Source of the DNA: Blastochloris viridis
Lineage (GTDB): Bacteria; Pseudomonadota; Alphaproteobacteria; Rhizobiales; Xanthobacteraceae
Length of the DNA stretch: 64,000 nucleotides
NCBI RefSeq assembly: GCF_001402875.1
Contig: NZ_CP012946.1
Span: 3,326,001 to 3,390,000, forward strand
Reading direction: 5' to 3'
Positions 1 to 64,000 of the stretch are shown here, one piece after another (the first letter of the stretch is position 1; every line of letters begins with the position of its first letter). The notes beneath the pieces are model-generated. The model searched no databases. It had not been told where the DNA came from and was given only the letters and a program-made list of their open reading frames with translations. Made by a program: the position numbers and the translations under genes.

Positions 1-31
1 TCGAGCTGGCGCCAGCGTCGCCGACGCTTTG

Positions 32-382
32 TCAGCGCGCCGCGATCACCGCGATCTCGACCCGGTAGTCCGGCGTGACCAGCTTGGCCTCGACAGTGGC
101 GCGCGCCGGGGTGTTGCCGGCGGCCACCCACGGCTCCCACGCCGCGTTCATCTCGGCGAAGGTGGCGATGTCGGCGAGATAGATGGTCGCCATCAGGATC
201 TTGGTCTTGTCGGTGCCGGCGGCGGCGAGCAGGCGGTCGATCTGGCCGAGAATCTGGGCGGTCTGCTCGGTGACCGTCTTGCCCTTGGGGTCGTCGGCGA
301 CCTGGCCGGCGAGATAGACCGTCGAGCCGTGGGCCACGGCCTGGCTCATGCGCGGCCCCATTTCGATGCGGGTGATGCTCAT
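32..382 (-). CDS. RidA/YjgF family protein (reactive imine/enamine deaminase-like)
   Basis: A 116-residue protein of the RidA (YjgF/YER057c/UK114) fold, whose members hydrolyse reactive enamine/imine intermediates released by PLP enzymes. Supporting motifs are VYLAGQVADD near the N-terminus, an ARATVEAKL segment, and a C-terminal YRVEIAVIAA strand typical of the family. The reading frame stays open upstream, but the ATG at 382 is preceded by an AAGGAG Shine-Dalgarno sequence and gives the family's usual length, so it is chosen as the start. It is followed upstream on the same strand by epmB, whose stop lies 19 bp from this start, so the two are probably co-transcribed. The exact substrate is unknown; many RidA subfamilies lack the canonical arginine-dependent deaminase activity. 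Confidence 0.88.
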   Translation of the reverse strand: MSITRIEMGPRMSQAVAHGSTVYLAGQVADDPKGKTVTEQTAQILGQIDRLLAAAGTDKTKILMATIYLADIATFAEMNAAWEPWVAAGNTPARATVEAKLVTPDYRVEIAVIAAR

Positions 383-401
383 CTGTTTCTCCTTGAAAGG
401 A

Positions 402-1472
402 TCACGGCTCGCCGTTCGGCGGATAGGCGTGGCTGCGGCCGGCGAGGTCGCGCACCTCGCCGCTGCCGTCCTCGGCGAGCGCGGCGAGATAGGCCGGCCC
501 GACTGGCACCTTGCCAAAGCCGCCCGGCAGATCGAGCACGTAGGTCGGCTGGCACAGGCCGGAGGCGTCCGCGCGCAGCTTATGGACCAGCTCGCGCCCG
601 GCCGCCAGGGGCAGGCGGAGGTGGGCGGTGCCGGGGGCGAGGTCGGGGTGGTGGAGGTAATAGGGCTTGATGCGCGTTTCGACGAAGCCGCGCATCAGCG
701 CCGCCAGCACCGACGGATCGTCGTTGACGCCCTTGAGCAGCACGCTCTGCGACAGCATCGGGATGCCGGCATCGATCAGCCGGGCACAGGCCGCTCGCGT
801 CGCCGGCCCGAGTTCGCGCGGATGGTTGGCGTGCAGCACCACCCAGCTTGCCGGAGTGGCGCTCGCCAATGCCCGCACCAACTCCGGCGTCAGCCGCTCC
901 GGCGCCACCACCGGCACCCTGGTGTGCCAGCGCAGCACCTTGAGGTGGGCGATGGCCGACAGCCGCTGCACCAGCTCTGCGGCGCGGCGGGCCGACACCA
1001 TGAACGGATCGCCGCCGGTGAACACCACCTCCCAGATCTCCGGGTGGCCGGCGATATAGCCCAGCGCCGCCTCCAGCTCATCAGGCGTCAGCGCACCGGC
1101 GCCGGGGCCGACCGTCTCGCGGCGAAAGCAGAACCGGCAATAGACCGGGCAGGCATTGATCAGCTTGACCAGAACCCGGTCGCGGTGGCGGTGGACGATG
1201 CCGGGCACCGGGCTGTGGGCGTCGTCGCCGATCGGGTCGGCGCGCGCGATCGGGTCGTCGTCGAGCTCGCGAAGGTCGGGCACGAACTGGCGGGCGATCG
1301 GGTCGGCCGGGTCGGCGGGATCGATCAGCGCCGCCACCGCCGAGGTGATCGAGACCGCATAGCGCGCGGCGACCGGCTCCAGCGCCGCCCGCCGCTCGGC
1401 CGGCACCAGCCCGGCGCCGATGAGGTCGCCGACCGAGGTGAGGGCTTTGGGGGCGGTGCTTCGGGCCGTCAT
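402..1472 (-). CDS. epmB: EF-P (R)-beta-lysine modification protein, lysine 2,3-aminomutase family
   Basis: A 356-residue radical-SAM protein. The CPVYCRFCFRRE stretch carries the CxxxCxxC cluster-binding motif of the lysine 2,3-aminomutase family, and FTGGDPF is the SAM-binding GGE/GGD-type motif. EpmB converts (S)-alpha-lysine to (R)-beta-lysine, which EpmA attaches to elongation factor P. Both epmA (1661-2722) and efp (2821-3387) are neighbours, which favours EpmB over catabolic lysine 2,3-aminomutase. The ATG at 1472 gives a normal family N-terminus; the longer open frame upstream is an unlikely extension. The 188 bp between this gene and epmA holds a REP-like palindromic element. Confidence 0.93.
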   Translation of the reverse strand: MTARSTAPKALTSVGDLIGAGLVPAERRAALEPVAARYAVSITSAVAALIDPADPADPIARQFVPDLRELDDDPIARADPIGDDAHSPVPGIVHRHRDRVLVKLINACPVYCRFCFRRETVGPGAGALTPDELEAALGYIAGHPEIWEVVFTGGDPFMVSARRAAELVQRLSAIAHLKVLRWHTRVPVVAPERLTPELVRALASATPASWVVLHANHPRELGPATRAACARLIDAGIPMLSQSVLLKGVNDDPSVLAALMRGFVETRIKPYYLHHPDLAPGTAHLRLPLAAGRELVHKLRADASGLCQPTYVLDLPGGFGKVPVGPAYLAALAEDGSGEVRDLAGRSHAYPPNGEP

Positions 1473-1508
1473 CGGCGCTGCTTTGAGATCCTGGCTGAAC
1501 GCTCCGGC

Positions 1509-1633
1509 TGTCGTCGCCCCGGGCAAGCGGCAACGCCGCGCGACCCGGGACCATCGGCAGGAAAGGCGCCCATTCTGGTCACGGTCCCGGCTCAAAGCGC
1601 GATGCTGCGCATCCCGCTTCGTCCGGGACGACG
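1509..1633. repeat. REP-like palindromic element between epmA and epmB
   Basis: Two GC-rich segments in opposite orientation, one containing GTCGTCGCCCCGGG and ending CGCGACCCGGGACC, the other GGTCCCGG...CTTCGTCCGGGACGAC, together form an inverted pair able to fold as one long hairpin. Similar GTCGTCCCGG / CCGGGACGAC palindromes are common between genes in Rhizobiales. It sits inside the presumed epmA-epmB transcript and could act as an mRNA-stabilising or attenuating structure; that role is inference. Confidence 0.6.
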
Positions 1634-1660
1634 GGACGAACGAGTTCACAGCGTGCTCGT

Positions 1661-2722
1661 TTACCCGCTTTCCCCGCCGAACACATCTGCGACCGGTGCC
1701 CACAGCACATGCTCGATATGCGGGGCACCGGTCGCCAGCATCACCAGCCGGTCGAGGCCGAGCGCGATGCCGGCCGCCTCCGGCATCAGCGCTAGCGCGG
1801 CGAGGAAATCCTCGTCGATCGGCACCGCCGTGCCGTAGAGGCGCTGCTTTGCGGCCATGTCTGCGGTGAAGCGGCGGCGCTGCTCGGCGGGGTCGGTCAA
1901 TTCGCCGAAGGCATTGGCGAGCTCGACGCCGCAGACATAGAGTTCGAAGCGCTCGGCGAGCCGGCCATCCTCGGGCTTCGGCCTGGCCAGCGCCGCTTCG
2001 GGAATAGGATAGTCGGTGAGGATGGTGGCGCGCTCGAAGCCGAGCCGGCGCTCGATCCTCTCCGCCATCACCCGCGTGAACACGTCCGACCAGCTGTCGT
2101 CCGCCGCCACCGCCACGCCGCGCGCCGCGGCCGCCGCGGCCAGCGCGTCGCGGTTGCCGCTCGTCCCGTCGAGGGTGGCGATGAGGTCGATACCGGCGTG
2201 GCGAGCGAACGCGGCGGCGACGGTCAGCCGCTCCGGCGGCGCAAACGGATCGGCGGTGGCGCCGCGCCAGCTGAAACGCACCACCCCGGCCGCCCGCGCC
2301 GCCGCCGCCAACAGCGCGGCGCAGTCGTCCATCAGCACGGTGTAGGGGACGTTGGCGCGGTACCATTCCAGCATGGTGAATTCGGGATGGTGCAGCGCGG
2401 TGCGCTCACGGTTGCGGAACACCCGCGCGAGGGTGAACAGCCGCGGCTCGCCGGCCGCCAACAGCTTCTTGCAGGCGAACTCCGGCGAGGTGTGAAGGTG
2501 AAGATCAGCCCGCCGGCCGTCCGTTGCTATGATCTCGGTCGAAAAGGCATGCAAGTGCAGCTCATTGCCCGGGGAAACCTGCAACGCCGGGGTCTCGACC
2601 TCGACGAAATCCTCATCTTTGAACCACGCCCGCAGCGCCGAGACGATGCGGCTGCGGGCGAGCAGGATCGGCCGGCGGTCGGCATAGCGCCGGGGATCCC
2701 ACCATCGGGAAGGAGTGGACAT
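1661..2722 (-). CDS. epmA: Elongation factor P--(R)-beta-lysine ligase (PoxA/GenX)
   Basis: A 353-residue class II lysyl-tRNA-synthetase-like protein without the N-terminal anticodon-binding domain, as is typical of EpmA. Class II motif 1 is visible as DFVEVETPALQVSPG, motif 2 as FRNRERTALHHPEFTMLEWY, and motif 3 as GIALGLDRLVML. It activates (R)-beta-lysine and transfers it to a conserved lysine of EF-P. The ATG at 2722 is divergent from efp at 2821, leaving about 98 bp for both promoters, and epmB follows downstream. The three-gene arrangement supports the assignment strongly. Confidence 0.96.
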   Translation of the reverse strand: MSTPSRWWDPRRYADRRPILLARSRIVSALRAWFKDEDFVEVETPALQVSPGNELHLHAFSTEIIATDGRRADLHLHTSPEFACKKLLAAGEPRLFTLARVFRNRERTALHHPEFTMLEWYRANVPYTVLMDDCAALLAAAARAAGVVRFSWRGATADPFAPPERLTVAAAFARHAGIDLIATLDGTSGNRDALAAAAAARGVAVAADDSWSDVFTRVMAERIERRLGFERATILTDYPIPEAALARPKPEDGRLAERFELYVCGVELANAFGELTDPAEQRRRFTADMAAKQRLYGTAVPIDEDFLAALALMPEAAGIALGLDRLVMLATGAPHIEHVLWAPVADVFGGESG

Positions 2723-2820
2723 TGCACGCGACCTCGGGCAGATGAAGCTCGGCCCCTACCATATCCAGCCGCGCTGCGCCGCTTTTCGGGCGCGCCGGCG
2801 CTCAGCCCGAGGGAATTCCT

Positions 2821-3387
2821 GTGAGAGTCATCGCCAGTTCCGTCCGCAAGGGCAACATTCTCGAAGTCGACGGCAGGCTCTACGCCGTGATTTCGGCCGA
2901 GAGCTTCTTTCCCGGCAAGGGCACGCCGACCACCCAGATCGACATGCGCCGGATCAGCGACGGGGTGAAGACCACCCAGCGCTACAAGACCACCGAACAG
3001 GTCGAGCGCGCGCACGTCGAGGACCGCCCCTATACCTTCCTTTACGAGGACGGCGACGGCTTCCACTTCATGAACAAGGAGAACTACGACCAGATCGCGG
3101 TCTCCAAGGACGTGCTCGGCGACCAGGCGGTCTATCTCCAGCCGGAGATGGAGTGCATGCTGTCGGTGTTCGAGGGCAACGCGGTGGCGATCGACCTGCC
3201 CCAGCGCGTGACGCTGGAGGTGGTCGAGACCCAGGCGGTGGTGAAGGGGCAGACCGCCTCCTCGTCGTACAAGCCCGCGCTGCTGTCCAACGGCGTCAAG
3301 ACCCTGGTGCCGCCGCACATCGATGTCGGCACCCGCATCGTGGTGATGACCGCCGACGGCGCCTATTGCGAGCGCGCCAAGGACTGA
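2821..3387 (+). CDS. efp: Translation elongation factor P
   Basis: A 188-residue EF-P, the normal family length, which relieves ribosome stalling at polyproline. The start is a GTG at 2821. The N-terminal KOW-like domain (residues 1-63) carries the modified loop FPGKGTPT with Lys33 as the predicted beta-lysylation site, consistent with the adjacent epmA and epmB. Two OB-fold domains follow, and the C-terminal part includes the VDVGTRI-like segment (here [10 protein letters not shown]). The loop after the modified lysine reads TPTTQID rather than the more usual QAF-type sequence, which is worth noting. The gene lies alone, divergent from epmA. Confidence 0.97.
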
Positions 3388-3390
3388 TCC

Positions 3391-3463
3391 GGCGTTCGGA
3401 CGATCGTTCCGATCCCGAAAACACCCTCGCCGAAACCCCGTGTTCGACATCGGGTTTTCGGCG
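3391..3463 (+). repeat. Structured intergenic repeat family, partial copy
   Basis: This copy starts 4 bp after the efp stop codon. It shows the family's core hairpin CGCCGAAACCCC...CGGGTTTTCGGCG at 3428-3463, preceded by a degenerate first hairpin (GTTCGGACGATCGTTCCGATC). It may serve as the efp terminator. See the copies at 3564, 37528, 41699, 42474 and 54295. Confidence 0.65.
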
Positions 3464-3563
3464 GGCGGCCAGCGGCATGGATTGCCTTCGCGCTCCCGAG
3501 CGGACCTTTCGGCAGCAGGCGAAAAGGGCGCCGATCGACACAGCCTTCAGTCGGCACCCCGAT

Positions 3564-3686
3564 CATACGGTTTCCGGATGATCCCTTCGGGCTCCCGGAA
3601 ACAAGCTCGCCGAAAACCCCTTTGCGAATAAGGGTTTTCCGGCGATCGGAATACGGTTCTCCGACCTGATCGGCCGGAAACCGTGT
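3564..3686 (+). repeat. Structured intergenic repeat family, full copy
   Basis: A full copy with three consecutive hairpins: GTTTCCGG/CCGGAAAC (3570-3602), CGCCGAAAACCCC/AGGGTTTTCCGGCG (3608-3644), and ACGGTT.../AACCGT (about 3653-3685). It lies directly downstream of the minus-strand LH1-gamma-like gene, so it would be transcribed as the 3' end of that mRNA. On the minus strand the central stem ends in GGGGTTTT, which resembles a rho-independent terminator. Confidence 0.75.
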
Positions 3687-3688
3687 CA

Positions 3689-3862
3689 CTAGTTGTAAAC
3701 GAAGGCAATCCAGATGGCCGGAAGGCCAAGAATTGTGAAGTTGATCCAAAGATAAGGGTCGGTGATGCTCGGCGTGATCGACCCATCCTGGTTGACGTAC
3801 GCCAAAGCAATCGTCGAGGTGAGGACCAGAGAGGCTGCTCCGATTGCAGATGCTTTCTTCAT
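3689..3862 (-). CDS. Light-harvesting 1 complex gamma-subunit-like small membrane protein
   Basis: A 57-codon gene. Residues 1-21 (MKKASAIGAASLVLTSTIALA) form a classical signal peptide ending in an ALA cleavage site. The predicted mature chain starts YVNQDGSITP, is exactly 36 residues long, and has one transmembrane helix (WINFTILGLPAIWIAFV, about residues 39-55). From memory, the LH1 gamma polypeptide of Blastochloris viridis is also a 36-residue single-helix protein, encoded by several dispersed genes; I could not check the alignment. Shine-Dalgarno GGAG lies 7 nt before the ATG. Codon use is less GC-rich than in the neighbours. A hairpin (3911-3934) sits in the likely 5' leader and a structured repeat follows the stop. 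No other photosynthesis genes are nearby. Confidence 0.72.
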   Translation of the reverse strand: MKKASAIGAASLVLTSTIALAYVNQDGSITPSITDPYLWINFTILGLPAIWIAFVYN

Positions 3863-4430
3863 TTTGCAGACTCCATTTAATTAGAGTGATTCCCCCTGCG
3901 CCTCTTCACCAGAGCGTCTTTCCGCGCACGCTCTGCGAGGTGATACGTGTTCGCTCTCACCCGGATCATGCCAACGGATAACAGACGCGTGACTTGTTCT
4001 GCCTTGGCTTGGCTGGGTCGCGGGCCGGCCGAGCCGCCGGTCCGGGGCGCCACCCGATGTTCCGAGGGCTGAACTGACGCATCGCCGAGGGCCATGCCCC
4101 TGTCCGGATCGCCAGGCGGCGTGAGGCACAACCCGGCAGCCGCGCATCCGCACCCATCGCAGGCCGAACCACACGAAGAGGCCGGACCTAAAGGTCCAGC
4201 CTCCCTTGCGTCAGAGCCATGCCACGTGAGGAATCGCAGCCTGCCAGCGGTCCGCCGGCCTCGCCGCGCCTGACGTGTCATCTCACGAGCGCGCCACCTC
4301 TTGGGCACGACCTGCCATGCTCGCCGCCAAAGCGGGCGCTGCACTTCCGGTGGCGCACCAGGTGCGCAGCCCGCAGGGCTGCCCGCTTAAGTCTTTGAGT
4401 TTTCTAGGGTATTTACCGGCAAAAGAAATT
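3863..4430. other. Gene-free stretch upstream of the LH1-gamma-like gene
   Basis: I see no convincing gene in these 568 bp; the open frames have atypical composition and no family features. A perfect 7-bp hairpin, AGAGCGT...ACGCTCT, lies at 3911-3934, about 50-70 nt upstream of the LH1-gamma-like ATG, and may be a 5'-leader stabilising structure. Another short GC hairpin (GCAGCCC GCA GGGCTGC) lies near 4367-4383. Confidence 0.5.
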
Positions 4431-4506
<76 letters not shown>

Positions 4507-4888
4507 ACCGGGCATCGGCGCGGGTCCAGTCGGACCCATGGGAAGCAGTCGCCGATACGGGCGCGTCGTTCGGGATGTCCCGGCCGGCGCGGGTGACCTA
4601 AAACCACAAACCGGCGGCGAGCACAAGCGGCACCGCACCAATTTTCCCCACCAGAGCCAGCCGGACGCGGCAAGAGGACGCCGGTACCAGCGTTTCGCAC
4701 CCGGCGGCCGGGTCACATGGCGGTGAGGACCGCGGCAATCGACCGCTTGCTGCTATAAATCCACTCCACGACGTCGGCATGACCACCGAATCGTCGACGC
4801 CGGCCCGCAGCCGGCCGCGTCGAGGGTGGCGCACCGCCGTTTCGCCGACGTGCCGGTGTTCTGCCGGCCGACACGCCTGGAGCCGCCG
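4507..4888. other. Intergenic region, no gene seen
   Basis: 382 bp between tRNA-Ala and the TVP38 gene. It should hold the tRNA promoter (minus strand) and the promoter of the TVP38-reductase pair, but I cannot point to clear boxes. Confidence 0.4.
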
Positions 4889-5692
4889 ATGATCGAGGGA
4901 CCCGCTCCCCGCCGCCCCGGCCCGGCGCTCCGCCGCTGGCGGCGGCTGCTGCCGGCCGCGGCCGTGGCGGCGGCGATGGTCGCGGCGCTGGCGCTCGGCG
5001 GTCACCGCTACCTGTCGCTCGCCGCGCTGGTCGACCACCACGCCGCGCTGGAGGCCCTGGTGGCCTCGCACCCGCTCACCGCCGCCGCGGTGTTCGTCGC
5101 CGGCTATGCCGCGGTCACCGCGCTGTCGCTGCCGGGGGCAGCGGTGATGACGCTGCTGGGCGGGCTGCTGTTTGGCTGGCTCGGCGGCACGCTGGCCTCG
5201 CTGGTCGCCGCCACCGCCGGCGCCACTGCGGTGTTTCTGATCGCCCGCACCTCGTTCGGCGACGATCTGGCGCGGCGGGCCGGCGGCACCCTGGCCCAAC
5301 TCGCCGGCGGCTTCCAGCGCAACGCGCTGAGCTACCTTCTCTTCCTCCGGCTGGTGCCGGCGTTCCCGTTCTGGCTGGTCAACCTGGTGCCGGCGCTGCT
5401 CGGGGTCCGGCTGTCGACCTACGTGGTGGCGACGGCGATCGGCATCCTGCCGGCGACGCTGGTGTTCGCGCTGATCGGCTCCGGCCTCGGCGGCACGCTC
5501 AAGGCCGAGCGCGCCGCGGTCGCCGCCTGCGTGGCCCGCGGCGGCGCGCCGTGCGAGGTGACGCTGTCGGTCGGCGATTTTCTGACGCCCGGTTTTATCG
5601 CCGGCCTCACCGCGCTCAGCGTGCTGGCGCTGCTGCCGCTGCTGGTCAAACGCCTGCGCCGGCCGGCGGCGCCGGCGCAGCGCCCGACCTGA
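4889..5692 (+). CDS. TVP38/TMEM64 (VTT domain, DedA-like) membrane protein
   Basis: About 267 residues and strongly hydrophobic. A first transmembrane segment follows an Arg-rich N-terminus (RRWRRLLPAAAVAAAMVAALAL). The VTT core comes next, with ALSLPGAAVMTLLGGLLFGW and GATAVFLIAR, then FLRLVPAFPFWLVNLVPALLG, the conserved re-entrant region of the family, and a final helix near the C-terminus. The ATG at 4889 has GGAG upstream and is preferred over a longer frame starting at 4826. It ends 9 bp before a flavin disulfide reductase; TVP38 proteins are often found beside or fused to such reductases. The transported substrate is unknown. Confidence 0.85.
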   Translation: MIEGPAPRRPGPALRRWRRLLPAAAVAAAMVAALALGGHRYLSLAALVDHHAALEALVASHPLTAAAVFVAGYAAVTALSLPGAAVMTLLGGLLFGWLGGTLASLVAATAGATAVFLIARTSFGDDLARRAGGTLAQLAGGFQRNALSYLLFLRLVPAFPFWLVNLVPALLGVRLSTYVVATAIGILPATLVFALIGSGLGGTLKAERAAVAACVARGGAPCEVTLSVGDFLTPGFIAGLTALSVLALLPLLVKRLRRPAAPAQRPT

Positions 5693-5701
5693 CGGGGCAC
5701 C

Positions 5702-7126
5702 ATGGCGCAGCCTCTGACCCCCGATCTGTGCGTGATCGGCGCTGGCGCCGGCGGCCTCACGGTGGCGGCCGCGGCGGCGGCGTTGGGCGTGCCGGTGGTG
5801 GTGATCGAGCGCCATCGGATGGGCGGCGACTGTCTCAACACCGGCTGCGTGCCGTCCAAGGCGCTGCTGGCCGCCGCCAAGCGCGCCCACGCCATCCGCA
5901 CCGCCAGCGCGTTCGGCATCGCCGCCGCCGAACCCGCGGTCGACTTCGCCGCGGTGATGGCGCAGGTCCGCGGCGTGCAGGCGGCGATCGCGCCGAACGA
6001 TTCCGCCGAGCGCTTCACTGCGCTCGGCGTCACCGTGATCCGGGCGGAGGGCCGCTTCGTCGCGCCCGACCGCGTGGTCGCCGGCGATGCCGAGATCGCG
6101 GCGCGGCGGTTCGTGATCGCCACCGGCTCGGTGCCGGCGATCCCGGACATCGCGGGGCTGGCCGAGACGCCGTTTCTCACCACCGACACCGTGTGGGATG
6201 TCGCGGCGCTGCCGCGTCACCTCGCCATCGTCGGCGCCGGCCCGGTCGGCTGCGAGCTGGCGCAGGCGTTCCGCCGGCTGGGCGCGCGCGTCACGGTGCT
6301 CGACGGCGGCCGCCCGCTCGCCGGCGAGGACCCCGAGTGCAGCGCGGCGGTGGCCGCGGCACTGGCGCACGAGGGGGTGGAGCTGCGCACCGGCATCCGC
6401 ATCGCCGGCGTCCGCCGCGACGGCGACGGCGTCGCCATCGACCTCGACGACGGCGCGCAACGCCATGGCGTTATCGCCTCGCACCTGTTGATCGCCGCCG
6501 GCCGGCGGCCGGCGGTGGACAGCCTCGGACTGGCGCAGGCAGGCATTGCGTCGTCATCGCGCGGCATCGCGGTCGACCGCGGCCTGCGCACCACCAACCG
6601 CCGGGTCTATGCCATCGGCGACGTCGGCGGCGGTGCCATGTTCACCCACCTCGCCGGCCATCAAGGCACGCTGGTGATAAGGAATGCGCTGTTCCGGCTG
6701 CCGGTGTCGTTCGATCCCGACCTGATCCCGCGCGTCACCTTCACCGACCCCGAGCTTGCCCATATCGGGCTCGGCGAGGCCGCCGCGCGCGCCCGTTGCC
6801 GCGACGTCCGGGTGGTGCGCTGGCCGGTGCGCGACAACGACCGCGCCCAGACCGAGCACGACACCGCAGGGTTCATCAAGGTGGTGACGACGCCGCGCGG
6901 CCGCATCCTCGGTGTCAGCATCGTCGGCGCCGGCGCCGGCGAGATAATCGCCACCTGGTCGTTTGCGTTGGCGAGGCGAAGCAACATTCGGGCTTTCACC
7001 AGCTTCGTCTTGCCCTATCCAACCGTTTCTGAAATTGGAAGGCGGGTAGCACTCGCCTTCTTCGCGCCGCGTTTGACCAGCCCACTGGTGAAACGTCTCA
7101 TCGGGCTTCTGCGTTGGCTCGGGTGA
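5702..7126 (+). CDS. FAD-dependent pyridine nucleotide-disulfide oxidoreductase (mercuric reductase-like)
   Basis: A 474-residue protein with an N-terminal FAD-binding GAGAGGLTVA motif, the redox-active dithiol GGDCLNTGCVPSK (two Cys five apart), an NAD(P)H-binding VGAGPVGCELAQ motif, and the FAD-contact segment YAIGDVGGG. The dimerisation domain ends PYPTVSEIGRR. The catalytic His usual just before PYPT in glutathione or mercuric reductases appears to be replaced by Leu (VLPYPT), as may be true of TVP38-linked members. No MerA-type N-terminal metal-binding domain or C-terminal Cys pair is present, so mercury reduction is unlikely. It follows the TVP38 gene by 9 bp, and the two probably form one operon. 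Confidence 0.88.
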   Translation: MAQPLTPDLCVIGAGAGGLTVAAAAAALGVPVVVIERHRMGGDCLNTGCVPSKALLAAAKRAHAIRTASAFGIAAAEPAVDFAAVMAQVRGVQAAIAPNDSAERFTALGVTVIRAEGRFVAPDRVVAGDAEIAARRFVIATGSVPAIPDIAGLAETPFLTTDTVWDVAALPRHLAIVGAGPVGCELAQAFRRLGARVTVLDGGRPLAGEDPECSAAVAAALAHEGVELRTGIRIAGVRRDGDGVAIDLDDGAQRHGVIASHLLIAAGRRPAVDSLGLAQAGIASSSRGIAVDRGLRTTNRRVYAIGDVGGGAMFTHLAGHQGTLVIRNALFRLPVSFDPDLIPRVTFTDPELAHIGLGEAAARARCRDVRVVRWPVRDNDRAQTEHDTAGFIKVVTTPRGRILGVSIVGAGAGEIIATWSFALARRSNIRAFTSFVLPYPTVSEIGRRVALAFFAPRLTSPLVKRLIGLLRWLG

Positions 7127-7153
7127 CAAGGGCCCTTTCACGCGCCGGCCACC

Positions 7154-8692
7154 ATGACCCAAGCCAAGTTCGAACCCAGAGCAGACGCCGGGACCGACCC
7201 CGCAGCCAAACTCGGCACCCAGGCCACGCCGGACACGGCGGGCACCGCCTCGACCGGATTTCGCCGGACCGGCCTTGGCCTGTCGGGCCGCCTGCTTCTC
7301 CTCACCATCCTGTTCGTGATGGTGGCGGAAGTGGCGATCTTCGTTCCCTCCGTCGCCCATTACCGCCTGGTGTGGCTGGCCGACCGCCTCGCCGCCGCGC
7401 ACACCGCCGCGCTGGTATGGGCCGCGGTGCCGGACGGCGCGATCCCGGCCAGCCTGACCCGCGATCTGCTGATCAGCGTCAACGCCCACGCGGTGGCGCT
7501 GAAGACCCCCGACACCCGACGGCTGCTCGCGATCGCGGACGAGGTGCCCAAGGTCGACGTCAACGTCGACACCCGCGACGTGCCGCCGTGGATCGCCATC
7601 GCCGACGCCTTCGACACGCTCACCACCGAGAACAACCGCATCCTGCGCGTGGTCGGCCCGACGCCGATCCCCGACAGCTTCATCGAGATCGTGATCGACG
7701 AGCGTCCGCTGCGGCTGGCGATGCTGATCTACGCCCGCAACATTCTTCTGCTGTCGCTGGCGATCTCCGGAATGACGGCGGCGCTGGTCTACGCCGCCCT
7801 GCTCAGCCTGATCGTGCGGCCGATCCATCGCCTCGCCGCCAACATGACGGCGTTCCGCGCCCACCCCGAGGACGTCAGCCGCGTCATCGTGCCATCGGCC
7901 CGCACCGACGAGATCGGCCTTGCCGAGCACGAGCTCGGCGCCATGCAGCGTGAGCTGCAGAGCACGCTGCAGTCCAAGAGCCGGCTGGCGGCGCTCGGGC
8001 TCGCGGTGTCGAAGATCAACCACGACCTGCGCAACATGATGACCTCGGCGCACCTGTTGTCCGACCGGCTGTCGGCGATCGACAGCCCGGAGGTGCAGCG
8101 TTTCACGCCGATGCTGATCCGCGCGCTCGACCGCGCTATCGGCTTTGCGGAGTCGACCCTCACCTACGGCGCCGCGCAGGAGAAGCCGCCGAACCGCCAG
8201 AAGGTGGCGATGGCGCCGATGGCGGAGGAGGTGCGCGAGACGGTGGGGCTGCTGCCAGGCAGCGCGATCGGCTGGGTGACGGCAATCGAGCGCGACCTCG
8301 AAGTCGACGCCGATCCCGATCACCTGCTGCGCATCCTGGTCAATCTCGCGCGCAACGCCGTGCAGGCGCTGGAGCAGCGTGCGCCCAACGATCCCGCCCG
8401 CGATCAGGTGCGGCTGGCGGCGCGGCGCGAGGGCGCGGTGGTGTCGATCGAGGTTTCCGACACCGGGCCCGGCGTACCGCCCATGGCGCGCGCGCACCTG
8501 TTTGAGGCGTTCCAGGGCTCGACCCGGCGCGGCGGTGCCGGCCTTGGTCTTGCGATCGCCGCCGAACTGGTGCGCGCGCACGGCGGCGACATTCACCTCG
8601 TCGACGGCACGCTCGGCGCAACGTTCCGCATCACCATTCCCGACCGTGCCGTCGATCTGAGTGCTGAACGCCGACACCGCGCACGCGCCTGA
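7154..8692 (+). CDS. Membrane sensor histidine kinase (orphan)
   Basis: 512 residues. A first transmembrane helix near residues 48-70 (LLLLTILFVMVAEVAIFV) and a second around 198-218 bracket a periplasmic sensor of about 125 residues, followed by a HAMP-like linker (RPIHRLAANMTAF). The phospho-acceptor box is SKINHDLRNMM. The HATPase_c domain shows the N-box LVNLARNAVQAL, G1 DTGPGVP and G2 GGAGLGLAIA. It is a complete kinase, yet no response regulator lies beside it, so its partner must be elsewhere. It starts 28 bp after the reductase gene. Signal and target are unknown. Confidence 0.93.
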   Translation: MTQAKFEPRADAGTDPAAKLGTQATPDTAGTASTGFRRTGLGLSGRLLLLTILFVMVAEVAIFVPSVAHYRLVWLADRLAAAHTAALVWAAVPDGAIPASLTRDLLISVNAHAVALKTPDTRRLLAIADEVPKVDVNVDTRDVPPWIAIADAFDTLTTENNRILRVVGPTPIPDSFIEIVIDERPLRLAMLIYARNILLLSLAISGMTAALVYAALLSLIVRPIHRLAANMTAFRAHPEDVSRVIVPSARTDEIGLAEHELGAMQRELQSTLQSKSRLAALGLAVSKINHDLRNMMTSAHLLSDRLSAIDSPEVQRFTPMLIRALDRAIGFAESTLTYGAAQEKPPNRQKVAMAPMAEEVRETVGLLPGSAIGWVTAIERDLEVDADPDHLLRILVNLARNAVQALEQRAPNDPARDQVRLAARREGAVVSIEVSDTGPGVPPMARAHLFEAFQGSTRRGGAGLGLAIAAELVRAHGGDIHLVDGTLGATFRITIPDRAVDLSAERRHRARA

Positions 8693-8767
8693 AATCCGCG
8701 GCTCGGCAAAGAATTTTAGCCGTTGACGATCGAATTTGAGCTGTTGCCCTTGACGGGTGGCTTGACT

Positions 8768-8785
8768 TGTCGAAAGGCTTCGACA
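8768..8785. promoter_or_regulatory. Perfect palindrome upstream of the DUF1508-H1 gene
   Basis: TGTCGAA-AGGC-TTCGACA, with 7-bp perfect arms, starts 55 bp before the GTG start. A TTGACT box directly precedes it, so a repressor bound here could block a promoter. The operator role is inferred. Confidence 0.4.
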
Positions 8786-8822
8786 CTGCGTCGAATCGCG
8801 CGCTAAGCCTAGCAGGGAGGAT

Positions 8823-9440
8823 GTGATCGTGCCGGGCTACAGCTTCGAAATCATCAAAGACCGCAAGGGCGAGTTCCGCGTCCGCTTTAAGGCGCGCAAC
8901 GGCGAGACTCTATTCCAGAGCGAAGGCTATACCGCGAAAGCGTCGGCCATGAACGCCATCAAGTCGTTTCTCAAGAACGGCCCTGGCGCGGCGATCGTGG
9001 ATTCGACCAAGGTGACCAAGGAAGCGCTCGCCAAGGCCGCCAAGGCCAAAGCCAGCAGGGCCGCCAAGGCCGAAAGGCCGGCGAAGACGACCAAAGCCGC
9101 CAAGACCACCAAAGCCCCGAAGACGACCAAGGCGGCGAAGACGACCAAGGCGGCCAAAACCACCAAGGTCGCCAAGCCAACGAAGGTCGCCAAGGACACC
9201 CGCGCGGCAAAGACGACCAAGGAAAAGCCGGCCAAGGTGACCAAAACCACCAAGGCCGCGAAAGTGGCCAAGGCGCCGAAGGCACCTCGCACCACCAAGG
9301 CCGCCAAGGCCGCGCCGGCCAAGGAGGCGAAGCCGACCAAGCCGCGCGTGAAGGCGCCACGCAAGCCGAGGCTCGTGGCCATTCCGGAGGCCGCGCCGGC
9401 GCCGGAGCCGACGTCGGTTTCGAGCGAAGCCGCGAACTGA
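8823..9440 (+). CDS. DUF1508 (YegP-like) domain fused to a histone H1-like Lys/Ala/Thr tail
   Basis: 205 residues, GTG start behind an AGGGAGG Shine-Dalgarno. Residues about 4-58 match the DUF1508/YegP fold (FEIIKDRKGEFRVRFKARNG and FQSEGYTAKASAMNAIKSF). From about residue 60 to 190 the chain is an irregular KTTKAAK / KAAK repeat, extremely basic and low in complexity like the C-terminal tail of eukaryotic H1 or bacterial H1-like proteins, ending in a Pro/Ala-rich segment. Such tails normally bind and condense DNA; the role of the DUF1508 head is unknown. Nucleoid association is inference from composition. A 14-bp-arm hairpin lies downstream (9505-9542). Confidence 0.85.
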   Translation: MIVPGYSFEIIKDRKGEFRVRFKARNGETLFQSEGYTAKASAMNAIKSFLKNGPGAAIVDSTKVTKEALAKAAKAKASRAAKAERPAKTTKAAKTTKAPKTTKAAKTTKAAKTTKVAKPTKVAKDTRAAKTTKEKPAKVTKTTKAAKVAKAPKAPRTTKAAKAAPAKEAKPTKPRVKAPRKPRLVAIPEAAPAPEPTSVSSEAAN

Positions 9441-9504
9441 TACGGCGTCCGGCGATCGGGCCGGAAGCCATACGCCGCGCCGGATCGAACGGATCGAGAC
9501 CGGA

Positions 9505-9542
9505 CGGACGGTGACGAGTGCGCAACGCCTCGTCACCGTCCG
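9505..9542. terminator. Strong hairpin between convergent genes
   Basis: Perfect 14-bp arms CGGACGGTGACGAG / CTCGTCACCGTCCG enclose a 10-nt loop. It lies between the ends of the DUF1508 gene (plus) and the L,D-transpeptidase gene (minus). No U-tract follows on either strand, so it may be a bidirectional barrier rather than a classical rho-independent terminator. A short related repeat fragment precedes it at 9439-9475. Confidence 0.55.
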
Positions 9543-9609
9543 GATACTTGCGGACGATGCCCGGCGCACGGCGCATGCCATCACGCGCCGCGATCTTCCC
9601 GAAGCCTTA

Positions 9610-10047
9610 TCAGCGCACGACCTCGATTCGGGTATTGGACCGGCCGGCATCGCCGACCAACTCGAACAGCCTCCGGGCATTGGCGGGGTGCAGCCGCACG
9701 CAGCCGTGCGAGGCGCGGCTGCCGAGCCGTCCGATCTCGGTGGTGCCGTGGATGGCGTAATTCCCTGTGAAGAAGATCGAGTGGGGCATCGGGGCGCCGC
9801 GATAGAGCGTCGAGCGATGCCAGCGCACCATCGCATTCGGACGGTAGCTGCCGAGCGGCGTCACCATGCCGCGGCGGGCGGTCGAGACCGGCCAGATGTA
9901 GCGCACGCCGCCGCCCCGAACCGTCATGCGCTGCTGGCCGAGCTCGATGCGCACCACCACCGGCTCTGCCGCCGCCTTCAGCGGGCCAGCCGCACCGGCT
10001 ATGAGGATGATGGCGACCATCGCCGCCACGCGGAACGCATTGACCAC
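9610..10047 (-). CDS. L,D-transpeptidase (YkuD domain), secreted
   Basis: 145 residues from a GTG at 10047 that has GGGAG upstream; the longer open frame has no signal peptide at its N-terminus. Residues 1-25 (start VNAFRVAAMVAIILIAGAAG) form a signal peptide. The catalytic motif HGTTEIGRLGSRASHGCVRL carries the nucleophilic Cys of the SHGCVR signature. Such enzymes make 3-3 cross-links in peptidoglycan or attach proteins to it. The next gene, divergent, encodes another peptidoglycan enzyme (MepA), suggesting a small envelope locus. Confidence 0.92.
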   Translation of the reverse strand: MVNAFRVAAMVAIILIAGAAGPLKAAAEPVVVRIELGQQRMTVRGGGVRYIWPVSTARRGMVTPLGSYRPNAMVRWHRSTLYRGAPMPHSIFFTGNYAIHGTTEIGRLGSRASHGCVRLHPANARRLFELVGDAGRSNTRIEVVR

Positions 10048-10142
10048 CGCACTCTCCCGCTCATCGCTGTTTGATTTTCTTCGCCCGCCGCCGGCTGTAC
10101 AGTTCGACGTGCACTTCGCCACCTCCGACAGCAGGGCCAACC

Positions 10143-11057
10143 ATGCCGGCTCGTCTGGTTTTCGTTCTCGCGCTTGCGGCGGTGCTCGGCGGTTCGGCCG
10201 GCGCCCAGACGCCGGGAACGCTGGCGCCGGCGCCACTGCCGCCGCTCGCCGATCCCGACGATCCCAAGCTCGCAGCGAAGGAACTGTTCGGCCGCGCGCT
10301 CGTTCCCTCGCCGGCGCCGCCGCGTGCAATCGGCGGCTTCGCCCGCGGCTGTCTCGCCGGCGCCGCTGCCCTGCCAGCCGACGGCACGACGTGGCAGGTG
10401 ATGCGGCCGTCGCGCAATCGCAGCTTTGGCCATCCGCGGCTGATCGCGTTCATCGAGCGGCTGGCGCAGACCGTGCCGGCGGCGGTCGGCTGGCCGGGGC
10501 TGCTGATCGGCGATCTGTCGCAACCGCGCGGCGGGCCGATGCTGACCGGGCACGGCAGCCACCAGATCGGGCTCGACGCCGACATCTGGCTGACGCCGAT
10601 GCCGGCGCACACGCTGTCGCGCGAGGATCGCGAGACGATGAGCGCCACCAATGTGGTGGCGGCCGATTGGAACGACGTCGACCCCGCGGTGTGGACGGCG
10701 CGCCACCGCGCCTTCATCCGCCTTGCCGCCCTCCAGCCGGAGGTCTCGCGCGTCTTCGCCAATCCGGCGATCAAGAAGGCGCTGTGCCGGGAGGCCGGCG
10801 CCGACCGCGCCTGGCTGGCGAAGGTGCGGCCGTGGCGGGGCCACAACTATCATGTCCACATCCGGCTCAGCTGCCCGCCCGGCGCCGCCGACTGCAAGGA
10901 TCAAGGTCATGTGCCCGCCGGCGACGGCTGCGGTGCCGACCTCGCCTGGTGGTTCAGCGCGGCGGCGCGCAAGCCCAAGCCGCCGGCGCCGCCGTCGCCG
11001 CCCTTGACGTTGCAGGATTTGCCGCCGGCCTGCCGAGACATGCTCGCGGCAAAATGA
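10143..11057 (+). CDS. mepA: Penicillin-insensitive murein endopeptidase
   Basis: About 304 residues, peptidase family M74. A signal peptide (MPARLVFVLALAAVLGGSAGA) is followed by the zinc-binding motif GSHQIGLDADIW and, further on, HNYHVHIRL, the LAS-type His cluster. MepA cleaves D-Ala-mDAP cross-links in the periplasm. The ATG at 10143 is chosen because it begins the signal peptide. The C-terminus has a Lys/Pro/Ala-rich linker ending with LPPACRDMLAAK. It is divergent from the L,D-transpeptidase gene with 95 bp between starts. Confidence 0.94.
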   Translation: MPARLVFVLALAAVLGGSAGAQTPGTLAPAPLPPLADPDDPKLAAKELFGRALVPSPAPPRAIGGFARGCLAGAAALPADGTTWQVMRPSRNRSFGHPRLIAFIERLAQTVPAAVGWPGLLIGDLSQPRGGPMLTGHGSHQIGLDADIWLTPMPAHTLSREDRETMSATNVVAADWNDVDPAVWTARHRAFIRLAALQPEVSRVFANPAIKKALCREAGADRAWLAKVRPWRGHNYHVHIRLSCPPGAADCKDQGHVPAGDGCGADLAWWFSAAARKPKPPAPPSPPLTLQDLPPACRDMLAAK

Positions 11058-11178
11058 CACGCTTCGCCATCCACTGATCTTTTCGTGATCGATGCCCTGC
11101 AGAGGAGGACGCCCGACAGCCGTGATTCATCCAACGGCGGTGGACCGAATTGTCGCCGCAACTCCCTGCTTTTAATTT

Positions 11179-11222
11179 TTTGACGTCTGCTTTGTCCGTT
11201 GTAGCTTTTAAAGGACGTCAAA
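11179..11222. promoter_or_regulatory. Inverted repeat before the crotonase-like gene
   Basis: TTTGACGTC (11179-11187) and GACGTCAAA (11214-11222) are perfect 9-bp arms separated by 26 bp, in a locally AT-rich stretch 27 bp before the next start. This could be an operator pair; regulator unknown. Confidence 0.4.
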
Positions 11223-11248
11223 TTGGCAGGCGAAAGGACGGGGACGCG

Positions 11249-11926
11249 ATGTTTGCAAAGCCCCATGTCATTCGCTTCGGATCGGTTGCTCTGGTGGCGC
11301 CGGATGCGGAAGCGCCCATTACCCAGCGAAATGGTGGAGCGTGCGCGGACCCGTCGGCGCCATTGCTGCAGATCGCCGACCTGTTGAAAGCCTCCACCGA
11401 TGTCAGTGTCGTCGTGCTGTCGCTGCCCGGCGGCGACGCGCTCTGCCGTTCGGTGCCCGCGAACTGGCACAACGTGCTGGCGACCTGGTCCGCGCTGCGG
11501 ATCACCACCATCGCCGCGCTTGGCGGCACGCTGGCCGCCACCGACGTCGCGCTCGCCGCGGTGCTGGATTTTCGCATCGCCGCCCGCAACACGGTGCTGA
11601 CCGCCTATTGCTGCGGCGCGACCCCGCGCTGCCTGCATCCGCGGCTGGCCGAGACCTGCAGCCAGATCCGCAGCTTCGAGCTGTCGCCGCATCACCCGAT
11701 CCGCGCCCCGGAGGCGTTGATGGCGGGTCTGGTCGACACCATCGTCGCGCCCGGCCAGACGGTGAACGAAGCTCTCAAATGGGGCCAGCGCATCGCCGGC
11801 CGGCCCGATACCATGCGGATCATGGCCAAGCTCGCCATCCGCGGCCGCGGCCACCTCGCCAGCGCGGCGGCGGAGGCATTGGTCGACTGCCCGATCGCGA
11901 CGCAGGACCAGAAGACCGGGACCTGA
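11249..11926 (+). CDS. Crotonase-fold (enoyl-CoA hydratase/isomerase-like) protein
   Basis: About 225 residues from the ATG at 11249 (GGGG-type Shine-Dalgarno). The middle part, IAALGGTLAATDVALAAVLD followed by FRIAARNTV, resembles the crotonase core in which a conserved Gly forms the oxyanion hole and the chain continues into the [DE]xRIA strand. The family's catalytic Glu pair is not evident, and the protein is shorter than the usual 255-265 residues, so it may be a divergent member, perhaps non-catalytic. Two neighbouring Cys (YCCGATPRC) are unusual. No fatty-acid genes are adjacent. Confidence 0.6.
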   Translation: MFAKPHVIRFGSVALVAPDAEAPITQRNGGACADPSAPLLQIADLLKASTDVSVVVLSLPGGDALCRSVPANWHNVLATWSALRITTIAALGGTLAATDVALAAVLDFRIAARNTVLTAYCCGATPRCLHPRLAETCSQIRSFELSPHHPIRAPEALMAGLVDTIVAPGQTVNEALKWGQRIAGRPDTMRIMAKLAIRGRGHLASAAAEALVDCPIATQDQKTGT

Positions 11927-12057
11927 CCCTGACCTAGCGGCATTCGATCGATCGGAATTACCGCCCTTGGCAGCGGCGCTCGCCTTGGTTAAGCCCTTCT
12001 CGGTGGGCTCATCCGGGCGCCACCCGACTCGCCCCCGCGTGATGCGGCAACGCCGTG

Positions 12058-12855
12058 ATGATCGTGTCCCGAGGCCTTCGTCGTCCGTCCCGTCGCGAGG
12101 CGCTGATCGGCGCCACCGCGGCGCTGTCGCTTTCGATGGTGCGCACCGGACGCGCCGAGGCGCGGCCGCTGGCGGTGCTGGCCGCCACCAGCCTCAAGCC
12201 GACCCTGGACGAGATCGCCGGCCTGCACGCCGACGCTACCGGCACCGCCGCGACGGTGAGCTACGGGGCATCGGACGCCTTGGTGCAGCAGCTCGCGGAT
12301 GGCGCGCCTGCCGACCTGCTGATTTCCGACGCTCACGCGGCAATGGACCGCGCCATCCGCAACCAACTGATTCGCGCCGACACCCGCCGCCGCATCGTCG
12401 GCAACCGTCTGGTGCTGGTGGCGCAGAAGACCTCCAGCCTGATCGAGGTGCTGCTCGGTCCCGGCACGCGGCTGTCGGCACTGGTGCAGGACGGCCGCAT
12501 CGCCATCGGCGAGGCGGAGATGCAGCCGGGCGGTGCGGCGCGCGCCGCACTCGAAAGCCTCTCGCTGTGGGCGGACGCCGAGCCCCGCATCGTCACCGTC
12601 GCCGGCTCGCGCCTTGCCGCAGCGATGGTCGGCCGCGGCGAGGCCACGCTCGCGGTGGTGTTCGCCAGCGACGCGCGGCTTGAGCCGACGCTCAAGGTGG
12701 TCGGCGTCTTTCCGGACCTCAGCCACCCACCGATCGTCTACGAGGCCGGCGCCACCCCCTCCGCCGGCGCCGCCGCGCTGGCTCTGCTCGATTTCCTCCA
12801 GGCCCCCGCCGCCCAGGCGGCGTTCGAGAAATCGGGCTTCATTCTCGCGCATTGA
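12058..12855 (+). CDS. modA: Periplasmic molybdate-type substrate-binding protein (ModA family), orphan
   Basis: 265 residues. The N-terminus has a twin-arginine-like signal (RRPSRREALIGATAALSLSM). The mature part begins LAVLAATSLKPTLDEI, the ModA-type opening with the Ser that contacts oxyanions, and includes VSYGASDALVQQLADGAPAD, a hallmark of the molybdate-binding family. ATG at 12058 is in frame with a GTG at 12055. No ModB permease or ModC ATPase is next to it, so it may serve a distant transporter or bind another oxyanion. It stands alone between the crotonase-like gene and convergent folD. Confidence 0.85.
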   Translation: MIVSRGLRRPSRREALIGATAALSLSMVRTGRAEARPLAVLAATSLKPTLDEIAGLHADATGTAATVSYGASDALVQQLADGAPADLLISDAHAAMDRAIRNQLIRADTRRRIVGNRLVLVAQKTSSLIEVLLGPGTRLSALVQDGRIAIGEAEMQPGGAARAALESLSLWADAEPRIVTVAGSRLAAAMVGRGEATLAVVFASDARLEPTLKVVGVFPDLSHPPIVYEAGATPSAGAAALALLDFLQAPAAQAAFEKSGFILAH

Positions 12856-13027
12856 TTCGGTTTGCGGAGACCGGCTCGGAACCGAGCGGGAACGTGATCG
12901 CAACATCGCCACGACCGACGCCGCCCCACCCGCCCGAGCATTCGCGCCGTCATGCTCATCCGATCCGCGGAGGAGCGACGAGTTCCTGCTGGCGTCCGAT
13001 CCGGTGCTCGAGGCCTTTGCGCTATCG

Positions 13028-13072
13028 CATTCTCTTTCGCAAAATCGGTATCCACTTTTGCGGAGAATGCTC
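13028..13072. repeat. Rhizobiales-type palindromic repeat at folD 3' end
   Basis: GCATTCTC...CGCAAAA and TTTTGCG...GAGAATGC form a long interrupted hairpin whose distal end abuts the folD stop codon. The same kind of element (central GGTATCCAC-like loop, terminal GCATTCTC) is widespread in Rhizobiales intergenic DNA. Related hairpins lie at 41842-41878 and, weaker, 42771-42810. It probably forms the 3' end of the yggT-yggU-folD mRNA. Confidence 0.65.
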
Positions 13073-13956
13073 TAGATCTGCGGCGCCGGCAGGCCGGCCT
13101 GCATCGAGGCGGCCTTCAGCGTATTGGCGAGCAGGCACGCCACCGTCATCAGCCCGACCCCGCCCGGCACCGGGGTGATGGCGGAGGCGATTTCGGCCGC
13201 CTCGGCAAAGGCGACGTCGCCGATCAGCCTGGTCTTGCCCTCGCCCGCCGGCACGCGGTTGATACCGACGTCGATGACGATGGCGCCCGGCTTCACCCAA
13301 TCGCCGCGAAGCATCTCCGGGCGGCCGACCGCCGCCACCAGGATGTCGGCGCGCCGGCACACCGCCGGCAGGTCGCGCGTCCTGGAATGGGCGATGGTGA
13401 CGGTGCAATTCTCCGCCAGCAGCAGCTGCGCCACCGGCTTGCCGACCAGGTTGGAGCGGCCGACCACCACCGCCTCGAGCCCGGCGAGCTGAGGCCGCAC
13501 CGTCTTCAGCATATGCAGGCAGCCGAGCGGGGTGCACGGCACCAGGGCGGCAAGCCCGGAGGCAAGCCGGCCCGAGTTCATCGGGTGCAGGCCGTCGACG
13601 TCCTTGTCGGGCGAGATGGCCTGGATCACCGCCTGCGAATCGATGTGCGCCGGCACCGGCAGCTGCACCAGGATGCCGTGGACGGTGGGATCGGCATTGA
13701 GGCGGGCGATCAGCGCCAGCAGTTCGGCCTCGGAGGTGTGCTCGGGCAGCTTGTGCTCAAACGAGCGCAGGCCGGCCTCGATGGTCGCCTTGCCCTTGTT
13801 GCGGACATAGACCGTGCTGGCCGGGTCCTCGCCGACCAGCACCACGGCGAGGCCGGGCACGAGGCCGTGGTCGCGGGCAAGCCGCGCCGCCTCGGCCGCG
13901 ACCTTGGCTTTGACCGCCGCCGAGATGGGCTTTCCGTCGATCAGGGTGGCACTCAT
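13072..13956 (-). CDS. folD: Bifunctional methylenetetrahydrofolate dehydrogenase/cyclohydrolase
   Basis: 294 residues, normal FolD length. Signatures are [14 protein letters not shown] (substrate Tyr/Lys), [29 protein letters not shown] (NADP-binding) and the C-terminal [15 protein letters not shown]. It interconverts 5,10-methylene- and 10-formyl-THF. The ATG at 13956 overlaps the stop codon of yggU (ATGA), which fixes the start and indicates translational coupling. Confidence 0.97.
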
Positions 13957-14276
13957 GCCGTCTCCGTCGCTTTCCTGAGCATTTCGGCGAGGGCCGCCGG
14001 ATCGCCCGCCACATGCAATGTCTTGACCCGGCTGGTCGCGCCGGCGACCAGCTCGACGTCGCGCTTTGGCACCTTCAAGGCCGCCGCCACCAACGCCACC
14101 AACGCGGCGTTGGCCGCGCCGGATTCCGGAACGGCCCGCACCCGGGCGGCAACGACGCGGCGCCCATCGGACAGCTCCGCCACGCCGTCGAGCGCATCGC
14201 GCCCGCCGCGCGGTGTCAGCCGAACCGCGATGGCGAGCCCGCCGCCGATGGGGCGCCAAGCGGGGTCGCCGGCCAC
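13953..14276 (-). CDS. yggU: DUF167 (YggU) family protein
   Basis: 107 residues starting at GTG 14276, which overlaps the yggT stop; the longer open frame would run through yggT. Features are [33 protein letters not shown] and [15 protein letters not shown], the last matching the family's conserved VxIVSGxTSRxK segment. The function is not established. The order yggT-yggU-folD is seen in other alphaproteobacteria; the tight overlaps here indicate one operon. Confidence 0.88.
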
Positions 14277-14278
14277 GG

Positions 14279-14557
14279 TCAGGAGAAGATCTCGAACACG
14301 ATATTGCGGACGAAGAACAGCCCGATGATCAGCACCACCGGCGAGATGTCGAGCCCGCCGAGATTGGGCAGGAAGCGCCGAATCGGCGCCAGCACCGGCT
14401 CGGTGAGCCGCCACAGCGCCTCGCCGACCTGGGCAACCACCTGATTGCGCGGATTGACCACGTTGAAGGCGACCAGCCACGACAGCACGGCCGAGGCGAT
14501 CAGAATCCAGACATAAAGCGTGATGATGGTGTCGAACAGCCAGAGTATCGAATGCAT
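14279..14557 (-). CDS. yggT: YggT family membrane protein
   Basis: 92 residues with two hydrophobic segments ([20 protein letters not shown] and [17 protein letters not shown]) flanking a cytoplasmic loop with [14 protein letters not shown] and the characteristic [15 protein letters not shown]. YggT proteins are linked to osmotic tolerance or membrane organisation in other bacteria. First gene of the yggT-yggU-folD operon. Confidence 0.93.
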
Positions 14558-14634
14558 GGCAGCGCCCCCGGTACCTCGTTCCTCGGGGAAGACTTATAGG
14601 GGGGCCGCCTCGCTCGCAAGCCTGTGCCCAACCT

Positions 14635-15026
14635 GGTAGTGTCTCAGTTTGAAATCCCGCGCCGTTGACGCACCTGTCGCCACCGCGACCGCAGCCCTAT
14701 ATGCTTAGCGGGAAGCATGGAGAAAAATATGCCTGACAACACCAAAATTTGGTTCGCTGTCTATAACCCGCCAGACGCGAACCTGCCGTTCCTCGCCGTC
14801 ATGGTGGGCTTGGATGGCAACATTGTCGCCGTCCCATACGATACCGCAGCAGAGGCCGAAGCTCACAATTTGCATCATGGGGCAGAACTGCAACGTCGCT
14901 TAAATGAGGGCGGCTGATGCCACGCGGTCCCAAAGGCGAGAAGCGCCCCGCCGACGTCATCGGCAACGCGGTCCACGTCATGCGGATTGCGAGCGCGACG
15001 ACGAAAATTCAAACTGAGACACTGCC
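14635..15026 (+). mobile_element. 392-bp non-autonomous transposable element with TIRs, 8-bp TSD and two small passenger ORFs
   Basis: The ends are 19-bp inverted repeats, GGTAGTGTCTCAGTTTGAA (14635-14653) and its complement at 15008-15026, with one mismatch. They are flanked by a perfect 8-bp direct repeat CCCAACCT (14627-14634 and 15027-15034), the expected target-site duplication. No transposase is encoded, so the element needs one in trans. GG-type ends and 8-bp duplication are compatible with IS1595-type or ISL3-type transposases; the family is inferred. Inside are two overlapping small genes in the left-to-right direction. The insertion lies between yggT and tRNA-Ala(CGC). Confidence 0.88.
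14729..14917 (+). CDS. Small protein of unknown function carried by the mobile element
   Basis: 62 residues from the ATG at 14729, preceded by GGAGA at 6-nt spacing (an upstream in-frame ATG at 14717 has a weaker ribosome site). It reads KIWFAVYNPPDANLPFLAVM then a second half with VAVPYDTAAEAEAHNLHH. No known family is recognised. Composition is less GC-rich than the flanking genes. Its TGA overlaps the ATG of the next small gene (TGATG), indicating coupling. Confidence 0.55.
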   Translation: MPDNTKIWFAVYNPPDANLPFLAVMVGLDGNIVAVPYDTAAEAEAHNLHHGAELQRRLNEGG

Positions 15027-15039
15027 CCCAACCTTGTGA
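14917..15039 (+). CDS. Truncated MPRGPKGEKRPADVIGNA-type small protein ending in the element's terminal repeat
   Basis: 40 residues. The N-terminus MPRGPKGEKRPADVIGNAV is the recognisable start of a short conserved protein common in Rhizobiales genomes; in the full-length proteins I recall, a region with GRKGGxARA and a basic C-terminus follows. Here the frame runs instead into the right terminal repeat (residues QTETL) and stops in flanking DNA beyond the target duplication, so the C-terminus depends on the insertion site. It looks like a deletion remnant of the passenger gene of a larger parent element. Confidence 0.55.
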   Translation: MPRGPKGEKRPADVIGNAVHVMRIASATTKIQTETLPPTL

Positions 15040-15102
15040 CCCCCGCCTGCGCAAATGCCATTGACTTCGGGGGGGCGAGCCACCTAAAACCCGCCGCGTG
15101 GC

Positions 15103-15178
15103 GGGGCCGTAGCTCAGTTGGGAGAGCGCTGCAATCGCACTGCAGAGGTCAGGGGTTCGAATCCCCTCGGCTCCACCA
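15103..15178 (+). tRNA. tRNA-Ala (anticodon CGC)
   Basis: A 76-nt cloverleaf with encoded CCA: acceptor GGGGCCG/CGGCTCC, anticodon stem CTGCA/TGCAG with loop ATCGCAC (anticodon CGC), T-arm AGGGG TTCGAAT CCCCT. It reads GCG alanine codons, common in this GC-rich genome. It lies 64 bp after the mobile element's second target duplication copy ends. Confidence 0.97.
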
Positions 15179-15393
15179 GCCCGCCACTATTCCCCTGACG
15201 TTTGGACGCCCGACGTTCCACCGCTCCGGCACGACGTCGAGCTTGCGGCCGAGCCGCGGCAGCCGCATGGCTTGTTGTCCATTCCGGCGGATGCCGCAGC
15301 CTGGCGGTATCCTGCGGCAGCGACCGCGCGATGCTCGCCGCCGACGCCCGCTCTTTGCTTGCGTCCCGCCGCAGCCGATCCTATCGATTCGCC

Positions 15394-15975
15394 ATGACCC
15401 GATCGTCCGGCACCGACCCAGGACTCGGCGAGCGCCTCAAGGTGCTGCGCACCGAGCTCGGCGTCAGCCTCGACGACCTCGCCGCGCGCTCCGGCCTCGG
15501 CGCCGACGAGATCGCCAAGATCGAGAGCGGCGAGAGGTTCCCGGTCGGCAGCATCGTGCTGCGGCTGTGCTCGACGCTGGGCGTCACCCTCCCCGAATTG
15601 CTGCGCTCGCCCCACCGCTGCACCTCGCGGCTCAACCGCCGCGCCGACCAGCTCCATTGGAGCCGGCCGGACAGCATGGCGACCTGCCGAAAGCTGACGC
15701 CGGACGGCACCGGCGCGCTGTCGGACCTGCTCGAATTCGAGTTTCCGCCGGGCGTCGCCTACGACTATCAGGACCCGCCGCCGCTGGTGGGGATCGACCG
15801 CCAAGTGTTCGTGATCGACGGCACGCTCGACCTCACCATCATCGAGGCGGGGCAGGCCACCGCCTACCAGATGACCGCCGGCGACTGCATCCACTTGGCG
15901 CCCGGCGCGCGCTACCTGTTCAGGAACGATTCCGGGGCGATGATCCGCTGCCTGTCGGTGGTGACCCGGGCCTGA
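15394..15975 (+). CDS. XRE-family transcriptional regulator with C-terminal cupin domain
   Basis: 193 residues. Residues 10-66 form an HTH_3 DNA-binding domain (LKVLRTELGVSLDDLAARSG, then IAKIESGERFP). Residues about 115-190 form a cupin sensor domain (GTLDLTIIEAGQATAYQMTA, GDCIHLAPGARYLFRN). Such regulators typically respond to small metabolites such as polyamines, amino acids or sulfonates. The ATG at 15394 starts the HTH domain with a short leader. Its targets are unknown; an SDR gene is its nearest neighbour, convergent. Confidence 0.9.
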   Translation: MTRSSGTDPGLGERLKVLRTELGVSLDDLAARSGLGADEIAKIESGERFPVGSIVLRLCSTLGVTLPELLRSPHRCTSRLNRRADQLHWSRPDSMATCRKLTPDGTGALSDLLEFEFPPGVAYDYQDPPPLVGIDRQVFVIDGTLDLTIIEAGQATAYQMTAGDCIHLAPGARYLFRNDSGAMIRCLSVVTRA

Positions 15976-16063
15976 TTGTGCACCCGGCGCGCCCATCCGC
16001 CCCGGCGGCGCCGGATCACCGATGGGCGGTTTTTTAAGTTTCGGCACGTTCCGCTCGCCCCCC

Positions 16064-16104
16064 GCATTCGAGCACCGGGTTTCGGCGAGGTTTCCGGTTG
16101 ATAG
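16064..16104 (-). repeat. Partial, inverted fragment of the structured intergenic repeat
   Basis: CGGGTTTCGGCGAGGTTTCCGG is the complement of the CCGGAAAC-CTCGCCGAAA-CCCG junction seen in the full repeat copies. Only the junction between the first and second hairpins is clear here. Confidence 0.45.
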
Positions 16105-16147
16105 GCTCGGGGCTTTGCGAGCGGTCGGACCTTCGCCGATTGGACGC

Positions 16148-16265
16148 ACCCCCGCCCACCCTCCCCCGCTGAAGCGGAGGAGGGACAACAGCCGGAAACG
16201 TCGCGCTTATCTTTCCCGCCCCGAATTTCGGGGAGGGTGGCCGCAAAGCGGCCGGGTGGGGTCGT
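16148..16265. repeat. REP-like GC-rich inverted repeats
   Basis: Several nested palindromes: CACCCTCCCCCGCTGAAGCGGAGGAGGG, CCCCGAATTTCGGGG, GGCCGCAAAGCGGCC. The outer CCACCCTCCCC / GGGGAGGGTGG also pair over distance. The motif with 'CCACCCGGCCGCTTCGCGGCC'-like cores is a familiar intergenic element of Hyphomicrobiales. It separates the convergent cupin regulator and SDR genes. Confidence 0.55.
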
Positions 16266-16387
16266 CTCGGTCGGGCCAAAGCGCGGATGTGTTGCTCAGA
16301 CTCCGAAGGGATCACCCGCAAACCGCCTGAAACCGCCCGTTCCCGCGCACGTCGTGCGACGCCCGGCGCGGTCGGCCGGGCTCGGCC

Positions 16388-17170
16388 TCAATCGACGACG
16401 TCCATTTCCTCCAGCGCCATCAGCGACTCCGGCAGCACCTGGCCACCGTCGATCACCAGGCCCTGGCCGGTGATGTAGGCGGCCTCGTCGCTGGCGAAGA
16501 ACAGCGCGGCGTTGGCAATGTCGGCGACCGAGCCCAGCTTCTTCATCGGGATCGAGCCCTCCATCTTGGCGATGTAGTCGGCGCCGAGGCCGTCGAGCCC
16601 CTCGGTGCGGATATTGCCCGGCATCACCGCGTTGATGGTGATGCCGTAGGGCGCCAGCTCGATGGCGGCGGTGCGCACGAAGCCGAGCTGGCCGGCCTTG
16701 GAGGCGCCGTAGTGCGCCCAGCCGGGATAGCCGGTGATCGGGCCGGTGATCGAGGAGGTGACGACGATGCGGCCGGTCTTCGCCGCCTTCATCGCCGGCA
16801 GCACCGCCTTGATCGACAGGAAGGTGCCCTTGAGGTTGGTGTCGATGACCTGATCGAACTCCGCCGCCGTCATGCGGTCGAGCTTGGCGGCGGGGAAGAT
16901 GCCAGCATTGGCCGCCAACACGTCGATGCGGCCCCAGCGCGCCAGCGCCGCCTTGACCATCGCCTCGCACGCCGTCTCGCTGGCAACGTCGGCGGCGAAC
17001 GGCACCGCGGTGGGGCCGAGCGCCGTCGCGGCGGCCTCGGCGGCGGCGGCGGATCTGCCGACCACCAGCACGTTGAGGCCGGCGGCGACGAAGCGCGCGG
17101 ACAGGCCGCGGCCGATGCCTTTACTACCTCCGGTGACGATGGCGACGCGGCCGGCGAGCGACTGAAGCAT
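16388..17170 (-). CDS. Short-chain dehydrogenase/reductase (FabG-like)
   Basis: 260 residues, classical SDR. It has the NAD(P) motif TGGSKGIGRGL, the NAG triad (LAANAGIF), the catalytic Ser in VTSSITG and the YxxxK motif as YGASK, then PGNIRTEG and ITGQGLVIDGGQVLPES at the C-terminus. Substrate unknown. It is divergent from the ABC transporter operon starting at 17464, and the 293-bp gap may hold both promoters; a functional link to that operon is possible but unproven. Confidence 0.92.
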   Translation of the reverse strand: MLQSLAGRVAIVTGGSKGIGRGLSARFVAAGLNVLVVGRSAAAAEAAATALGPTAVPFAADVASETACEAMVKAALARWGRIDVLAANAGIFPAAKLDRMTAAEFDQVIDTNLKGTFLSIKAVLPAMKAAKTGRIVVTSSITGPITGYPGWAHYGASKAGQLGFVRTAAIELAPYGITINAVMPGNIRTEGLDGLGADYIAKMEGSIPMKKLGSVADIANAALFFASDEAAYITGQGLVIDGGQVLPESLMALEEMDVVD

Positions 17171-17334
17171 ACGGTTCTCCTGGGTCGGTGGCGGCCGCGG
17201 ACGCAGCCGGCGTGGTCAAACACCCGCGCTGGGCGCGCGATTTGTGCCTAATTTTCAGGCACGCCTATGAAACAAACAATGGGGCACCAAAAAGATGTTG
17301 TAAAGCCCACAGTCGTCCGCGTAAGCTCCAACCT

Positions 17335-17349
17335 ACTTCAACATGAAGT
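17335..17349. promoter_or_regulatory. Perfect palindrome upstream of the ABC transporter operon
   Basis: ACTTCA-ACA-TGAAGT, 6-bp arms, lies 115-129 bp before the substrate-binding protein start. It is a candidate operator for the DeoR regulator encoded at the end of the same operon. Confidence 0.35.
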
Positions 17350-17463
17350 CCAACATTCCTGGTCGATCGATCGCCGCCCGGGCCACCTGGACGGCGCCGT
17401 GCGGAACCCCGATCCGCCCCGATCGTACCATCCGGATCGAAGGCGTCGAGGAGAAGATACACC

Positions 17464-18609
17464 ATGAAGTTGACACGACGTTCGGCCCTGAAGGGCATCT
17501 CGGCCGGCCTCATGGCCGCGGCCGGCACCGTCTCCGGCATCGGCTCCGCTTTCGCCGCACGCGAGAAGGAGCTCAACATCCTGTGCTGGGAGGGCTACAA
17601 CTCGGCCCAGGTGCTCGACCCCTACCGCAAGGCGAAGTCGGCGACGGTGAAGGCGGAAAGCCTCACCAACGATCCCACCATGATCAACCGCCTGCGCGCC
17701 GGCGAGATCGGGGTGTGGGACCTGATCAACGTCAACAATCCGTGGGCGCGAAAAATCATGTTCCCGGAGAAGCTGATCCGGGCGCTGCCGCGCGACAAGT
17801 TCGAGCCCTACTTCGACAACATGCTGCCGATGTTCAAGCCGCCCTACAAGTGGGCGATGAGCGACGACGGCACCGAGTTGCTCGGCTCCTGCCAGCGGTT
17901 CGGACCCTACTGCTTCGTGGTCAACACCAAGAAGATCTCGCGCTCCACCGCCGAGACCACCGGCTGGGACCTGTTCAACGATCCGGCCCTGGCCGGAAAA
18001 TACGGCATCCTCGAATCGGACGATTGGAACGTGTTCGGCATCTTCGTGGTGGCGGGCATCGATCCCTTCAAGATCCACACCGAAGAGGAGATGACCAAGT
18101 TCGAGGAGACCGCCAAGCGGATCTTCAAGGGCGCCAAGCTGATCGGCGACATCGCGGCGATGAACCAGGCGCTGGTGTCTGGCGAGATCGACCTGCACTT
18201 CACCGGTGGCACCTATTCGGTGTCCCCGGCCCGCGCCGACGGCAACCCGCATCTGCGCGGCATCACCCCGAAGTCGGGCCCGATGGCTGGCGGCAAGGGC
18301 GGCATCGCCTGGATCGAGGTGACCTCGCTGGTCAACAATCCGAGCCTGTCGCCGATCGCCGTCGACTTCCTGGAATACGTGCAGAAGCCGGAGGTGGCGC
18401 ACAAGGTCGCCTTCGCCGAGGGCACCTTCAATCCGGTCGCGCAGATGGGCAACCCGAAGTGCTTCGAGCTGTTCAAGAAGGACGAACTCGACGCCATCCA
18501 GTGGGACAGCCTCGAAGAGGAAATGGCCGGCTCGGTCGAATACGACATCGTGCCGGACTACGACCGCGCGCTCGACATCATGAACGCGGCCAAACGCCTG
18601 CGCGGCTGA
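17464..18609 (+). CDS. ABC transporter periplasmic substrate-binding protein, spermidine/putrescine (PotD/PotF) type
   Basis: 381 residues. The N-terminus is a twin-arginine signal (TRRSALKGISAGL... ending SAFA), so Tat export is likely. The mature protein begins ELNILCWEGYN, the PotD-type opening, and contains NPWARKIMFPEKL and DLHFTGGTYS. It belongs to the polyamine-binding SBP_bac family, though some members bind other cationic or amine compounds. It heads an operon with its ATPase (18720), two permeases (19897, 20825) and a DeoR regulator (21655). Confidence 0.92.
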   Translation: MKLTRRSALKGISAGLMAAAGTVSGIGSAFAAREKELNILCWEGYNSAQVLDPYRKAKSATVKAESLTNDPTMINRLRAGEIGVWDLINVNNPWARKIMFPEKLIRALPRDKFEPYFDNMLPMFKPPYKWAMSDDGTELLGSCQRFGPYCFVVNTKKISRSTAETTGWDLFNDPALAGKYGILESDDWNVFGIFVVAGIDPFKIHTEEEMTKFEETAKRIFKGAKLIGDIAAMNQALVSGEIDLHFTGGTYSVSPARADGNPHLRGITPKSGPMAGGKGGIAWIEVTSLVNNPSLSPIAVDFLEYVQKPEVAHKVAFAEGTFNPVAQMGNPKCFELFKKDELDAIQWDSLEEEMAGSVEYDIVPDYDRALDIMNAAKRLRG

Positions 18610-18719
18610 TTTGAACCGAGGAGTGCCGTCGCGGCACTCCTCCCCCGCCCCACCGATCGTCCGTCGATCAGACCGCGTCAGCGGCCTGGCAGGTGTTTTA
18701 TTGTCTTTCGAGAGGACCC

Positions 18720-19895
18720 ATGTCCGCGGTTGATTCCCCCACCAAGCCCATCCTGCAGCTGGTCGGCGTCCGCAAAACCTTCGGCGATTTCACCGCGGTC
18801 GACCGCATCGATCTCGACGTGCGGGAGGGCGAGTTCCTCACCATCGTCGGCCCGTCCGGCTCGGGCAAGACCACACTGCTGCGTATGCTGGCCGGCCTCG
18901 ACCGCCCGACCGAGGGCTGGATCACGCTCAATGGCGAGAACCTCAACGACGTGCCGCCCAACCGGCGCCCGACCTGCCTGGTGTTCCAGTCGCTGGCGCT
19001 GTTCCCGCACAAGAGCGTGGGCGAGAACATCGAGTTTCCGCTCAAGGTGAAAGGTGTTTCGCGCGCCGAGCGCAAGCGCCGCGCGCTCGAGCTGATGGGC
19101 GTGGTGCGGCTGCCGGAAGCCTACTACGGCAAGAACGTGATGAAGTGCTCCGGCGGCGAAAAGCAGCGCGTCGCCATCGCCCGCGCGCTGGCCTACGACC
19201 CCGCCGTGCTGTTCTTCGACGAGCCGCTGTCGGCGATCGACTACAAGCTCAAGAAGGTGCTGGAGAAGGAGTTGAAGGATCTCCACAAGGAGACCGGCAA
19301 GACTTTCATCTACATCACCCATTCGCTGGAAGAGGCGATGGTGATGAGCGACCGCATCGGCGTGATGCGCGCAGGCCGGCTGGTGCAGGTCGGCACCCCA
19401 GAGCAGATCTACGCCCACCCGGTCGACCGCTTCGTTTCCGAGTTCGTCGGCGAGGTCAACGTGTTCAACGTCGAGCGCGATGCGCCCGGCACCGCCTGGC
19501 ACGGCGTCGACACGCCGGGCACGTTCAAGGTGACCGAGCCGCCGCTGCTGGAGGTCGAGGATCCTGCGCCGCCGGTCGCCGCGGCGACCACAGGCGAAGG
19601 CGAGGAGGCGCCCCCGCCGCCGAAGCCCAAGCGCATGATCGTCCAGAATGCCGTGCAGCTGGTGGTGCGTCCGGAATACATGCGCTTCGTCACCGAGGGC
19701 GAGCGCGTCGACAACCGGCTGCAGGGCACCGTCTACAACGAGTATTCGCTCGGCTCGCGCGTGCAGTATCAGGTGCGCTGCGGCAAGCGGGTGATCCTGG
19801 TCGAGCTGCCGCGCTCCAAGGCGCCGCCGGCCTCGGTCGACCGCACCGTCACCGTCGGCTGGGACGCCGCCGATGCCATCGTGGTGAGGGCATGA
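18720..19895 (+). CDS. ABC transporter ATP-binding protein (PotA type)
   Basis: 391 residues. Walker A GPSGSGKTT, Q-loop VFQSLALFP, signature motif CSGGEKQR (Cys instead of the common Leu), Walker B VLFFDEPLS and switch His in YITHSLEEA. A C-terminal TOBE-like domain (LVVRPEYMRF) is interrupted by a Pro/Glu/Lys-rich insertion around residues 280-305 (PAPPVAAATTGEGEE). ATG at 18720 has GAGAGGA upstream. It energises import of the substrate bound by the upstream PotD-type protein. Confidence 0.94.
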   Translation: MSAVDSPTKPILQLVGVRKTFGDFTAVDRIDLDVREGEFLTIVGPSGSGKTTLLRMLAGLDRPTEGWITLNGENLNDVPPNRRPTCLVFQSLALFPHKSVGENIEFPLKVKGVSRAERKRRALELMGVVRLPEAYYGKNVMKCSGGEKQRVAIARALAYDPAVLFFDEPLSAIDYKLKKVLEKELKDLHKETGKTFIYITHSLEEAMVMSDRIGVMRAGRLVQVGTPEQIYAHPVDRFVSEFVGEVNVFNVERDAPGTAWHGVDTPGTFKVTEPPLLEVEDPAPPVAAATTGEGEEAPPPPKPKRMIVQNAVQLVVRPEYMRFVTEGERVDNRLQGTVYNEYSLGSRVQYQVRCGKRVILVELPRSKAPPASVDRTVTVGWDAADAIVVRA

Positions 19896-19896
19896 C

Positions 19897-20823
19897 ATGA
19901 GCACCCTCACTCCTCCTTCCGCCCTCGAAGCGACCGGCCAGCCGGCCGCCCCGGCCGCGGCCGGCTGGCGCGGCCCGCGGCTGTCGCTCGGCGCCCGTTG
20001 CTCGGCGCCGGTGCTGATCCTGCTCGGCCTCGGCTTCGTTGCGCCGCTGGTGGCGATCTTCGCCTATTCGTTCGCGAGGCCCCGCACCTTCGAGGTGTTC
20101 CGCTCGTTCACGCTGGACAATTACGCCACGCTGTTCGACGCCACCAACACGGTGTGGCTGTCGTTCCTGTGGTCGTTCGGCTTCGCGCTGGCCACCGTCG
20201 CCATTCTCGCGCTGGTGGCCTACCCGATCGCCTTTGGGCTCGATCGGCTGTTCGGCCGCTGGTCCTCGATCATCTCGCTGTTGTTCGTGTTTCCGCTGTT
20301 CGTGTCGGAGAACGTGCGGCTCTATGGCTGGGTGCTGTTCTTCATCAAGAACGGCGTGCTGGACGGCACGCTGAAGGCGATGGGCGCGGGCGGCGGACCT
20401 GAAGTGCTGTACTCGCCCGCGATCATTCTCGCCGGCATGGTCTACACTTATCTGCCGTTCATGCTGTTCCCGATCACGCTCGGCCTTGCCATGGTGCCGC
20501 GCGACATCATCGACGCCGCGCGCGACCTCGGCGCCGGCCGCCTGATGATCTGGCGCGAGATCGAGCTGCCGCTGGCGATGCCGGGCATTCTGATCGGTGT
20601 GCTGCTCACGTTCGTGCTGGCGATCGGCGCCGTCGCCGAAGCCAAGATCCTCGGCGGCCAGTCGGTGATCGTGGTCAGCCACGACATCGAGATCGCCTTC
20701 ACCTATTCGCAGAACTGGCCGCTCGGCTCGGCGCTCGCCGTCGTCGTGTCGGTGTTCGTCGCCGCGCTGACCTTGTGGGGCCTGGCCCGCCTCGACCTCG
20801 ACCGGCTGCTGGGGAGGCGGTGA
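19897..20823 (+). CDS. ABC transporter permease (PotB type)
   Basis: 308 residues with about six transmembrane helices. The EAA loop is DIIDAARDLGAGRLMIWREI followed by ELPLAMPGIL, the docking site for the ATPase. Starts one base after the ATPase stop codon, so it is translationally coupled. Confidence 0.93.
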   Translation: MSTLTPPSALEATGQPAAPAAAGWRGPRLSLGARCSAPVLILLGLGFVAPLVAIFAYSFARPRTFEVFRSFTLDNYATLFDATNTVWLSFLWSFGFALATVAILALVAYPIAFGLDRLFGRWSSIISLLFVFPLFVSENVRLYGWVLFFIKNGVLDGTLKAMGAGGGPEVLYSPAIILAGMVYTYLPFMLFPITLGLAMVPRDIIDAARDLGAGRLMIWREIELPLAMPGILIGVLLTFVLAIGAVAEAKILGGQSVIVVSHDIEIAFTYSQNWPLGSALAVVVSVFVAALTLWGLARLDLDRLLGRR

Positions 20824-20824
20824 C

Positions 20825-21625
20825 ATGGACCAGACACAGACCAGAAGCCACTTTTTCATCGGCCTGTGGACCGCGCTGGTGCTGGTCCTGGTCTACCTGC
20901 CGATCATCTGCGGGGCGGTGGCGAGCTTCACCAAGAGCCGCTACTTCGCCTTCCCGGTCTCGGCGTGGTCAACCTCGTGGTGGGAGAGAACGACCGACTC
21001 CATCGAGATCGGCATGATCGTGCAGAACTCGTTCCTGGTCGCCGGCTTCGTCACCGTCATCGCCGTGGTGCTCGCCTTCTTCGGCGCGCTCGCCTTCGCC
21101 CGCTACGAGTGGAGCGGCCGGAGGTGGTTTCAGAAGCTGATCATGCTGCCGATCTTCTTTCCCCAGCCGGTGCTCGGCCTGGCTTTGCTGCTGTGGTTCT
21201 CCGCGCTCGGCATCCCGACCAGCTGGGTCACCGCGGTGTTCGCGCACCTGGTGTGGATCGTGCCGGTGGTCACGCTGGTGATCGCGATCCAGGTCTATGG
21301 CTTCGACCCGACGCTGGAGGAGGCGGCGTTCGACCTCGGCTGCTCGCGCCTTCAGGTGCTGCGCGAGGTGACGCTGCCGCTGCTGTGGCCCGGCATCTGG
21401 TCCGGCGCGCTGTTCGCCTTCCTGTTGTCGTGGGGCAATTTCCCGCTGTCGCTGTTCACCGCCGGCGCCGATTCCACCATTCCCAAATGGCTTTACGCCA
21501 AGATGGTGGCCGGCTATTCGCCGATGGTGCCGGCGCTCGGAACCATGAGCACGCTGGGCGCCGCAACGGCCCTCGCTCTCGCCGGTCTTGCCGCGTTGAT
21601 GTGGCGCAAGCTTCGCGCAGCCTGA
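20825..21625 (+). CDS. ABC transporter permease (PotC type)
   Basis: 266 residues, six predicted helices. The EAA motif is LEEAAFDLGCSRLQVLREVT followed by LPLLWPGIWSG. Starts one base after the preceding permease stop. Together with that permease it forms the membrane channel of the importer. Confidence 0.93.
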   Translation: MDQTQTRSHFFIGLWTALVLVLVYLPIICGAVASFTKSRYFAFPVSAWSTSWWERTTDSIEIGMIVQNSFLVAGFVTVIAVVLAFFGALAFARYEWSGRRWFQKLIMLPIFFPQPVLGLALLLWFSALGIPTSWVTAVFAHLVWIVPVVTLVIAIQVYGFDPTLEEAAFDLGCSRLQVLREVTLPLLWPGIWSGALFAFLLSWGNFPLSLFTAGADSTIPKWLYAKMVAGYSPMVPALGTMSTLGAATALALAGLAALMWRKLRAA

Positions 21626-21654
21626 GCACGACCGACCGGGCAGACAAGGCAGAT

Positions 21655-22428
21655 ATGACCAAACTGAGCAAGAAGGAACGGCACGAGCGCATCCTGCACG
21701 AGCTGGTGGCAAGCTCCACCCTCCGAGTGTCCGAGCTCGCCGCCGAACTGGAGGTCTCCACCGAGACCATCCGGCGCGACCTCTACGAGCTGGAGGAACG
21801 CGGCCTCATCAACCGCACCTATGGCGGCGCGGTGCGTCCGCTCGGCGCCGAGCCGTCGGCCAGCGAACGCCATCGGCTGATGGTGGAGGAACGCGAGGCG
21901 ATCGCCGCCGCCACCGTCCAGCTGATCAAGCCCAAGGAGGTGGTGGCGATCGGCTCCGGCGCCACCACCACCCACGTCGCCCGGCGGATGGCGGCGGAAT
22001 GCCGCGACGTCACCGTGATCACCCATGCCTTTTCGGTGGCCACGGTGCTGGCGGCCAACCCCACCATCCAGGTGCTGATCTGCCCCGGCCGCTACCACGG
22101 CCGCGAAGGCATGATGATCGGGCCGGAGACGCTGGAGTTCCTGCAATCCTACAACGCCAACTGGGCGATCCTCGGTGCCACCGGCGTCACGCCCGAAGGG
22201 TTTTGCGACGTCGATGCCGACGCCTGCGCGGTCTACCGGGCGATGATGCACCGCGCCGCGGCGACCATTGCGGTGGTCGACCACACCAAGTTCGACCAGT
22301 CGGCGCTCGGCCTGTGGGGCCGCTGGCACGACGTCGCCCATCTCGTCACCGACCGCAAGCCGCCGCCGGCGCTGGTGCGCGCGGCCGAGCGGGCGCGCAC
22401 CGAGATCACCATCGCCACCAGACGCTGA
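21655..22428 (+). CDS. DeoR-family transcriptional regulator
   Basis: 257 residues. N-terminal DeoR helix-turn-helix (RHERILHELVASSTLRVSEL, then VSTETIRRDLYELEERGLI) and a C-terminal DeoR sensor domain of the isomerase-like fold (VVAIGSGATTTHVARRM, ILGATGVTPEGFCDVDADA). DeoR proteins usually respond to phosphorylated intermediates. That fits the nearby kinase gene (23568), whose product could be the inducer. It starts 29 bp after the permease and probably belongs to the ABC operon. Confidence 0.92.
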   Translation: MTKLSKKERHERILHELVASSTLRVSELAAELEVSTETIRRDLYELEERGLINRTYGGAVRPLGAEPSASERHRLMVEEREAIAAATVQLIKPKEVVAIGSGATTTHVARRMAAECRDVTVITHAFSVATVLAANPTIQVLICPGRYHGREGMMIGPETLEFLQSYNANWAILGATGVTPEGFCDVDADACAVYRAMMHRAAATIAVVDHTKFDQSALGLWGRWHDVAHLVTDRKPPPALVRAAERARTEITIATRR

Positions 22429-22558
22429 CAGCGGAGGAGGGCGAAGGGCCGACCATCGCTTGAGACACCGCGCGCGCCGCCCGGCAGGTTCCGCAGGCGC
22501 GACGACCGGAGCTGGGGCCGAAGCGGTCCCGAACGACAGACTGCGTGTTCGAGCCGAC

Positions 22559-22583
22559 GCCGTCGAGCGGACGGCTCGACGGC
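22559..22583. terminator. Hairpin downstream of the deoR gene
   Basis: GCCGTCGAG...CTCGACGGC, perfect 9-bp arms with a 7-nt loop, lies 130 bp after the deoR stop. There is no U-run; it may be a 3'-end hairpin separating the transporter operon from the enzyme genes. Confidence 0.4.
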
Positions 22584-22655
22584 GCGTGCCTCGATTAGGT
22601 CGCGCCGTTCGCCCAGGTTGCGCCCCGCCGCCCGCCGCCGGGACACCCCGGCAAA

Positions 22656-22669
22656 TGTGGAAGTCCACA
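22656..22669. promoter_or_regulatory. Palindrome TGTGGA-N2-TCCACA upstream of the cysteine hydrolase gene
   Basis: Perfect 6-bp arms 81 bp before the ATG at 22750, preceded by CAAA. The same arms with a 4-bp spacer recur at 23521-23536 before the kinase gene, suggesting a shared regulator (candidate: the DeoR protein). Confidence 0.45.
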
Positions 22670-22749
22670 CTGCTGTCGGCGCTGCCACCGCCCCGGCCAC
22701 GCGAGGATTTTGCGCGCGGCGACGCTTGACCTCCGCCTTGGAGACGACC

Positions 22750-23493
22750 ATGTCGTGGAAGACCCGCAACCGCTCATTCTATTATCTCGACGCGCCCGAG
22801 CCGCTCGAGCCGACGCTCGATCCGGCGGCAACGGCGCTGCTCGTCATCGACGTCCAGAACACCTATGTCGAGCGGCCGCCGCGCGAGGCGCTGACGAGCG
22901 AGGCCGGGCGCCAGCAGTGGGACGCGTGGACGCCGTTCCACACCCAGATGAGCGATGTGGTGATCCCCAACATCGCGTCGGCGCTTTCGCTGTTTCGCGC
23001 CAACCGGATCGAATGCGTCCACGCCCGCATCGCCTGCCGCACGCAGGACGGCCGCGACCGCTCTCTCAGCCAGAAAAAGCCCGGTTTCAACAATTTGCTG
23101 CTGCCGAAGAACGAGCGTTCCGCGCAGATCGTGCCGGCGCTGGCGCCGGTCGGCGACGAGATCACGGTGATCAAAACCACCGACAGCGCGCTGACCGGAA
23201 CCAACCTTCGCCTGACCCTTCACAATCTCGGCATCCGCACCGTGGTGTGCGCCGGCATCTTCACCGATCAGTGCGTGGCGTCCACCGTGCGCAGCCTCGC
23301 CGACGAGAGCTTCGAGGTGATCGTGCTGGAGGATTGCTGCGCCGCCGCCACCGCCGAGCTGCACGCCCAGGAACTCGCGATCATCAACATGATCTACTGC
23401 GATGTGATGACGCTGGCCGAATTCGCCGACATTCTCGCCCGCCGGCTGGCCGCGGCGAGCCCTACGCCCGCCAGCGCCGCGCCGTTGCCGTGA
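22750..23493 (+). CDS. Isochorismatase-family cysteine hydrolase (amidase/nicotinamidase-like)
   Basis: 247 residues. The catalytic triad of the family is visible: Asp in LLVIDVQNTY, Lys in VIKTTDSALTGTN, and the nucleophilic Cys in GIFTDQCVASTVR. The family hydrolyses amides, carbamates or vinyl ethers. ATG at 22750 is preceded by GGAGA. Its position between a polyamine-type importer and a kinase/PLP-lyase pair suggests a deamidation or decarbamoylation step in the same pathway; the substrate is unknown. Confidence 0.9.
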   Translation: MSWKTRNRSFYYLDAPEPLEPTLDPAATALLVIDVQNTYVERPPREALTSEAGRQQWDAWTPFHTQMSDVVIPNIASALSLFRANRIECVHARIACRTQDGRDRSLSQKKPGFNNLLLPKNERSAQIVPALAPVGDEITVIKTTDSALTGTNLRLTLHNLGIRTVVCAGIFTDQCVASTVRSLADESFEVIVLEDCCAAATAELHAQELAIINMIYCDVMTLAEFADILARRLAAASPTPASAAPLP

Positions 23494-23520
23494 GATTTAT
23501 GTTGCACCCGCCACTCAAAT

Positions 23521-23536
23521 TGTGGACACTTCCACA
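23521..23536. promoter_or_regulatory. Palindrome TGTGGA-N4-TCCACA upstream of the APH-type kinase gene
   Basis: Perfect 6-bp arms 32 bp before the GTG at 23568, preceded by CAAAT as at the 22656 site. Candidate operator shared by both genes. Confidence 0.45.
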
Positions 23537-23567
23537 GATGGCGCGAACGCGCTGATCGGAGGCCGGC

Positions 23568-24551
23568 GTGTACAATCAGGATTTTCTCAAGCGACTTGAA
23601 GATCACCTGCGTGTCGCCCTGCCCCGGTGGGGTGTCGCGGAGGACGCCGACCTCAAGCTGCTCACCATCTCGGAGAACGCCACGTTTCGGGTGACGCGCG
23701 AAGGCGCGCGCGACATGGTGTTTCGCGTTCACCGGCCCGACTACCATACCCGCGACGAAATCGTGTCGGAGCTGACCTGGCTCGACGCCCTGACGCGCGA
23801 GGGCGTGGTGGCGACGCCGGGGTTGATCCCGCTCACCGACGGCAGTCTGATCGCCGACATCGACGACGGCGGCCGCACCCGCCACGTCGTCGCATTCGAG
23901 TTCGTCCCCGGCAGGGAGCCCGCGCCGGAGGACGATCTCCCGCGCTGGTTCCGCGAGCTTGGCCGCATCCACGCCACCCTGCACGACCACGCCCAGAGCT
24001 GGCAGCCGCCCTCGCGTTTCGTGCGCAAGACCTGGACCTGGGAGAGCACTGTCGGACCGTTCCCGCTGTGGGGCGACTGGCGCGCCGCCCTGGGGCTCGA
24101 ACCGACCGGACGGGCGCTGATCGAACGCACCGTCGACGCGCTCGGCCGGCGCCTCGCCCGCTGGGGCCAGAGCCCGGCGCGGTTCGGCCTGATCCATGCC
24201 GATCTGCGACTTGCCAACCTTCTGGTCGACGACGACCGCCTGGTGCTGATCGACTTCGACGACTGCGGCTTCTCGTGGTTCCTCTACGATTTCGCCGCCG
24301 CCGTCAGCTTCATCGAAACCGACCCGCAGATTCCGGAGCTGTTGAACGCGTGGTTCGAAGGCTATCGCACCGTGCGGCCGCTTACCGACGCCGACGTCGC
24401 CGAGATGCCGGCGTTCATCATGCTGCGGCGGATTCTTCTCACCGCCTGGATCGCCTCGCATTCGGAGACGCCGACCGCGGAGGCGATGGGCGTGCCCTAC
24501 ACGCACGGCACGCTCGACCTCGCCGAGACCTTCCTGTCCCGCTGCGGCTGA
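23568..24551 (+). CDS. APH/homoserine-kinase-type phosphotransferase (hydroxylysine kinase-like)
   Basis: 327 residues, GTG start behind GGAGG. The protein-kinase-like fold is shown by the Brenner motif HADLRLANLLVD (HxDxxxxN) and the metal-binding LIDFDDCG. N-terminal ATP-lobe strands include TFRVTREGARDMVFRVHRP. It resembles the SrkA/homoserine kinase/AGPHD1 branch. The class III PLP enzyme that follows (24628) matches the known pairing of hydroxylysine or ethanolamine-type kinases with phospho-lyases. I therefore infer phosphorylation of an amino alcohol, not antibiotic resistance. Confidence 0.82.
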   Translation: MYNQDFLKRLEDHLRVALPRWGVAEDADLKLLTISENATFRVTREGARDMVFRVHRPDYHTRDEIVSELTWLDALTREGVVATPGLIPLTDGSLIADIDDGGRTRHVVAFEFVPGREPAPEDDLPRWFRELGRIHATLHDHAQSWQPPSRFVRKTWTWESTVGPFPLWGDWRAALGLEPTGRALIERTVDALGRRLARWGQSPARFGLIHADLRLANLLVDDDRLVLIDFDDCGFSWFLYDFAAAVSFIETDPQIPELLNAWFEGYRTVRPLTDADVAEMPAFIMLRRILLTAWIASHSETPTAEAMGVPYTHGTLDLAETFLSRCG

Positions 24552-24627
24552 TCCCGGCGCCTTCGTCCCCGCCGCGAGCGGTGGCGGACCTTCGCAGCGG
24601 CGACCGCACGCCGCCGCCGACCTATGC

Positions 24628-25971
24628 ATGGAACACAAGAACATGGCCGACACCGCACTGCAGATTCTCGCCCTCAACGCCTTCAATCCCATGGCGTCCG
24701 CGCAGCTCTCCCGCGATGTCGCCGAGCTGGTGACGCGCCGCCAACGGAGCTTCGGGCAGGCCTCGGTGCTGTTCTATGAGGAGCCGCTGCACGTGGTGGC
24801 CGGCATCGGCACCGAACTGATCACCATCGACGGCACGCCCTATCTCGACCTCTACAACAACGTTCCCTCGGTCGGGCATTGCCACCCGCGCGTGGTGTCG
24901 GCGGTGCGGGCGCAGGTCGGGCGGCTCAATATCCACTCCCGCTATCTGTTCGACGTGGTGCACGACTACGCCGAGCAGCTGCTGGCGACCTTCCCGGCGC
25001 CGCTGACCAACGTGCTGTTCACCTGCACCGGCAGCGAGAGCAACGACCTCGCGCTGCGGCTGGCCCGGCTGGTCACCGGCGGGCTCGGCGTGGTGGTGAC
25101 CAAGACCGCCTATCACGGCAACACCACCGCGGTGACCGAGGTGTCGCCGTCGTCCTACAAGAAGGGGGCGCCGCCGGCCCACGTCCGCACCGTGCCGCCG
25201 CCGCACCGCGCCTATTACGGCGACGACATCGCCGGCGGCTTCGCCCGCGCTGTCGGCGCCGCCATCACCGCCATGGCCAATGACGGCATCCGCTTCGCGG
25301 CGCTGCTGGTGGACTCGATCTTCTCCAGCGACGGGGTGTTCGCTGACCCGCCCGGCTTCCTGGCCGAGGCGGCGGCGCTGGTGCGGGCGAAGGGCGGCCT
25401 TTTGATCGCCGACGAGGTGCAGCCCGGCTTCGGCCGCACCGGTGCCGGCCACTGGGGTTTCGCCCGCCACGGCGTGGTGCCGGACATCGTCACCATGGGC
25501 AAGCCGATGGGCAACGGCATGCCGATCGGCGGCGTGGTGACGCGGCCGGATCTTCTCGCCGACTTCGCCGAGAGCTTCGGCTACTTCAACACCTTCGGCG
25601 GCAACCCAGTGGCCTCGGCGGCGGCGCTGGCGGTGCTCAACGTGATCAAGGACGAAGACCTGATCGGCAACGCCAACCGCGTCGGCAATCACATGATGGC
25701 CTCGCTGCGCGATCTGTCGGCGCGCCACCCGGCGATCGGCGAGGTCCGCGGCGCCGGGCTCTATGTCGGCGTCGACATCGTCAATCGCGGCACCGGCCGG
25801 CCCGACCCGGCCGAGACGACGCGGCTGATCAACCGGCTGCGCGAGCGCCACATCCTGATCGGCGCCGCCGGCCCGTTCGGCGCGACGCTCAAGATCCGGC
25901 CGCCGCTGTGCCTGTCCGTCGGCGAGGTCGACCGCTTCATCGACGCCCTCGACGACAGCGCCGCAGCCTGA
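24628..25971 (+). CDS. Class III PLP-dependent aminotransferase / phospho-lyase-like enzyme
   Basis: 447 residues (an ATG at 24643 is an alternative start). Fold-type I class III motifs: YLDLYNNVPSVGHCHPRVV, TGSESNDLALRLAR (phosphate-binding), the LLIADEVQPGFGRTG Asp segment, and the PLP Lys at residue 292 in MGKPMGNGMPIGGV. The YLDxYNNVxxVGHxHP and GKPxGNGxP forms are characteristic of ethanolamine-phosphate / 5-phosphohydroxylysine phospho-lyases (AGXT2L type) and alanine-glyoxylate aminotransferase 2 relatives. Directly after the kinase gene, a phospho-lyase role (eliminating phosphate and ammonia) is more likely than simple transamination. Confidence 0.82.
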   Translation: MEHKNMADTALQILALNAFNPMASAQLSRDVAELVTRRQRSFGQASVLFYEEPLHVVAGIGTELITIDGTPYLDLYNNVPSVGHCHPRVVSAVRAQVGRLNIHSRYLFDVVHDYAEQLLATFPAPLTNVLFTCTGSESNDLALRLARLVTGGLGVVVTKTAYHGNTTAVTEVSPSSYKKGAPPAHVRTVPPPHRAYYGDDIAGGFARAVGAAITAMANDGIRFAALLVDSIFSSDGVFADPPGFLAEAAALVRAKGGLLIADEVQPGFGRTGAGHWGFARHGVVPDIVTMGKPMGNGMPIGGVVTRPDLLADFAESFGYFNTFGGNPVASAAALAVLNVIKDEDLIGNANRVGNHMMASLRDLSARHPAIGEVRGAGLYVGVDIVNRGTGRPDPAETTRLINRLRERHILIGAAGPFGATLKIRPPLCLSVGEVDRFIDALDDSAAA

Positions 25972-26003
25972 GCCGTCGGCGCCAGACCGGCCAGGCCGGG
26001 CGG

Positions 26004-26987
26004 TCAGCCGATCTCGACCACCACCCGGCCGCGCACCTGACCTTGCAGGATGGCGCGGCCGACCGCCTCGACCTCGGCGAGCGCGACGGTGCGGGTCATC
26101 GCCTTGAGCTTTGCACGGTCGAGGTCGGCGGCAAGGCGCGCCCACGCCTCCCGCCGCCGCGGCGGCGGGCACATCACCGAATCGATGCCGAGCAGCGACA
26201 CCGACCGCAGGATGAACGGCGCGACCGAGGCCGGCAGGTCCATGCCGGCGGCGAGTCCGCACGCCGCCACCGCGCCGCCATAGCGGATCATCGACAGCAG
26301 ATTGGCAAGCGGGGCCGAACCGACGCTGTCGACGCCAGCGGCCCATCGTTCCTTGGCCAGAGGCCGCGGTCTTACCGCCAGCTCGGCGCGGTCGATCACT
26401 TCGGACGCGCCAAGCTCCTTGAGATAGTCGGCCTCCGCCGGCCGGCCGGTGGCGGCCACCACCTGCCAGCCGAGCTTGGCGAGCAGCGCCACCGCCACCG
26501 AGCCGACGCCGCCGGCGGCGCCGGTCACGATCGCCTGGCCGCGGTCCGGGGTCAGGCCATGGCGCTCCAGCGCCATCACGCTCAGCATCGCGGTGAAGCC
26601 GGCGGTGCCGATCGCCATCGCCTCGGCCGGGCCCATGCCCTCGGGCAGCCGCACCAGCCAATCGCCCTTGACGCGGGCCTTCTCGGCATAGCCGCCAAGG
26701 TGGGTCTCCCCCAGCCCCCAGCCGTTCAGCACCACCTTGTCGCCCGCCGTCCAGCCGGGGTGGGAGGAGCGTTCGACCACGCCGGCGAAGTCGATGCCGG
26801 GGATCATCGGCCAGCGCCGCACCACCGGCGCCTTGCCGGTCAAAGCGAGGCCGTCCTTGTAGTTCACGGTGGAGTGGCTGACGCGGACGGTGACGTCGCC
26901 CTCCATCAGTTCGGCCTCGTCGAAATCAACCAGCGCCACGGTCTGCCCGCCCTCGGCCTGATCCACCCGCATCGCCTTGAACGTCAT
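26004..26987 (-). CDS. acuI: Acrylyl-CoA reductase-like MDR oxidoreductase (AcuI/YhdH family)
   Basis: 327 residues, medium-chain dehydrogenase without zinc ligands. Diagnostic stretches: STVNYKDGLALTGK, PMIPGIDFAGVV, NGWGLGETHLGGYAEKARVK, IGTAGFTAMLSVMALE and the NADPH-binding TGAAGGVGSVAV. The C-terminus has LLGIDSVMCPP, typical of YhdH/AcuI. AcuI reduces acryloyl-CoA to propionyl-CoA with NADPH. The MFS carrier gene lies 33 bp upstream on the same strand, so carrier and enzyme may handle one short-chain acid pathway. Confidence 0.88.
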   Translation of the reverse strand: MTFKAMRVDQAEGGQTVALVDFDEAELMEGDVTVRVSHSTVNYKDGLALTGKAPVVRRWPMIPGIDFAGVVERSSHPGWTAGDKVVLNGWGLGETHLGGYAEKARVKGDWLVRLPEGMGPAEAMAIGTAGFTAMLSVMALERHGLTPDRGQAIVTGAAGGVGSVAVALLAKLGWQVVAATGRPAEADYLKELGASEVIDRAELAVRPRPLAKERWAAGVDSVGSAPLANLLSMIRYGGAVAACGLAAGMDLPASVAPFILRSVSLLGIDSVMCPPPRRREAWARLAADLDRAKLKAMTRTVALAEVEAVGRAILQGQVRGRVVVEIG

Positions 26988-27020
26988 GTCTTCCCCCTGG
27001 CTGTTGTTGTCTGCGGAAAC

Positions 27021-28292
27021 TCAAGCCGGCGACGACGCAAGGCGCGCCGCCGGCCGCTCCACCGGCTTTTCCTGGATCGGCAGATGCACCAGCGCGGCGA
27101 ACAGGCCGAGCGCGACGCCGAGCCACCACACCACGTCGTAGCTGCCGGTGGAGTCGTAGAGCACCCCAGCCAGCCACACCCCGAGGAACGAGCCGATCTG
27201 GTGCGACAGGAACACGAGCCCGAACAGCATCGCCATCCAGCGCGGGCCGAACATCACCAAGACGAGGCCGGAGGTCGGCGGCACGGTGGACAGCCACAGC
27301 AGGCCGATGCCGGCGCCGAAGGCGAGCGCGGTCCAGGGCGTCAGCGGCAGCAGCACGAAGCCGACGATCAGCGCGGCGCGGGCCAGGTAGATCGCCGACA
27401 GCAGGTAGGGCTTGGAGACCTTGCCGCTCCAATAGCCGGCGAGCAGTGAGCCGGCGAGGTTGAACAGGCCGATCAGCGCCATCACCCAGCCCCCAACCGC
27501 GTTCGAGATGCCGTGGTCGACCAGGTATTTCGGCAGGTGGATGGTGATGAAGGCGAGGTGGAAGCCGCACACGAAGAAGCCGGCCATCAGCAGCATGTAG
27601 GAGCGGTGGGCGAGCGCCTCGGTCAATGCGTGCGTCAGGCTCTGCGACGCGGTCTCGGCGTCCGGCCGGGGCGGATCAGCCGGCGGCGTCATCAGCACGA
27701 CCGATAGCGGCAGCACGATCAGCATCGCCGCGCCGAACACCATCAAGGTGGCGTCCCAGCCGATGGCTGCCTTCAGGTACACCGCCAGCGGCGCGTAGAG
27801 GAACTGGCCGAACGAGCCCGCCGCCGAGCCGGCCCCCAGCGCCATCGGCCGCCACGACAGCGGCAGCAGCTTGCCGAATGCCGCCAGCACCAGATTGAAC
27901 GAGCAGCCCGCGAGGCCGAACCCGATCAGGACGCCGGCCGAGAGGTGGAGCGAGGTCGGGTCGGCAGCGTTCGCCATCCAGACCAGCCCGGCGGCGTAAA
28001 GCACCGCGCCGACCACCAGCACCTTGGCGAGGCCGTAGCGGTCGGCAATGGCACCGGCGACCGGCTGGCCGATGCCCCACAGGATGTTCTGAAGGGCGGC
28101 GGAGAACGAGAAGATCGCCAGCGCCCAGCTGCGGTCGACCGACATCTCGTTGGTGAAGAAGCCCATCGCCGAGCGCGGGCCGAACGACACCATGGCGATC
28201 AGGCAGCCGGCGAGCACGATCATCGCCGGCGTTCGCCAGCGCGTCGGGACGGCAGCAGGCGGTGCGGAACGCGCGGCGGGGGGCGCGGACAT
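27021..28292 (-). CDS. MFS transporter (OxlT/monocarboxylate-type)
   Basis: 423 residues, 12 predicted transmembrane helices with a cytoplasmic central loop (VVLMTPPADPPRPDAETAS). It resembles the OFA/monocarboxylate branch of MFS: PRSAMGFFTNEMSVDRSWAL, GQPVAGAIADRYG, VCGFHLAFITIHLPKYLVDHG. Probably carries a small organic acid. Upstream of the acuI-like gene and likely co-transcribed with it. Confidence 0.87.
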   Translation of the reverse strand: MSAPPAARSAPPAAVPTRWRTPAMIVLAGCLIAMVSFGPRSAMGFFTNEMSVDRSWALAIFSFSAALQNILWGIGQPVAGAIADRYGLAKVLVVGAVLYAAGLVWMANAADPTSLHLSAGVLIGFGLAGCSFNLVLAAFGKLLPLSWRPMALGAGSAAGSFGQFLYAPLAVYLKAAIGWDATLMVFGAAMLIVLPLSVVLMTPPADPPRPDAETASQSLTHALTEALAHRSYMLLMAGFFVCGFHLAFITIHLPKYLVDHGISNAVGGWVMALIGLFNLAGSLLAGYWSGKVSKPYLLSAIYLARAALIVGFVLLPLTPWTALAFGAGIGLLWLSTVPPTSGLVLVMFGPRWMAMLFGLVFLSHQIGSFLGVWLAGVLYDSTGSYDVVWWLGVALGLFAALVHLPIQEKPVERPAARLASSPA

Positions 28293-28598
28293 TCAGACAC
28301 TCCGGAAATCGAGCGCAAAACCAACCATGCCGCGCCGCCCGGCGCAATGCGCCCGCCGGCATGAGGGCGTCGCGCCACCGCGGGGGATGCCGGTGCGATG
28401 TGGATGGCCCCACGTGCGACGAAGCGCGCCCGCGGGCGTCAGCGCGGCGAAGCGCCGCCGCCCGCAGCGCTCGCAGCGCATTGGTTTCGAGTGGTTTTTT
28501 CGACAGCCGCCGACAGTTCCCCGCCAGCGGCATGGCCGCCTGTTACGGAACGATGAAATATCCGGCTTCTCATTTTTGTGACGATCGGTTATAAAAGA

Positions 28599-28617
28599 TG
28601 TGCTCGGATTGAGAATA
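28599..28617. promoter_or_regulatory. Upstream, imperfect copy of the nad operator-like repeat
   Basis: TGTGCTC-GGATT-GAGAATA matches the 7-5-7 pattern of the site at 28773 with three changed arm positions among 14. Both copies are followed by AAGGG. It lies next to a TATAAAA sequence. Confidence 0.45.
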
Positions 28618-28772
28618 AGGGTGCTCGGTTCGACGTGCCGGCGGATCAGCTTTCGCTGAGGGGCCTTTCTTTGGTCCTTTGACACGCCGTCGGCTTCCTG
28701 TGTGGCCGGCCTGTTTGTTAACCCGTCAGCAAATGGGGAAACCGGCTTTAACGGGGAATGTCGCAACCTATA

Positions 28773-28791
28773 TATGCTCAGTCGGAGCATA
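28773..28791. promoter_or_regulatory. Operator-like perfect inverted repeat before nadA
   Basis: TATGCTC-AGTCG-GAGCATA, perfect 7-bp arms, 19 bp before the nadA ATG and overlapping the leader. Alphaproteobacterial nad genes are reported to be controlled by the repressor NadQ; that this is its site is inference, since the regulator is not in the window. Confidence 0.6.
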
Positions 28792-28809
28792 AGGGACAGA
28801 GGAACTGCG

Positions 28810-29898
28810 ATGGCCGCTCTTCATTCCGCCGCTGCGTTGCATCCGGTGCCGGCCGAGTTTCCGGGTTCCGTTCGCACGCTGAAATTTCCCCCGGTGGTGG
28901 TGCCGGACCTGACCTGGACGCCTGAGGTCGAGCGCGAGACCCGCCACCTTTATGACAAGGTGGCGCGGGTCATTCCGCCGGTGGAGTGGCCGTTCTTCGC
29001 ACCCTATGTCCGCGCCATCAACGAGCTGAAGCGCCAGCGCAACGCGGTGATTTTGGCGCACAATTATCAGACTCCTGAAATCTACAACTGCGTTGCCGAC
29101 GTGGTGGGCGACTCCCTCCAGCTCGCCCGCGAGGCCGCGCGCGCCGACGCCGAGGTCATCGTGCAGTGCGGCGTGCACTTCATGGCCGAGACGTCGAAGA
29201 TCCTGAGCCCGGACAAGACGGTGCTGATCCCGGACAGCCGTGCCGGCTGCTCGCTGGCGTCCTCCATCACCGGCGCCGACGTCCGGGCGCTGCGCGGCGC
29301 CTATCCCGGCGTGCCGATCGTCGCCTACGTCAACACCTCGGCCGACGTGAAGGCGGAGGTCGATATCTGCTGCACCTCCTCCAATGCCATCCAGGTGGTG
29401 GAAAGCCTCGGCGTGCCGAAGGTGATCATGGTTCCGGACCAGTTCCTGGCCAGCTTCGTCGCCGCCCGCACCTCGGTCGAGATCATTTCGTGGCACGGCG
29501 CCTGCGAGGTCCATGAGCGCTTCACCGGCGAGGAGATGCGGCGCTTCCGGCTCGATGACCCCTCGGTGCGCATCATCGCCCATCCCGAGTGTCCGCCGGA
29601 GGTGATCGCCGAAAGCGATTTCGCCGGCTCCACCGCGGCGATGATCGACTGGGTCAAGACCAACAAGCCCGGCCGGGTGGTGCTGGTCACCGAGTGCTCG
29701 ATGGCTGACAACGTGATGACGGAGAACCCGGACGTCGAGTTCGTGCGGCCGTGCAATCTCTGCCCGCACATGAAGCGCATCACGCTGCCGAAGATTCTCG
29801 ACAGCCTCGTCCACATGACCGAGGAGGTCGTGGTCGACCCCGACGTCGCGGCACGCGCCCGGCGCTCCGTCGAACGGATGATCGCCCTGAGGAAGTAA
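28810..29898 (+). CDS. nadA: Quinolinate synthase
   Basis: 362 residues. It condenses iminoaspartate with dihydroxyacetone phosphate to quinolinate using a [4Fe-4S] cluster. Visible signatures: [57 protein letters not shown] and the C-terminal [11 protein letters not shown]; the three cluster Cys lie in CGVHF, ECP/CTSS and CPHMK regions. ATG at 28810 starts just after the operator-like repeat; a longer frame from 28702 runs through it and is rejected. First gene of nadABC. Confidence 0.97.
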
Positions 29899-29954
29899 CC
29901 CCGGCCACCTTTCGGCCGGGCTCTTCTCCCGGCGCCGGGAGAGGAAGAGTTGAA

Positions 29955-31577
29955 ATGCCCGAACAAGCCAACACCGCCCCCAAGCTCGCCCCCGCCTCGT
30001 GGGGCGGTATCGACGACGTCGTCATTGTCGGCGGCGGGCTGGCGGGTCTGTTCTGCGCGCTGAAGCTGGCGCCGCGCCCGGTTACCATCGTCACCGCCGC
30101 GCCGCTGGGCGAAGGCGCGTCCTCGGCCTGGGCGCAAGGCGGCATTGCCGCCGCGCTCGGCGAGGGTGACACCCCGGAGGCCCACCTCGCCGACACCATC
30201 GCCGCTGGCGCTGGCATCGTCGACGTGCGCATGGCCGAGCTGATGGCGCGCGAGGCCGATGGCCGCATCCGCGACCTCCTCCGCTACGGCGTGCCGTTCG
30301 ACCGCGACCTCGAAGGCCGGCTGGCACTGTCGCGCGAGGCCGCGCACTCGGCGCGGCGTATCGTGCGGGTGCGCGGCGACCGCGCCGGCGCCGCCATCAT
30401 GGCGGCGCTGGTCGCGACCGTGCGCAACACCCCCTCGATCCGGGTGCTGGAGAACTACGTCGCCGAAGACCTGGTGCACGAGGGCCGTTTCGTCGCCGGC
30501 CTGGTGGCGCGCCCGGCCAAGGGCCGCGCCGCGGTGCCGGTGATCCTGCCGGCGCGGGCGGTGGTGCTGGCCTCCGGCGGCATCGGCCACCTCTACGCCG
30601 TCACCACCAATCCGGTGCAGGCCTGCGGCGGCGGCCTGGCCATGGCCGCACACGCCGGCGTGGTGATCGCCGACCCCGAATTCGTGCAGTTCCACCCCAC
30701 CGCCATCGCCATCGGGTTCGACCCGGCGCCGCTCGCCACCGAAGCGCTGCGCGGCGAGGGCGCGGTGCTGATCGACAAGGACGGCCACCGCTTCATGGAG
30801 GGCATCCACCCCGCGGCAGAACTGGCGCCGCGCGATGTGGTGGCCCGCGGGGTGTTCGCCTCGATCGCGAGCGGCAAGGGCGCCTTCCTCGACGCCCGCA
30901 AGGCCGTCGGCGCGGCGTTCCCCGACAAGTTCCCGACCGTTTATGAGGCCTGCCGCGACGCCGGGCTCGACCCGGTCAGCCAGCCGATCCCGATCGCGCC
31001 GGCCGCGCACTACCACATGGGCGGCATCCTCACCGACGCCAACGGCCGCACCTCGCTCGACGGGCTGTGGGCGGCAGGCGAGGTCGCCTCGACCGGCGCC
31101 CACGGCGCCAACCGCCTCGCCTCCAACTCGCTGCTCGAAGCGGTGGTGTTCTCCGCCCGCATCGCCGAGGACATCCAGGGCCTCTTGCCGGTGTCGAACC
31201 GGCTGCCGCTGCGCGCCGCGAGCGGCCAGCTCATGCTGGCAGCGCCCTCGGGCCAGGAATCGGAGCCGGTGACACGGCTGCGCAAGGTGATGGCGGCCGA
31301 CGTCGGCGTGGTGCGCGACCAGGCCGGGCTCGAGCACGCGCTGGTGGTGGCGCGCGAACTGCTCGGCCAGGCCCGCACTGCGCGGCTCAATGCCATGGCG
31401 ACGACCGCGCTGCTGATCGCCGCCGGCGCGCTGACGCGCACCGAGAGCCGCGGCGCCCATTTCCGCTCCGACTTCCCGGCGGCGGACCCCGCCCAGGCCC
31501 AGCGCACCTTCATCACCCTCGCCGAGGCCAAGGCGCTGGCCGATTCCATCGCGGCCAAGGCCGGCGTCGCGGCGTGA
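29955..31577 (+). CDS. nadB: L-aspartate oxidase
   Basis: 540 residues. FAD-binding [16 protein letters not shown], substrate region [45 protein letters not shown] and the active-site region [35 protein letters not shown]. It oxidises L-aspartate to iminoaspartate, the NadA substrate. ATG at 29955, 56 bp after nadA. Confidence 0.97.
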
Positions 31578-31611
31578 TCGCACGTCGCGTCATGGCACCA
31601 AACCACGCCCT

Positions 31612-31653
31612 GTCGTCCCCGGCGAGCACCGCGAAGCGGTGCGAGGGGACGAC
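31612..31653. repeat. REP-like hairpin between nadB and nadC
   Basis: Outer arms GTCGTCCCC/GGGGACGAC (9 bp) and inner arms GCACCGC/GCGGTGC form a near-continuous hairpin within the 103-bp nadB-nadC gap. Similar GTCGTCCCCGGCGAGC palindromes are common in Rhizobiales. It could tune nadC expression relative to nadAB. Confidence 0.6.
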
Positions 31654-31680
31654 CGCGCAGCCTTTGATTTGGATTCATCC

Positions 31681-32547
31681 ATGACCCCGCTCGCGCCGAA
31701 CGCCTTCCTGTCGCCGCTCGCCATTGAGGACGCGGTGCGCCGCGCCTTGGATGAGGATCTCGGCCGCGCCGGCGACATCACCTCGACCGCCACCATTCCG
31801 GCCGGCACCCTGGCGCGCGCCGCGTTCGTGGCGCGCAAGGCCGGCATCGTCTGCGGCCTGGCGCTCGCGGACATGGCGTTCCGGCTGATCGACCCGGCGG
31901 TGCGGTTTGACGCCAAGGTCGCCGACGGCGACCGCATCGCGCCGGGCAACGTGCTGGCCACCGTCGAGGGCGAGGCGCGGGCGGTGCTGGCGGGCGAGCG
32001 CGTCGCGCTCAATTTCCTCGGCCACCTGTCCGGCGTTGCCTCCGCCACCGCCGCCTATGCCGACCGCATCAAGCACACCCGCGCCAAGATCACCTGCACG
32101 CGGAAAACCACGCCGGGGCTGCGGGCCTTGGAGAAGTACGCCGTCAAATGCGGCGGCGGCTCCAACCACCGCTTCGGCCTCGATGATGCTGTGCTGATCA
32201 AGGACAACCACATCGCGGTGGCGGGTGGCGTGACCGCGGTGCTGGCGCGGGCGCGCGCCGCGGTCGGCCATCTCGTGCGCATCGAGATCGAGGTCGACAC
32301 GATGGATCAGCTCAAAGAGGTGCTCAAGGCCGGGGGCGCCGACGTGGTGCTGCTCGACAACATGCCGCCAGCGGTGCTGCGGCAGGCGGTCGAACTGGTC
32401 GGCGGGCGGCTGGTGACGGAAGCCTCGGGCGGCATCAACCTCGAGACGGTGGCTTTGGTGGCCGAAACCGGGGTCGACTTCATCTCATCCGGCGCCCTCA
32501 CCCACTCGGTGACCACGCTCGACATCGGCCTCGACATCGCGCTGTGA
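31681..32547 (+). CDS. nadC: Nicotinate-nucleotide pyrophosphorylase (quinolinate phosphoribosyltransferase)
   Basis: 288 residues. Motifs: [85 protein letters not shown] and [11 protein letters not shown]. Converts quinolinate and PRPP to nicotinate mononucleotide, completing the nadABC pathway. Convergent with ilvC. Confidence 0.97.
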
Positions 32548-32723
32548 AACGAAGTCCGGCTGATCCGCCGGGACCCGTGTCCAGGCAATACCCGAGGCCC
32601 TGACGGCTGCCCTTTCCGGCCTCATGGTGACGAGGCTGCCACCGGGTCGCGCCGTAGGCGCGCCCGATGCCAGGCTCCGCAGCCGTCTCGAACCATGGGG
32701 CCGAGGGCCGCCGTCAACGTCGA

Positions 32724-32767
32724 CTCATCCTTCGAGACGCGGTCTTGCGACCGCTCCTCAGGATGAG
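32724..32767. repeat. Rhizobiales intergenic palindrome between nadC and ilvC
   Basis: CTCATCC...GGATGAG outer arms around an inner hairpin GCGGTC TTGC GACCGC. The CATCCTTCGAGACG...CTCAGGATGAG form is a familiar dispersed repeat of Rhizobiales. It lies in the 390-bp gap between convergent genes; nothing else was recognised in that gap. Confidence 0.65.
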
Positions 32768-32937
32768 GCGAGCTGGAGTCGGCGAAAGGTCAAGCTCAAA
32801 GACCGCCGACATAAATCCCGATCCGCCCCGCCATCCAAACGAAATCGCCGGGACCGGCTGGGACGCGACCTGCGAGGGTCGCGGCGCGGCTGGTGCCCGG
32901 CGATGACGATGGTCAGGGCTGAAGTGGCGATGCTCGC

Positions 32938-34062
<1,125 letters not shown>

Positions 34063-34124
34063 TCAAATGCTCATCGACGCCGGGCGGCGGCCGCGCCGGC
34101 TGCTGAACTCGTAAACCCCTCTAA

Positions 34125-34246
34125 GACCGTTTGGAAACCCCGACCGAGCTGCGCCGGAGCTGATTTCAGCCGTGCCGGCAGGAGCCTCGAACACGCAACC
34201 AGGAAGTCCGGTCGGGATCGGCCTTCGTCCAAGCTTCCAAACGGTC
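34125..34246. mobile_element. Candidate 122-bp MITE-like element between ilvH and ilvC
   Basis: Inverted ends GACCGTTTGGAA (34125-34136) and TTCCAAACGGTC (34235-34246) are perfect over 12 bp and are flanked by a 5-bp direct repeat TCTAA (34120-34124, 34247-34251). No coding capacity. Either a miniature transposon or a simple long-range palindrome; the direct repeat favours the former. Confidence 0.5.
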
Positions 34247-34310
34247 TCTAAGTGATCGCTGGCCTTGACGCAAACGAAGAAACGGCGGTCTGGCCGGACC
34301 GCCGTCCCGA

Positions 34311-34847
34311 TCAAAAGCTGTCGGGGCCGCGCGAGATCGCCGCGATGCCGGTGCGCGACACCTCGGCAAGGCCGACCGCGGTCATCAGCCGGATGAAGCG
34401 CTCGATGTCCTCGCTGGCGCCGGTGAGCTCGAACACGAAGGAGGTCAGCGTCGCATCCAGCGTCCGCGCCCCGAACGCGGCCGCCAGCCGCAGCGCCTCG
34501 ACGCGCTGCTCGCCGCGGCCGACCACCTTGACCAGTGCCATTTCGCGCTCGATGGCGTCGCTGGTCAGCGTGAGATCGACGACGCGGTGCACCGGCACCA
34601 GCCGCTCGAGCTGGTTCTTGATCTGCTCGATCACCTGGGCGGTGCCGGCGGTGACGATGGTGATGCGCGAGATGTGCTTCTCGTGCTCGGTCTCCGACAC
34701 CGTCAGGCTTTCGATGTTGTAGCCGCGGCCGGAGAACAGGCCGGAGATGCGGGCGAGCACGCCCGGCTCGTTGTCGACGATCACCGCCAGGGTATGGCGG
34801 CTGGTCGGCTCGCTGCGGGTCTGCACCGGATAATGGGTCTGGTTCAT
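34311..34847 (-). CDS. ilvH: Acetolactate synthase small (regulatory) subunit
   Basis: 178 residues. N-terminal ACT domain HTLAVIVDNEPGVLARISGL followed by FSGRGYNIESLTVSETE; second regulatory domain with VHRVVDLT and TLTSFVFELTGASEDIERFI. It confers valine feedback control on the catalytic subunit. It starts 100 bp after the large-subunit gene. Confidence 0.96.
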   Translation of the reverse strand: MNQTHYPVQTRSEPTSRHTLAVIVDNEPGVLARISGLFSGRGYNIESLTVSETEHEKHISRITIVTAGTAQVIEQIKNQLERLVPVHRVVDLTLTSDAIEREMALVKVVGRGEQRVEALRLAAAFGARTLDATLTSFVFELTGASEDIERFIRLMTAVGLAEVSRTGIAAISRGPDSF

Positions 34848-34947
34848 GATGAAACTCGGCGTCGAATATCGTTCGGGGCCGGCGCGAGGCCGGCATGACG
34901 GCGGAAGCGGCCGCCGGCCCAGGGCCGGGCAGCCGCAGCAAGAGGCA

Positions 34948-36708
34948 TCAGACCAGCATCTTGCCCTTGTCGTCGATGATAGAGCCGATGTCCTTCACGG
35001 CGTCGCCGAGGATCATGTCGTTGTGCGCCTTGCCCGACGGGATCATCGGGAAGCAGTTCTCGGCGGGGTCGACGATGCAGTCGAACAGCACCGGCCCATT
35101 GAAGTTGATCATATCCAGGATCGCAGCGTCGAGTTCGTCCGGCTTGTCGCAGCGGATACCGCGAGCATGATAAGCCTCGGCCAGCTTGACGAAATCCGGC
35201 AGGCCTTCCGAATAGGTTTCAGAATAGCGGCCGCCGTGCAGCAATTCCTGCCACTGCCGCACCATGCCCATATACTGGTTGTTGAGGATGAACACCTTGA
35301 CCGGCAGGTTGTACTGCGCGATCGTCGACATCTCCTGCATGGTCATCTGGATCGAGGCTTCGCCGGCGACGTCGATCACCAGCGCACCGGGGTGGGCGAC
35401 CTGCGCTCCCACCGCCGCTGGCAGGCCGTAGCCCATGGTGCCGAGGCCGCCGGACGTCAGCCAGCGGTTGGGGTCCTCGAACTTGAGGAACTGCGCCGCC
35501 CACATCTGGTGCTGACCGACCTCGGTGGTGAAGTAGACGTCCTTGCCCTTGGTCAGCTCATAGAGCCGCTGCAGCGCGTACTGCGGCTTGATGAGGTCCT
35601 GCGTCGGCCGATAGGCAAGACAATCACGCTTGCGCCAGGTGTCGATCTGGTCCCACCAGCCCTTGAGCGCCGTCTTGTCGGCAGAGGCGTTCGAGGCGCG
35701 CCACAGCCGCACCATGTCCTCCAGCACGTGGGCGCAATCGCCGATGATGGCGAGGTCGACCTTGACGTTCTTGTTGATCGAGGACGGATCGATGTCGATG
35801 TGGATCTTCGTCGAGCCCGGCGCAAAGGCGTCGAGGCGGCCGGTCACGCGGTCGTCGAAGCGGGCACCGATCGCGACGATCAGGTCGCTATCGTGCATGG
35901 CGAGGTTGGCCTCGTAGGTGCCGTGCATGCCCAGCATGCCGAGCCACTGCCGGTCGGACGCCGGGTAGGCGCCAAGGCCCATCAGGGTCGAGGTGATCGG
36001 GAAGCCGGTGGTGCGCACCAGTTCGCGCAGCAGCGCAGAGGCTTCCGTTCCCGAATTGATGACGCCGCCGCCGGTGTAGAACACCGGCCGCTTGGCCGTC
36101 TTCATCATCTCGATGGCGGCCTTGATCTTGGACATCTCGCCCTTGACCTGGGGACGATAGGTCTTGTGCTGGTTGCTGGTCGGCCGCGAATAGCTGCCGG
36201 TGGCGAACTGCAGGTCCTTGGGAATATCGACCACCACCGGGCCGGGCCGGCCGGCGGCGGCAACGTAGAACGCCTCGTGCAGGATGCGCGGCAGGTCGTT
36301 GATCGACTTCACCAGATAGTTGTGCTTGGTGCAGTGCCGGGTGATGCCAACGGTATCGCACTCCTGGAACGCATCCGAGCCGATCAGATGGGTGGGCACC
36401 TGCCCGGTGATGCACACCACCGGGATTGAGTCCATCATGGCGTCGGCAAGCCCGGTCACCGCGTTGGTCGAACCGGGCCCGGAGGTGACCAGCACCGCGC
36501 CGACCTTGCCGGTGGAGCGGGCGAAGCCCTCGGCGGCGTGCACGGCAGCCTGCTCGTGGCGGACCAGGATGTGCTTCACCTTGTCGGTGTGGAACAGCGC
36601 GTCATAGATCGGCAGCACGGCACCGCCGGGATAGCCGAAAATGTGGCTGACGCCCTGGTCGATCAGAGCCTGGACCACCATCTCGGCTCCGGTCATCTCG
36701 CGAGTCAT
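34948..36708 (-). CDS. ilvI: Acetolactate synthase large (catalytic) subunit
   Basis: 586 residues. ThDP-dependent enzyme: N-terminal GAEMVVQALIDQGVSHIFGY and PGGAVLPIYDAL, catalytic Glu region VRHEQAAVHAAEGFARSTG, FAD-associated middle domain, and ThDP motif GDCAHVLEDM upstream of the C-terminal domain with LTSGGLGTMGYGLPAAVGA and DVAGEASIQMTMQEMSTI, then NNQYMGMVRQWQE. The sequence reads GEASIQM where most members have GDGSFQM, a conservative variant. ATG at 36708 is chosen; ATG 36729 is an alternative. Expression is likely controlled by the attenuator upstream. Confidence 0.95.
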   Translation of the reverse strand: MTREMTGAEMVVQALIDQGVSHIFGYPGGAVLPIYDALFHTDKVKHILVRHEQAAVHAAEGFARSTGKVGAVLVTSGPGSTNAVTGLADAMMDSIPVVCITGQVPTHLIGSDAFQECDTVGITRHCTKHNYLVKSINDLPRILHEAFYVAAAGRPGPVVVDIPKDLQFATGSYSRPTSNQHKTYRPQVKGEMSKIKAAIEMMKTAKRPVFYTGGGVINSGTEASALLRELVRTTGFPITSTLMGLGAYPASDRQWLGMLGMHGTYEANLAMHDSDLIVAIGARFDDRVTGRLDAFAPGSTKIHIDIDPSSINKNVKVDLAIIGDCAHVLEDMVRLWRASNASADKTALKGWWDQIDTWRKRDCLAYRPTQDLIKPQYALQRLYELTKGKDVYFTTEVGQHQMWAAQFLKFEDPNRWLTSGGLGTMGYGLPAAVGAQVAHPGALVIDVAGEASIQMTMQEMSTIAQYNLPVKVFILNNQYMGMVRQWQELLHGGRYSETYSEGLPDFVKLAEAYHARGIRCDKPDELDAAILDMINFNGPVLFDCIVDPAENCFPMIPSGKAHNDMILGDAVKDIGSIIDDKGKMLV

Positions 36709-36765
36709 GGGCTTTGTCCTTGGTTTCATCCTGCGAATGGGTCGGAGGGGTGTCGTTCGGGCAAC

Positions 36766-36787
36766 AAAAAGGCCCCTAGAAGGGGCC
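36766..36787 (-). terminator. Transcription attenuator of the ilv operon
   Basis: On the minus strand, GGCCCC-TTCTA-GGGGCC followed by TTTTT forms a textbook rho-independent terminator between the leader peptide stop (36814) and the ilvI start (36708). Arms: 36771-36776 and 36782-36787; U-tract from 36766-36770. Confidence 0.85.
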
Positions 36788-36813
36788 CCATGCGCCATCG
36801 GTCGGAGGGCGGA

Positions 36814-36867
36814 TCAGGTCCGCTCCGGCGATGGCGCCCCACATACGATAAGGAAATTGCGCAGCAT
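36814..36867 (-). CDS. ilv operon leader peptide
   Basis: 17-residue ORF, MLRNFLIVCGAPSPERT, with Shine-Dalgarno AGGAG. It contains Leu, Leu, Ile and Val in a run of seven residues (LRNFLIV), the end-product amino acids of the operon. The terminator hairpin follows 26 nt after the stop codon. Ribosome stalling at these codons would favour an antiterminator. It is the expected arrangement for ilv attenuation. Confidence 0.8.
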   Translation of the reverse strand: MLRNFLIVCGAPSPERT

Positions 36868-37065
36868 ACGCCGCTCCTGATGAAAAGTTGCGCGGAACCT
36901 AATCGCCTTCGCAACGGTCGTCAAGCCGCTCGCAACCGCATGAATCCCGCTGCAACCGTCCCGGAACGCCGGGTTCGAGGCGGCAGGCGACCATGAGGCC
37001 GGCGATCTCCGTATGTGCTCGGACATGAACGATGCGGCGGCCGCGCCAGTTATGTGCAGGGCGCC

Positions 37066-37130
37066 GGCGAGCTGCTCAGGGCTTTGCGAGCGCGGCGAGC
37101 TGCTCAGGGCTTTGCGAGCGCGGCGAGCTG
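37066..37130. repeat. Tandem repeat, 28-bp unit, about 2.3 copies
   Basis: The unit begins GGCGAGCTGCTCAGGGCTTT and ends GCGAGCGC; copies at 37066-37093 and 37094-37121 are identical, with a 9-bp start of a third. It lies in the gene-free stretch 36868-37258 upstream of the ilv leader. I see no other feature in that stretch besides the presumed ilv promoter. Confidence 0.75.
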
Positions 37131-37258
37131 CCGCCCTATGCCCAGCTTTCGGCCGGGAGCCCAATGCCTTCGTCCATCACGTCGCGGGCATCGCCCGCTC
37201 CGCCGACATCGACCAAGTCAGCTGCGGCGCCGACGATTCGCCGTCTGGCGCTGCGAGG

Positions 37259-37462
37259 TCAGCCACCGCTGTTGTTCTGGCCGAACGACCGCGCCGCCGG
37301 CCGCTCGACCGTGGCCGACCACAACCCGGTGAGAACGTCCCAGTTCACGATCATCGGCCGCGCCACCGCCCGGGCCTCGCGGCCGAAATTGACGTTGTCG
37401 TGGACGTAGGCCGCCCCGATCGTGAGTATCACGCCGAAAATCACGCCGATCAGAAACCGCAT
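37259..37462 (-). CDS. Small membrane protein of unknown function
   Basis: 67 residues. N-terminal membrane anchor MRFLIGVIFGVILTIGAAYV followed by HDNVNFGREARAVARPMIVNWDV, a short soluble tail ending SFGQNNSGG. Similar small proteins (anchor plus a PMVNWDVV-like segment) occur in Bradyrhizobium relatives as I recall. ATG at 37462 has GGAG at 6-nt spacing. No function known. Confidence 0.7.
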   Translation of the reverse strand: MRFLIGVIFGVILTIGAAYVHDNVNFGREARAVARPMIVNWDVLTGLWSATVERPAARSFGQNNSGG

Positions 37463-37527
37463 CGCGTTGCTCCATCCGGTCACGCCGGGTGTTGCGTTGC
37501 CCCTAAAGTAACCGCCGAGCTGGCGTT

Positions 37528-37645
37528 TCGGTTCCGACGCCAATTACGCGAAATCCCGCCGATCCGTCGAAAACTTCCTTTCCGATCAACGATTTTTTCG
37601 CGAGGGTGTTGCGGTTCCCGACGGGATCGTTCCGAAGCCGTATCA
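37528..37645 (-). repeat. Structured intergenic repeat family, inverted copy
   Basis: The complement of this stretch reads CGGCTTCGGAACGATCCCGT...GGAACC, then CGCGAAAAAATCG...GGAAGTTTTCGACG, matching in order the first and second hairpins of the other copies. It abuts the miaA stop codon, as other copies abut gene ends. Confidence 0.65.
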
Positions 37646-38560
37646 GCCCCGCCCGAGCGCTGCGAGCACGACGGCCTCCGCGTCTGCCGGCGGCAGCGCC
37701 TGCCAGCCCGGCATCTGGTGGCGAAACCAGGTCGCCTGGCGCTTGGCGTAGGCGCGGGTGTCGGCCTTGCCGCGCGAGATGGCCTCATCCAGCGAGATTG
37801 TGCCGTCGAGATAGGCGATCAGCCCCGGCACGCCGTGGGCGCGCATCGCCGGCAGCAGCGGGTCGAGTCGGCGATCCTTGAGCCGGGCGACCTCCTCAAG
37901 CGCGCCCGCCGCCAGCATGGCGTCGAACCGGGCGTCGATCCGCGCCGTCAGCAACGCCCGCTCCGGCGCCAGGAACACGCCGAGGGTCGCGGCGGGATCG
38001 AGCCGCGGCCGCCGCGGCAGCGTCTGCCACACGGCGAGTGGGCGACCGGTCGCCGTCAGCACCTCCAGCGCGCGCAACACGCGCTGGCGGTCGTTCGGAC
38101 GCAATTTGCCGGCGGTGACCGGATCGCGCGCCGCCAGCAAAGCGTGAAGGTCCGGGCTGCTCAGCCCCTCGGCTTCCGCGCGCACCGTCGCCCGCACCGC
38201 CTCCGGCACCATCGGAATATCGGACAGCCCCTCCGTCAGCGCCTTGAAATAGAGTCCGGTGCCGCCGACCACGATCGGCAGCCGTCCGGCGGCGCGAACC
38301 TCGGCCACCGCGCGGGTGGCGTCCTCGACCCAGCGGCCGGCCGAGTAGTTCACCGCCGCATCGACATGGCCGTAGAGCAGGTGCGGCGCCTCGGCGGTCT
38401 CCGCCGCGCCCGGGCGGGCAGTGAGGATGTGCAAGTCGCGGTATACCTGCATCGAATCGGCATTGATGACGGTACCTTGGAGCCGCAACGCCAAGGACAG
38501 CGCCAAAGCTGACTTGCCGCTTGCGGTCGGACCTGCAATGAGCACCCCCTGCGCAGTCAA
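37643..38560 (-). CDS. miaA: tRNA dimethylallyltransferase
   Basis: About 305 residues. P-loop [31 protein letters not shown], the [10 protein letters not shown] segment, [12 protein letters not shown] and the C-terminal [10 protein letters not shown]. Adds dimethylallyl to A37 of tRNAs reading UNN codons. TTG at 38560 has AGGAG at 8-nt spacing; GTG at 38566 is in frame but has only 2-nt spacing, so the TTG is preferred. Divergent from serB. Confidence 0.95.
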
Positions 38561-38753
38561 CGCCACGTCTCCTATTGGCCCGACACCGCCGGGCGAGGCA
38601 GGTTTTTCGAACACCGCCAGCGGATGGCGGACTCGAAATCCCGCAAGAGTTTGAAATATTTTATGTTTTCGTTCCTCGGACCTGCATCCGATCCATGCAA
38701 ACCCGCTTCGGCCCGTGGTAGCACGGGCCTTAACTGAGAGCACCGGACACGGC

Positions 38754-39650
38754 ATGGCATACGTCGCCACCTTGATCGCCAATCCCGCCACGCCGGTACT
38801 CGACGGCGCTCTGCTGGCTGCGGCCGCCGACGCCCTGCCCCACCCGGCCGCGCCGCTGTGGCTGGCGCCCGGCATCGCCGCCGACCTCGCGTTCGCGCGG
38901 CCAGATGCCAAGCTCGACGTCATCGCCGAGCGGCTGCGCGCGGCGCTGGGCGCGGCGGCGGTCGACGTCTGCGTGCAGCTGGCGGCCCAGCGCAAGAAGC
39001 GCCTGTTCGTCGCCGACATGGATTCGACCATGATCGGCCAGGAGTGCATCGACGAACTGGCGGACCTCGTCGGCTGCAAGGATCACGTCGCAGCGATCAC
39101 CGAGCGCGCCATGCGCGGTGAGATGGCGTTCGAGCCGGCGCTGCGCGAGCGGGTGGCGCTGCTGCGCGGCCTGCCCGCCGAGGTGGTGACGCAGGTGATC
39201 CAGGAGCGCATCACGCTCACGCCGGGCGGCCCGGCGCTGGTGCGCACCATGCGCAGCCACGGCGCCTATACCTGCCTGGTGTCCGGCGGCTTCACCGCCT
39301 TCACCGACCATATCGCCGCGATGGTCGGCTTCGACGAAGCCCATGCCAATCACCTCGACGTCGCGGATGGCAAGCTGACCGGCACGGTCGCTGAGCCGAT
39401 CGTCGGACGCGAGGCCAAGCTGGCGGCGCTGGTCGAACTCCGGACGCGGTTCGGGCTCGACCCGGCGGCGACGCTCGCGGTCGGCGACGGCGCCAACGAC
39501 CTCGACATGCTGCTGGAAGCCGGGCTCGGCGTCGCCTTCCACGCCAAGCCGCAGGTGGCCGCGTCCGCCCACGTCCGGCTCGACCACGGCGACCTCACCG
39601 CGCTGCTCTATATCCAGGGCTACCGGCGGGAGGAGTTCGTCGAGGGGTGA
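38754..39650 (+). CDS. serB: Phosphoserine phosphatase
   Basis: 298 residues. HAD superfamily: nucleophile motif [17 protein letters not shown], motif [11 protein letters not shown], motif III with EPIVGREAK and motif [19 protein letters not shown]. The N-terminal approximately 75 residues form the extra domain seen in alphaproteobacterial SerB. Dephosphorylates phosphoserine in serine synthesis. Confidence 0.96.
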
Positions 39651-39668
39651 GCCGGCTCGCCACCCGTC

Positions 39669-39699
39669 GTTCCGGATAAGCGGCGGGACGATCCGGAAC
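39669..39699. terminator. Hairpin between convergent serB and pyk
   Basis: GTTCCGGAT...ATCCGGAAC, perfect 9-bp arms around 13 nt, in the 60-bp gap between the serB and pyk stop codons; likely a bidirectional terminator, though without a strong U-tract. Confidence 0.55.
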
Positions 39700-39710
39700 C
39701 CATGATCAAT

Positions 39711-41144
39711 CTATAGCCCAGCCGCGTCGGAGCCGACAAAGGCGATGCGCAGCATGTTGGTGGCGCCCGGAGTGCCGAGCGGCACGCCGGCAACCACGAT
39801 CACCCGCCGGCCGGGCTGGGTGAAACCGTCGGCAAAAGCGAGGCGGCAGGCCCGGCTCACCATGTCGTCGAGGTCGCGGGCGTCTTCGGCGACGATGGGG
39901 TGGACGCCCCAAACCAGCGCGAGGCGGCGTGCCGTCTCCCAGTCGCGCGAGATTGCCACGATGTGGGGCTTGGGCCGCTCGCGCCCGACCCGGAGCGCGG
40001 TGGCGCCGGATGAGGTCCAGCACACGATGGCATCCAGCGCCAGCGTCTCGCCGATCTCGCGGGCGCCGGCAGCGATGGCGTCGGCGCCGGTTGCCTCCGG
40101 CTCGGCGCGCTGGTTGCGCAGCAGCGTGTGGTAGTTGGGGTCGCGCTCGACCTGTTCGGCGATGCGGTTCATCTGCGCCACCGCCTCGACCGGGTACTTG
40201 CCCGCGGCGCTCTCCGCCGACAGCATGATGGCGTCAGCGCCCTCGAACACCGCGGTGGCGACGTCCGACACCTCGGCCCGGGTCGGCGAAGGAAACTCGA
40301 TCATCGATTCGAGCATCTGGGTCGCCACCACCACCGGCCGGCCGATGCGGCGGGCGTGGCGGGTGATCTGCTTCTGCAGCCCCGGCACCTGCTCCAGCGG
40401 CAGCTCGACGCCGAGGTCGCCGCGCGCCACCATCAGGGCGTCAGCGACCTCCATGATTTCGTGCAGCCGGGCGATCGCCTGCGGCTTCTCGATCTTGGCC
40501 AGCACCTTGGCGCGACCGCGCGCAACCTTCAGCACCTCGGCGACGTCCTCCGGCTTCTGCACGAAGGACAGCGCAATCCAGTCGACGCCGGCGTCGAGCG
40601 CCGCCTCGAGGTCGGTGCGGTCCTTTTCGGTCAGCGCAGAGAACGGGATGGTGGTGTCGGGCAGGCTGACGCCCTTGCGATTGGAAATGGTGCCGCCGAT
40701 CTCGACACGGGTCAGCGTCCGGCCGGGGCTCACCGCCTCCACCACCAGCCGCAGCCGGCCGTCGTCGACCAACAGCCGGTGTCCGGGCTCAAGCGCCTGA
40801 AGAATCTCGGGGTGCGGCAGGCACACCCGCATGGCATCGCCCGGCGTCTTGTCGTCGTCGAGCATGAAACGGTCACCGACCGCAAGCTGGACCTTGCCGG
40901 CGGCGAAGGCGCCGACCCTGAGCTTGGGGCCTTGAAGGTCGACCAGGATGCCGATCGGCCGGTTGAACTCGGCCTCAACCTCGCGAATGATCGTCACGAA
41001 GCGGCGCATGCCGGCCACCGGCGTGTGGCTCATATTGATGCGAAAGACGTCGGCGCCCGCTTCGAACAGCCGCGCGATGACGTCCTTCTCGCTCGACGCC
41101 GGACCCAGCGTGGCGACGATCTTTGTGCGGCGTTGCCGTCTCAT
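39711..41144 (-). CDS. pyk: Pyruvate kinase
   Basis: 477 residues. TKIVATLGPASS start, RINMSHT, ILVDLQGPKLRVG, the active-site KIEKPQAIARL, MVARGDLGVELPLEQVP, ATQMLESMIEFPSPTRAEVSD (split here by the family signature), and AESAAGKYPVEAV. Converts PEP and ADP to pyruvate and ATP. It follows the DUF1036 gene with no gap, a pairing found in Rhizobiales. Confidence 0.97.
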   Translation of the reverse strand: MRRQRRTKIVATLGPASSEKDVIARLFEAGADVFRINMSHTPVAGMRRFVTIIREVEAEFNRPIGILVDLQGPKLRVGAFAAGKVQLAVGDRFMLDDDKTPGDAMRVCLPHPEILQALEPGHRLLVDDGRLRLVVEAVSPGRTLTRVEIGGTISNRKGVSLPDTTIPFSALTEKDRTDLEAALDAGVDWIALSFVQKPEDVAEVLKVARGRAKVLAKIEKPQAIARLHEIMEVADALMVARGDLGVELPLEQVPGLQKQITRHARRIGRPVVVATQMLESMIEFPSPTRAEVSDVATAVFEGADAIMLSAESAAGKYPVEAVAQMNRIAEQVERDPNYHTLLRNQRAEPEATGADAIAAGAREIGETLALDAIVCWTSSGATALRVGRERPKPHIVAISRDWETARRLALVWGVHPIVAEDARDLDDMVSRACRLAFADGFTQPGRRVIVVAGVPLGTPGATNMLRIAFVGSDAAGL

Positions 41145-41145
41145 A

Positions 41146-41631
41146 TCAGCGGGTGGGGGTCTGACCGGTCAATAGGGGGCTACTCTGCATCGCATCTGTG
41201 AGCTGAACCGTCCAGCTTTTTTGTTCATTGGTGTCCACCTCAAAGAAACCGGTGCGGTCGTAGCCGCGGGCAAGGCAATCCTCGATACCGCGAATTGTAA
41301 ACTCTTTGTCACGCGTACACATGAAAGCCTTGCCGGCCCATTCACCGCCGCGGTCATAATCTACGCCGTAGATGTAATAGAACCGCGCGACCAGCGGCCC
41401 CCGCATCAAGGTTTCGCAGCTGTTGGCGGCCAGATTCCACCAGCCCTCGGTGGTCCAGCGATCGCCTTCCTTGTAGCCGACGGCAAGGCCGATGCGGCTC
41501 CCGGTCTTGTTGCAGACGCGAAAGTCGGCCCACGCCGAAGGCGACGTTGCCAACGAGCCCGCCGCCACGACGACGGTCAGGACGATGGCGGCGCGAACGC
41601 GACGACGAAAACACCAGATGCGGTCAGCCAT
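41146..41631 (-). CDS. DUF1036 secreted protein
   Basis: 161 residues from ATG 41631 (a GTG at 41649 is an alternative). Signal peptide with hydrophobic core AAIVLTVVVAAGSLA and cleavage after SAWA. The mature part FRVCNKTGSRIGLAVGYKEG, WTTEGWWNLAANSCETLM, ARFYYIYGVDY is the DUF1036 signature. The Cys content suggests disulfides. Function unknown. It ends 1 bp before the pyk start, so the two are co-transcribed. Confidence 0.9.
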   Translation of the reverse strand: MADRIWCFRRRVRAAIVLTVVVAAGSLATSPSAWADFRVCNKTGSRIGLAVGYKEGDRWTTEGWWNLAANSCETLMRGPLVARFYYIYGVDYDRGGEWAGKAFMCTRDKEFTIRGIEDCLARGYDRTGFFEVDTNEQKSWTVQLTDAMQSSPLLTGQTPTR

Positions 41632-41698
41632 GACCTTCGCAGCAAACACCGAACCGTGAGCGCGCCCGCCGATCCGACGGCATTTGGGCGAGCGTCTA

Positions 41699-41823
41699 AT
41701 ACGGTTTCCGGATGATCATTTCGTGATCCCGGAAACCACCTCGCTGAAAAACCCCCGATCAGGAAAGGGATATTTCAGCAACCGAACTACGAAACCCCGG
41801 CCGACTCGCCGAGGATTTCGTGT
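41699..41823 (+). repeat. Structured intergenic repeat family, full copy
   Basis: Hairpin A: GTTTCCGG ATGATC...GATC CCGGAAAC. Hairpin B: GCTGAAA...TTTCAGC, where both arms differ from the usual CGCCGAAA/TTTCGGCG yet still pair, i.e. compensatory change. A third segment runs ACGAAACCCCGGCC...ATTTCGTGT. Confidence 0.75.
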
Positions 41824-41841
41824 AAGCTATTCGTTTAACGT

Positions 41842-41878
41842 ATTTTTCCGCAAAAAAGCTCCCGTTTTGCGGAAAATG
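41842..41878. repeat. Rhizobiales-type palindrome adjoining the structured repeat
   Basis: TTTTTCCGCAAAA...TTTTGCGGAAAA followed by TGCTC, the same class as the element at 13028-13072. It lies 18 bp after a structured repeat copy, in the 431-bp gap between the DUF1036 and LapA-like genes. Nothing else is recognised in the rest of that gap. Confidence 0.55.
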
Positions 41879-42062
41879 CTCCTGCGGCGCCAGCCCGGCG
41901 CGAACATCCAACCGCGAGCGCAGACACAACGCGGCGAACGTGGCCAGGGCAGGGCAATGGCGGGGGACACCGAACCGATCACGGCCATTTCAGCGGCCCT
42001 GTCCACGGTCGGAGCGGCCCGCAAAACCGCCCGCGAGAACGTGAAGACGGCCGGGCGTTGGA

Positions 42063-42428
42063 TCAGGCGGCGCTGCGACGAGGCCGCGGCAGCGCCGCTG
42101 GCACGGCCTCCCCGGACGGCGAAGCAGCGGTGCGCAGGCGCTCGATCTCAGCCTGCGTCACAGGCGCCTGGACCCGCCCGCGCTTGCCGGCGCCGCGCCG
42201 GCGCCCGGTGGACCACCAGCTCGCGACCCCGCCCAGGATCACGCCCAGCACCAGCGTGGCGAACACGATGAGGTAGAGCGGCACCGACCAAGAATAGGCG
42301 GCCTCGGCCGGGCTGCCGGCGAAGGGATCGAGGATAAGCGTGACCGGCGCCCGGTTCGCAACTGCCAGAACCACGAGCGCGATGCCAATCGGCAAGCCGA
42401 CGATAAGAAACACTAGCTTTTTAAGCAC
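42063..42428 (-). CDS. LapA-domain (DUF1049) membrane protein
   Basis: 121 residues, two transmembrane helices (LVFLIVGLPIGIALVVLAVA and VPLYLIVFATLVLGVILGGV) separated by NRAPVTLILDPF, the pattern of LapA/YciS-type proteins, then a basic coiled tail (QAEIERLRTAA). In other bacteria LapA/B act in lipopolysaccharide assembly control; that role here is by analogy. ihfB lies upstream on the same strand, as in other proteobacteria (ihfB-lapA). Confidence 0.87.
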   Translation of the reverse strand: MLKKLVFLIVGLPIGIALVVLAVANRAPVTLILDPFAGSPAEAAYSWSVPLYLIVFATLVLGVILGGVASWWSTGRRRGAGKRGRVQAPVTQAEIERLRTAASPSGEAVPAALPRPRRSAA

Positions 42429-42473
42429 CGGAACCTCCCCGCAGCGGCGAAAGCCTCATTCGGCCTGACCCAT

Positions 42474-42592
42474 CATACGGTTTCCGGATGATCGCGCGTG
42501 ATCCCGGAAACAACCTCGCCGAACCCCCTGATCGGAAAGGGAGCTTCCGGCGACCGGCATACGAACCCCCGGCCCGATCGGGCGGATGTCGT
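42474..42592 (+). repeat. Structured intergenic repeat family, full copy
   Basis: Hairpin A GTTTCCGG...CCGGAAAC (42480-42511) and hairpin B CGCCGAA...TTCCGGCG (about 42517-42552), followed by the third CCCCCGGCCCGATCGGGCGG stem. Lies between ihfB and the lapA-like gene. Confidence 0.75.
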
Positions 42593-42807
42593 CTCAAGCC
42601 TTCTGCCCTCGAACTCCGACTGTCTGTTCGCGGCAGCAACCGATACCGGCAACCGCGAACGTCGCGTTGGAACATCGGCCGAGCGATCTGACCGGATCGA
42701 CGCTCCAAGCCTTGATTCGCCAAGCCCTGAATCGTCAAGTCTTATCTCAGACCTTATGACGCCGCCGCTCCTCCGCAAGAACGTCTGCGGCAGCTGCGGA
42801 AAACGCT

Positions 42808-43089
42808 CTAGTCGTCGTTCAGCCGGTCGCGCATTTCCTTGCCGGTCTTGAAGAACGGCACGAATTTCTCGCTCACCGGCACATGCTCGCCCGTTCGCGG
42901 GTTGCGCCCGACCCGAGCCGGGCGGGACTTCACCGAGAACGCGCCGAACCCACGCAACTCGACCCGGTCGCCGCGCGCCAAGGCTGCGGTCACCTCGTCA
43001 AGGATCGCGTTCACGATGGTCTCGACGTCACGCTGATAGAGGTGCGGGTTGGCCTCGGCAATTTTCTGGACGAGTTCGGATTTGATCAT
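42808..43089 (-). CDS. ihfB: Integration host factor beta subunit
   Basis: 93 residues of the DNABII family. It has [20 protein letters not shown], the family signature [21 protein letters not shown] with the intercalating Pro, and [17 protein letters not shown]. The N-terminal SELVQKIA and the length mark it as IHF-beta rather than HU. It bends DNA in promoters, recombination and replication. sppA lies upstream, as in other Rhizobiales. Confidence 0.95.
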
Positions 43090-43130
43090 CGCGTCCTCCG
43101 ATACGCCTGAAAGAGCTTAAAGACCAACGC

Positions 43131-44102
43131 TTACTGACCCACCGGAGGGTGCCAAACCGCCAGAACACCGTCAAGCGCGGTCGAGAGCGCAACGGGGTCT
43201 GTACGCAGGTTTTGCGCCAGTTGAGGCCAACCGGCGGCCTCGGCGAGCGCGGCGAGCACCCGGGTGGTAAGCTTGATCTCGTCGGTTGCCGAGCGCGACC
43301 CCTTCCAATCGCGCACCGGCAGGGATTTGTCGACGCCGCGCGCCTCGTTCAGCCAAGCGAGCGCGGTGTCCTGGTCGCCGAGCCTGTCGATGAGCTTCAG
43401 CTCCAGCGCCTGGGCGCCGGTCCACACCCGGCCGTCCGCGACAGTCCGCAACTCGGCGTCGTCAAGGTCGCGTCTGGCCTTGACCAGGGACTTGAACCAA
43501 CCGTAGCTGTCGTCGACCACCGACTGCAGCGCTTGGCGCGCCTCGGGCGAGGTCGGCACCAGACCGGACGGCGCCGCCTTGAGCGGAGTGGACTTCACCT
43601 CCTCGACCTCGACGCCGACGCTCTTGAGCAGCCCGGTGACGTTCGGGAACTGGACGATGACGCCGATCGAGCCAACCAGGCTGTTGCGGCCAGCGATGAT
43701 CTCGTCGGCACCGAGCGCGGCGATATAGGCGCCGGACGCCGCCATGCCATCGACCACCGCCACCACCGGCCGCTTCTCCGCCAGTCGACGCAACGCGGTG
43801 TGCAGTCCGTCGGAGCCGGTCACCGTGCCGCCGGGGCTGTCGATCGCGAGGATCACCGCCTTGGCGCCGGAGGTGGCGATTTCGTCCAGCATCTTGAGGC
43901 GATCGCGGTCGCCACGGATCAGCCCGGAGATCGGCACGCGGGCGATGTGGGCCTGACGCTTCTCGACGAAGCTGGCGCCGTCCAGGCCGACCACCAGCGC
44001 ACCGACCGCGGCAGCAACGGCGAGGACGGCAGCGATCCGCCACGCCGACAGGGAGCGGCGCAGGCGGCGGCGTTCGATAAGGGTGTCGGCGTCGAAAGAC
44101 AT
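43131..44102 (-). CDS. sppA: Signal peptide peptidase SppA (short form)
   Basis: 323 residues, one N-terminal transmembrane anchor ([18 protein letters not shown]). Catalytic Ser in AVVDGMAASGAYIAALGADEI and catalytic Lys in PLKAAPSGLVPTSPEAR; AILAIDSPGGTV-type segment (VILAIDSPGGTVTG) precedes. Degrades cleaved signal peptides in the membrane. ATG 44102 has AGGA at 8-nt spacing and is preferred over a GTG at 44132. Confidence 0.94.
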   Translation of the reverse strand: MSFDADTLIERRRLRRSLSAWRIAAVLAVAAAVGALVVGLDGASFVEKRQAHIARVPISGLIRGDRDRLKMLDEIATSGAKAVILAIDSPGGTVTGSDGLHTALRRLAEKRPVVAVVDGMAASGAYIAALGADEIIAGRNSLVGSIGVIVQFPNVTGLLKSVGVEVEEVKSTPLKAAPSGLVPTSPEARQALQSVVDDSYGWFKSLVKARRDLDDAELRTVADGRVWTGAQALELKLIDRLGDQDTALAWLNEARGVDKSLPVRDWKGSRSATDEIKLTTRVLAALAEAAGWPQLAQNLRTDPVALSTALDGVLAVWHPPVGQ

Positions 44103-44373
44103 GTCGGCGTCCTGAAATGACGGCGTTTTCACGCTTGAGCGGACGGAGGCGCAGCGACCGGCCGTGCCCCGAAGGCCGGACCCGGCGCACCGGGCGGTGG
44201 CAACTTAGGGATTTTCAGCCGTGAAATCAAAGCGCCTCTGCCACCGCCTCTTGTTCCGGTCGCCCACTACTCGGACCGGGAGCGGTCGGACGGCCGCGCC
44301 TGCGACAGGCCGGTCCTGCCGGGGATGATGCGGCATCACGCCCTCGTGCGAAAACAACGTCCGTCCGAACCGA

Positions 44374-44397
44374 ATGTTAACCCTAAAATTTTAACAT
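44374..44397. promoter_or_regulatory. AT-rich palindrome upstream of the exopolysaccharide locus
   Basis: ATGTTAA-N10-TTAACAT, perfect 7-bp arms, in an otherwise GC-rich 397-bp gap between sppA and the chain-length gene (ATG 44500). A candidate operator; the regulator is unknown. Confidence 0.45.
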
Positions 44398-44499
44398 GGC
44401 TCATTGAGGTCACCACCGGTTCCTTCAGCGTGGCCGGCATCATCTTTGGGTGATGGAAGGCAGCGTGGCGTATTTCGCGTTGTAGAGAGCTGAGCATCG

Positions 44500-45930
44500 A
44501 TGGCTCTTGTGCCCGAGGCTACCGACGAGAACCAGCTAACGCTGCCGAACGGGTCAGGCCCGTGGCTGGTCGCGTTCGCCGTTCTGTCGAAAGCCCTGAA
44601 ACGCAATGCCTGGGCGATCATCGCCGCGGGCGTGGCCGGCGGCGTCCTCGCCGGCGGCGTGAAGGCGGTGTACCCGGGCGATTTTACCGCGACGGCGCAA
44701 CTCCTCATCGATCCGCGCGGTTTGAGGGTTTTCTCCAACGATCTCAACCCGGGCCAGTTCGACGCCAACGCTGCGTTCGGCTTCCTTGAAAGCCAGATGG
44801 GCGTCATCACTTCCGAGAGCGTGCTGGCGCGGGTGCTTCGCGAGGAAGCAGCGGCCGCCGGGACCCCGCCGCCGTTGCGGCGGGACGGCAGGGAGGTCGA
44901 ATTGCGGCCCGGCCAGTCACCGGACGGCGAGCGGCGGGTCGACACCAAGGCGCTGGACGCCTTGCGCCGCTCGGTGACCGTCCACCGCGCCGACCGCAGC
45001 TATGTCGTCGACATCACCGCACGGGCGTCGACGCCGCAAGCGGCGGCCCGCCGCGCCAACGACGTCGTCAAGGCCTATATCGACGAGGACGCGGAGAGCC
45101 GCGCCGACGCCGCGCGCCGCCTAACCAGCCACCTCACCGCCCGGTTGGAGGCGCTGGGCCAGGCGCTGCGGGAATCCGAGGTCAAGACCCAGGCCTTTCG
45201 CCTGAAGAACAACCTGATCGGCACCAGGCAAAGCCTGGTGGTCGAACAGAAGCTGACCGAGGCGATCACCGCGCTCGGCGCGGCGCAGTCGCGGCTGGCG
45301 CGGGCTCGCGCTCGCGTCGAGCAGTTGAAGTCCGCCGCGCTGGACACCGGCGCCCTCGGCGTCGATTCCGAATCGCAGCGCCTGCTGCTACTGCGGGACC
45401 GCCAGACCGCGGCGCTGGAGGAACTGGCCCGCCTAACCGCGGAACTCGGCGAGCGTCACCCGGCCCTGGTCGGGGCGCGCAACCGCGCCAACGAAATCAG
45501 CCGCCGCGTTGCCGCCGAACTGCGCTCCATTCGCGAGTCGGCCGGCGCCGATCTCAGCCGCGCCATCGCCGAACAGGACGGCCTGGCGCGCACCGTCCAA
45601 ACCCTGTCGGGCGAGGTCGCCCGCGCCCAACAGGCCGAAATCGAGCTCAGGGCCCTCGAACAGCAGGTCGAGGCCAACCGCAAGGTGCTCGAATCGTTCG
45701 AGACCCGCTCGCGCGAGGCCGGCGAGTTCGGCCAGATCGACTCCGCCAACCTGCGCGTCGTCTCGATCGCCCGGCCGCCCGAACGCGGCAGCGCGGTGGC
45801 CGGCGCGATCCGGTGGGGCCTGTTCGGCGCCGTCATGGGCGTCCTCGCCGCGGTCGCGGTGATCACGTTGACCACGCTGTTCGGCACTGGCCGCTTGATG
45901 CGGCTTCTACCCCGCGCCAAGCCGGCCTGA
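44500..45930 (+). CDS. Polysaccharide chain-length determinant/co-polymerase (Wzz/GumC family, no kinase domain)
   Basis: 476 residues. First transmembrane helix near residues 37-56 (AWAIIAAGVAGGVLAGGV), a Wzz domain (YPGDFTATAQLLIDPRG), a long periplasmic coiled-coil region (about residues 200-410, rich in Ala/Glu/Arg/Leu), and a second helix near the C-terminus (WGLFGAVMGVLAAVAVITLT). No BY-kinase Walker motifs follow, so the tyrosine kinase, if any, is separate. Probably sets export chain length for the polysaccharide made by the genes to 56.5 kb. Confidence 0.87.
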   Translation: MALVPEATDENQLTLPNGSGPWLVAFAVLSKALKRNAWAIIAAGVAGGVLAGGVKAVYPGDFTATAQLLIDPRGLRVFSNDLNPGQFDANAAFGFLESQMGVITSESVLARVLREEAAAAGTPPPLRRDGREVELRPGQSPDGERRVDTKALDALRRSVTVHRADRSYVVDITARASTPQAAARRANDVVKAYIDEDAESRADAARRLTSHLTARLEALGQALRESEVKTQAFRLKNNLIGTRQSLVVEQKLTEAITALGAAQSRLARARARVEQLKSAALDTGALGVDSESQRLLLLRDRQTAALEELARLTAELGERHPALVGARNRANEISRRVAAELRSIRESAGADLSRAIAEQDGLARTVQTLSGEVARAQQAEIELRALEQQVEANRKVLESFETRSREAGEFGQIDSANLRVVSIARPPERGSAVAGAIRWGLFGAVMGVLAAVAVITLTTLFGTGRLMRLLPRAKPA

Positions 45931-45996
45931 GGCTCAGGTCAGCGCTCGCGCAGGGCAATATGAAACCCGCCTGGTGCCATCAGATCGGCGGTCCCT

Positions 45997-47670
45997 TTAG
46001 GCGAACGTGAACCGCCGCGCCGCACGCGCCGGCAGCGCGATCCGGACCGACCTTTCGCCGACCTGCGCCTCGGCCGGGAGCGTCGTCGTCGCCGGGTGGG
46101 CGGCATCGAACCCCCGCACCGACAGCAGGCGTGGGGAGCGGCCGGAGGCGAACGCCACCTCGATCTCGGCCGCCTGCGTTGCCTTGTTGAGCACGACGAG
46201 ATGGAGCGGGGCACCGGCGGCGCCCGCCGCCGCATAGGCGGTGACGGCCGGCCCGCCCGGCGTCGCCACGCCAAGCGCGCGGCCGCCGAACGGCGCCCCG
46301 GTGGCATCGGCGACGCGGAACAGCCGGTAGGCCTCGCCGAGCCAGCCGGCGAGGCTGCCCCAGTGGCAGGCGAAATAGACCCCGGCGGCGCCGAACCGGC
46401 CCAGCACGTCGGCGAGGGCGAGGCCGGAGACGAGTTGCCCGGCACCGCCGAAATTGAATTCGGTGACCGAGATCCGGGTGCCGGGATATCGGCGTGCGAT
46501 CAGCCGCTCCAGGCTCGGCAGCAGCGGCAGCGCCAGTGCTTCGCCATCGCCGACCGGCAGCACGTCGGCCACCCAGCTGTCCTCTCGAAAGCCCGGCTCG
46601 GTCAAAGAGCGCGGCGCATCCAGCAATGCTTCGGCCAAATCGGGCTGCTCGGTGCGGAACAGGCTGCCGCGGCGGCTGAACGGATACCAATGGATGTCGA
46701 GAACGTCGAGAAGCCGCTGCCCCGCCCGCGCCGAGGCCGCCCGGAAGGTGTCGAGATAGGCGGCGATGAAGCTGCCGTAATGGCGGAACTCATTCCAATC
46801 CGGCGCCTGCTGAAAGTCGACCATCTCGGTCGCGCCCCAGCACACCGGGCCGAACACCGCCGCGGCGGGGTCCGCCGCCTTGATCGCCCGCGCCGCGGCG
46901 ACCGAACGCTCGATGAAGGTGCGGATCGGCATCCGGCCGGTGACGATGCGCGGATGGTTCTCGAACCACAGGCCGGGCTCATTATCGAGCGCATAGGCGT
47001 GGATGCCGTCCGGGGTGTCGGCGCCGCCGAAGCGCTGAACCAGCCGGGCGAGCAGTTGGGGGATGTCGGCGACCTTGGGATCGATCGGATCGGCGGCGCC
47101 GGCGTGGCCGCGCCAGCGCACCGGCACGAACCGCGCCGACGGCGCCGCCGCCTCGGCCGCGACCGGCCCGCCGAAATCGGCTGCGACGAAGCCGGCCAGC
47201 GGCAGCGTGACAAGGCTTTTCGCGCCCATCGCCAGCGAGGCGTGGTGCATCGCCTCGATCACCGCGGCGGGCCGGGTCCGGTGCGGGTCCGGCACCCCGA
47301 GCATGTCGAGCAGAAACGCGCCGTTGGCGTGCTGGAAATCCTTGCCGGCGTTGGTGGCGTTGTTAACCCAGTTGTAGGCGGTCATCAGGTTGCCGCCGAG
47401 GCGCCGGGCGGTGACGTGTGCGGCCCGATCGAGCTCGGCCGAGCGCGCGCCGCCGTCCGCAGTGCCGATCTCGCTGGAGCCGTAGATCAGCGGGCTGATC
47501 AGCCGGCCCGGCGCGGTATCGTCGATGACGATGGGAAAGATACCGGGCAAGGTATCGTCGGAGGCCCCGGCGGGGGTGACCAGTCCCGGCGCGACCAATG
47601 CCGAGGCCACGCCGCCGACAATCACGCTGCGGCGTGTCGGCCGCCCTGGCGCTCGCCGACCGCCGCTCAT
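45997..47670 (-). CDS. Secreted GH44-type glycoside hydrolase
   Basis: 557 residues. A Tat-like signal (PTRRSVIVGGVASALVAPGL) precedes ISPLIYGSSEIGTADG and RLGGNLMTAYNWVNNATNAG, which match the opening of glycoside hydrolase family 44 (endoglucanase/xyloglucanase). The probable acid/base Glu is in YALDNEPGLWFENHP and the nucleophile Glu in ISVTEFNFGGAGQ. A C-terminal beta-sandwich follows. Start ATG 47670 overlaps the stop of the upstream glycosyltransferase (ATGA). A role in trimming or releasing the exopolysaccharide is inferred from position; cellulose degradation would be unexpected for this kind of bacterium. Confidence 0.83.
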   Translation of the reverse strand: MSGGRRAPGRPTRRSVIVGGVASALVAPGLVTPAGASDDTLPGIFPIVIDDTAPGRLISPLIYGSSEIGTADGGARSAELDRAAHVTARRLGGNLMTAYNWVNNATNAGKDFQHANGAFLLDMLGVPDPHRTRPAAVIEAMHHASLAMGAKSLVTLPLAGFVAADFGGPVAAEAAAPSARFVPVRWRGHAGAADPIDPKVADIPQLLARLVQRFGGADTPDGIHAYALDNEPGLWFENHPRIVTGRMPIRTFIERSVAAARAIKAADPAAAVFGPVCWGATEMVDFQQAPDWNEFRHYGSFIAAYLDTFRAASARAGQRLLDVLDIHWYPFSRRGSLFRTEQPDLAEALLDAPRSLTEPGFREDSWVADVLPVGDGEALALPLLPSLERLIARRYPGTRISVTEFNFGGAGQLVSGLALADVLGRFGAAGVYFACHWGSLAGWLGEAYRLFRVADATGAPFGGRALGVATPGGPAVTAYAAAGAAGAPLHLVVLNKATQAAEIEVAFASGRSPRLLSVRGFDAAHPATTTLPAEAQVGERSVRIALPARAARRFTFA

Positions 47671-48596
47671 GACACCAGCTTGGTGCCATAGAGCGCCTGG
47701 CGGAAGCGCGGCATCCACAACAGCTTGCCGAGCCCGCCGCAGGCGACGGCGACCAGCCGGGCGGCGGCAGCACGCCGGAACGGCAGCACAATCAGGGCGG
47801 CGGCAGTGGCACCGCCGAGCTGCACCAGGCCGACCGTCATCCACAACGCGATCGACGGCCATGGTACCGGCCGCAGCATGTGAAAGACGAACACCCGAAT
47901 CTGGCCGCTGAGGAACTTGCGTCGCCAGACGTAGCCCCAGGTCAGGCGCCGCGGCGGCACCCATTCGAGCACCCCCGCGTTCGCCGCCCAGGCGAACCGC
48001 AGGCCGCGCCGCGCCAACCGCTTGAGCAGCAGGCTGTCCTCGCCGCCGACCTCGTTGAGGCCGGCGTCGAACGGCTGCGCCTCCGCGAAACAGCGTTCGC
48101 GCTCGAACATCGAGTTGTTGGTGCCGAGATAGGCGGACAAATCGGTGATGTCGCTGGCGTCGGCGCGGTCGATCCGGCGGGAGAAATAGGGCGCGAACGC
48201 CCCGATGGCGCCGCCCTCCTCCGCCCTGGCCTCGACCGGCCCGAACACCGCGGCGGCGCCGCTGCGCCGCGCGACCGCGACCAACTGAGCGACCCAGTTG
48301 GGCGAGGCTTCCTCGTCGTCGTCGAGGAAGGCGACCCAGCGCCCGCTTGCGGCCCGAACGCCAGCGTTACGGGCGTTGGCAACGCCCGGGTTCGGCTCGC
48401 GCAAATAGCGAACCGGCCGGCGTCCCGCCGGCAGCGCCGTCACCACCGCCTGCGCTGAGCCCTCGGCCGAATTGTCGACCACGACAATTTCGATGTGGAT
48501 GTTCTGCAGTTCAGCTTGCGCCAGCGTGCTGGCGATCGCTCGCTGCAGCGGCTGCGGCCGGTTCAGTGTCGGAACGACAATGGAAACCACGTCCAT
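47667..48596 (-). CDS. Family 2 glycosyltransferase
   Basis: 309 residues. GT-A motifs: VSIVVPTLNRPQPLQRAIAS, LREPNPGVANARNAGVRAAS, VAFLDDDEEASP (DxD-type), GGEDSLLLKRLARRG. C-terminal hydrophobic region (WPSIALWMTVGLVQLGGATA) suggests membrane association. Coupled to the GH44 gene by an ATGA overlap. Sugar specificity unknown. Confidence 0.9.
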   Translation of the reverse strand: MDVVSIVVPTLNRPQPLQRAIASTLAQAELQNIHIEIVVVDNSAEGSAQAVVTALPAGRRPVRYLREPNPGVANARNAGVRAASGRWVAFLDDDEEASPNWVAQLVAVARRSGAAAVFGPVEARAEEGGAIGAFAPYFSRRIDRADASDITDLSAYLGTNNSMFERERCFAEAQPFDAGLNEVGGEDSLLLKRLARRGLRFAWAANAGVLEWVPPRRLTWGYVWRRKFLSGQIRVFVFHMLRPVPWPSIALWMTVGLVQLGGATAAALIVLPFRRAAAARLVAVACGGLGKLLWMPRFRQALYGTKLVS

Positions 48597-48634
48597 CCGC
48601 GCCGACTCCTGTCACTCGAACGACGGTCGAGTTA

Positions 48635-48697
48635 AAGATCTATTCACCGACGTCGCCATATTCCGGCCGCGCGTTTCTCTGTGGTAACATAGATCTT
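48635..48697. promoter_or_regulatory. Paired inverted repeat in a divergent promoter region
   Basis: AAGATCTAT (48635-48643) and ATAGATCTT (48689-48697) are perfect 9-bp arms 45 bp apart, between the divergent glycosyltransferase (start 48596) and ligase (start 48787) genes. Possible two-site operator or loop. Confidence 0.4.
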
Positions 48698-48786
48698 CTT
48701 TGATGCAAGCCGCCCTCGCAGCGAGGGTGTGCACTTGGCGCCTTGTTTTGGGCGACCAGCGCCCGGCAGATGTGGAGCTTGAGGCC

Positions 48787-50148
48787 ATGAGCGAAATCCC
48801 GCTGCCCGCCGCGACGGGCGCACCGGCGGGATTGTGGGCGTTGCCGGGTGGATTTTCGCGCTTCCTCCATAGCCTGCTGACCTACGGCTTTTTGTTCTAC
48901 ACCTTCATCGGCACCAACCCGATCGACTACCGGCCGCTGGCCGAACGCGTCGACGGCAACCCGGCGAGCCGCGTTGTCGTGCTTGTGCTTCTTGCGCTCG
49001 CGGTCGTCGTCGCCTGGACCAACCGCAGCGCCCTGGTGCCGTGTCTCAAGGCCAATGTCGGGCTGTTCGCGGTCGTCGGCTTCTGCCTGGCGAGCGTGCT
49101 GTGGTCGCCATTTCCCGATCTCGCCCTGCGCCGGGCGGTGTTCCAGATCCTGGTGACGGGGGTGGCGGTCGGCATCGCCGTGGGCGTCACCGACCTGCGG
49201 CGGTTCCACACCGCGATCTTCATCGGGATGATGACGGTGGTGGCGTGCAATTTCCTCGCGGTGGCGGCGTGGCCGTCTCTGACCATCGCCGACAATGGCG
49301 TGGTCGGCCTCTACGCTCAAAAGAATCCGGCCGGCGCGGTCGCGATGATTGCGGTGGTGTGCGCGACGACCTGGACCATCGGCGCATCCCGGCTGCAATC
49401 GACCATGGTCGGCCTCGGCGGAATGGCGCTGTCCGCGCTGTTTTTGGTGCTGACCAACAGCAAGACCTCGATCGGCCTTGCCGCGCTGGCGCTGCTGATC
49501 ATCGCGGTGTTCGTGCTGGCCGAGAAGGGCGGGCCGCGCTTCGTCCTGGTGGTGGTGTTCGGAGCGCTCCTCGCGCTGGCCGGCCTGCTGACGGTGTTCG
49601 CCGCAATTGATTTCGACAACGCCCGCCTGCTGGAAATCCTGTTCGGCGATGCCTCCTTCACCGGTCGCGACGAACTTTGGGCATTCGCGCTGCGATCCTG
49701 CCTGGAGCGGCCGTGGCTCGGCCACGGCTATGGCGCATTCTGGGACGTCGGGCTGACCAACGATCCGCTCCGCAGCCTCGAGCCGGGGACGTGGCTCGGC
49801 GACGTCGACCCTGGCATCATCAACCAGGCCCACAACGGCTATCTCGACCTGTGGCTTCAGATCGGGCTGCCGGCCACGGTGGTGGCCACGCTGGTCGTGC
49901 TCGCGGCGGCGCTGTCGGCGGGCCGGCGCGCGCTGCTCCGCGACCTGGACCGCGGCGCACGGGCCGCGCTCGGCATGCTGGCGGCGCTGCTGTTCCTCCA
50001 CCTTCTGCACAACTCGACCGAAGCGACGCTGTTCGCCCGCGGCGTCGCGTTCGCCAACCTCGCCATCCTGTGCATTCTCGTGACCGCGCAGGCGCAATTC
50101 CTCGCGGACGCAGCGCCGCGCGGCGAACGATCCGGGGCGGAAGGATGA
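48787..50148 (+). CDS. O-antigen ligase/polymerase-like membrane protein (Wzy/WaaL type)
   Basis: 453 residues with about ten hydrophobic segments. The O-antigen ligase domain is suggested by SVLWSPFPDLALRRAV, LYAQKNPAGAVAMIAV, FLVLTNSKTSIGLAAL, FTGRDELWAFALRSCLERPW and NQAHNGYLDLWLQIG, the last being the periplasmic loop motif (HNxYL) of the family. Probably polymerises repeat units of the exopolysaccharide. Its stop overlaps the next start (ATGA). Confidence 0.88.
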   Translation: MSEIPLPAATGAPAGLWALPGGFSRFLHSLLTYGFLFYTFIGTNPIDYRPLAERVDGNPASRVVVLVLLALAVVVAWTNRSALVPCLKANVGLFAVVGFCLASVLWSPFPDLALRRAVFQILVTGVAVGIAVGVTDLRRFHTAIFIGMMTVVACNFLAVAAWPSLTIADNGVVGLYAQKNPAGAVAMIAVVCATTWTIGASRLQSTMVGLGGMALSALFLVLTNSKTSIGLAALALLIIAVFVLAEKGGPRFVLVVVFGALLALAGLLTVFAAIDFDNARLLEILFGDASFTGRDELWAFALRSCLERPWLGHGYGAFWDVGLTNDPLRSLEPGTWLGDVDPGIINQAHNGYLDLWLQIGLPATVVATLVVLAAALSAGRRALLRDLDRGARAALGMLAALLFLHLLHNSTEATLFARGVAFANLAILCILVTAQAQFLADAAPRGERSGAEG

Positions 50149-51119
50149 CAATGACCTGCGAGCCGGCGCTCGAACTCTCCATCGTGATCTGCACCTTCAA
50201 GCGAGAGCGGCTGTTGCGCCGGGCGATCGCCAGCGTGGCGCGACAGGCCTGCCCGGCCGGCGTCGACCTCATCTTGGCCGTCGTCGACAATTCGGACGAC
50301 GGCGAGGCCGCGGCGGCGGTCGAGGCGATGCGGGAGGCCTGTCCGTTCGAACTGCGCTACGTCGCGGCCCACCCGCCCAACATCTCGGTGGCGCGCAATG
50401 CCGGCATCGCCGCGACGACCTCGCCGTTCGTCGCCTTCATCGACGACGACACCGAACTGGCGGAGGGCTGGGTGGAGGCGGTCGTGGGCGCGCTGCGCGA
50501 GCACCCTTACGACATCCTGTTCGGTGCCATCGAGCCGGTGTTCGAGGCGCCAAGCCGGGCGCCGTCCTGGACCCATGCAGTGTATTCACGCCGGCTGGCG
50601 GCGGCGACCGGTCGCGAACTGTCGGCAATGGGCCGCGGCAAGACCCGCGACGTCGCGCTCTCGACCAGCAATGCCGTGCTGCGCCGCGCCACCACCCTGA
50701 CCGATGCCGAGCCGTTCGACCGCGCGTTCGGAAACGGCGGCGGCGAAGACTACGACCTGTTCTGCCGCGTGCAACGCCGCGGCTGCCGGTTCGGCTGGGT
50801 GCCAGGCGCGCTGGTGCGCGAGGAGGTGCCGGCCGAACGGTGCGACACCGCCTATCTGCGCCGGCGCATGTTTGCCGGCGGCCAGGCGTTCGCCATGGCG
50901 ATCGCCAAGAACAGCCGCTGGCCGGCGGCGACGCGGTGGTGGCTGCGGGGCAAAGCCGCGGTGCAGGCGCTCTATCTCGCCTCGGTGCTGCCGCTCCGGC
51001 TCTGGCGCGGGGGTGAGGCGCTCGACGCCTATTCCTGCGCCTGGGCCGGGGTGCTCGGCAAGCTCGCGTTCGGCGAGATCCACCCGATCTACCGCGCGCC
51101 GGCCGCGGCGCGGTCCTGA
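50145..51119 (+). CDS. Family 2 glycosyltransferase
   Basis: 324 residues. LSIVICTFKRERLLRRAIAS, AVVDNSDDGEAAAAVEAM, NISVARNAGIAATTSPF, VAFIDDDTELAEGW (DDD metal site), GGGEDYDLFCRVQRRG. Similar in layout to the transferase at 47667. Translationally coupled to the ligase-like gene. Its last 31 bp overlap the end of the convergent DUF6492-type gene. Confidence 0.9.
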   Translation: MTMTCEPALELSIVICTFKRERLLRRAIASVARQACPAGVDLILAVVDNSDDGEAAAAVEAMREACPFELRYVAAHPPNISVARNAGIAATTSPFVAFIDDDTELAEGWVEAVVGALREHPYDILFGAIEPVFEAPSRAPSWTHAVYSRRLAAATGRELSAMGRGKTRDVALSTSNAVLRRATTLTDAEPFDRAFGNGGGEDYDLFCRVQRRGCRFGWVPGALVREEVPAERCDTAYLRRRMFAGGQAFAMAIAKNSRWPAATRWWLRGKAAVQALYLASVLPLRLWRGGEALDAYSCAWAGVLGKLAFGEIHPIYRAPAAARS

Positions 51120-52057
51120 TCGGCGGCGCGCGCGGTGACCTGCGCGAACAGCCGCAGGCGCGCGCTTTCGGGTACCGGGATGGTCGACTGGATCAGGCAG
51201 GTGACGTGCTCGGGCCTGAGCGCCGCGACGAACCTCGCCTCGTCGGCGCCGCCGTCGAAGCTGCCGGAATAACGGGAGTGGCACAGCGACCACGCCTCCG
51301 GGCAGAGGCCTGAAGCGTCGAGCCCGGCCACCTTGTCGGCATAAACGCCGTAGAGAACGTACTCGGCAAAATGCGGCGTGCGGCTCAGCACCACCCGCCA
51401 GTCGCGCCCGGCGACCGCTTCGATGCGGGCGATCATGCCGCGCAGGGTCGACCGGCGCCACACCACGAACGGATCGATATATTCCGCGCCGTAGAAATCG
51501 CTCGGCGGCAGTCCGAGCAGCCGCCCGGCGGCGACGTGCCAGCGACGGTGCGAGGCGAGCGGAACCGGGGCTGGATCGCGATAGATCCGCACGCGGCCGC
51601 CATGGACCAGACGGTCGAGGCCGAGCGGGCGGACGACGACGTTGTCGCTGTCGATGTGCGCCACCACCTCGGTGGGCGCCGCGGCCGTCGCCGCGATCTT
51701 CATGATCTGCTGCGCGATCCAGCCGCGCACCGGCAGGCCGAACGGCGTGACGTAGAAATTGCGGTGCGACAGCCCGAGCAGCCGCCGCCAGCGGGCGCTG
51801 GGCATCGGAACTTTGCGCAGCCAGCGCGGCAGCAGGCTCTCCTGGGTGGCGATGGTCCGCCGTGGCGAGGACAGGCTTGCGAACAGCGCGACATCCTGCG
51901 CCGGAACGTAGAGCGCGTGGTGGATCGTCGCCGGCACGAAGCGGTCGATGCTGTCGCACAGCATCCGGCACAGTTCGAAATCGCCGCGGAACGAACAGGT
52001 GACGATGCTGGCCGACAGCGGCGCGTCATCCGGCGGCGGCGCGGCGGACTCGCTCAT
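51089..52057 (-). CDS. DUF6492-type (glycosyltransferase-like) protein
   Basis: 322 residues. Opens LSASIVTCSFRGDFELCRML and has AHIDSDNVVVRPL, an Asp-rich DxD-like site, and YIDPFVVWRRSTLRGMI. This resembles DUF6492 proteins found in polysaccharide loci, which look like divergent GT-A transferases; the assignment is tentative. ATG 52057 overlaps the stop of the oxidoreductase gene (ATGA). Confidence 0.65.
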   Translation of the reverse strand: MSESAAPPPDDAPLSASIVTCSFRGDFELCRMLCDSIDRFVPATIHHALYVPAQDVALFASLSSPRRTIATQESLLPRWLRKVPMPSARWRRLLGLSHRNFYVTPFGLPVRGWIAQQIMKIAATAAAPTEVVAHIDSDNVVVRPLGLDRLVHGGRVRIYRDPAPVPLASHRRWHVAAGRLLGLPPSDFYGAEYIDPFVVWRRSTLRGMIARIEAVAGRDWRVVLSRTPHFAEYVLYGVYADKVAGLDASGLCPEAWSLCHSRYSGSFDGGADEARFVAALRPEHVTCLIQSTIPVPESARLRLFAQVTARAADQDRAAAGAR

Positions 52058-53214
52058 CGTGCCCACTCCATCGGTTCAATCGGCGCGAAGGTCGACGTCA
52101 CCGCGGCCGGACGGTCGAAGCGCTCGGGATATTGCAGGATCTCTGTGACCTCGGTGACGTGCACGGCGAAATCCTCGTCGAGCCGGCAGCGCCGGCCCTC
52201 CCGCACCGCCGCCGCCAGCTCGGCAACGCCGCGCATGAAATCCATCGTCGGCTCCCGCCAGCCGCGCCGGAACGGCACCGGCCGCACCAGCGGCAGACGC
52301 CGGCCGCGGGATTGGCCCCACCGCCGCTCGATAAAGCGTTCGAGCCGGCCCTGAGCCGGGCGTCGCAGCACCACCGCGCTGCCATAGTCCCACGGCTCGG
52401 CGATATCGAGCGTTCCCGCCTCGCCAATGAGGCGCAGACGGTGGTCGTAGGGCGCCACCACCGAATTGGTGAGGCGCGCCACCACGCCGCCGTCGAACGC
52501 CAGCGCGCCGACCGAGAAGTCGGGCGCGGGGTCGGCCAGCGGCGGCGCCGTGGCCTTGTCGGCGATCAGCAGCGCCGAGAACGCCGTCACCGTGCGCACC
52601 GGCCCGAACATCGCCGCCAGCACGGTGATGGCGTAGCCGGCGTGCTCGAAGGTGCAGCCGGTGGCGAATTCACCGCGGGCCGGCCAAGGCTGGCCGCTGC
52701 GGCTCTTCCAGTCGCGGTAATTGGTGCGGTGGATCATGCCGTCGTCAAGCTCGGCATAGGCGAGCACAGCGCGGCCGATGCGGCCGGCGCGGAGCGCAGC
52801 CCAGGCGGTCTGGGCGGATTCGCCGAGCACGTTGCAGGGCGCCGCGGCGAGGCGAACGCCGGCCTGCTGCGCCTTCGTTCGCAGCTCCACGGCCTCGCGC
52901 ACGGTCATGGCGAGCGGCTTTTCCGAATAGACGTGCTTGCCGGCGGCAATGGCCGCTGCGGTGACGGCCTTGTGGCTCTCCGGCGTGGTGAGGTTGACGA
53001 CGATGGTGCAGGCGCGATCGTCGAGCAGCTCGTCGAGCGAGCGGTAGACCGTATCGCCCCAGCACGCTTGGAAGGCGGTCAGCCGCTGTGGATCGCGGTC
53101 GTAGGCGCCGGTGAGGCGAAGGCGCGCACGGTGATGCTCGAGGCAATGGCGATAGGAGTCCGCGACATAGCCGCAGCCGACGATCGCGATCCCTGTGATG
53201 TCCGGTGCCGTCAC
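52054..53214 (-). CDS. Gfo/Idh/MocA family oxidoreductase
   Basis: 386 residues from a GTG at 53214 with GGGGGAG upstream. N-terminal NAD(P) motif IAIVGCGYVADSYRHCLEHH, active-site EKPLAMT (catalytic Lys) in HVYSEKPLAM, and a C-terminal substrate domain. Such enzymes reduce or oxidise nucleotide-sugar or inositol-type substrates. In this locus it probably supplies an unusual sugar for the polysaccharide. It is linked by overlapping stop/start to the DUF6492-type gene. Confidence 0.88.
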   Translation of the reverse strand: MTAPDITGIAIVGCGYVADSYRHCLEHHRARLRLTGAYDRDPQRLTAFQACWGDTVYRSLDELLDDRACTIVVNLTTPESHKAVTAAAIAAGKHVYSEKPLAMTVREAVELRTKAQQAGVRLAAAPCNVLGESAQTAWAALRAGRIGRAVLAYAELDDGMIHRTNYRDWKSRSGQPWPARGEFATGCTFEHAGYAITVLAAMFGPVRTVTAFSALLIADKATAPPLADPAPDFSVGALAFDGGVVARLTNSVVAPYDHRLRLIGEAGTLDIAEPWDYGSAVVLRRPAQGRLERFIERRWGQSRGRRLPLVRPVPFRRGWREPTMDFMRGVAELAAAVREGRRCRLDEDFAVHVTEVTEILQYPERFDRPAAVTSTFAPIEPMEWAR

Positions 53215-53252
53215 TGCACTCCCCCGCGCATCTGTCACGCCTATGGGCGCCG

Positions 53253-54161
53253 TCAGCCCCTGGTCCGCATCGACCCGACGAAGGCGGCGAGCCGTGCCTG
53301 CCAACCGCGCGTGATCTCGGCCGCGGCAACGCGGCAGAACGGCACGCTCTCGATCAGGTAGCGCCGAAAGAGCCGCTTGGGCTCCGACAGCAGCCGCCAC
53401 AGCCACTCGAACCCGAACCTGCGCGCGAGGGAGGGCGCGCGGCGCAGCGTGCCGAACCGGAAGCCGATGGCGGCGCCGATGCACATCACGATGGCGCCTC
53501 GGAAGCGCTCACGATGGCGGAACGCGAAGATCTCCGATTTCGGCGCCCCGACGCCGAAAAACACATGGGTGGGCCGGCAGCGCGCAACCGCCTGCAGCAG
53601 CTCCTCGCTCGCCGCATCGTCCGATTCGAAGCCGAACGGCGGCACGCAGACGCTGACGCTGTCGGCCGGAAAGGCGCGGCTCTCCAGCCACTCGCGCACC
53701 GTCTGCGCCAGCGCCTCGTCGCTGGCCACGAACGCCGGCCGATGCCGGGCGGGATCGAGCCGATCCACCACCGCGACGAACAGGTCGGCGCCGGTGATCC
53801 GGTGCGGCACGGTGCTGCCGGCGAGAAAGGCGACCCATTGCAGCGGGGCGCCGTCGACGGTGGCACGCCAGGCGAAATCGTAGGCCTGCCGCAGGTCGCG
53901 ATTGTGCTGCAGCTTGACGATGTGATCGACGTTCGCGGTGACGACCAAGCGGCAGGCGGCATCGGCGCCGTCGTTCGCCAGGATCTCGTCGGTCAACGCG
54001 TCAAAGCCGCGGTCGGTGAACTCGACCCCGAGCAAGGACTGCACGCCGCCTGCACCCGGATCGGGTCGCGGCGCGCTGGCCGCCTCCACCACCGGCTCGG
54101 CGCCGGCTCCCGCCTCGCCTGCTGAGGCGCCTCTGGCGACAGGCGCTCGAGAACACGTCAT
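53253..54161 (-). CDS. WecG/TagA/CpsF family glycosyltransferase
   Basis: 302 residues. The GT26 signature is clear: VVTANVDHIVKLQHNRDLRQ, ATVDGAPLQWVAFLAG, HRITGADLF, and the conserved CRPTHVFFGVGAPKSEIFAF followed by IGAAIGFRFGTLRRAP and FGFEWLWRLLSEPKRLFRRY. The family adds N-acetylmannosaminuronic acid, glucosyl or similar residues to lipid-linked precursors. ATG 54161 is chosen; the N-terminal 40 residues are Ala/Gly/Pro-rich. Confidence 0.92.
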   Translation of the reverse strand: MTCSRAPVARGASAGEAGAGAEPVVEAASAPRPDPGAGGVQSLLGVEFTDRGFDALTDEILANDGADAACRLVVTANVDHIVKLQHNRDLRQAYDFAWRATVDGAPLQWVAFLAGSTVPHRITGADLFVAVVDRLDPARHRPAFVASDEALAQTVREWLESRAFPADSVSVCVPPFGFESDDAASEELLQAVARCRPTHVFFGVGAPKSEIFAFRHRERFRGAIVMCIGAAIGFRFGTLRRAPSLARRFGFEWLWRLLSEPKRLFRRYLIESVPFCRVAAAEITRGWQARLAAFVGSMRTRG

Positions 54162-54294
54162 GACCCGATGACCTCGACAGCCGCCGTCACGGTGACAGCG
54201 GACAGCATCCCGATGCACCCTTGCGTCACCGCCGGCGCCCTTGTGCCGGAACGAAGCTCCGCGAGCGCCGAGCATGTCCAAACACGATGTTTCG

Positions 54295-54420
54295 CATACC
54301 GTTCCCGGTTGATCACGTCGTGATCCCGGAAACAACCTCGCCGAAAACCCTTTGATCCAGATTGGATTTTTCGGCGACCGGAAAAATGACACTCCGGCCC
54401 GGTCGGCTGGATTTCGTATC
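54295..54420 (+). repeat. Structured intergenic repeat family, full copy
   Basis: Hairpin A GTTCCCGG TTGATCACG...CGTGATC CCGGAAAC and hairpin B CGCCGAAAA...TTTTTCGGCG, then ACACTCCGGCCCGGTCGGCTGGA. It lies in the 418-bp gap between the CelD-type and WecG-type genes. The rest of that gap shows no feature. Confidence 0.75.
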
Positions 54421-54579
54421 ACACGCATGCGTCAAATGACCCGAGCACCAAGGGCATCGTGCTATCAAAACAGCAAAACGACACCGCGGAATGCCATTTT
54501 CGATCATCTGTCCCCTCGACGCGATCGTGCGATGTCTCGATAAAGTTATGGTTTATCGCCGCCGTTCCGGGAGCAGCCT

Positions 54580-55728
54580 TCACTCCGACGCCGCCACCGG
54601 CTCTCGCGCCGTCGAACGGGGACGGGCGGCGGGTCTGCGCATAAGATCGACCACTCCGTGGGCCAAACGGCTACGCAATGCGTCCGCCACCAGATCGCCG
54701 CCGGCATAATGCACCTCCCGCGGGCGCCAGCGCGTCTTGGAAACGTCGGTGCCGGTCGACAGGTTCACCAGGCGCAGGCGCTGAGCGATCGCCCACTTGA
54801 TGGCTTCCGCCACCGTGGTGGTCATCACGCTGTAGCGGCCCCACTCCGGCGCGTATCCGGAGAAATAGAGATAGAGTTCGTCACCGAACAGAAAGCCGAG
54901 CCGGGTGGCGATCACCGTCTCCGCCACCACCAACTGGAACACCCGAAGCCCGCCGCGGGCGGCAAGCGCGCGGCAATAGTCGTGCAGAAAGGCGCGCGAC
55001 GTCGGGGTCGCGAACACATTGGCGTGGGCGATGGTCCCCGACCGGTCGGCGCGATGCTGGTGGAGTTCCAGAAAGCGCCCGACGGCGGCATCGACCTCGG
55101 CCGGCGCCTCGACCACGCGAAATTCGAAACCGTGTCCATCGCGCGTCAGCGAATTGTAGCACTTGCGCAGCGATTCCTTGATGTTGCGCGGCAGCAAGGC
55201 CCGGAAGCCCTCCCAGCTGTCCGGCAGGTCGAGCACGTAATCGACCAGATCGAACGCCCGAGACGACGGAACGGCACGGCCGAGCCAGTCGTCCGCCACC
55301 GGCGAGCGCTGCACGCCGCGCCATTGAACCCAGTCCCAGCGCTCGGCGCTGCCGTCGAAGGCCGCCTGCAACGCCGGCATGACCTCAGCCACCCGTTCGG
55401 CCACGCAAACCGGCCCGCGCATCTCCGTCACATAGGAATCGGCGCCGAAGAACTGCAGCTCCCGGGTGCGGAACGGGCCGACCGATGGACGCACGGTCAG
55501 CATCATCGGCGCGACGGCGACCAGCTTGCCGGCATCGTCGCGGACGGAGTGGATCCGCAGACGATCCTCCGCCTTCAACGACTTGCGGCCGAAATGACGC
55601 CACCACGTCACGTTCCACAGCGGCGTTGCGAACGGCGAGCGCGGCGATACCGTCTGGGCAAGATCCTCCCATTCGGGACAGATCCGGGCAAGGCCCGCCG
55701 CATCGGTGATGGTTTCGACCTTGAGCAC
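54580..55728 (-). CDS. CelD/BcsL-type GNAT acetyltransferase
   Basis: 382 residues. The layout fits the Acetyltransf_6 (CelD/FemAB-like) domain: FATPLWNVTWWRHFGRKS near the N-terminus, LPRNIKESLRKCYNSLTRDG in the middle, and LYFSGYAPEWGRYSVMTTTV toward the C-terminal acyl-CoA-binding half. Such proteins acetylate or otherwise decorate polysaccharides. Its start lies 2 bp after the stop of the glycosyltransferase at 55731, so the two form one transcript. Confidence 0.85.
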   Translation of the reverse strand: MLKVETITDAAGLARICPEWEDLAQTVSPRSPFATPLWNVTWWRHFGRKSLKAEDRLRIHSVRDDAGKLVAVAPMMLTVRPSVGPFRTRELQFFGADSYVTEMRGPVCVAERVAEVMPALQAAFDGSAERWDWVQWRGVQRSPVADDWLGRAVPSSRAFDLVDYVLDLPDSWEGFRALLPRNIKESLRKCYNSLTRDGHGFEFRVVEAPAEVDAAVGRFLELHQHRADRSGTIAHANVFATPTSRAFLHDYCRALAARGGLRVFQLVVAETVIATRLGFLFGDELYLYFSGYAPEWGRYSVMTTTVAEAIKWAIAQRLRLVNLSTGTDVSKTRWRPREVHYAGGDLVADALRSRLAHGVVDLMRRPAARPRSTAREPVAASE

Positions 55729-55730
55729 CC

Positions 55731-56549
55731 TCAGCCCCCCATCACACGCACAAACGCCTTCGCCAGAACAAACTCAAGGGCGCCATGCTCCGCCCGATAG
55801 CGCGCCTGGATGCGCCGGTAGCACGCCGCGATGGCATCCTGCTGGCCAGGCCGGTGCATGAGCGAGGGGCCGATGCGATAGTGCAGCGACACCCGGTCCA
55901 GCACCAGCGCACCGAATCGCCGGATGGCCCGAGCGTAGAAATCAACGTCCTCGACCAGTTCCAGGTCCGGGTCGAACCCGCCCAGGTCGGCGATGCAGGA
56001 CCGCCGGATCATGGCGGCGCCGCAAACCAGCGGCGTCGGCCCGAACACCATCGCCGCACCGAGACCCAGCCTGCGGCCGAACCGTGCGAAGCGCCGGGCG
56101 CGGCGGGTCGCGTCGGCGAAATACTGGCGTTCGTGCGTCAGGTCGACCGCGCCGAACGGCTCGACGCGGCCGAACACCACGCCGACATCGCGGTGCGCGG
56201 CGAACGCCGCCCTGGCCGCCTCATAGTGGCCCTCGGGCACCAGGTCGTCATCGTCGAGAAAATGAACCAGCTCGCCGCGGGCCAGCGGCCAACCCAGATT
56301 GCGCACCACCGCGGGCCGCCCGCGCGAGGGCTCTGGGTTCTTGAGATAGCGGATGCCATCGGCGTGGAAGCCGGCTACGACGGCCGAGGCCGATCCGTCC
56401 GGACAATCGTCGACGACGACGATCTCGGTCGTCACATTGGCCTGGGACAGCACGCTGCGAAGCGCGGCCTCCAACTCGACCGGTCTGCGGTATGCCGGGA
56501 TAATGACCGAAACGTCGGGCCTCACGCTCGAGCCTCTGTCTGACGGCAC
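55731..56549 (-). CDS. Family 2 glycosyltransferase
   Basis: 272 residues. VSVIIPAYRRPVELEAALRS, VVVDDCPDGSASAVV, GRPAVVRNLGWPLARGELVH followed by FLDDDDLVPEGHYEAAR, and LGGFDPDLELVEDVDFYARA. No transmembrane segment. First gene of the minus-strand group that continues into the CelD-type gene. Confidence 0.92.
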   Translation of the reverse strand: MPSDRGSSVRPDVSVIIPAYRRPVELEAALRSVLSQANVTTEIVVVDDCPDGSASAVVAGFHADGIRYLKNPEPSRGRPAVVRNLGWPLARGELVHFLDDDDLVPEGHYEAARAAFAAHRDVGVVFGRVEPFGAVDLTHERQYFADATRRARRFARFGRRLGLGAAMVFGPTPLVCGAAMIRRSCIADLGGFDPDLELVEDVDFYARAIRRFGALVLDRVSLHYRIGPSLMHRPGQQDAIAACYRRIQARYRAEHGALEFVLAKAFVRVMGG

Positions 56550-56900
56550 GTTCTGCGGGCGAACGGCGGGTGATATCGGGAAGATCGGAACCGGCGCTTC
56601 CTATCGAGCGGGTGACAGCGGGACAAGGGCCTGCCCTCGGCGCCCGACGGCACGGCGGGCAGCAGGCATCTCCATTCGGTTTTCCGGCATATCCGGAGTT
56701 GGCTGCGCCTCGGGCGAATTCGGAAGGCATGTCAGAAAACAGGCGACATGCCAGCCGCCGTTTACCTCGGGCGGCGAAAGGAAGCGATCACGTTCGGGTT
56801 ATGTTGCCGCTGCGGGCGGCCCCGGTTGCGCACGCGCCGGCTTCGGCCATGGCCGTGCCCATGCTAATCTTTGCGCGACACCGAGGCCGGCGGACACCCC
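56550..56900. other. Divergent intergenic region, no gene seen
   Basis: 351 bp between the starts of the family 2 glycosyltransferase and cysD. It should carry both promoters; I recognise no repeat or operator-like palindrome here. Confidence 0.4.
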
Positions 56901-57932
56901 ATGCAGCGTGACGGCAACAGTTGGCGCGAGGGCGCGGCAGACCTCACCGTTCCGTTTCGTCAAACCGCCCATGATGCATTGGCTCCGCTCATCCGGCGCT
57001 ATGTCAGCCGCGGCCCGGCCTGTCCGTGCGGCCACCGGCTGACGCAGCAGCTCAAGGCCCTCGAAGCCGAAGCGATCGAGATCATGCGCGAGGTGGTGGC
57101 CCAGGCTGCCAACCCGGTGCTGCTCTATTCGATCGGCAAGGATTCGACGGTGATGATGCACCTGGCGCGCAAGGCGTTCTTCCCGACGCCACCGCCGTTC
57201 CCGTTCCTGCACATCGCCACCACCTGGGACTTCCGTGACATGATCGCCTATCGCGATCTGCTGGTCCAAGCGCTCGGCGTCGAGCTCAGGGTGCACACCA
57301 ACGCCGAGGGCCTGGAGCGCGGCATCAGCCCGATTGCCTCCGACCCCGGCGTCCACGCGCGGGTGATGATCACGGAAGCGCTGAAGCAGGCGCTCGACCA
57401 ATGGACGTTCGACGCCGCGTTCGGCGGCGGCCGCCGCGACGAGGAGAAGAGCCGCGCCAAGGAGCGGGTGTTCTCGTTCCGCTCGGCCCAGCACGCCTGG
57501 GACCCGCGCAACCAGCGGCCCGAGCTGTGGAACCTCTACAATGCCCGCGTCGCCGCCGGCGAGTCGATGCGGGTGTTCCCGCTGTCGAACTGGACCGAGC
57601 TCGACGTCTGGAGCTACATCGCCGCCGAGGACATTCCCGTCGTGCCGCTCTATTTCGCCAGCGACCGGCCGGTCGTCGCCCGCGACGGCGCGCTGATCCT
57701 GGTCGACGACGACCGCCTGCCGGTGGCAGCCGGCGAGGTGCGGCTGCGCCGCGTCCGTTTCCGCACGCTGGGCTGCTATCCGCTCACCGCCGCCATCGAG
57801 TCGGCCGCCGAGACCGTCGACGACATCATCGCCGAGATGCGCGCGGCCACCACCTCCGAACGCCACGGCCGCCTGATCGACCATGACGAGGCCGCGTCGA
57901 TGGAGATCAAGAAGCGCGAGGGCTATTTCTGA
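56901..57932 (+). CDS. cysD: Sulfate adenylyltransferase subunit 2
   Basis: 343 residues, about 40 more than usual at the N-terminus. ATP-PP motif [68 protein letters not shown] and the C-terminal EIKKREGYF. It activates sulfate to APS together with CysN. ATG 56901 is chosen, a start at 56871 being possible. Its stop overlaps the cysNC start (TGATG). Confidence 0.95.
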
Positions 57933-59851
57933 TGACGGCGCCGCCCGCCGCGCCCGCCGACGACCGGCCGCCGCTGCGCGTCATCACCTGCGGCTCGGTC
58001 GACGACGGCAAGTCGACGCTGATCGGCCGGCTGCTCTACGATTGCCGGCTGATCCTCGACGACCAGCTCGCCGCCGTCGCCCGCGACAGCCGGCGGCACG
58101 GCACCGTCGGCGACGACCTCGATCTCGCCCTGCTGGTCGACGGCCTCGCTGCCGAACGCGAGCAGGGCATTACCATCGACGTCGCCTACCGCTTCTTCCG
58201 CACCGGCCGGCGCGCCTTCATCCTGGCCGACACCCCCGGCCACGAGCAATTCACCCGCAACATGGCGACCGCGGCCTCGACCGCGGAGGCCGCGGTGGTG
58301 CTGGTCGACGCGCGCAAGGGCGTGTTGGCACAGACCCGGCGCCACAGCTTCATCTGCGCGCTGCTCGGCATCGGCACGGCAATCCTGGCGGTCAACAAGA
58401 TCGACCTGGTCGACGCCTCGGAGGATACATTCAGCCGCATCGCCGCCGACTACCGCAAGGTCGCGGCGCAACTCGGCCTTCGCACCGTCGTTGCGATCCC
58501 GGTGTCGGCGCGCTGGGGCGACAACGTCGCCATCCGCTCCGCGCGCACGCCGTGGTACGGCGGGCCGACGGTGGTGGAGGCTTTGGAGAGCATCGACGTC
58601 GCCGGGCACGCGCCGGAGCGGCCGTTCCGCTTTCCGGTGCAGTGGGTGAACCGGCCCGGCGCCGATTTCCGCGGCTATGCCGGCACGGTGGCGTCGGGCG
58701 CGGTCGCGGTCGGCGATGCGGTGGTGGTGGCAGGATCGGGACAGCAGAGCACGGTGGCGCGCATCGTCACCTTCGACGGCGACCGCGCCGTGGCCTGTGC
58801 CGGCGACGCCGTGACGCTGGTGCTGGCGGACGCGATCGACCTTGCCCGCGGCGATCTGCTGGCGCCGCCGCAGCACCGGCCGGTGGTGGCCGACCAGTTC
58901 TCGGCACAGCTGGTGTGGATGAGCGAGCAGCCGATGCTGCCCGGCCGCTCCTATCTGATGCGGATCGGCACCGCGATGCTGCCGGTACGGGTGACGACAC
59001 TCAAGCACCGCATCGACATCGGCGACTTCGGCACCGTTCCGGCACGCACGCTGGCGCTCAACGATATCGGCGTGGTGAACGTCGCCACCGCGCGCCCGGT
59101 GGCGTTCGACGCCTATGCCGACAATCGCCGCACCGGCGCCTTTATCCTGATCGACCGCGACACCAACGCAACGGCAGGCGCCGGCATGGTGCTGTTCCCG
59201 CTGCGGCGGGCCGCCAACATCCATCGCCAGCGCCATACCGTCGACAAGCGGGCGCGGGCGGCGCTGAAGCAGCAGCGCCCGTGCATCGTGTGGTTCACCG
59301 GGCTGTCGGGGTCGGGGAAGTCGACCATCGCCGACCTGGTCGAGAGGACGCTGCACGCCCGCGGCATTCACACCATGCTGCTCGACGGCGACAATGTGCG
59401 GCTCGGCCTCAACCACGACCTCGGCTTCACCGACGCCGACCGGGTCGAGAACATCCGCCGGGTCGGCGAGGTAGCCAAGCTGTTCGTCGAGTCGGGGCTG
59501 GTCGTGCTGTGCTGCTTCATCTCGCCGTTCCGGGCCGAGCGGCAGATGGTGCGGGGCTTGGTCCAGCCCGAGGAGTTCTGCGAGGTGTTCGTCGACACCC
59601 CGATCGAGGTCTGCATCGACCGCGACGCCAAGGGCCTTTACCGCAAGGCGCTGGCCGGCGAGATCCCGAACTTCACCGGCATCGGCAGCCCGTACGAGCG
59701 GCCGGATGCACCCGAGATCACCATCGCCACACTGGCGGAGCCACCGTACACTGCCGCCGAGCGGGTGGTGGACTGGGTGCTCGCCCGCATTCAGCCCGGC
59801 GGCCAGCCCACCGGCGCGGCCGGCACAAGTCACGGCAGCGCTCAGGCTTGA
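57932..59851 (+). CDS. cysNC: Bifunctional sulfate adenylyltransferase subunit 1 / APS kinase
   Basis: 639 residues. Residues about 15-430 are the GTPase Cys[19 protein letters not shown] (P-loop), [27 protein letters not shown]. Residues about 445-625 are the APS kinase Cys[19 protein letters not shown] (P-loop around residue 456), [28 protein letters not shown] and [13 protein letters not shown]. The product is PAPS. Such fusions (also called NodQ/CysNC) serve cysteine synthesis or sulfation; it borders the polysaccharide locus, but no sulfotransferase is visible here. Confidence 0.96.
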
Positions 59852-60918
59852 TCGGGCGGCGGCTTGATATCGATGGCGTGGCCGGCGCGGTCGCGCTTGG
59901 CTGAGAGATAGCGCAGATTGGCGGCGGTCTGGCGGCCGAACACGCGCTCCTCGGCCACCACCTCAAGGCCGGCCGTCCGCAACGCGTCGGTCTTCACCGG
60001 GTTGTTGGTGAGGAGGCGCACCTTTGTCACGCCGAGTTGGCGCAGCATCGCGGCGGCGAAATCGAACCGGCGGCCGTCGGGGTCGAAACCCAGCGCCTCG
60101 TCGGCGTCGAAGGTATCGAAGCCTTGGCTCTGCAGCTGGTAGGCCCGCATCTTGTTGGCAATCCCGGTGCCGCGGCCCTCGTGGTCCAGATAGAGGATGA
60201 TGCCGCCGGCACCGGCCGCCATGCGGCGGGCGGTGTCGCGCAACTGGTCGCCACAGTCGCAGGCCAGGCTGCCGAACAGATCGCCGGTCAGGCAGGCCGA
60301 GTGCAGCCGCACCGGCACCACGCCGGCGAGGTCGGGCCGGCCGACCACCACCGCCACCTGGTCGCGCAGGCCCTCGCCGCCGCGGAACACCACGAACTCG
60401 CTGTCAGGCGCACCCGCCAGCGGCACCGGCCCGCGGCCGACGATGCGCAGGCGCTGGACCTCGCCGGCGCGGTAGGCGGCGATCGCGCTCGCCGCGACCC
60501 GCAGCACGCCGGCATCCGGCGCGGCGACCTCTGCCAGCACCATCGCCGGCAGCACCAGAGCGAGACGGGCGAGTTCGAGCGCGACGTCGTCGAGCGGTAC
60601 GGCCGGGCTCACCGGCGCGTCGATGGTGGCGTCCAGCGCCAGGGTCAACCGTTCGATCCGGGCGGGATCGAGCCGCGGCAACGCCACGACCCCCGGCCTG
60701 GCCCGCTCCAGCCCGAGCCGGCGCAGCCGCGCCGCCGGCAGGACCAGCCGCGCCGTGCCCGCCGCCAACGCGCCGAATTCCGCCGCCAGTGTCGCGTCGA
60801 GCCCCTCGGCTGCGACCGCCAGCACCGCGGCGGCGCCGTCCATGATCGTCACCGGGCGACCGGCACGGATTTCAGCCAGCGCCCGCTCGACCGCCACATG
60901 TTCGTGCTGCAACCTCAT
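59842..60918 (-). CDS. ribA: GTP cyclohydrolase II with degenerate N-terminal domain
   Basis: 358 residues. The C-terminal ~200 residues are GTP cyclohydrolase [28 protein letters not shown] has the three zinc Cys (C...C.C), [20 protein letters not shown] is the catalytic region and [12 protein letters not shown] the GTP-binding part. The N-terminal ~150 residues align in position with the DHBP synthase (RibB) half of bifunctional RibBA but lack its acidic catalytic residues as far as I can see, so only RibA activity is expected. ATG at 60918. Its stop overlaps cysNC by 10 bp, convergent. Confidence 0.92.
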
Positions 60919-61032
60919 CGTCCACTCTTCACCGCGGCCGCATGTCAAAACCGCATCGGCCTGCCTATCAGAACCGGAGCCATCCGGCATCATTTGGCGT
61001 TGCAGCATATTTCATCAGCGGCGCTGCCCTGA

Positions 61033-61476
61033 TCAGCGCCGCTCGCGGAAGAACGCCTTCAGCAGCGCGGCCGAGTCCTGCTCGGCCAGGCCGCAATAGA
61101 CCTCGGGGCGGTGGTGGCAGGTCACGCTGGCATAGAGCCGGACGCCGCTCTCCACCGCGCCGCCCTTGGGATCGCTTGCGCCGTAATAGAGCCGGCGGAT
61201 GCGCGCGAACGAGATCGCCGCCGCACACATCGGGCACGGCTCCAGCGTGACGTAGAGGTCGCAGCCGATCAGCCGCTCCGAGCCGAGCGCGGCCGCCGCG
61301 GCGCGGATCGCGATCATTTCGGCGTGCGCGGTGGGGTCGCGCAATTCCAGCGTGCGGTTGCCGGCGCGGGCAATGACCACGCCCTGTTTGACGATGGCGC
61401 AGCCGATCGGCACCTCGCCGCGCGACGCTGCAGCGCAGGCCTCCGCCAACGCAATGTCCATGAATGAGGGCCGCAC
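61033..61476 (-). CDS. tadA: tRNA-specific adenosine deaminase
   Basis: 147 residues from a GTG at 61476 preceded by GGGGAGG (ATG at 61461 is in frame but has no ribosome site). Zinc-deaminase motifs: DPTAHAEMIAIRAA (HAE catalytic Glu) and TLEPCPMCAAAISFARI (PCxxC). KGGAVESGVRLYA and HHRPEVYCG complete the TadA pattern. It makes inosine 34 in tRNA-Arg(ACG). Divergent from the pseudouridine synthase gene with 64 bp between starts. Confidence 0.95.
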   Translation of the reverse strand: MRPSFMDIALAEACAAASRGEVPIGCAIVKQGVVIARAGNRTLELRDPTAHAEMIAIRAAAAALGSERLIGCDLYVTLEPCPMCAAAISFARIRRLYYGASDPKGGAVESGVRLYASVTCHHRPEVYCGLAEQDSAALLKAFFRERR

Positions 61477-61540
61477 CGCTCGTATTCCTCCCCGCGCCAT
61501 GCTACAGGCGCCCCTCTTCCCTTCAAGGCACGGAACCGCC

Positions 61541-63928
61541 ATGCCCCGCAAGCCGACGGACGAGGGTCCGCGCCGCTCGTCCCGTCCCCATCGCACGCCC
61601 CGCGCCGGAACACCCGCCGCAGACGGCGCCAAGCCCGGTTTCCGCAAGGGGCCGGCGAAATTCGGCCCACGGCCGAACGCTGGCCCGCGCCCGGAGTTCG
61701 ATGCGCGTCCGGAGCGGCCGATGTTCGGCAAGCCGCGCACCAAGACCAGCCTGAAACGGCCCGCCCGCGCGGACTTGCCGGAGCCGGTGCTGAAGGAGCG
61801 TGAGCGCATCGCCAAGGTGATCGCCCGCGCCGGTCTCGGCTCGCGCCGCGAGATCGAGGAATGGATCGAGGCCGGCCGGGTGGCCGTGAACGGCGAGTTG
61901 CTGGACAGCCCGGCCTTCACCGTCTCCGACGCCGACCGGATCGAGGTCGATGGCCAGCCGCTGCCGGAGAAGGAGCGCACCCGCCTCTTCCTGTTCCACA
62001 AGCCGCGCGGCCTCGTCACCACCACCGACGACCCCGAGGGCCGGCCAACGGTGTTCGACGTGCTGCCCGCCGGCCTGCCCCGCCTCGTCAGCGTCGGGCG
62101 GCTGGACTTCAATACCGAGGGCTTGTTGCTGCTCACCAATGATGGCGGGCTGGCGCGGGTGCTCGAACTGCCGGAGACCGGCTGGCTGCGCCGCTACCGC
62201 GTGCGCGCGTTCGGCGAGGTGACGCAGGATCAGCTCGACAAATTGCGCGAGGGCGTCGAGGTCGAGGGCATGCAGTATGGCCCGATCGAAGCGACGCTCG
62301 ACCGCGAGCAAGGCTCCAATGTCTGGATCACGGTGGCGCTGCGCGAAGGCAAGAAGCGCGAGATCCGCACCGTGCTCGGCGCGCTCGGCGTCCACGTCAA
62401 CCGGCTGATCCGAGTATCGTTCGGCCCATTTCAACTCAGCGAACTGACCGAGGGCGCCATCGAGGAAATCAAGACGCGAGTGCTGCGCGAGCAACTCGGC
62501 GAGCAACTTGCGGCGCTGGCCGGCGTCGATTTCGACGCCCCGGTGCGCGACTATAGCGAGGCGGCACGGCCGCCGCGCGAAGCCCCGACGCGGGCGGAGC
62601 GACCGGGGCGCGATGAGCGCTCGGGACGTGACGATCGCCCGGCACGCGGCCGCTTTGACGCGCGCGAAGAGCGTGGCGAGCGGCGTGGACGACCGGAGCG
62701 GAGCGACCGGCCGCTGCGCGAGCCGTCCAATCTGCGCAAACCCAGCATCTGGCGCGCCCCGCCCGACGGCGATGCCCCGCTGATGAGCCGGCTGCCGCGA
62801 CGCGAGCGCCAGGCGATCCCGCCGGCATCGGAGGATCCGCGGCCCAAGCGGCGCGGCCAGACCGAGGACCGCAAGGGCCGCAGCGTCGTTGTCGAGCGCA
62901 TCGCCTCGCCGGCGCCCGTGGCTGCACCGAACCCGGCCGAAACCGAGCGCCCGTTCACACCGCGTGGCGACCGGCCCGACGGCGATCGTCCGTTCAAGCC
63001 CCGTGGCGATCGGCCGTTCACACCGCGCGGCGACCGTCCCGACGGTGACCGCCCGTTCAAGCCCCGTGGCGATCGGCCGTTCACGCCGCGCGGCGACCGT
63101 CCCGAGGGCGACCGCCCGTTCAAGCCCCTTGGTGATCGGCCGTTCACACCGCGCGGCGACCGGCCCGAGGGCGACCGCCCGTTCAAGCCCCGTGGCGATC
63201 GGCCGTTCACGCCGCGCGGCGACCGGCCCGAGGGCGACCGCCCGTTCAAGCCCCGTGGCGATCGGCCGTTCACACCGCGCGGCGACCGTCCCGACGGTGA
63301 CCGCCCGTTCAAGCCCCGTGGCGATCGGCCGTTCACGCCGCGCGGCGACCGTCCCGAGGGCGACCGCCCGTTCAAGCCCCGTGGTGATCGGCCGTTCACG
63401 CCGCGCGGCGACCGTCCCGAGGGCGACCGCCCGTTCAAGCCCCGTGGTGATCGGCCGTTCACACCGCGCGGCGACCGGCCCGAGGGCGACCGCCCGTTCA
63501 AGCCCCGTGGCGATCGGCCGTTCACGCCGCGCGGCGACCGTCCCGAGGGCGACCGCCCGTTCAAGCCCCGTGGCGACCGGCCGTTCACACCGCGTGGCGA
63601 CCGGCCCGAGGGCGACCGCCCGTTCAAGCCCCGTGGCGACCGGCCGTTCACACCGCGTGGCGACCGGCCCGAGGGCGACCGCCCGTTCAAGCCCCGTGGC
63701 GACCGGCCCGAGGGTGACCGTCCGTTCAAGCCCCGTGGCGATCGGCCGTTCACACCGCGCGGCGACCGGCCCGAGGGCGACCGTCCGTTCAAGCCCCGTG
63801 GCGACCGGCCGTTCACACCGCGCGGCGACCGTCCTAGCGGCAAGTTCGGTGGCAAGCCGGGTGGACGTCCCGGTGGCAAGCCAGCATTCGACAAGCCTCG
63901 CGGCCCGCGGCGGCCGCGTCCGGAATAG
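61541..63928 (+). CDS. rluB: Ribosomal large subunit pseudouridine synthase (RluB/RsuA family) with extended repetitive tail
   Basis: 795 residues, about three times the core enzyme. Residues 1-80 are basic and Pro/Arg-rich. Residues about 85-135 form an S4 RNA-binding domain (RIAKVIARAGLGSRREIEEW). The catalytic domain follows with VGRLDFNTEGLLLLTNDGG (catalytic Asp189) and KREIRTVLGALGVHVNRLIR. From about residue 350 the tail is Arg/Asp/Pro-rich, and residues about 470-767 consist of 13 nearly identical 21-residue units RPFTPRGDRPEGDRPFKPRGD. The tail is probably disordered and RNA-binding (arginine-rich, RGD/RPF-type); this is inference. rsmD starts 3 bp downstream. Confidence 0.93.
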   Translation: MPRKPTDEGPRRSSRPHRTPRAGTPAADGAKPGFRKGPAKFGPRPNAGPRPEFDARPERPMFGKPRTKTSLKRPARADLPEPVLKERERIAKVIARAGLGSRREIEEWIEAGRVAVNGELLDSPAFTVSDADRIEVDGQPLPEKERTRLFLFHKPRGLVTTTDDPEGRPTVFDVLPAGLPRLVSVGRLDFNTEGLLLLTNDGGLARVLELPETGWLRRYRVRAFGEVTQDQLDKLREGVEVEGMQYGPIEATLDREQGSNVWITVALREGKKREIRTVLGALGVHVNRLIRVSFGPFQLSELTEGAIEEIKTRVLREQLGEQLAALAGVDFDAPVRDYSEAARPPREAPTRAERPGRDERSGRDDRPARGRFDAREERGERRGRPERSDRPLREPSNLRKPSIWRAPPDGDAPLMSRLPRRERQAIPPASEDPRPKRRGQTEDRKGRSVVVERIASPAPVAAPNPAETERPFTPRGDRPDGDRPFKPRGDRPFTPRGDRPDGDRPFKPRGDRPFTPRGDRPEGDRPFKPLGDRPFTPRGDRPEGDRPFKPRGDRPFTPRGDRPEGDRPFKPRGDRPFTPRGDRPDGDRPFKPRGDRPFTPRGDRPEGDRPFKPRGDRPFTPRGDRPEGDRPFKPRGDRPFTPRGDRPEGDRPFKPRGDRPFTPRGDRPEGDRPFKPRGDRPFTPRGDRPEGDRPFKPRGDRPFTPRGDRPEGDRPFKPRGDRPEGDRPFKPRGDRPFTPRGDRPEGDRPFKPRGDRPFTPRGDRPSGKFGGKPGGRPGGKPAFDKPRGPRRPRPE
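62949..63840 (+). repeat. 63-bp coding minisatellite in rluB tail
   Basis: About 13.5 copies of a 63-bp unit encoding RPFTPRGDRPEGDRPFKPRGD. Variants are few: Asp for Glu at position 11 in three copies, one FKPLGD copy and one 39-bp truncated unit (around 63691-63729). Third-position differences between units (GGCGAT/GGCGAC, ACACCG/ACGCCG) suggest repeated local duplication or gene conversion. Confidence 0.9.
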
Positions 63929-63931
63929 GCC

Positions 63932-64000
63932 ATGCGCATCGTCGGGGGGCGGTTCAAGGGCCGCGTGCTGGCGAGCCCGACCTCGTACGACGTCCGGCCG
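63932..64000 (+). CDS. rsmD: 16S rRNA (guanine966-N2)-methyltransferase, start only
   Basis: The first 23 codons, MRIVGGRFKGRVLASPTSY then DVRP, match the RsmD N-terminus (RIVGGxxRGRxLxxP...RPT). Cut by the window end. It overlaps functionally with the adjacent rluB: both modify rRNA, and the two are commonly neighbours in Hyphomicrobiales. Confidence 0.88.
   Translation, partial: MRIVGGRFKGRVLASPTSYDVRP

Follow-up and report, generated by a model that had tools for sequence, protein, structure and literature searches.

Elimination identifies the small gene at the centre of this analysis as LH1γ4, the fourth gamma-antenna gene already published for Blastochloris viridis, and we hold it probable that γ4 carries a private promoter-like block, encodes a condition-specific isoform of the antenna subunit and has moved as a unit within the genus. 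The gene and its spectral effect have been known since 2022, when γ4 was named, deleted and expressed from a plasmid (PMC9788563), and the earlier view of it as a new gene falls away on that account. New from the present comparison of genomes are its three chromosomal places with reciprocal empty sites, its private upstream block and the purifying selection acting on it.

Identity of the gene and its place in the gamma family

The window (the whole stretch of DNA analysed, 64,000 nucleotides) lies within a single contig of 3,724,841 bases. A sequence-only reading had proposed a 57-codon minus-strand gene at 3689-3862, and this ORF was confirmed, running from 3862 to 3689 with start ATG and stop TAG. 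The gene and its surroundings carry the following features:

3689-3862, minus strand: LH1γ4 coding sequence, 57 codons and stop (ORF; homology to PDB 9j2f and 6et5 chains; orthologues in two sister species)
3800-3862, minus strand: predicted signal peptide, 21 residues, ending in ALA before Y (sequence reading, hydropathy, and analogy with the 36-residue mature gamma chain of PMC9788563)
3692-3799, minus strand: predicted 36-residue mature chain with a single membrane-spanning stretch towards the C-terminus (hydropathy; invariant positions in the 15-sequence alignment A1)
3871-3874, minus strand: GGAG, likely ribosome-binding site, 8 nt 5' of the ATG, kept in three of three species
2821-3387, plus strand: efp (elongation factor P), convergent downstream neighbour (three Pfam EF-P domains)
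4431-4506, minus strand: tRNA-Ala(GGC), same-strand upstream neighbour, 568 bases before the γ4 ATG (tRNA identification)
3565-3684, no strand assigned: dispersed 120-bp palindromic repeat, 4 bases from the γ4 stop codon and outside the conserved unit (at least 46 matches in the viridis genome)

The product matched gamma chains of known structures (9j2f_F, E = 1.7e-16; 9j2f_G, 3.7e-10; 6et5_2, with 24 resolved residues, 0.0052), which bears out the proposed LH1 gamma subunit; these structural matches, the orthologues and the dN/dS ratios given below mark the ORF as more than a chance reading frame. Residues 1-21 show KK, a hydrophobic core and ALA when read by eye and by hydropathy, in agreement with the leader, ALA site and 36-residue one-helix chain predicted earlier. 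The neighbours, efp and a tRNA, were also read correctly. Apart from the tRNA, an Rfam search of 3000-5000 gave nothing at gathering score, and Pfam and NCBIfam returned no family for the γ4 protein, whose B. tepida orthologue is labelled 'hypothetical protein'. The description of the gene as unannotated did not hold, as the Figure 2 legend of PMC9788563 states that loci are listed for each gamma ORF.

The search for further gamma copies suggested by the sequence-only reading found three, so that the B. viridis genome holds four gamma genes: three in a cluster and γ4, 1.37 Mb away. The notion of dispersed copies is thereby upheld for γ4 but not for the other three, which are clustered at the same place in three species. 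Mature position 34 of the clustered genes reads T, T and V, as the 2:1 ratio published in PMC9788563 requires. On this gene content we take the genome to be that of Blastochloris viridis or of a very close strain, so the organism implied by the sequence-only reading was correct. The same study (Namoon et al. 2022) describes γ1-3 as clustered and a divergent gene apart from the cluster, which it names LH1γ4; since three of the four gamma genes of the genome make up the cluster, the gene in the window would be that fourth one by elimination. It shares the standing of a fourth, divergent, off-cluster gene with no difference in the gene itself. The text of PMC9788563 consulted here places the gamma genes away from the photosynthesis gene cluster and contains no discussion of the γ4 upstream block or of its place in other species.

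Within Blastochloris we compared B. viridis, B. sulfoviridis DSM 729 and B. tepida. A genome search found gamma in 3 of 198 genomes of the family and 1 of 47 genera, namely Blastochloris only. When 5.8 billion proteins were searched with a profile, 20 passed the E cut-off of 10, and none of these scored worse than 4.6e-23; gamma was confined to the BChl b-containing Blastochloris save for one γ1-like protein (P0018) that is named as coming from a Rhodospirillales MAG. Viral carriage was rejected, no relative being encoded in any of 17 candidate viral stretches. Each of the three Blastochloris genomes carries a single γ4, the two sister orthologues being 84% and 78% identical to that of B. viridis, and the gene is intact in all three species and in five metagenomic proteins. 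A scan of genome contigs gave just two loci, both from B. sulfoviridis.

A tree built from the profile-search proteins and three rows added from genomes separated γ4 (8 rows) from γ1-3 (15 rows) with support 100/100, while most inner forks were weak (5 of 19 starred). In the underlying 23-sequence alignment, where the gap of the 56-residue sequences was positioned by hand, 17 positions are invariant, and both groups share a precursor of 57 or 56 residues and a mature chain of 36 or 35 residues (γ1-3 including the 6et5 and 9j2f chains). The two groups are only 51-59% identical, however, and in 19 of 57 columns each group has its own fixed residue (8 versus 15 sequences), 15 of these columns falling in the mature chain. 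Furthermore, γ1-3 differ from γ4 in their upstream module and in their fixed chromosomal place; γ4 is thus distinct both by its separate branch and by its private upstream block. The gamma chains of PDB 9j2f are B. tepida γ2 (15 chains) and γ1 (one chain, named gamma1).

Earlier work positions gamma between beta subunits, outside the LH1 ring. The gamma-like polypeptide of Rhodopila globiformis (PDB 7XXF, PMC9640540) likewise forms one helix that sits outside the ring, between beta subunits; its gene too lies away from the puf genes and was missed by annotation; it differs in having 22 residues and no cleaved leader, in coming from a BChl a organism and in being present at 11 per ring. The gamma profile gave no match to the Rhodopila polypeptide at E up to 10, although a chain of only 22 residues can go unnoticed in searches of this kind and may be absent from the set searched.

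The private upstream block

Directly upstream of the γ4 start codon lies a conserved block with the following elements:

3863-3992, minus strand: conserved γ4 upstream block, 130 bp in B. viridis, likely promoter and leader; homology with sulfoviridis and tepida stops at 3992
3971-3991, minus strand: core element CACGCGTCTGTTATCCNTYGG, likely regulator-binding site; exact match, one per genome in three genomes, each before γ4
3943-3948, minus strand: ACGTAT, possible -10 region (by eye), kept in three of three species; the sigma-70 scan gave no site here
3910-3935, minus strand: inverted repeat with 8-base arms (3910-3917 and 3928-3935) and a 10-base centre; conserved in the sister species, where the arms span about 6 and 5 bases

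In three pairwise comparisons, γ4 homology extended from -130 (pairs with viridis) or -189 (sulfoviridis-tepida) through the gene and ended at its stop codon or no more than some 20 bases ahead of it. Close to the gene, all three species agree at 68 of 125 ungapped columns of the block, and the block is conserved amid intergenic DNA that cannot be aligned between them. Beyond its exact occurrences, the core element CACGCGTCTGTTATCCNTYGG had one further match, with 3 mismatches, in the viridis genome; the reversed control pattern gave one match in viridis and one in tepida.

The γ1-3 genes are preceded by another module, CCRTTGCATTC...CRGA..CG.TA...T, which is present without mismatch, by construction, at seven of seven γ1-3 genes; elsewhere in the three genomes it occurs at 3 places, each with 3 mismatches, and the reversed control gave 2 matches. 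No match was found in any of 21 comparisons between γ4 and γ1-3 upstream regions. Within the module, TTGCAT-16-TANNNT looks promoter-like by eye. The sigma-70 scan found no site in the γ4 block and none at the γ1-3 modules and, being silent on both, cannot separate the one from the other. We consider it likely that the upstream block is γ4's own promoter, and likely that γ4 is not made together with the main copies because its block differs from theirs.

In the gamma cluster (locus L013, 4500-7100) a copy of the γ1-3 module stands before each gene, with the copies about 1 kb apart. An own module before each gene suggests separate promoters within the cluster rather than one transcript; γ1-3 were inferred to be co-transcribed in PMC9788563.

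The sequence-only reading had described a leader hairpin. The inverted repeat at 3910-3935 is real, but none of the three species has a leader that folds more stably than its shuffled versions (z = -0.97, 0.69 and -0.33), and an RNA hairpin was rejected on these grounds. Since the leader folds no better than shuffles, we prefer to see the repeat as a DNA element, and it is likely an operator.

Chromosomal place of γ4 in three species

Each of the species B. viridis, B. sulfoviridis and B. tepida has its γ4 gene at a different chromosomal place. In tepida it lies between a phyR-type regulator gene and tRNA-Thr, with flanks 1169 bases apart; in sulfoviridis the corresponding flanks are separated by 169 bases that lack γ4. 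Conversely, the sulfoviridis gene adjoins an AI-2E-type transporter gene, with flanks 1244 bases apart that in tepida are separated by 319 bases without γ4. The γ1-3 cluster, in contrast, has the same flanks and place in all three species. These reciprocal empty sites and the fixed cluster indicate that γ4 moves while its paralogues do not, and the comparison of sulfoviridis with tepida shows that γ4 and its block changed place as one unit within the genus. Independent movement of gamma copies, as the sequence-only reading had envisaged it, hence applies to γ4 and not to the cluster.

The viridis place, between efp and tRNA-Ala, is less clear-cut. The distance from efp to γ4 is about 250 kb in tepida, and in sulfoviridis the two lie on separate contigs. 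The viridis tRNA-Ala flank corresponds to tepida 3170669-3173607, 275 kb from tepida efp, which puts viridis γ4 at a synteny breakpoint; judged by synteny, its relocation is indistinguishable from a rearrangement with a breakpoint there.

In two species γ4 lies 3' of a same-strand tRNA, namely tRNA-Ala in viridis (568 bases; window 3689-4506) and tRNA-Thr in tepida (317 bases; L012, 6012-6578); no tRNA was found within 11 kb around sulfoviridis γ4. We rejected tRNA-targeted integration, as neither viridis nor tepida has a duplicated tRNA end beside γ4 and none lies near the sulfoviridis gene. Nor did the ORFs around γ4, inspected by eye, include a recognisable transposase, and with the tRNA-end duplication also absent there was no mark of a transposon or insertion sequence. 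A foreign origin by composition was likewise discarded: γ4 has a GC content of 52-56% and GC3 of 67-71% against 57-61% and 64-76% for γ1-3, and such a composition is not specific to γ4.

The downstream structured repeat noted earlier is present at 3565-3684, but it belongs to a genus-wide family, whose matches number at least 46, 64 and 62 across the three genomes, and is not specific to γ4. As a common dispersed repeat lying where interspecies homology has stopped, around the stop codon, it was rejected as part of the γ4 unit. An identical copy stands at genome position 3421406-3421525, so the repeat has spread recently. In tepida and sulfoviridis γ4 is likewise flanked by dispersed repeats; given how common such repeats are, their presence there does not argue that they move the gene. 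At a separate pair of sites, in tepida (L084, about 5990-6190) and sulfoviridis (L011, about 4410), it is tepida that carries an inserted palindromic repeat of ~100 bp at CTAG, where sulfoviridis reads CAGACTAGGGAAGTTCG; this pair is the filled and empty site of a dispersed MITE-like repeat.

Selection, expression and competing explanations

By pairwise comparison of its codons, γ4 is under purifying selection in all pairs, with dN/dS of 0.25 for viridis-sulfoviridis (0.094/0.372), 0.15 for sulfoviridis-tepida (0.095/0.622) and 0.14 for viridis-tepida (0.127/0.937). As a background for dS we used reciprocal best ORFs in the compared loci with dN/dS under 0.6, among which some overlapping opposite-strand ORFs remain; it ranged over 0.06-0.42 in 45 sulfoviridis-tepida pairs, 0.14-0.68 in 18 viridis-sulfoviridis pairs and 0.18-0.61 in 10 viridis-tepida pairs. 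Single-species coding changes among the 171 bases of γ4 number 20 in tepida, 14 in viridis and 6 in sulfoviridis.

These divergences bear on a serious contender to movement of one copy, namely that the different places reflect several ancestral γ4 copies, or transfers from other Blastochloris, with different copies kept in each lineage. The γ4 dS lies inside the background range for viridis-sulfoviridis, and at 0.62 (sulfoviridis-tepida) and 0.94 (viridis-tepida) it exceeds all 45 and all 10 background pairs, respectively, while γ1 and γ2 have a dS of only 0.09 and 0.11 between sulfoviridis and tepida. Since 0.62 is above every one of the 45 pairs, the sulfoviridis and tepida copies may be differently kept old paralogues, and tepida γ4 would be either fast-evolving or an old paralogue. 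However, dS from 57 codons is noisy, there is a single γ4 in each genome with no remnant of the core element save the one 3-mismatch match, and the γ4 protein tree, in agreement with the species tree, joins sulfoviridis and tepida (91/99, below the tool's star level). We continue to favour relocation of γ4 together with its block.

Expression in phototrophic growth, which the sequence-only reading had proposed to check, has been reported as negative: the conditions published revealed no native γ4, Edman analysis did not detect it, and no phenotype of the native gene was seen (PMC9788563). Deletion of γ1-3 or of γ1-4 gave identical spectra: halogen light left the 825 nm signal of the reaction centre only, and white light gave 972 nm (PMC9788563), so that under both lights a mutant with native γ4 alone looked like one with no gamma at all, which speaks against a regulated isoform. 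The main isoforms γ1-3 red-shift LH1 from 972 to 1018 nm and γ4 red-shifts it less: when each was expressed from the puf promoter under halogen light, γ1 brought absorption back to 1018 nm, whereas γ4 brought it to 1003 nm, which the authors interpreted as incorporation into the ring (PMC9788563); a commentary restates the γ4 result (PMC10212510). The same authors suggest that γ4 may be inducible by particular light regimes (PMC9788563).

That γ4 is instead a dispensable back-up or a gene being lost appears unlikely. Such a reading would account for the native product and phenotype not having been found (PMC9788563) and for the fast-changing tepida copy, with its 20 changed bases in 171, but it sits poorly with intact copies in each of the three species, five further metagenomic proteins, a dN/dS of 0.14-0.25 and an upstream block conserved where the surrounding DNA is not. 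Least probable is a low-level minor subunit that takes up one particular position of the ring, such as that next to the quinone gap, and does not replace γ1-3 wholesale: 9j2f, with 15 chains of one gamma and one gamma1, shows that a single divergent gamma per ring occurs, and ring averaging in the B. viridis structure could mask a copy at 1 in 16, yet the minor chain there is tepida γ1, of the γ1-3 clade, and for native γ4 neither Edman detection nor a phenotype was obtained (PMC9788563).

Under the condition-specific isoform that we favour, the 57-residue precursor would be cut to a 36-residue single-helix subunit that packs between beta subunits outside the LH1 ring. The private block, unlike the γ1-3 module, would keep γ4 off in standard phototrophic growth; in some untried condition γ4 would be turned on, replace γ1-3 in part and retune the ring. 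Gene and block would relocate as one unit, as between sulfoviridis and tepida, with viridis γ4 at a synteny breakpoint. In the openly accessible literature, most subscription papers being outside our scope, we found no description of γ4 regulation or of its differing places.

The conserved private block offers a 130-bp piece that could drive a reporter, and the mature chain, with its 15 fixed differences, yields a short residue list for the 15-nm difference between the isoforms. A bolder proposal, which we put forward as tentative and rather doubtful, is that γ4 is a portable spectral switch, a unit of 300-360 bp with its own promoter that is induced by light or redox state and shifts the whole LH1 ring from 1018 towards 1003 nm. 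If true, this would be the first known case in which a >1000 nm antenna is inducibly retuned through the exchange of an accessory subunit.
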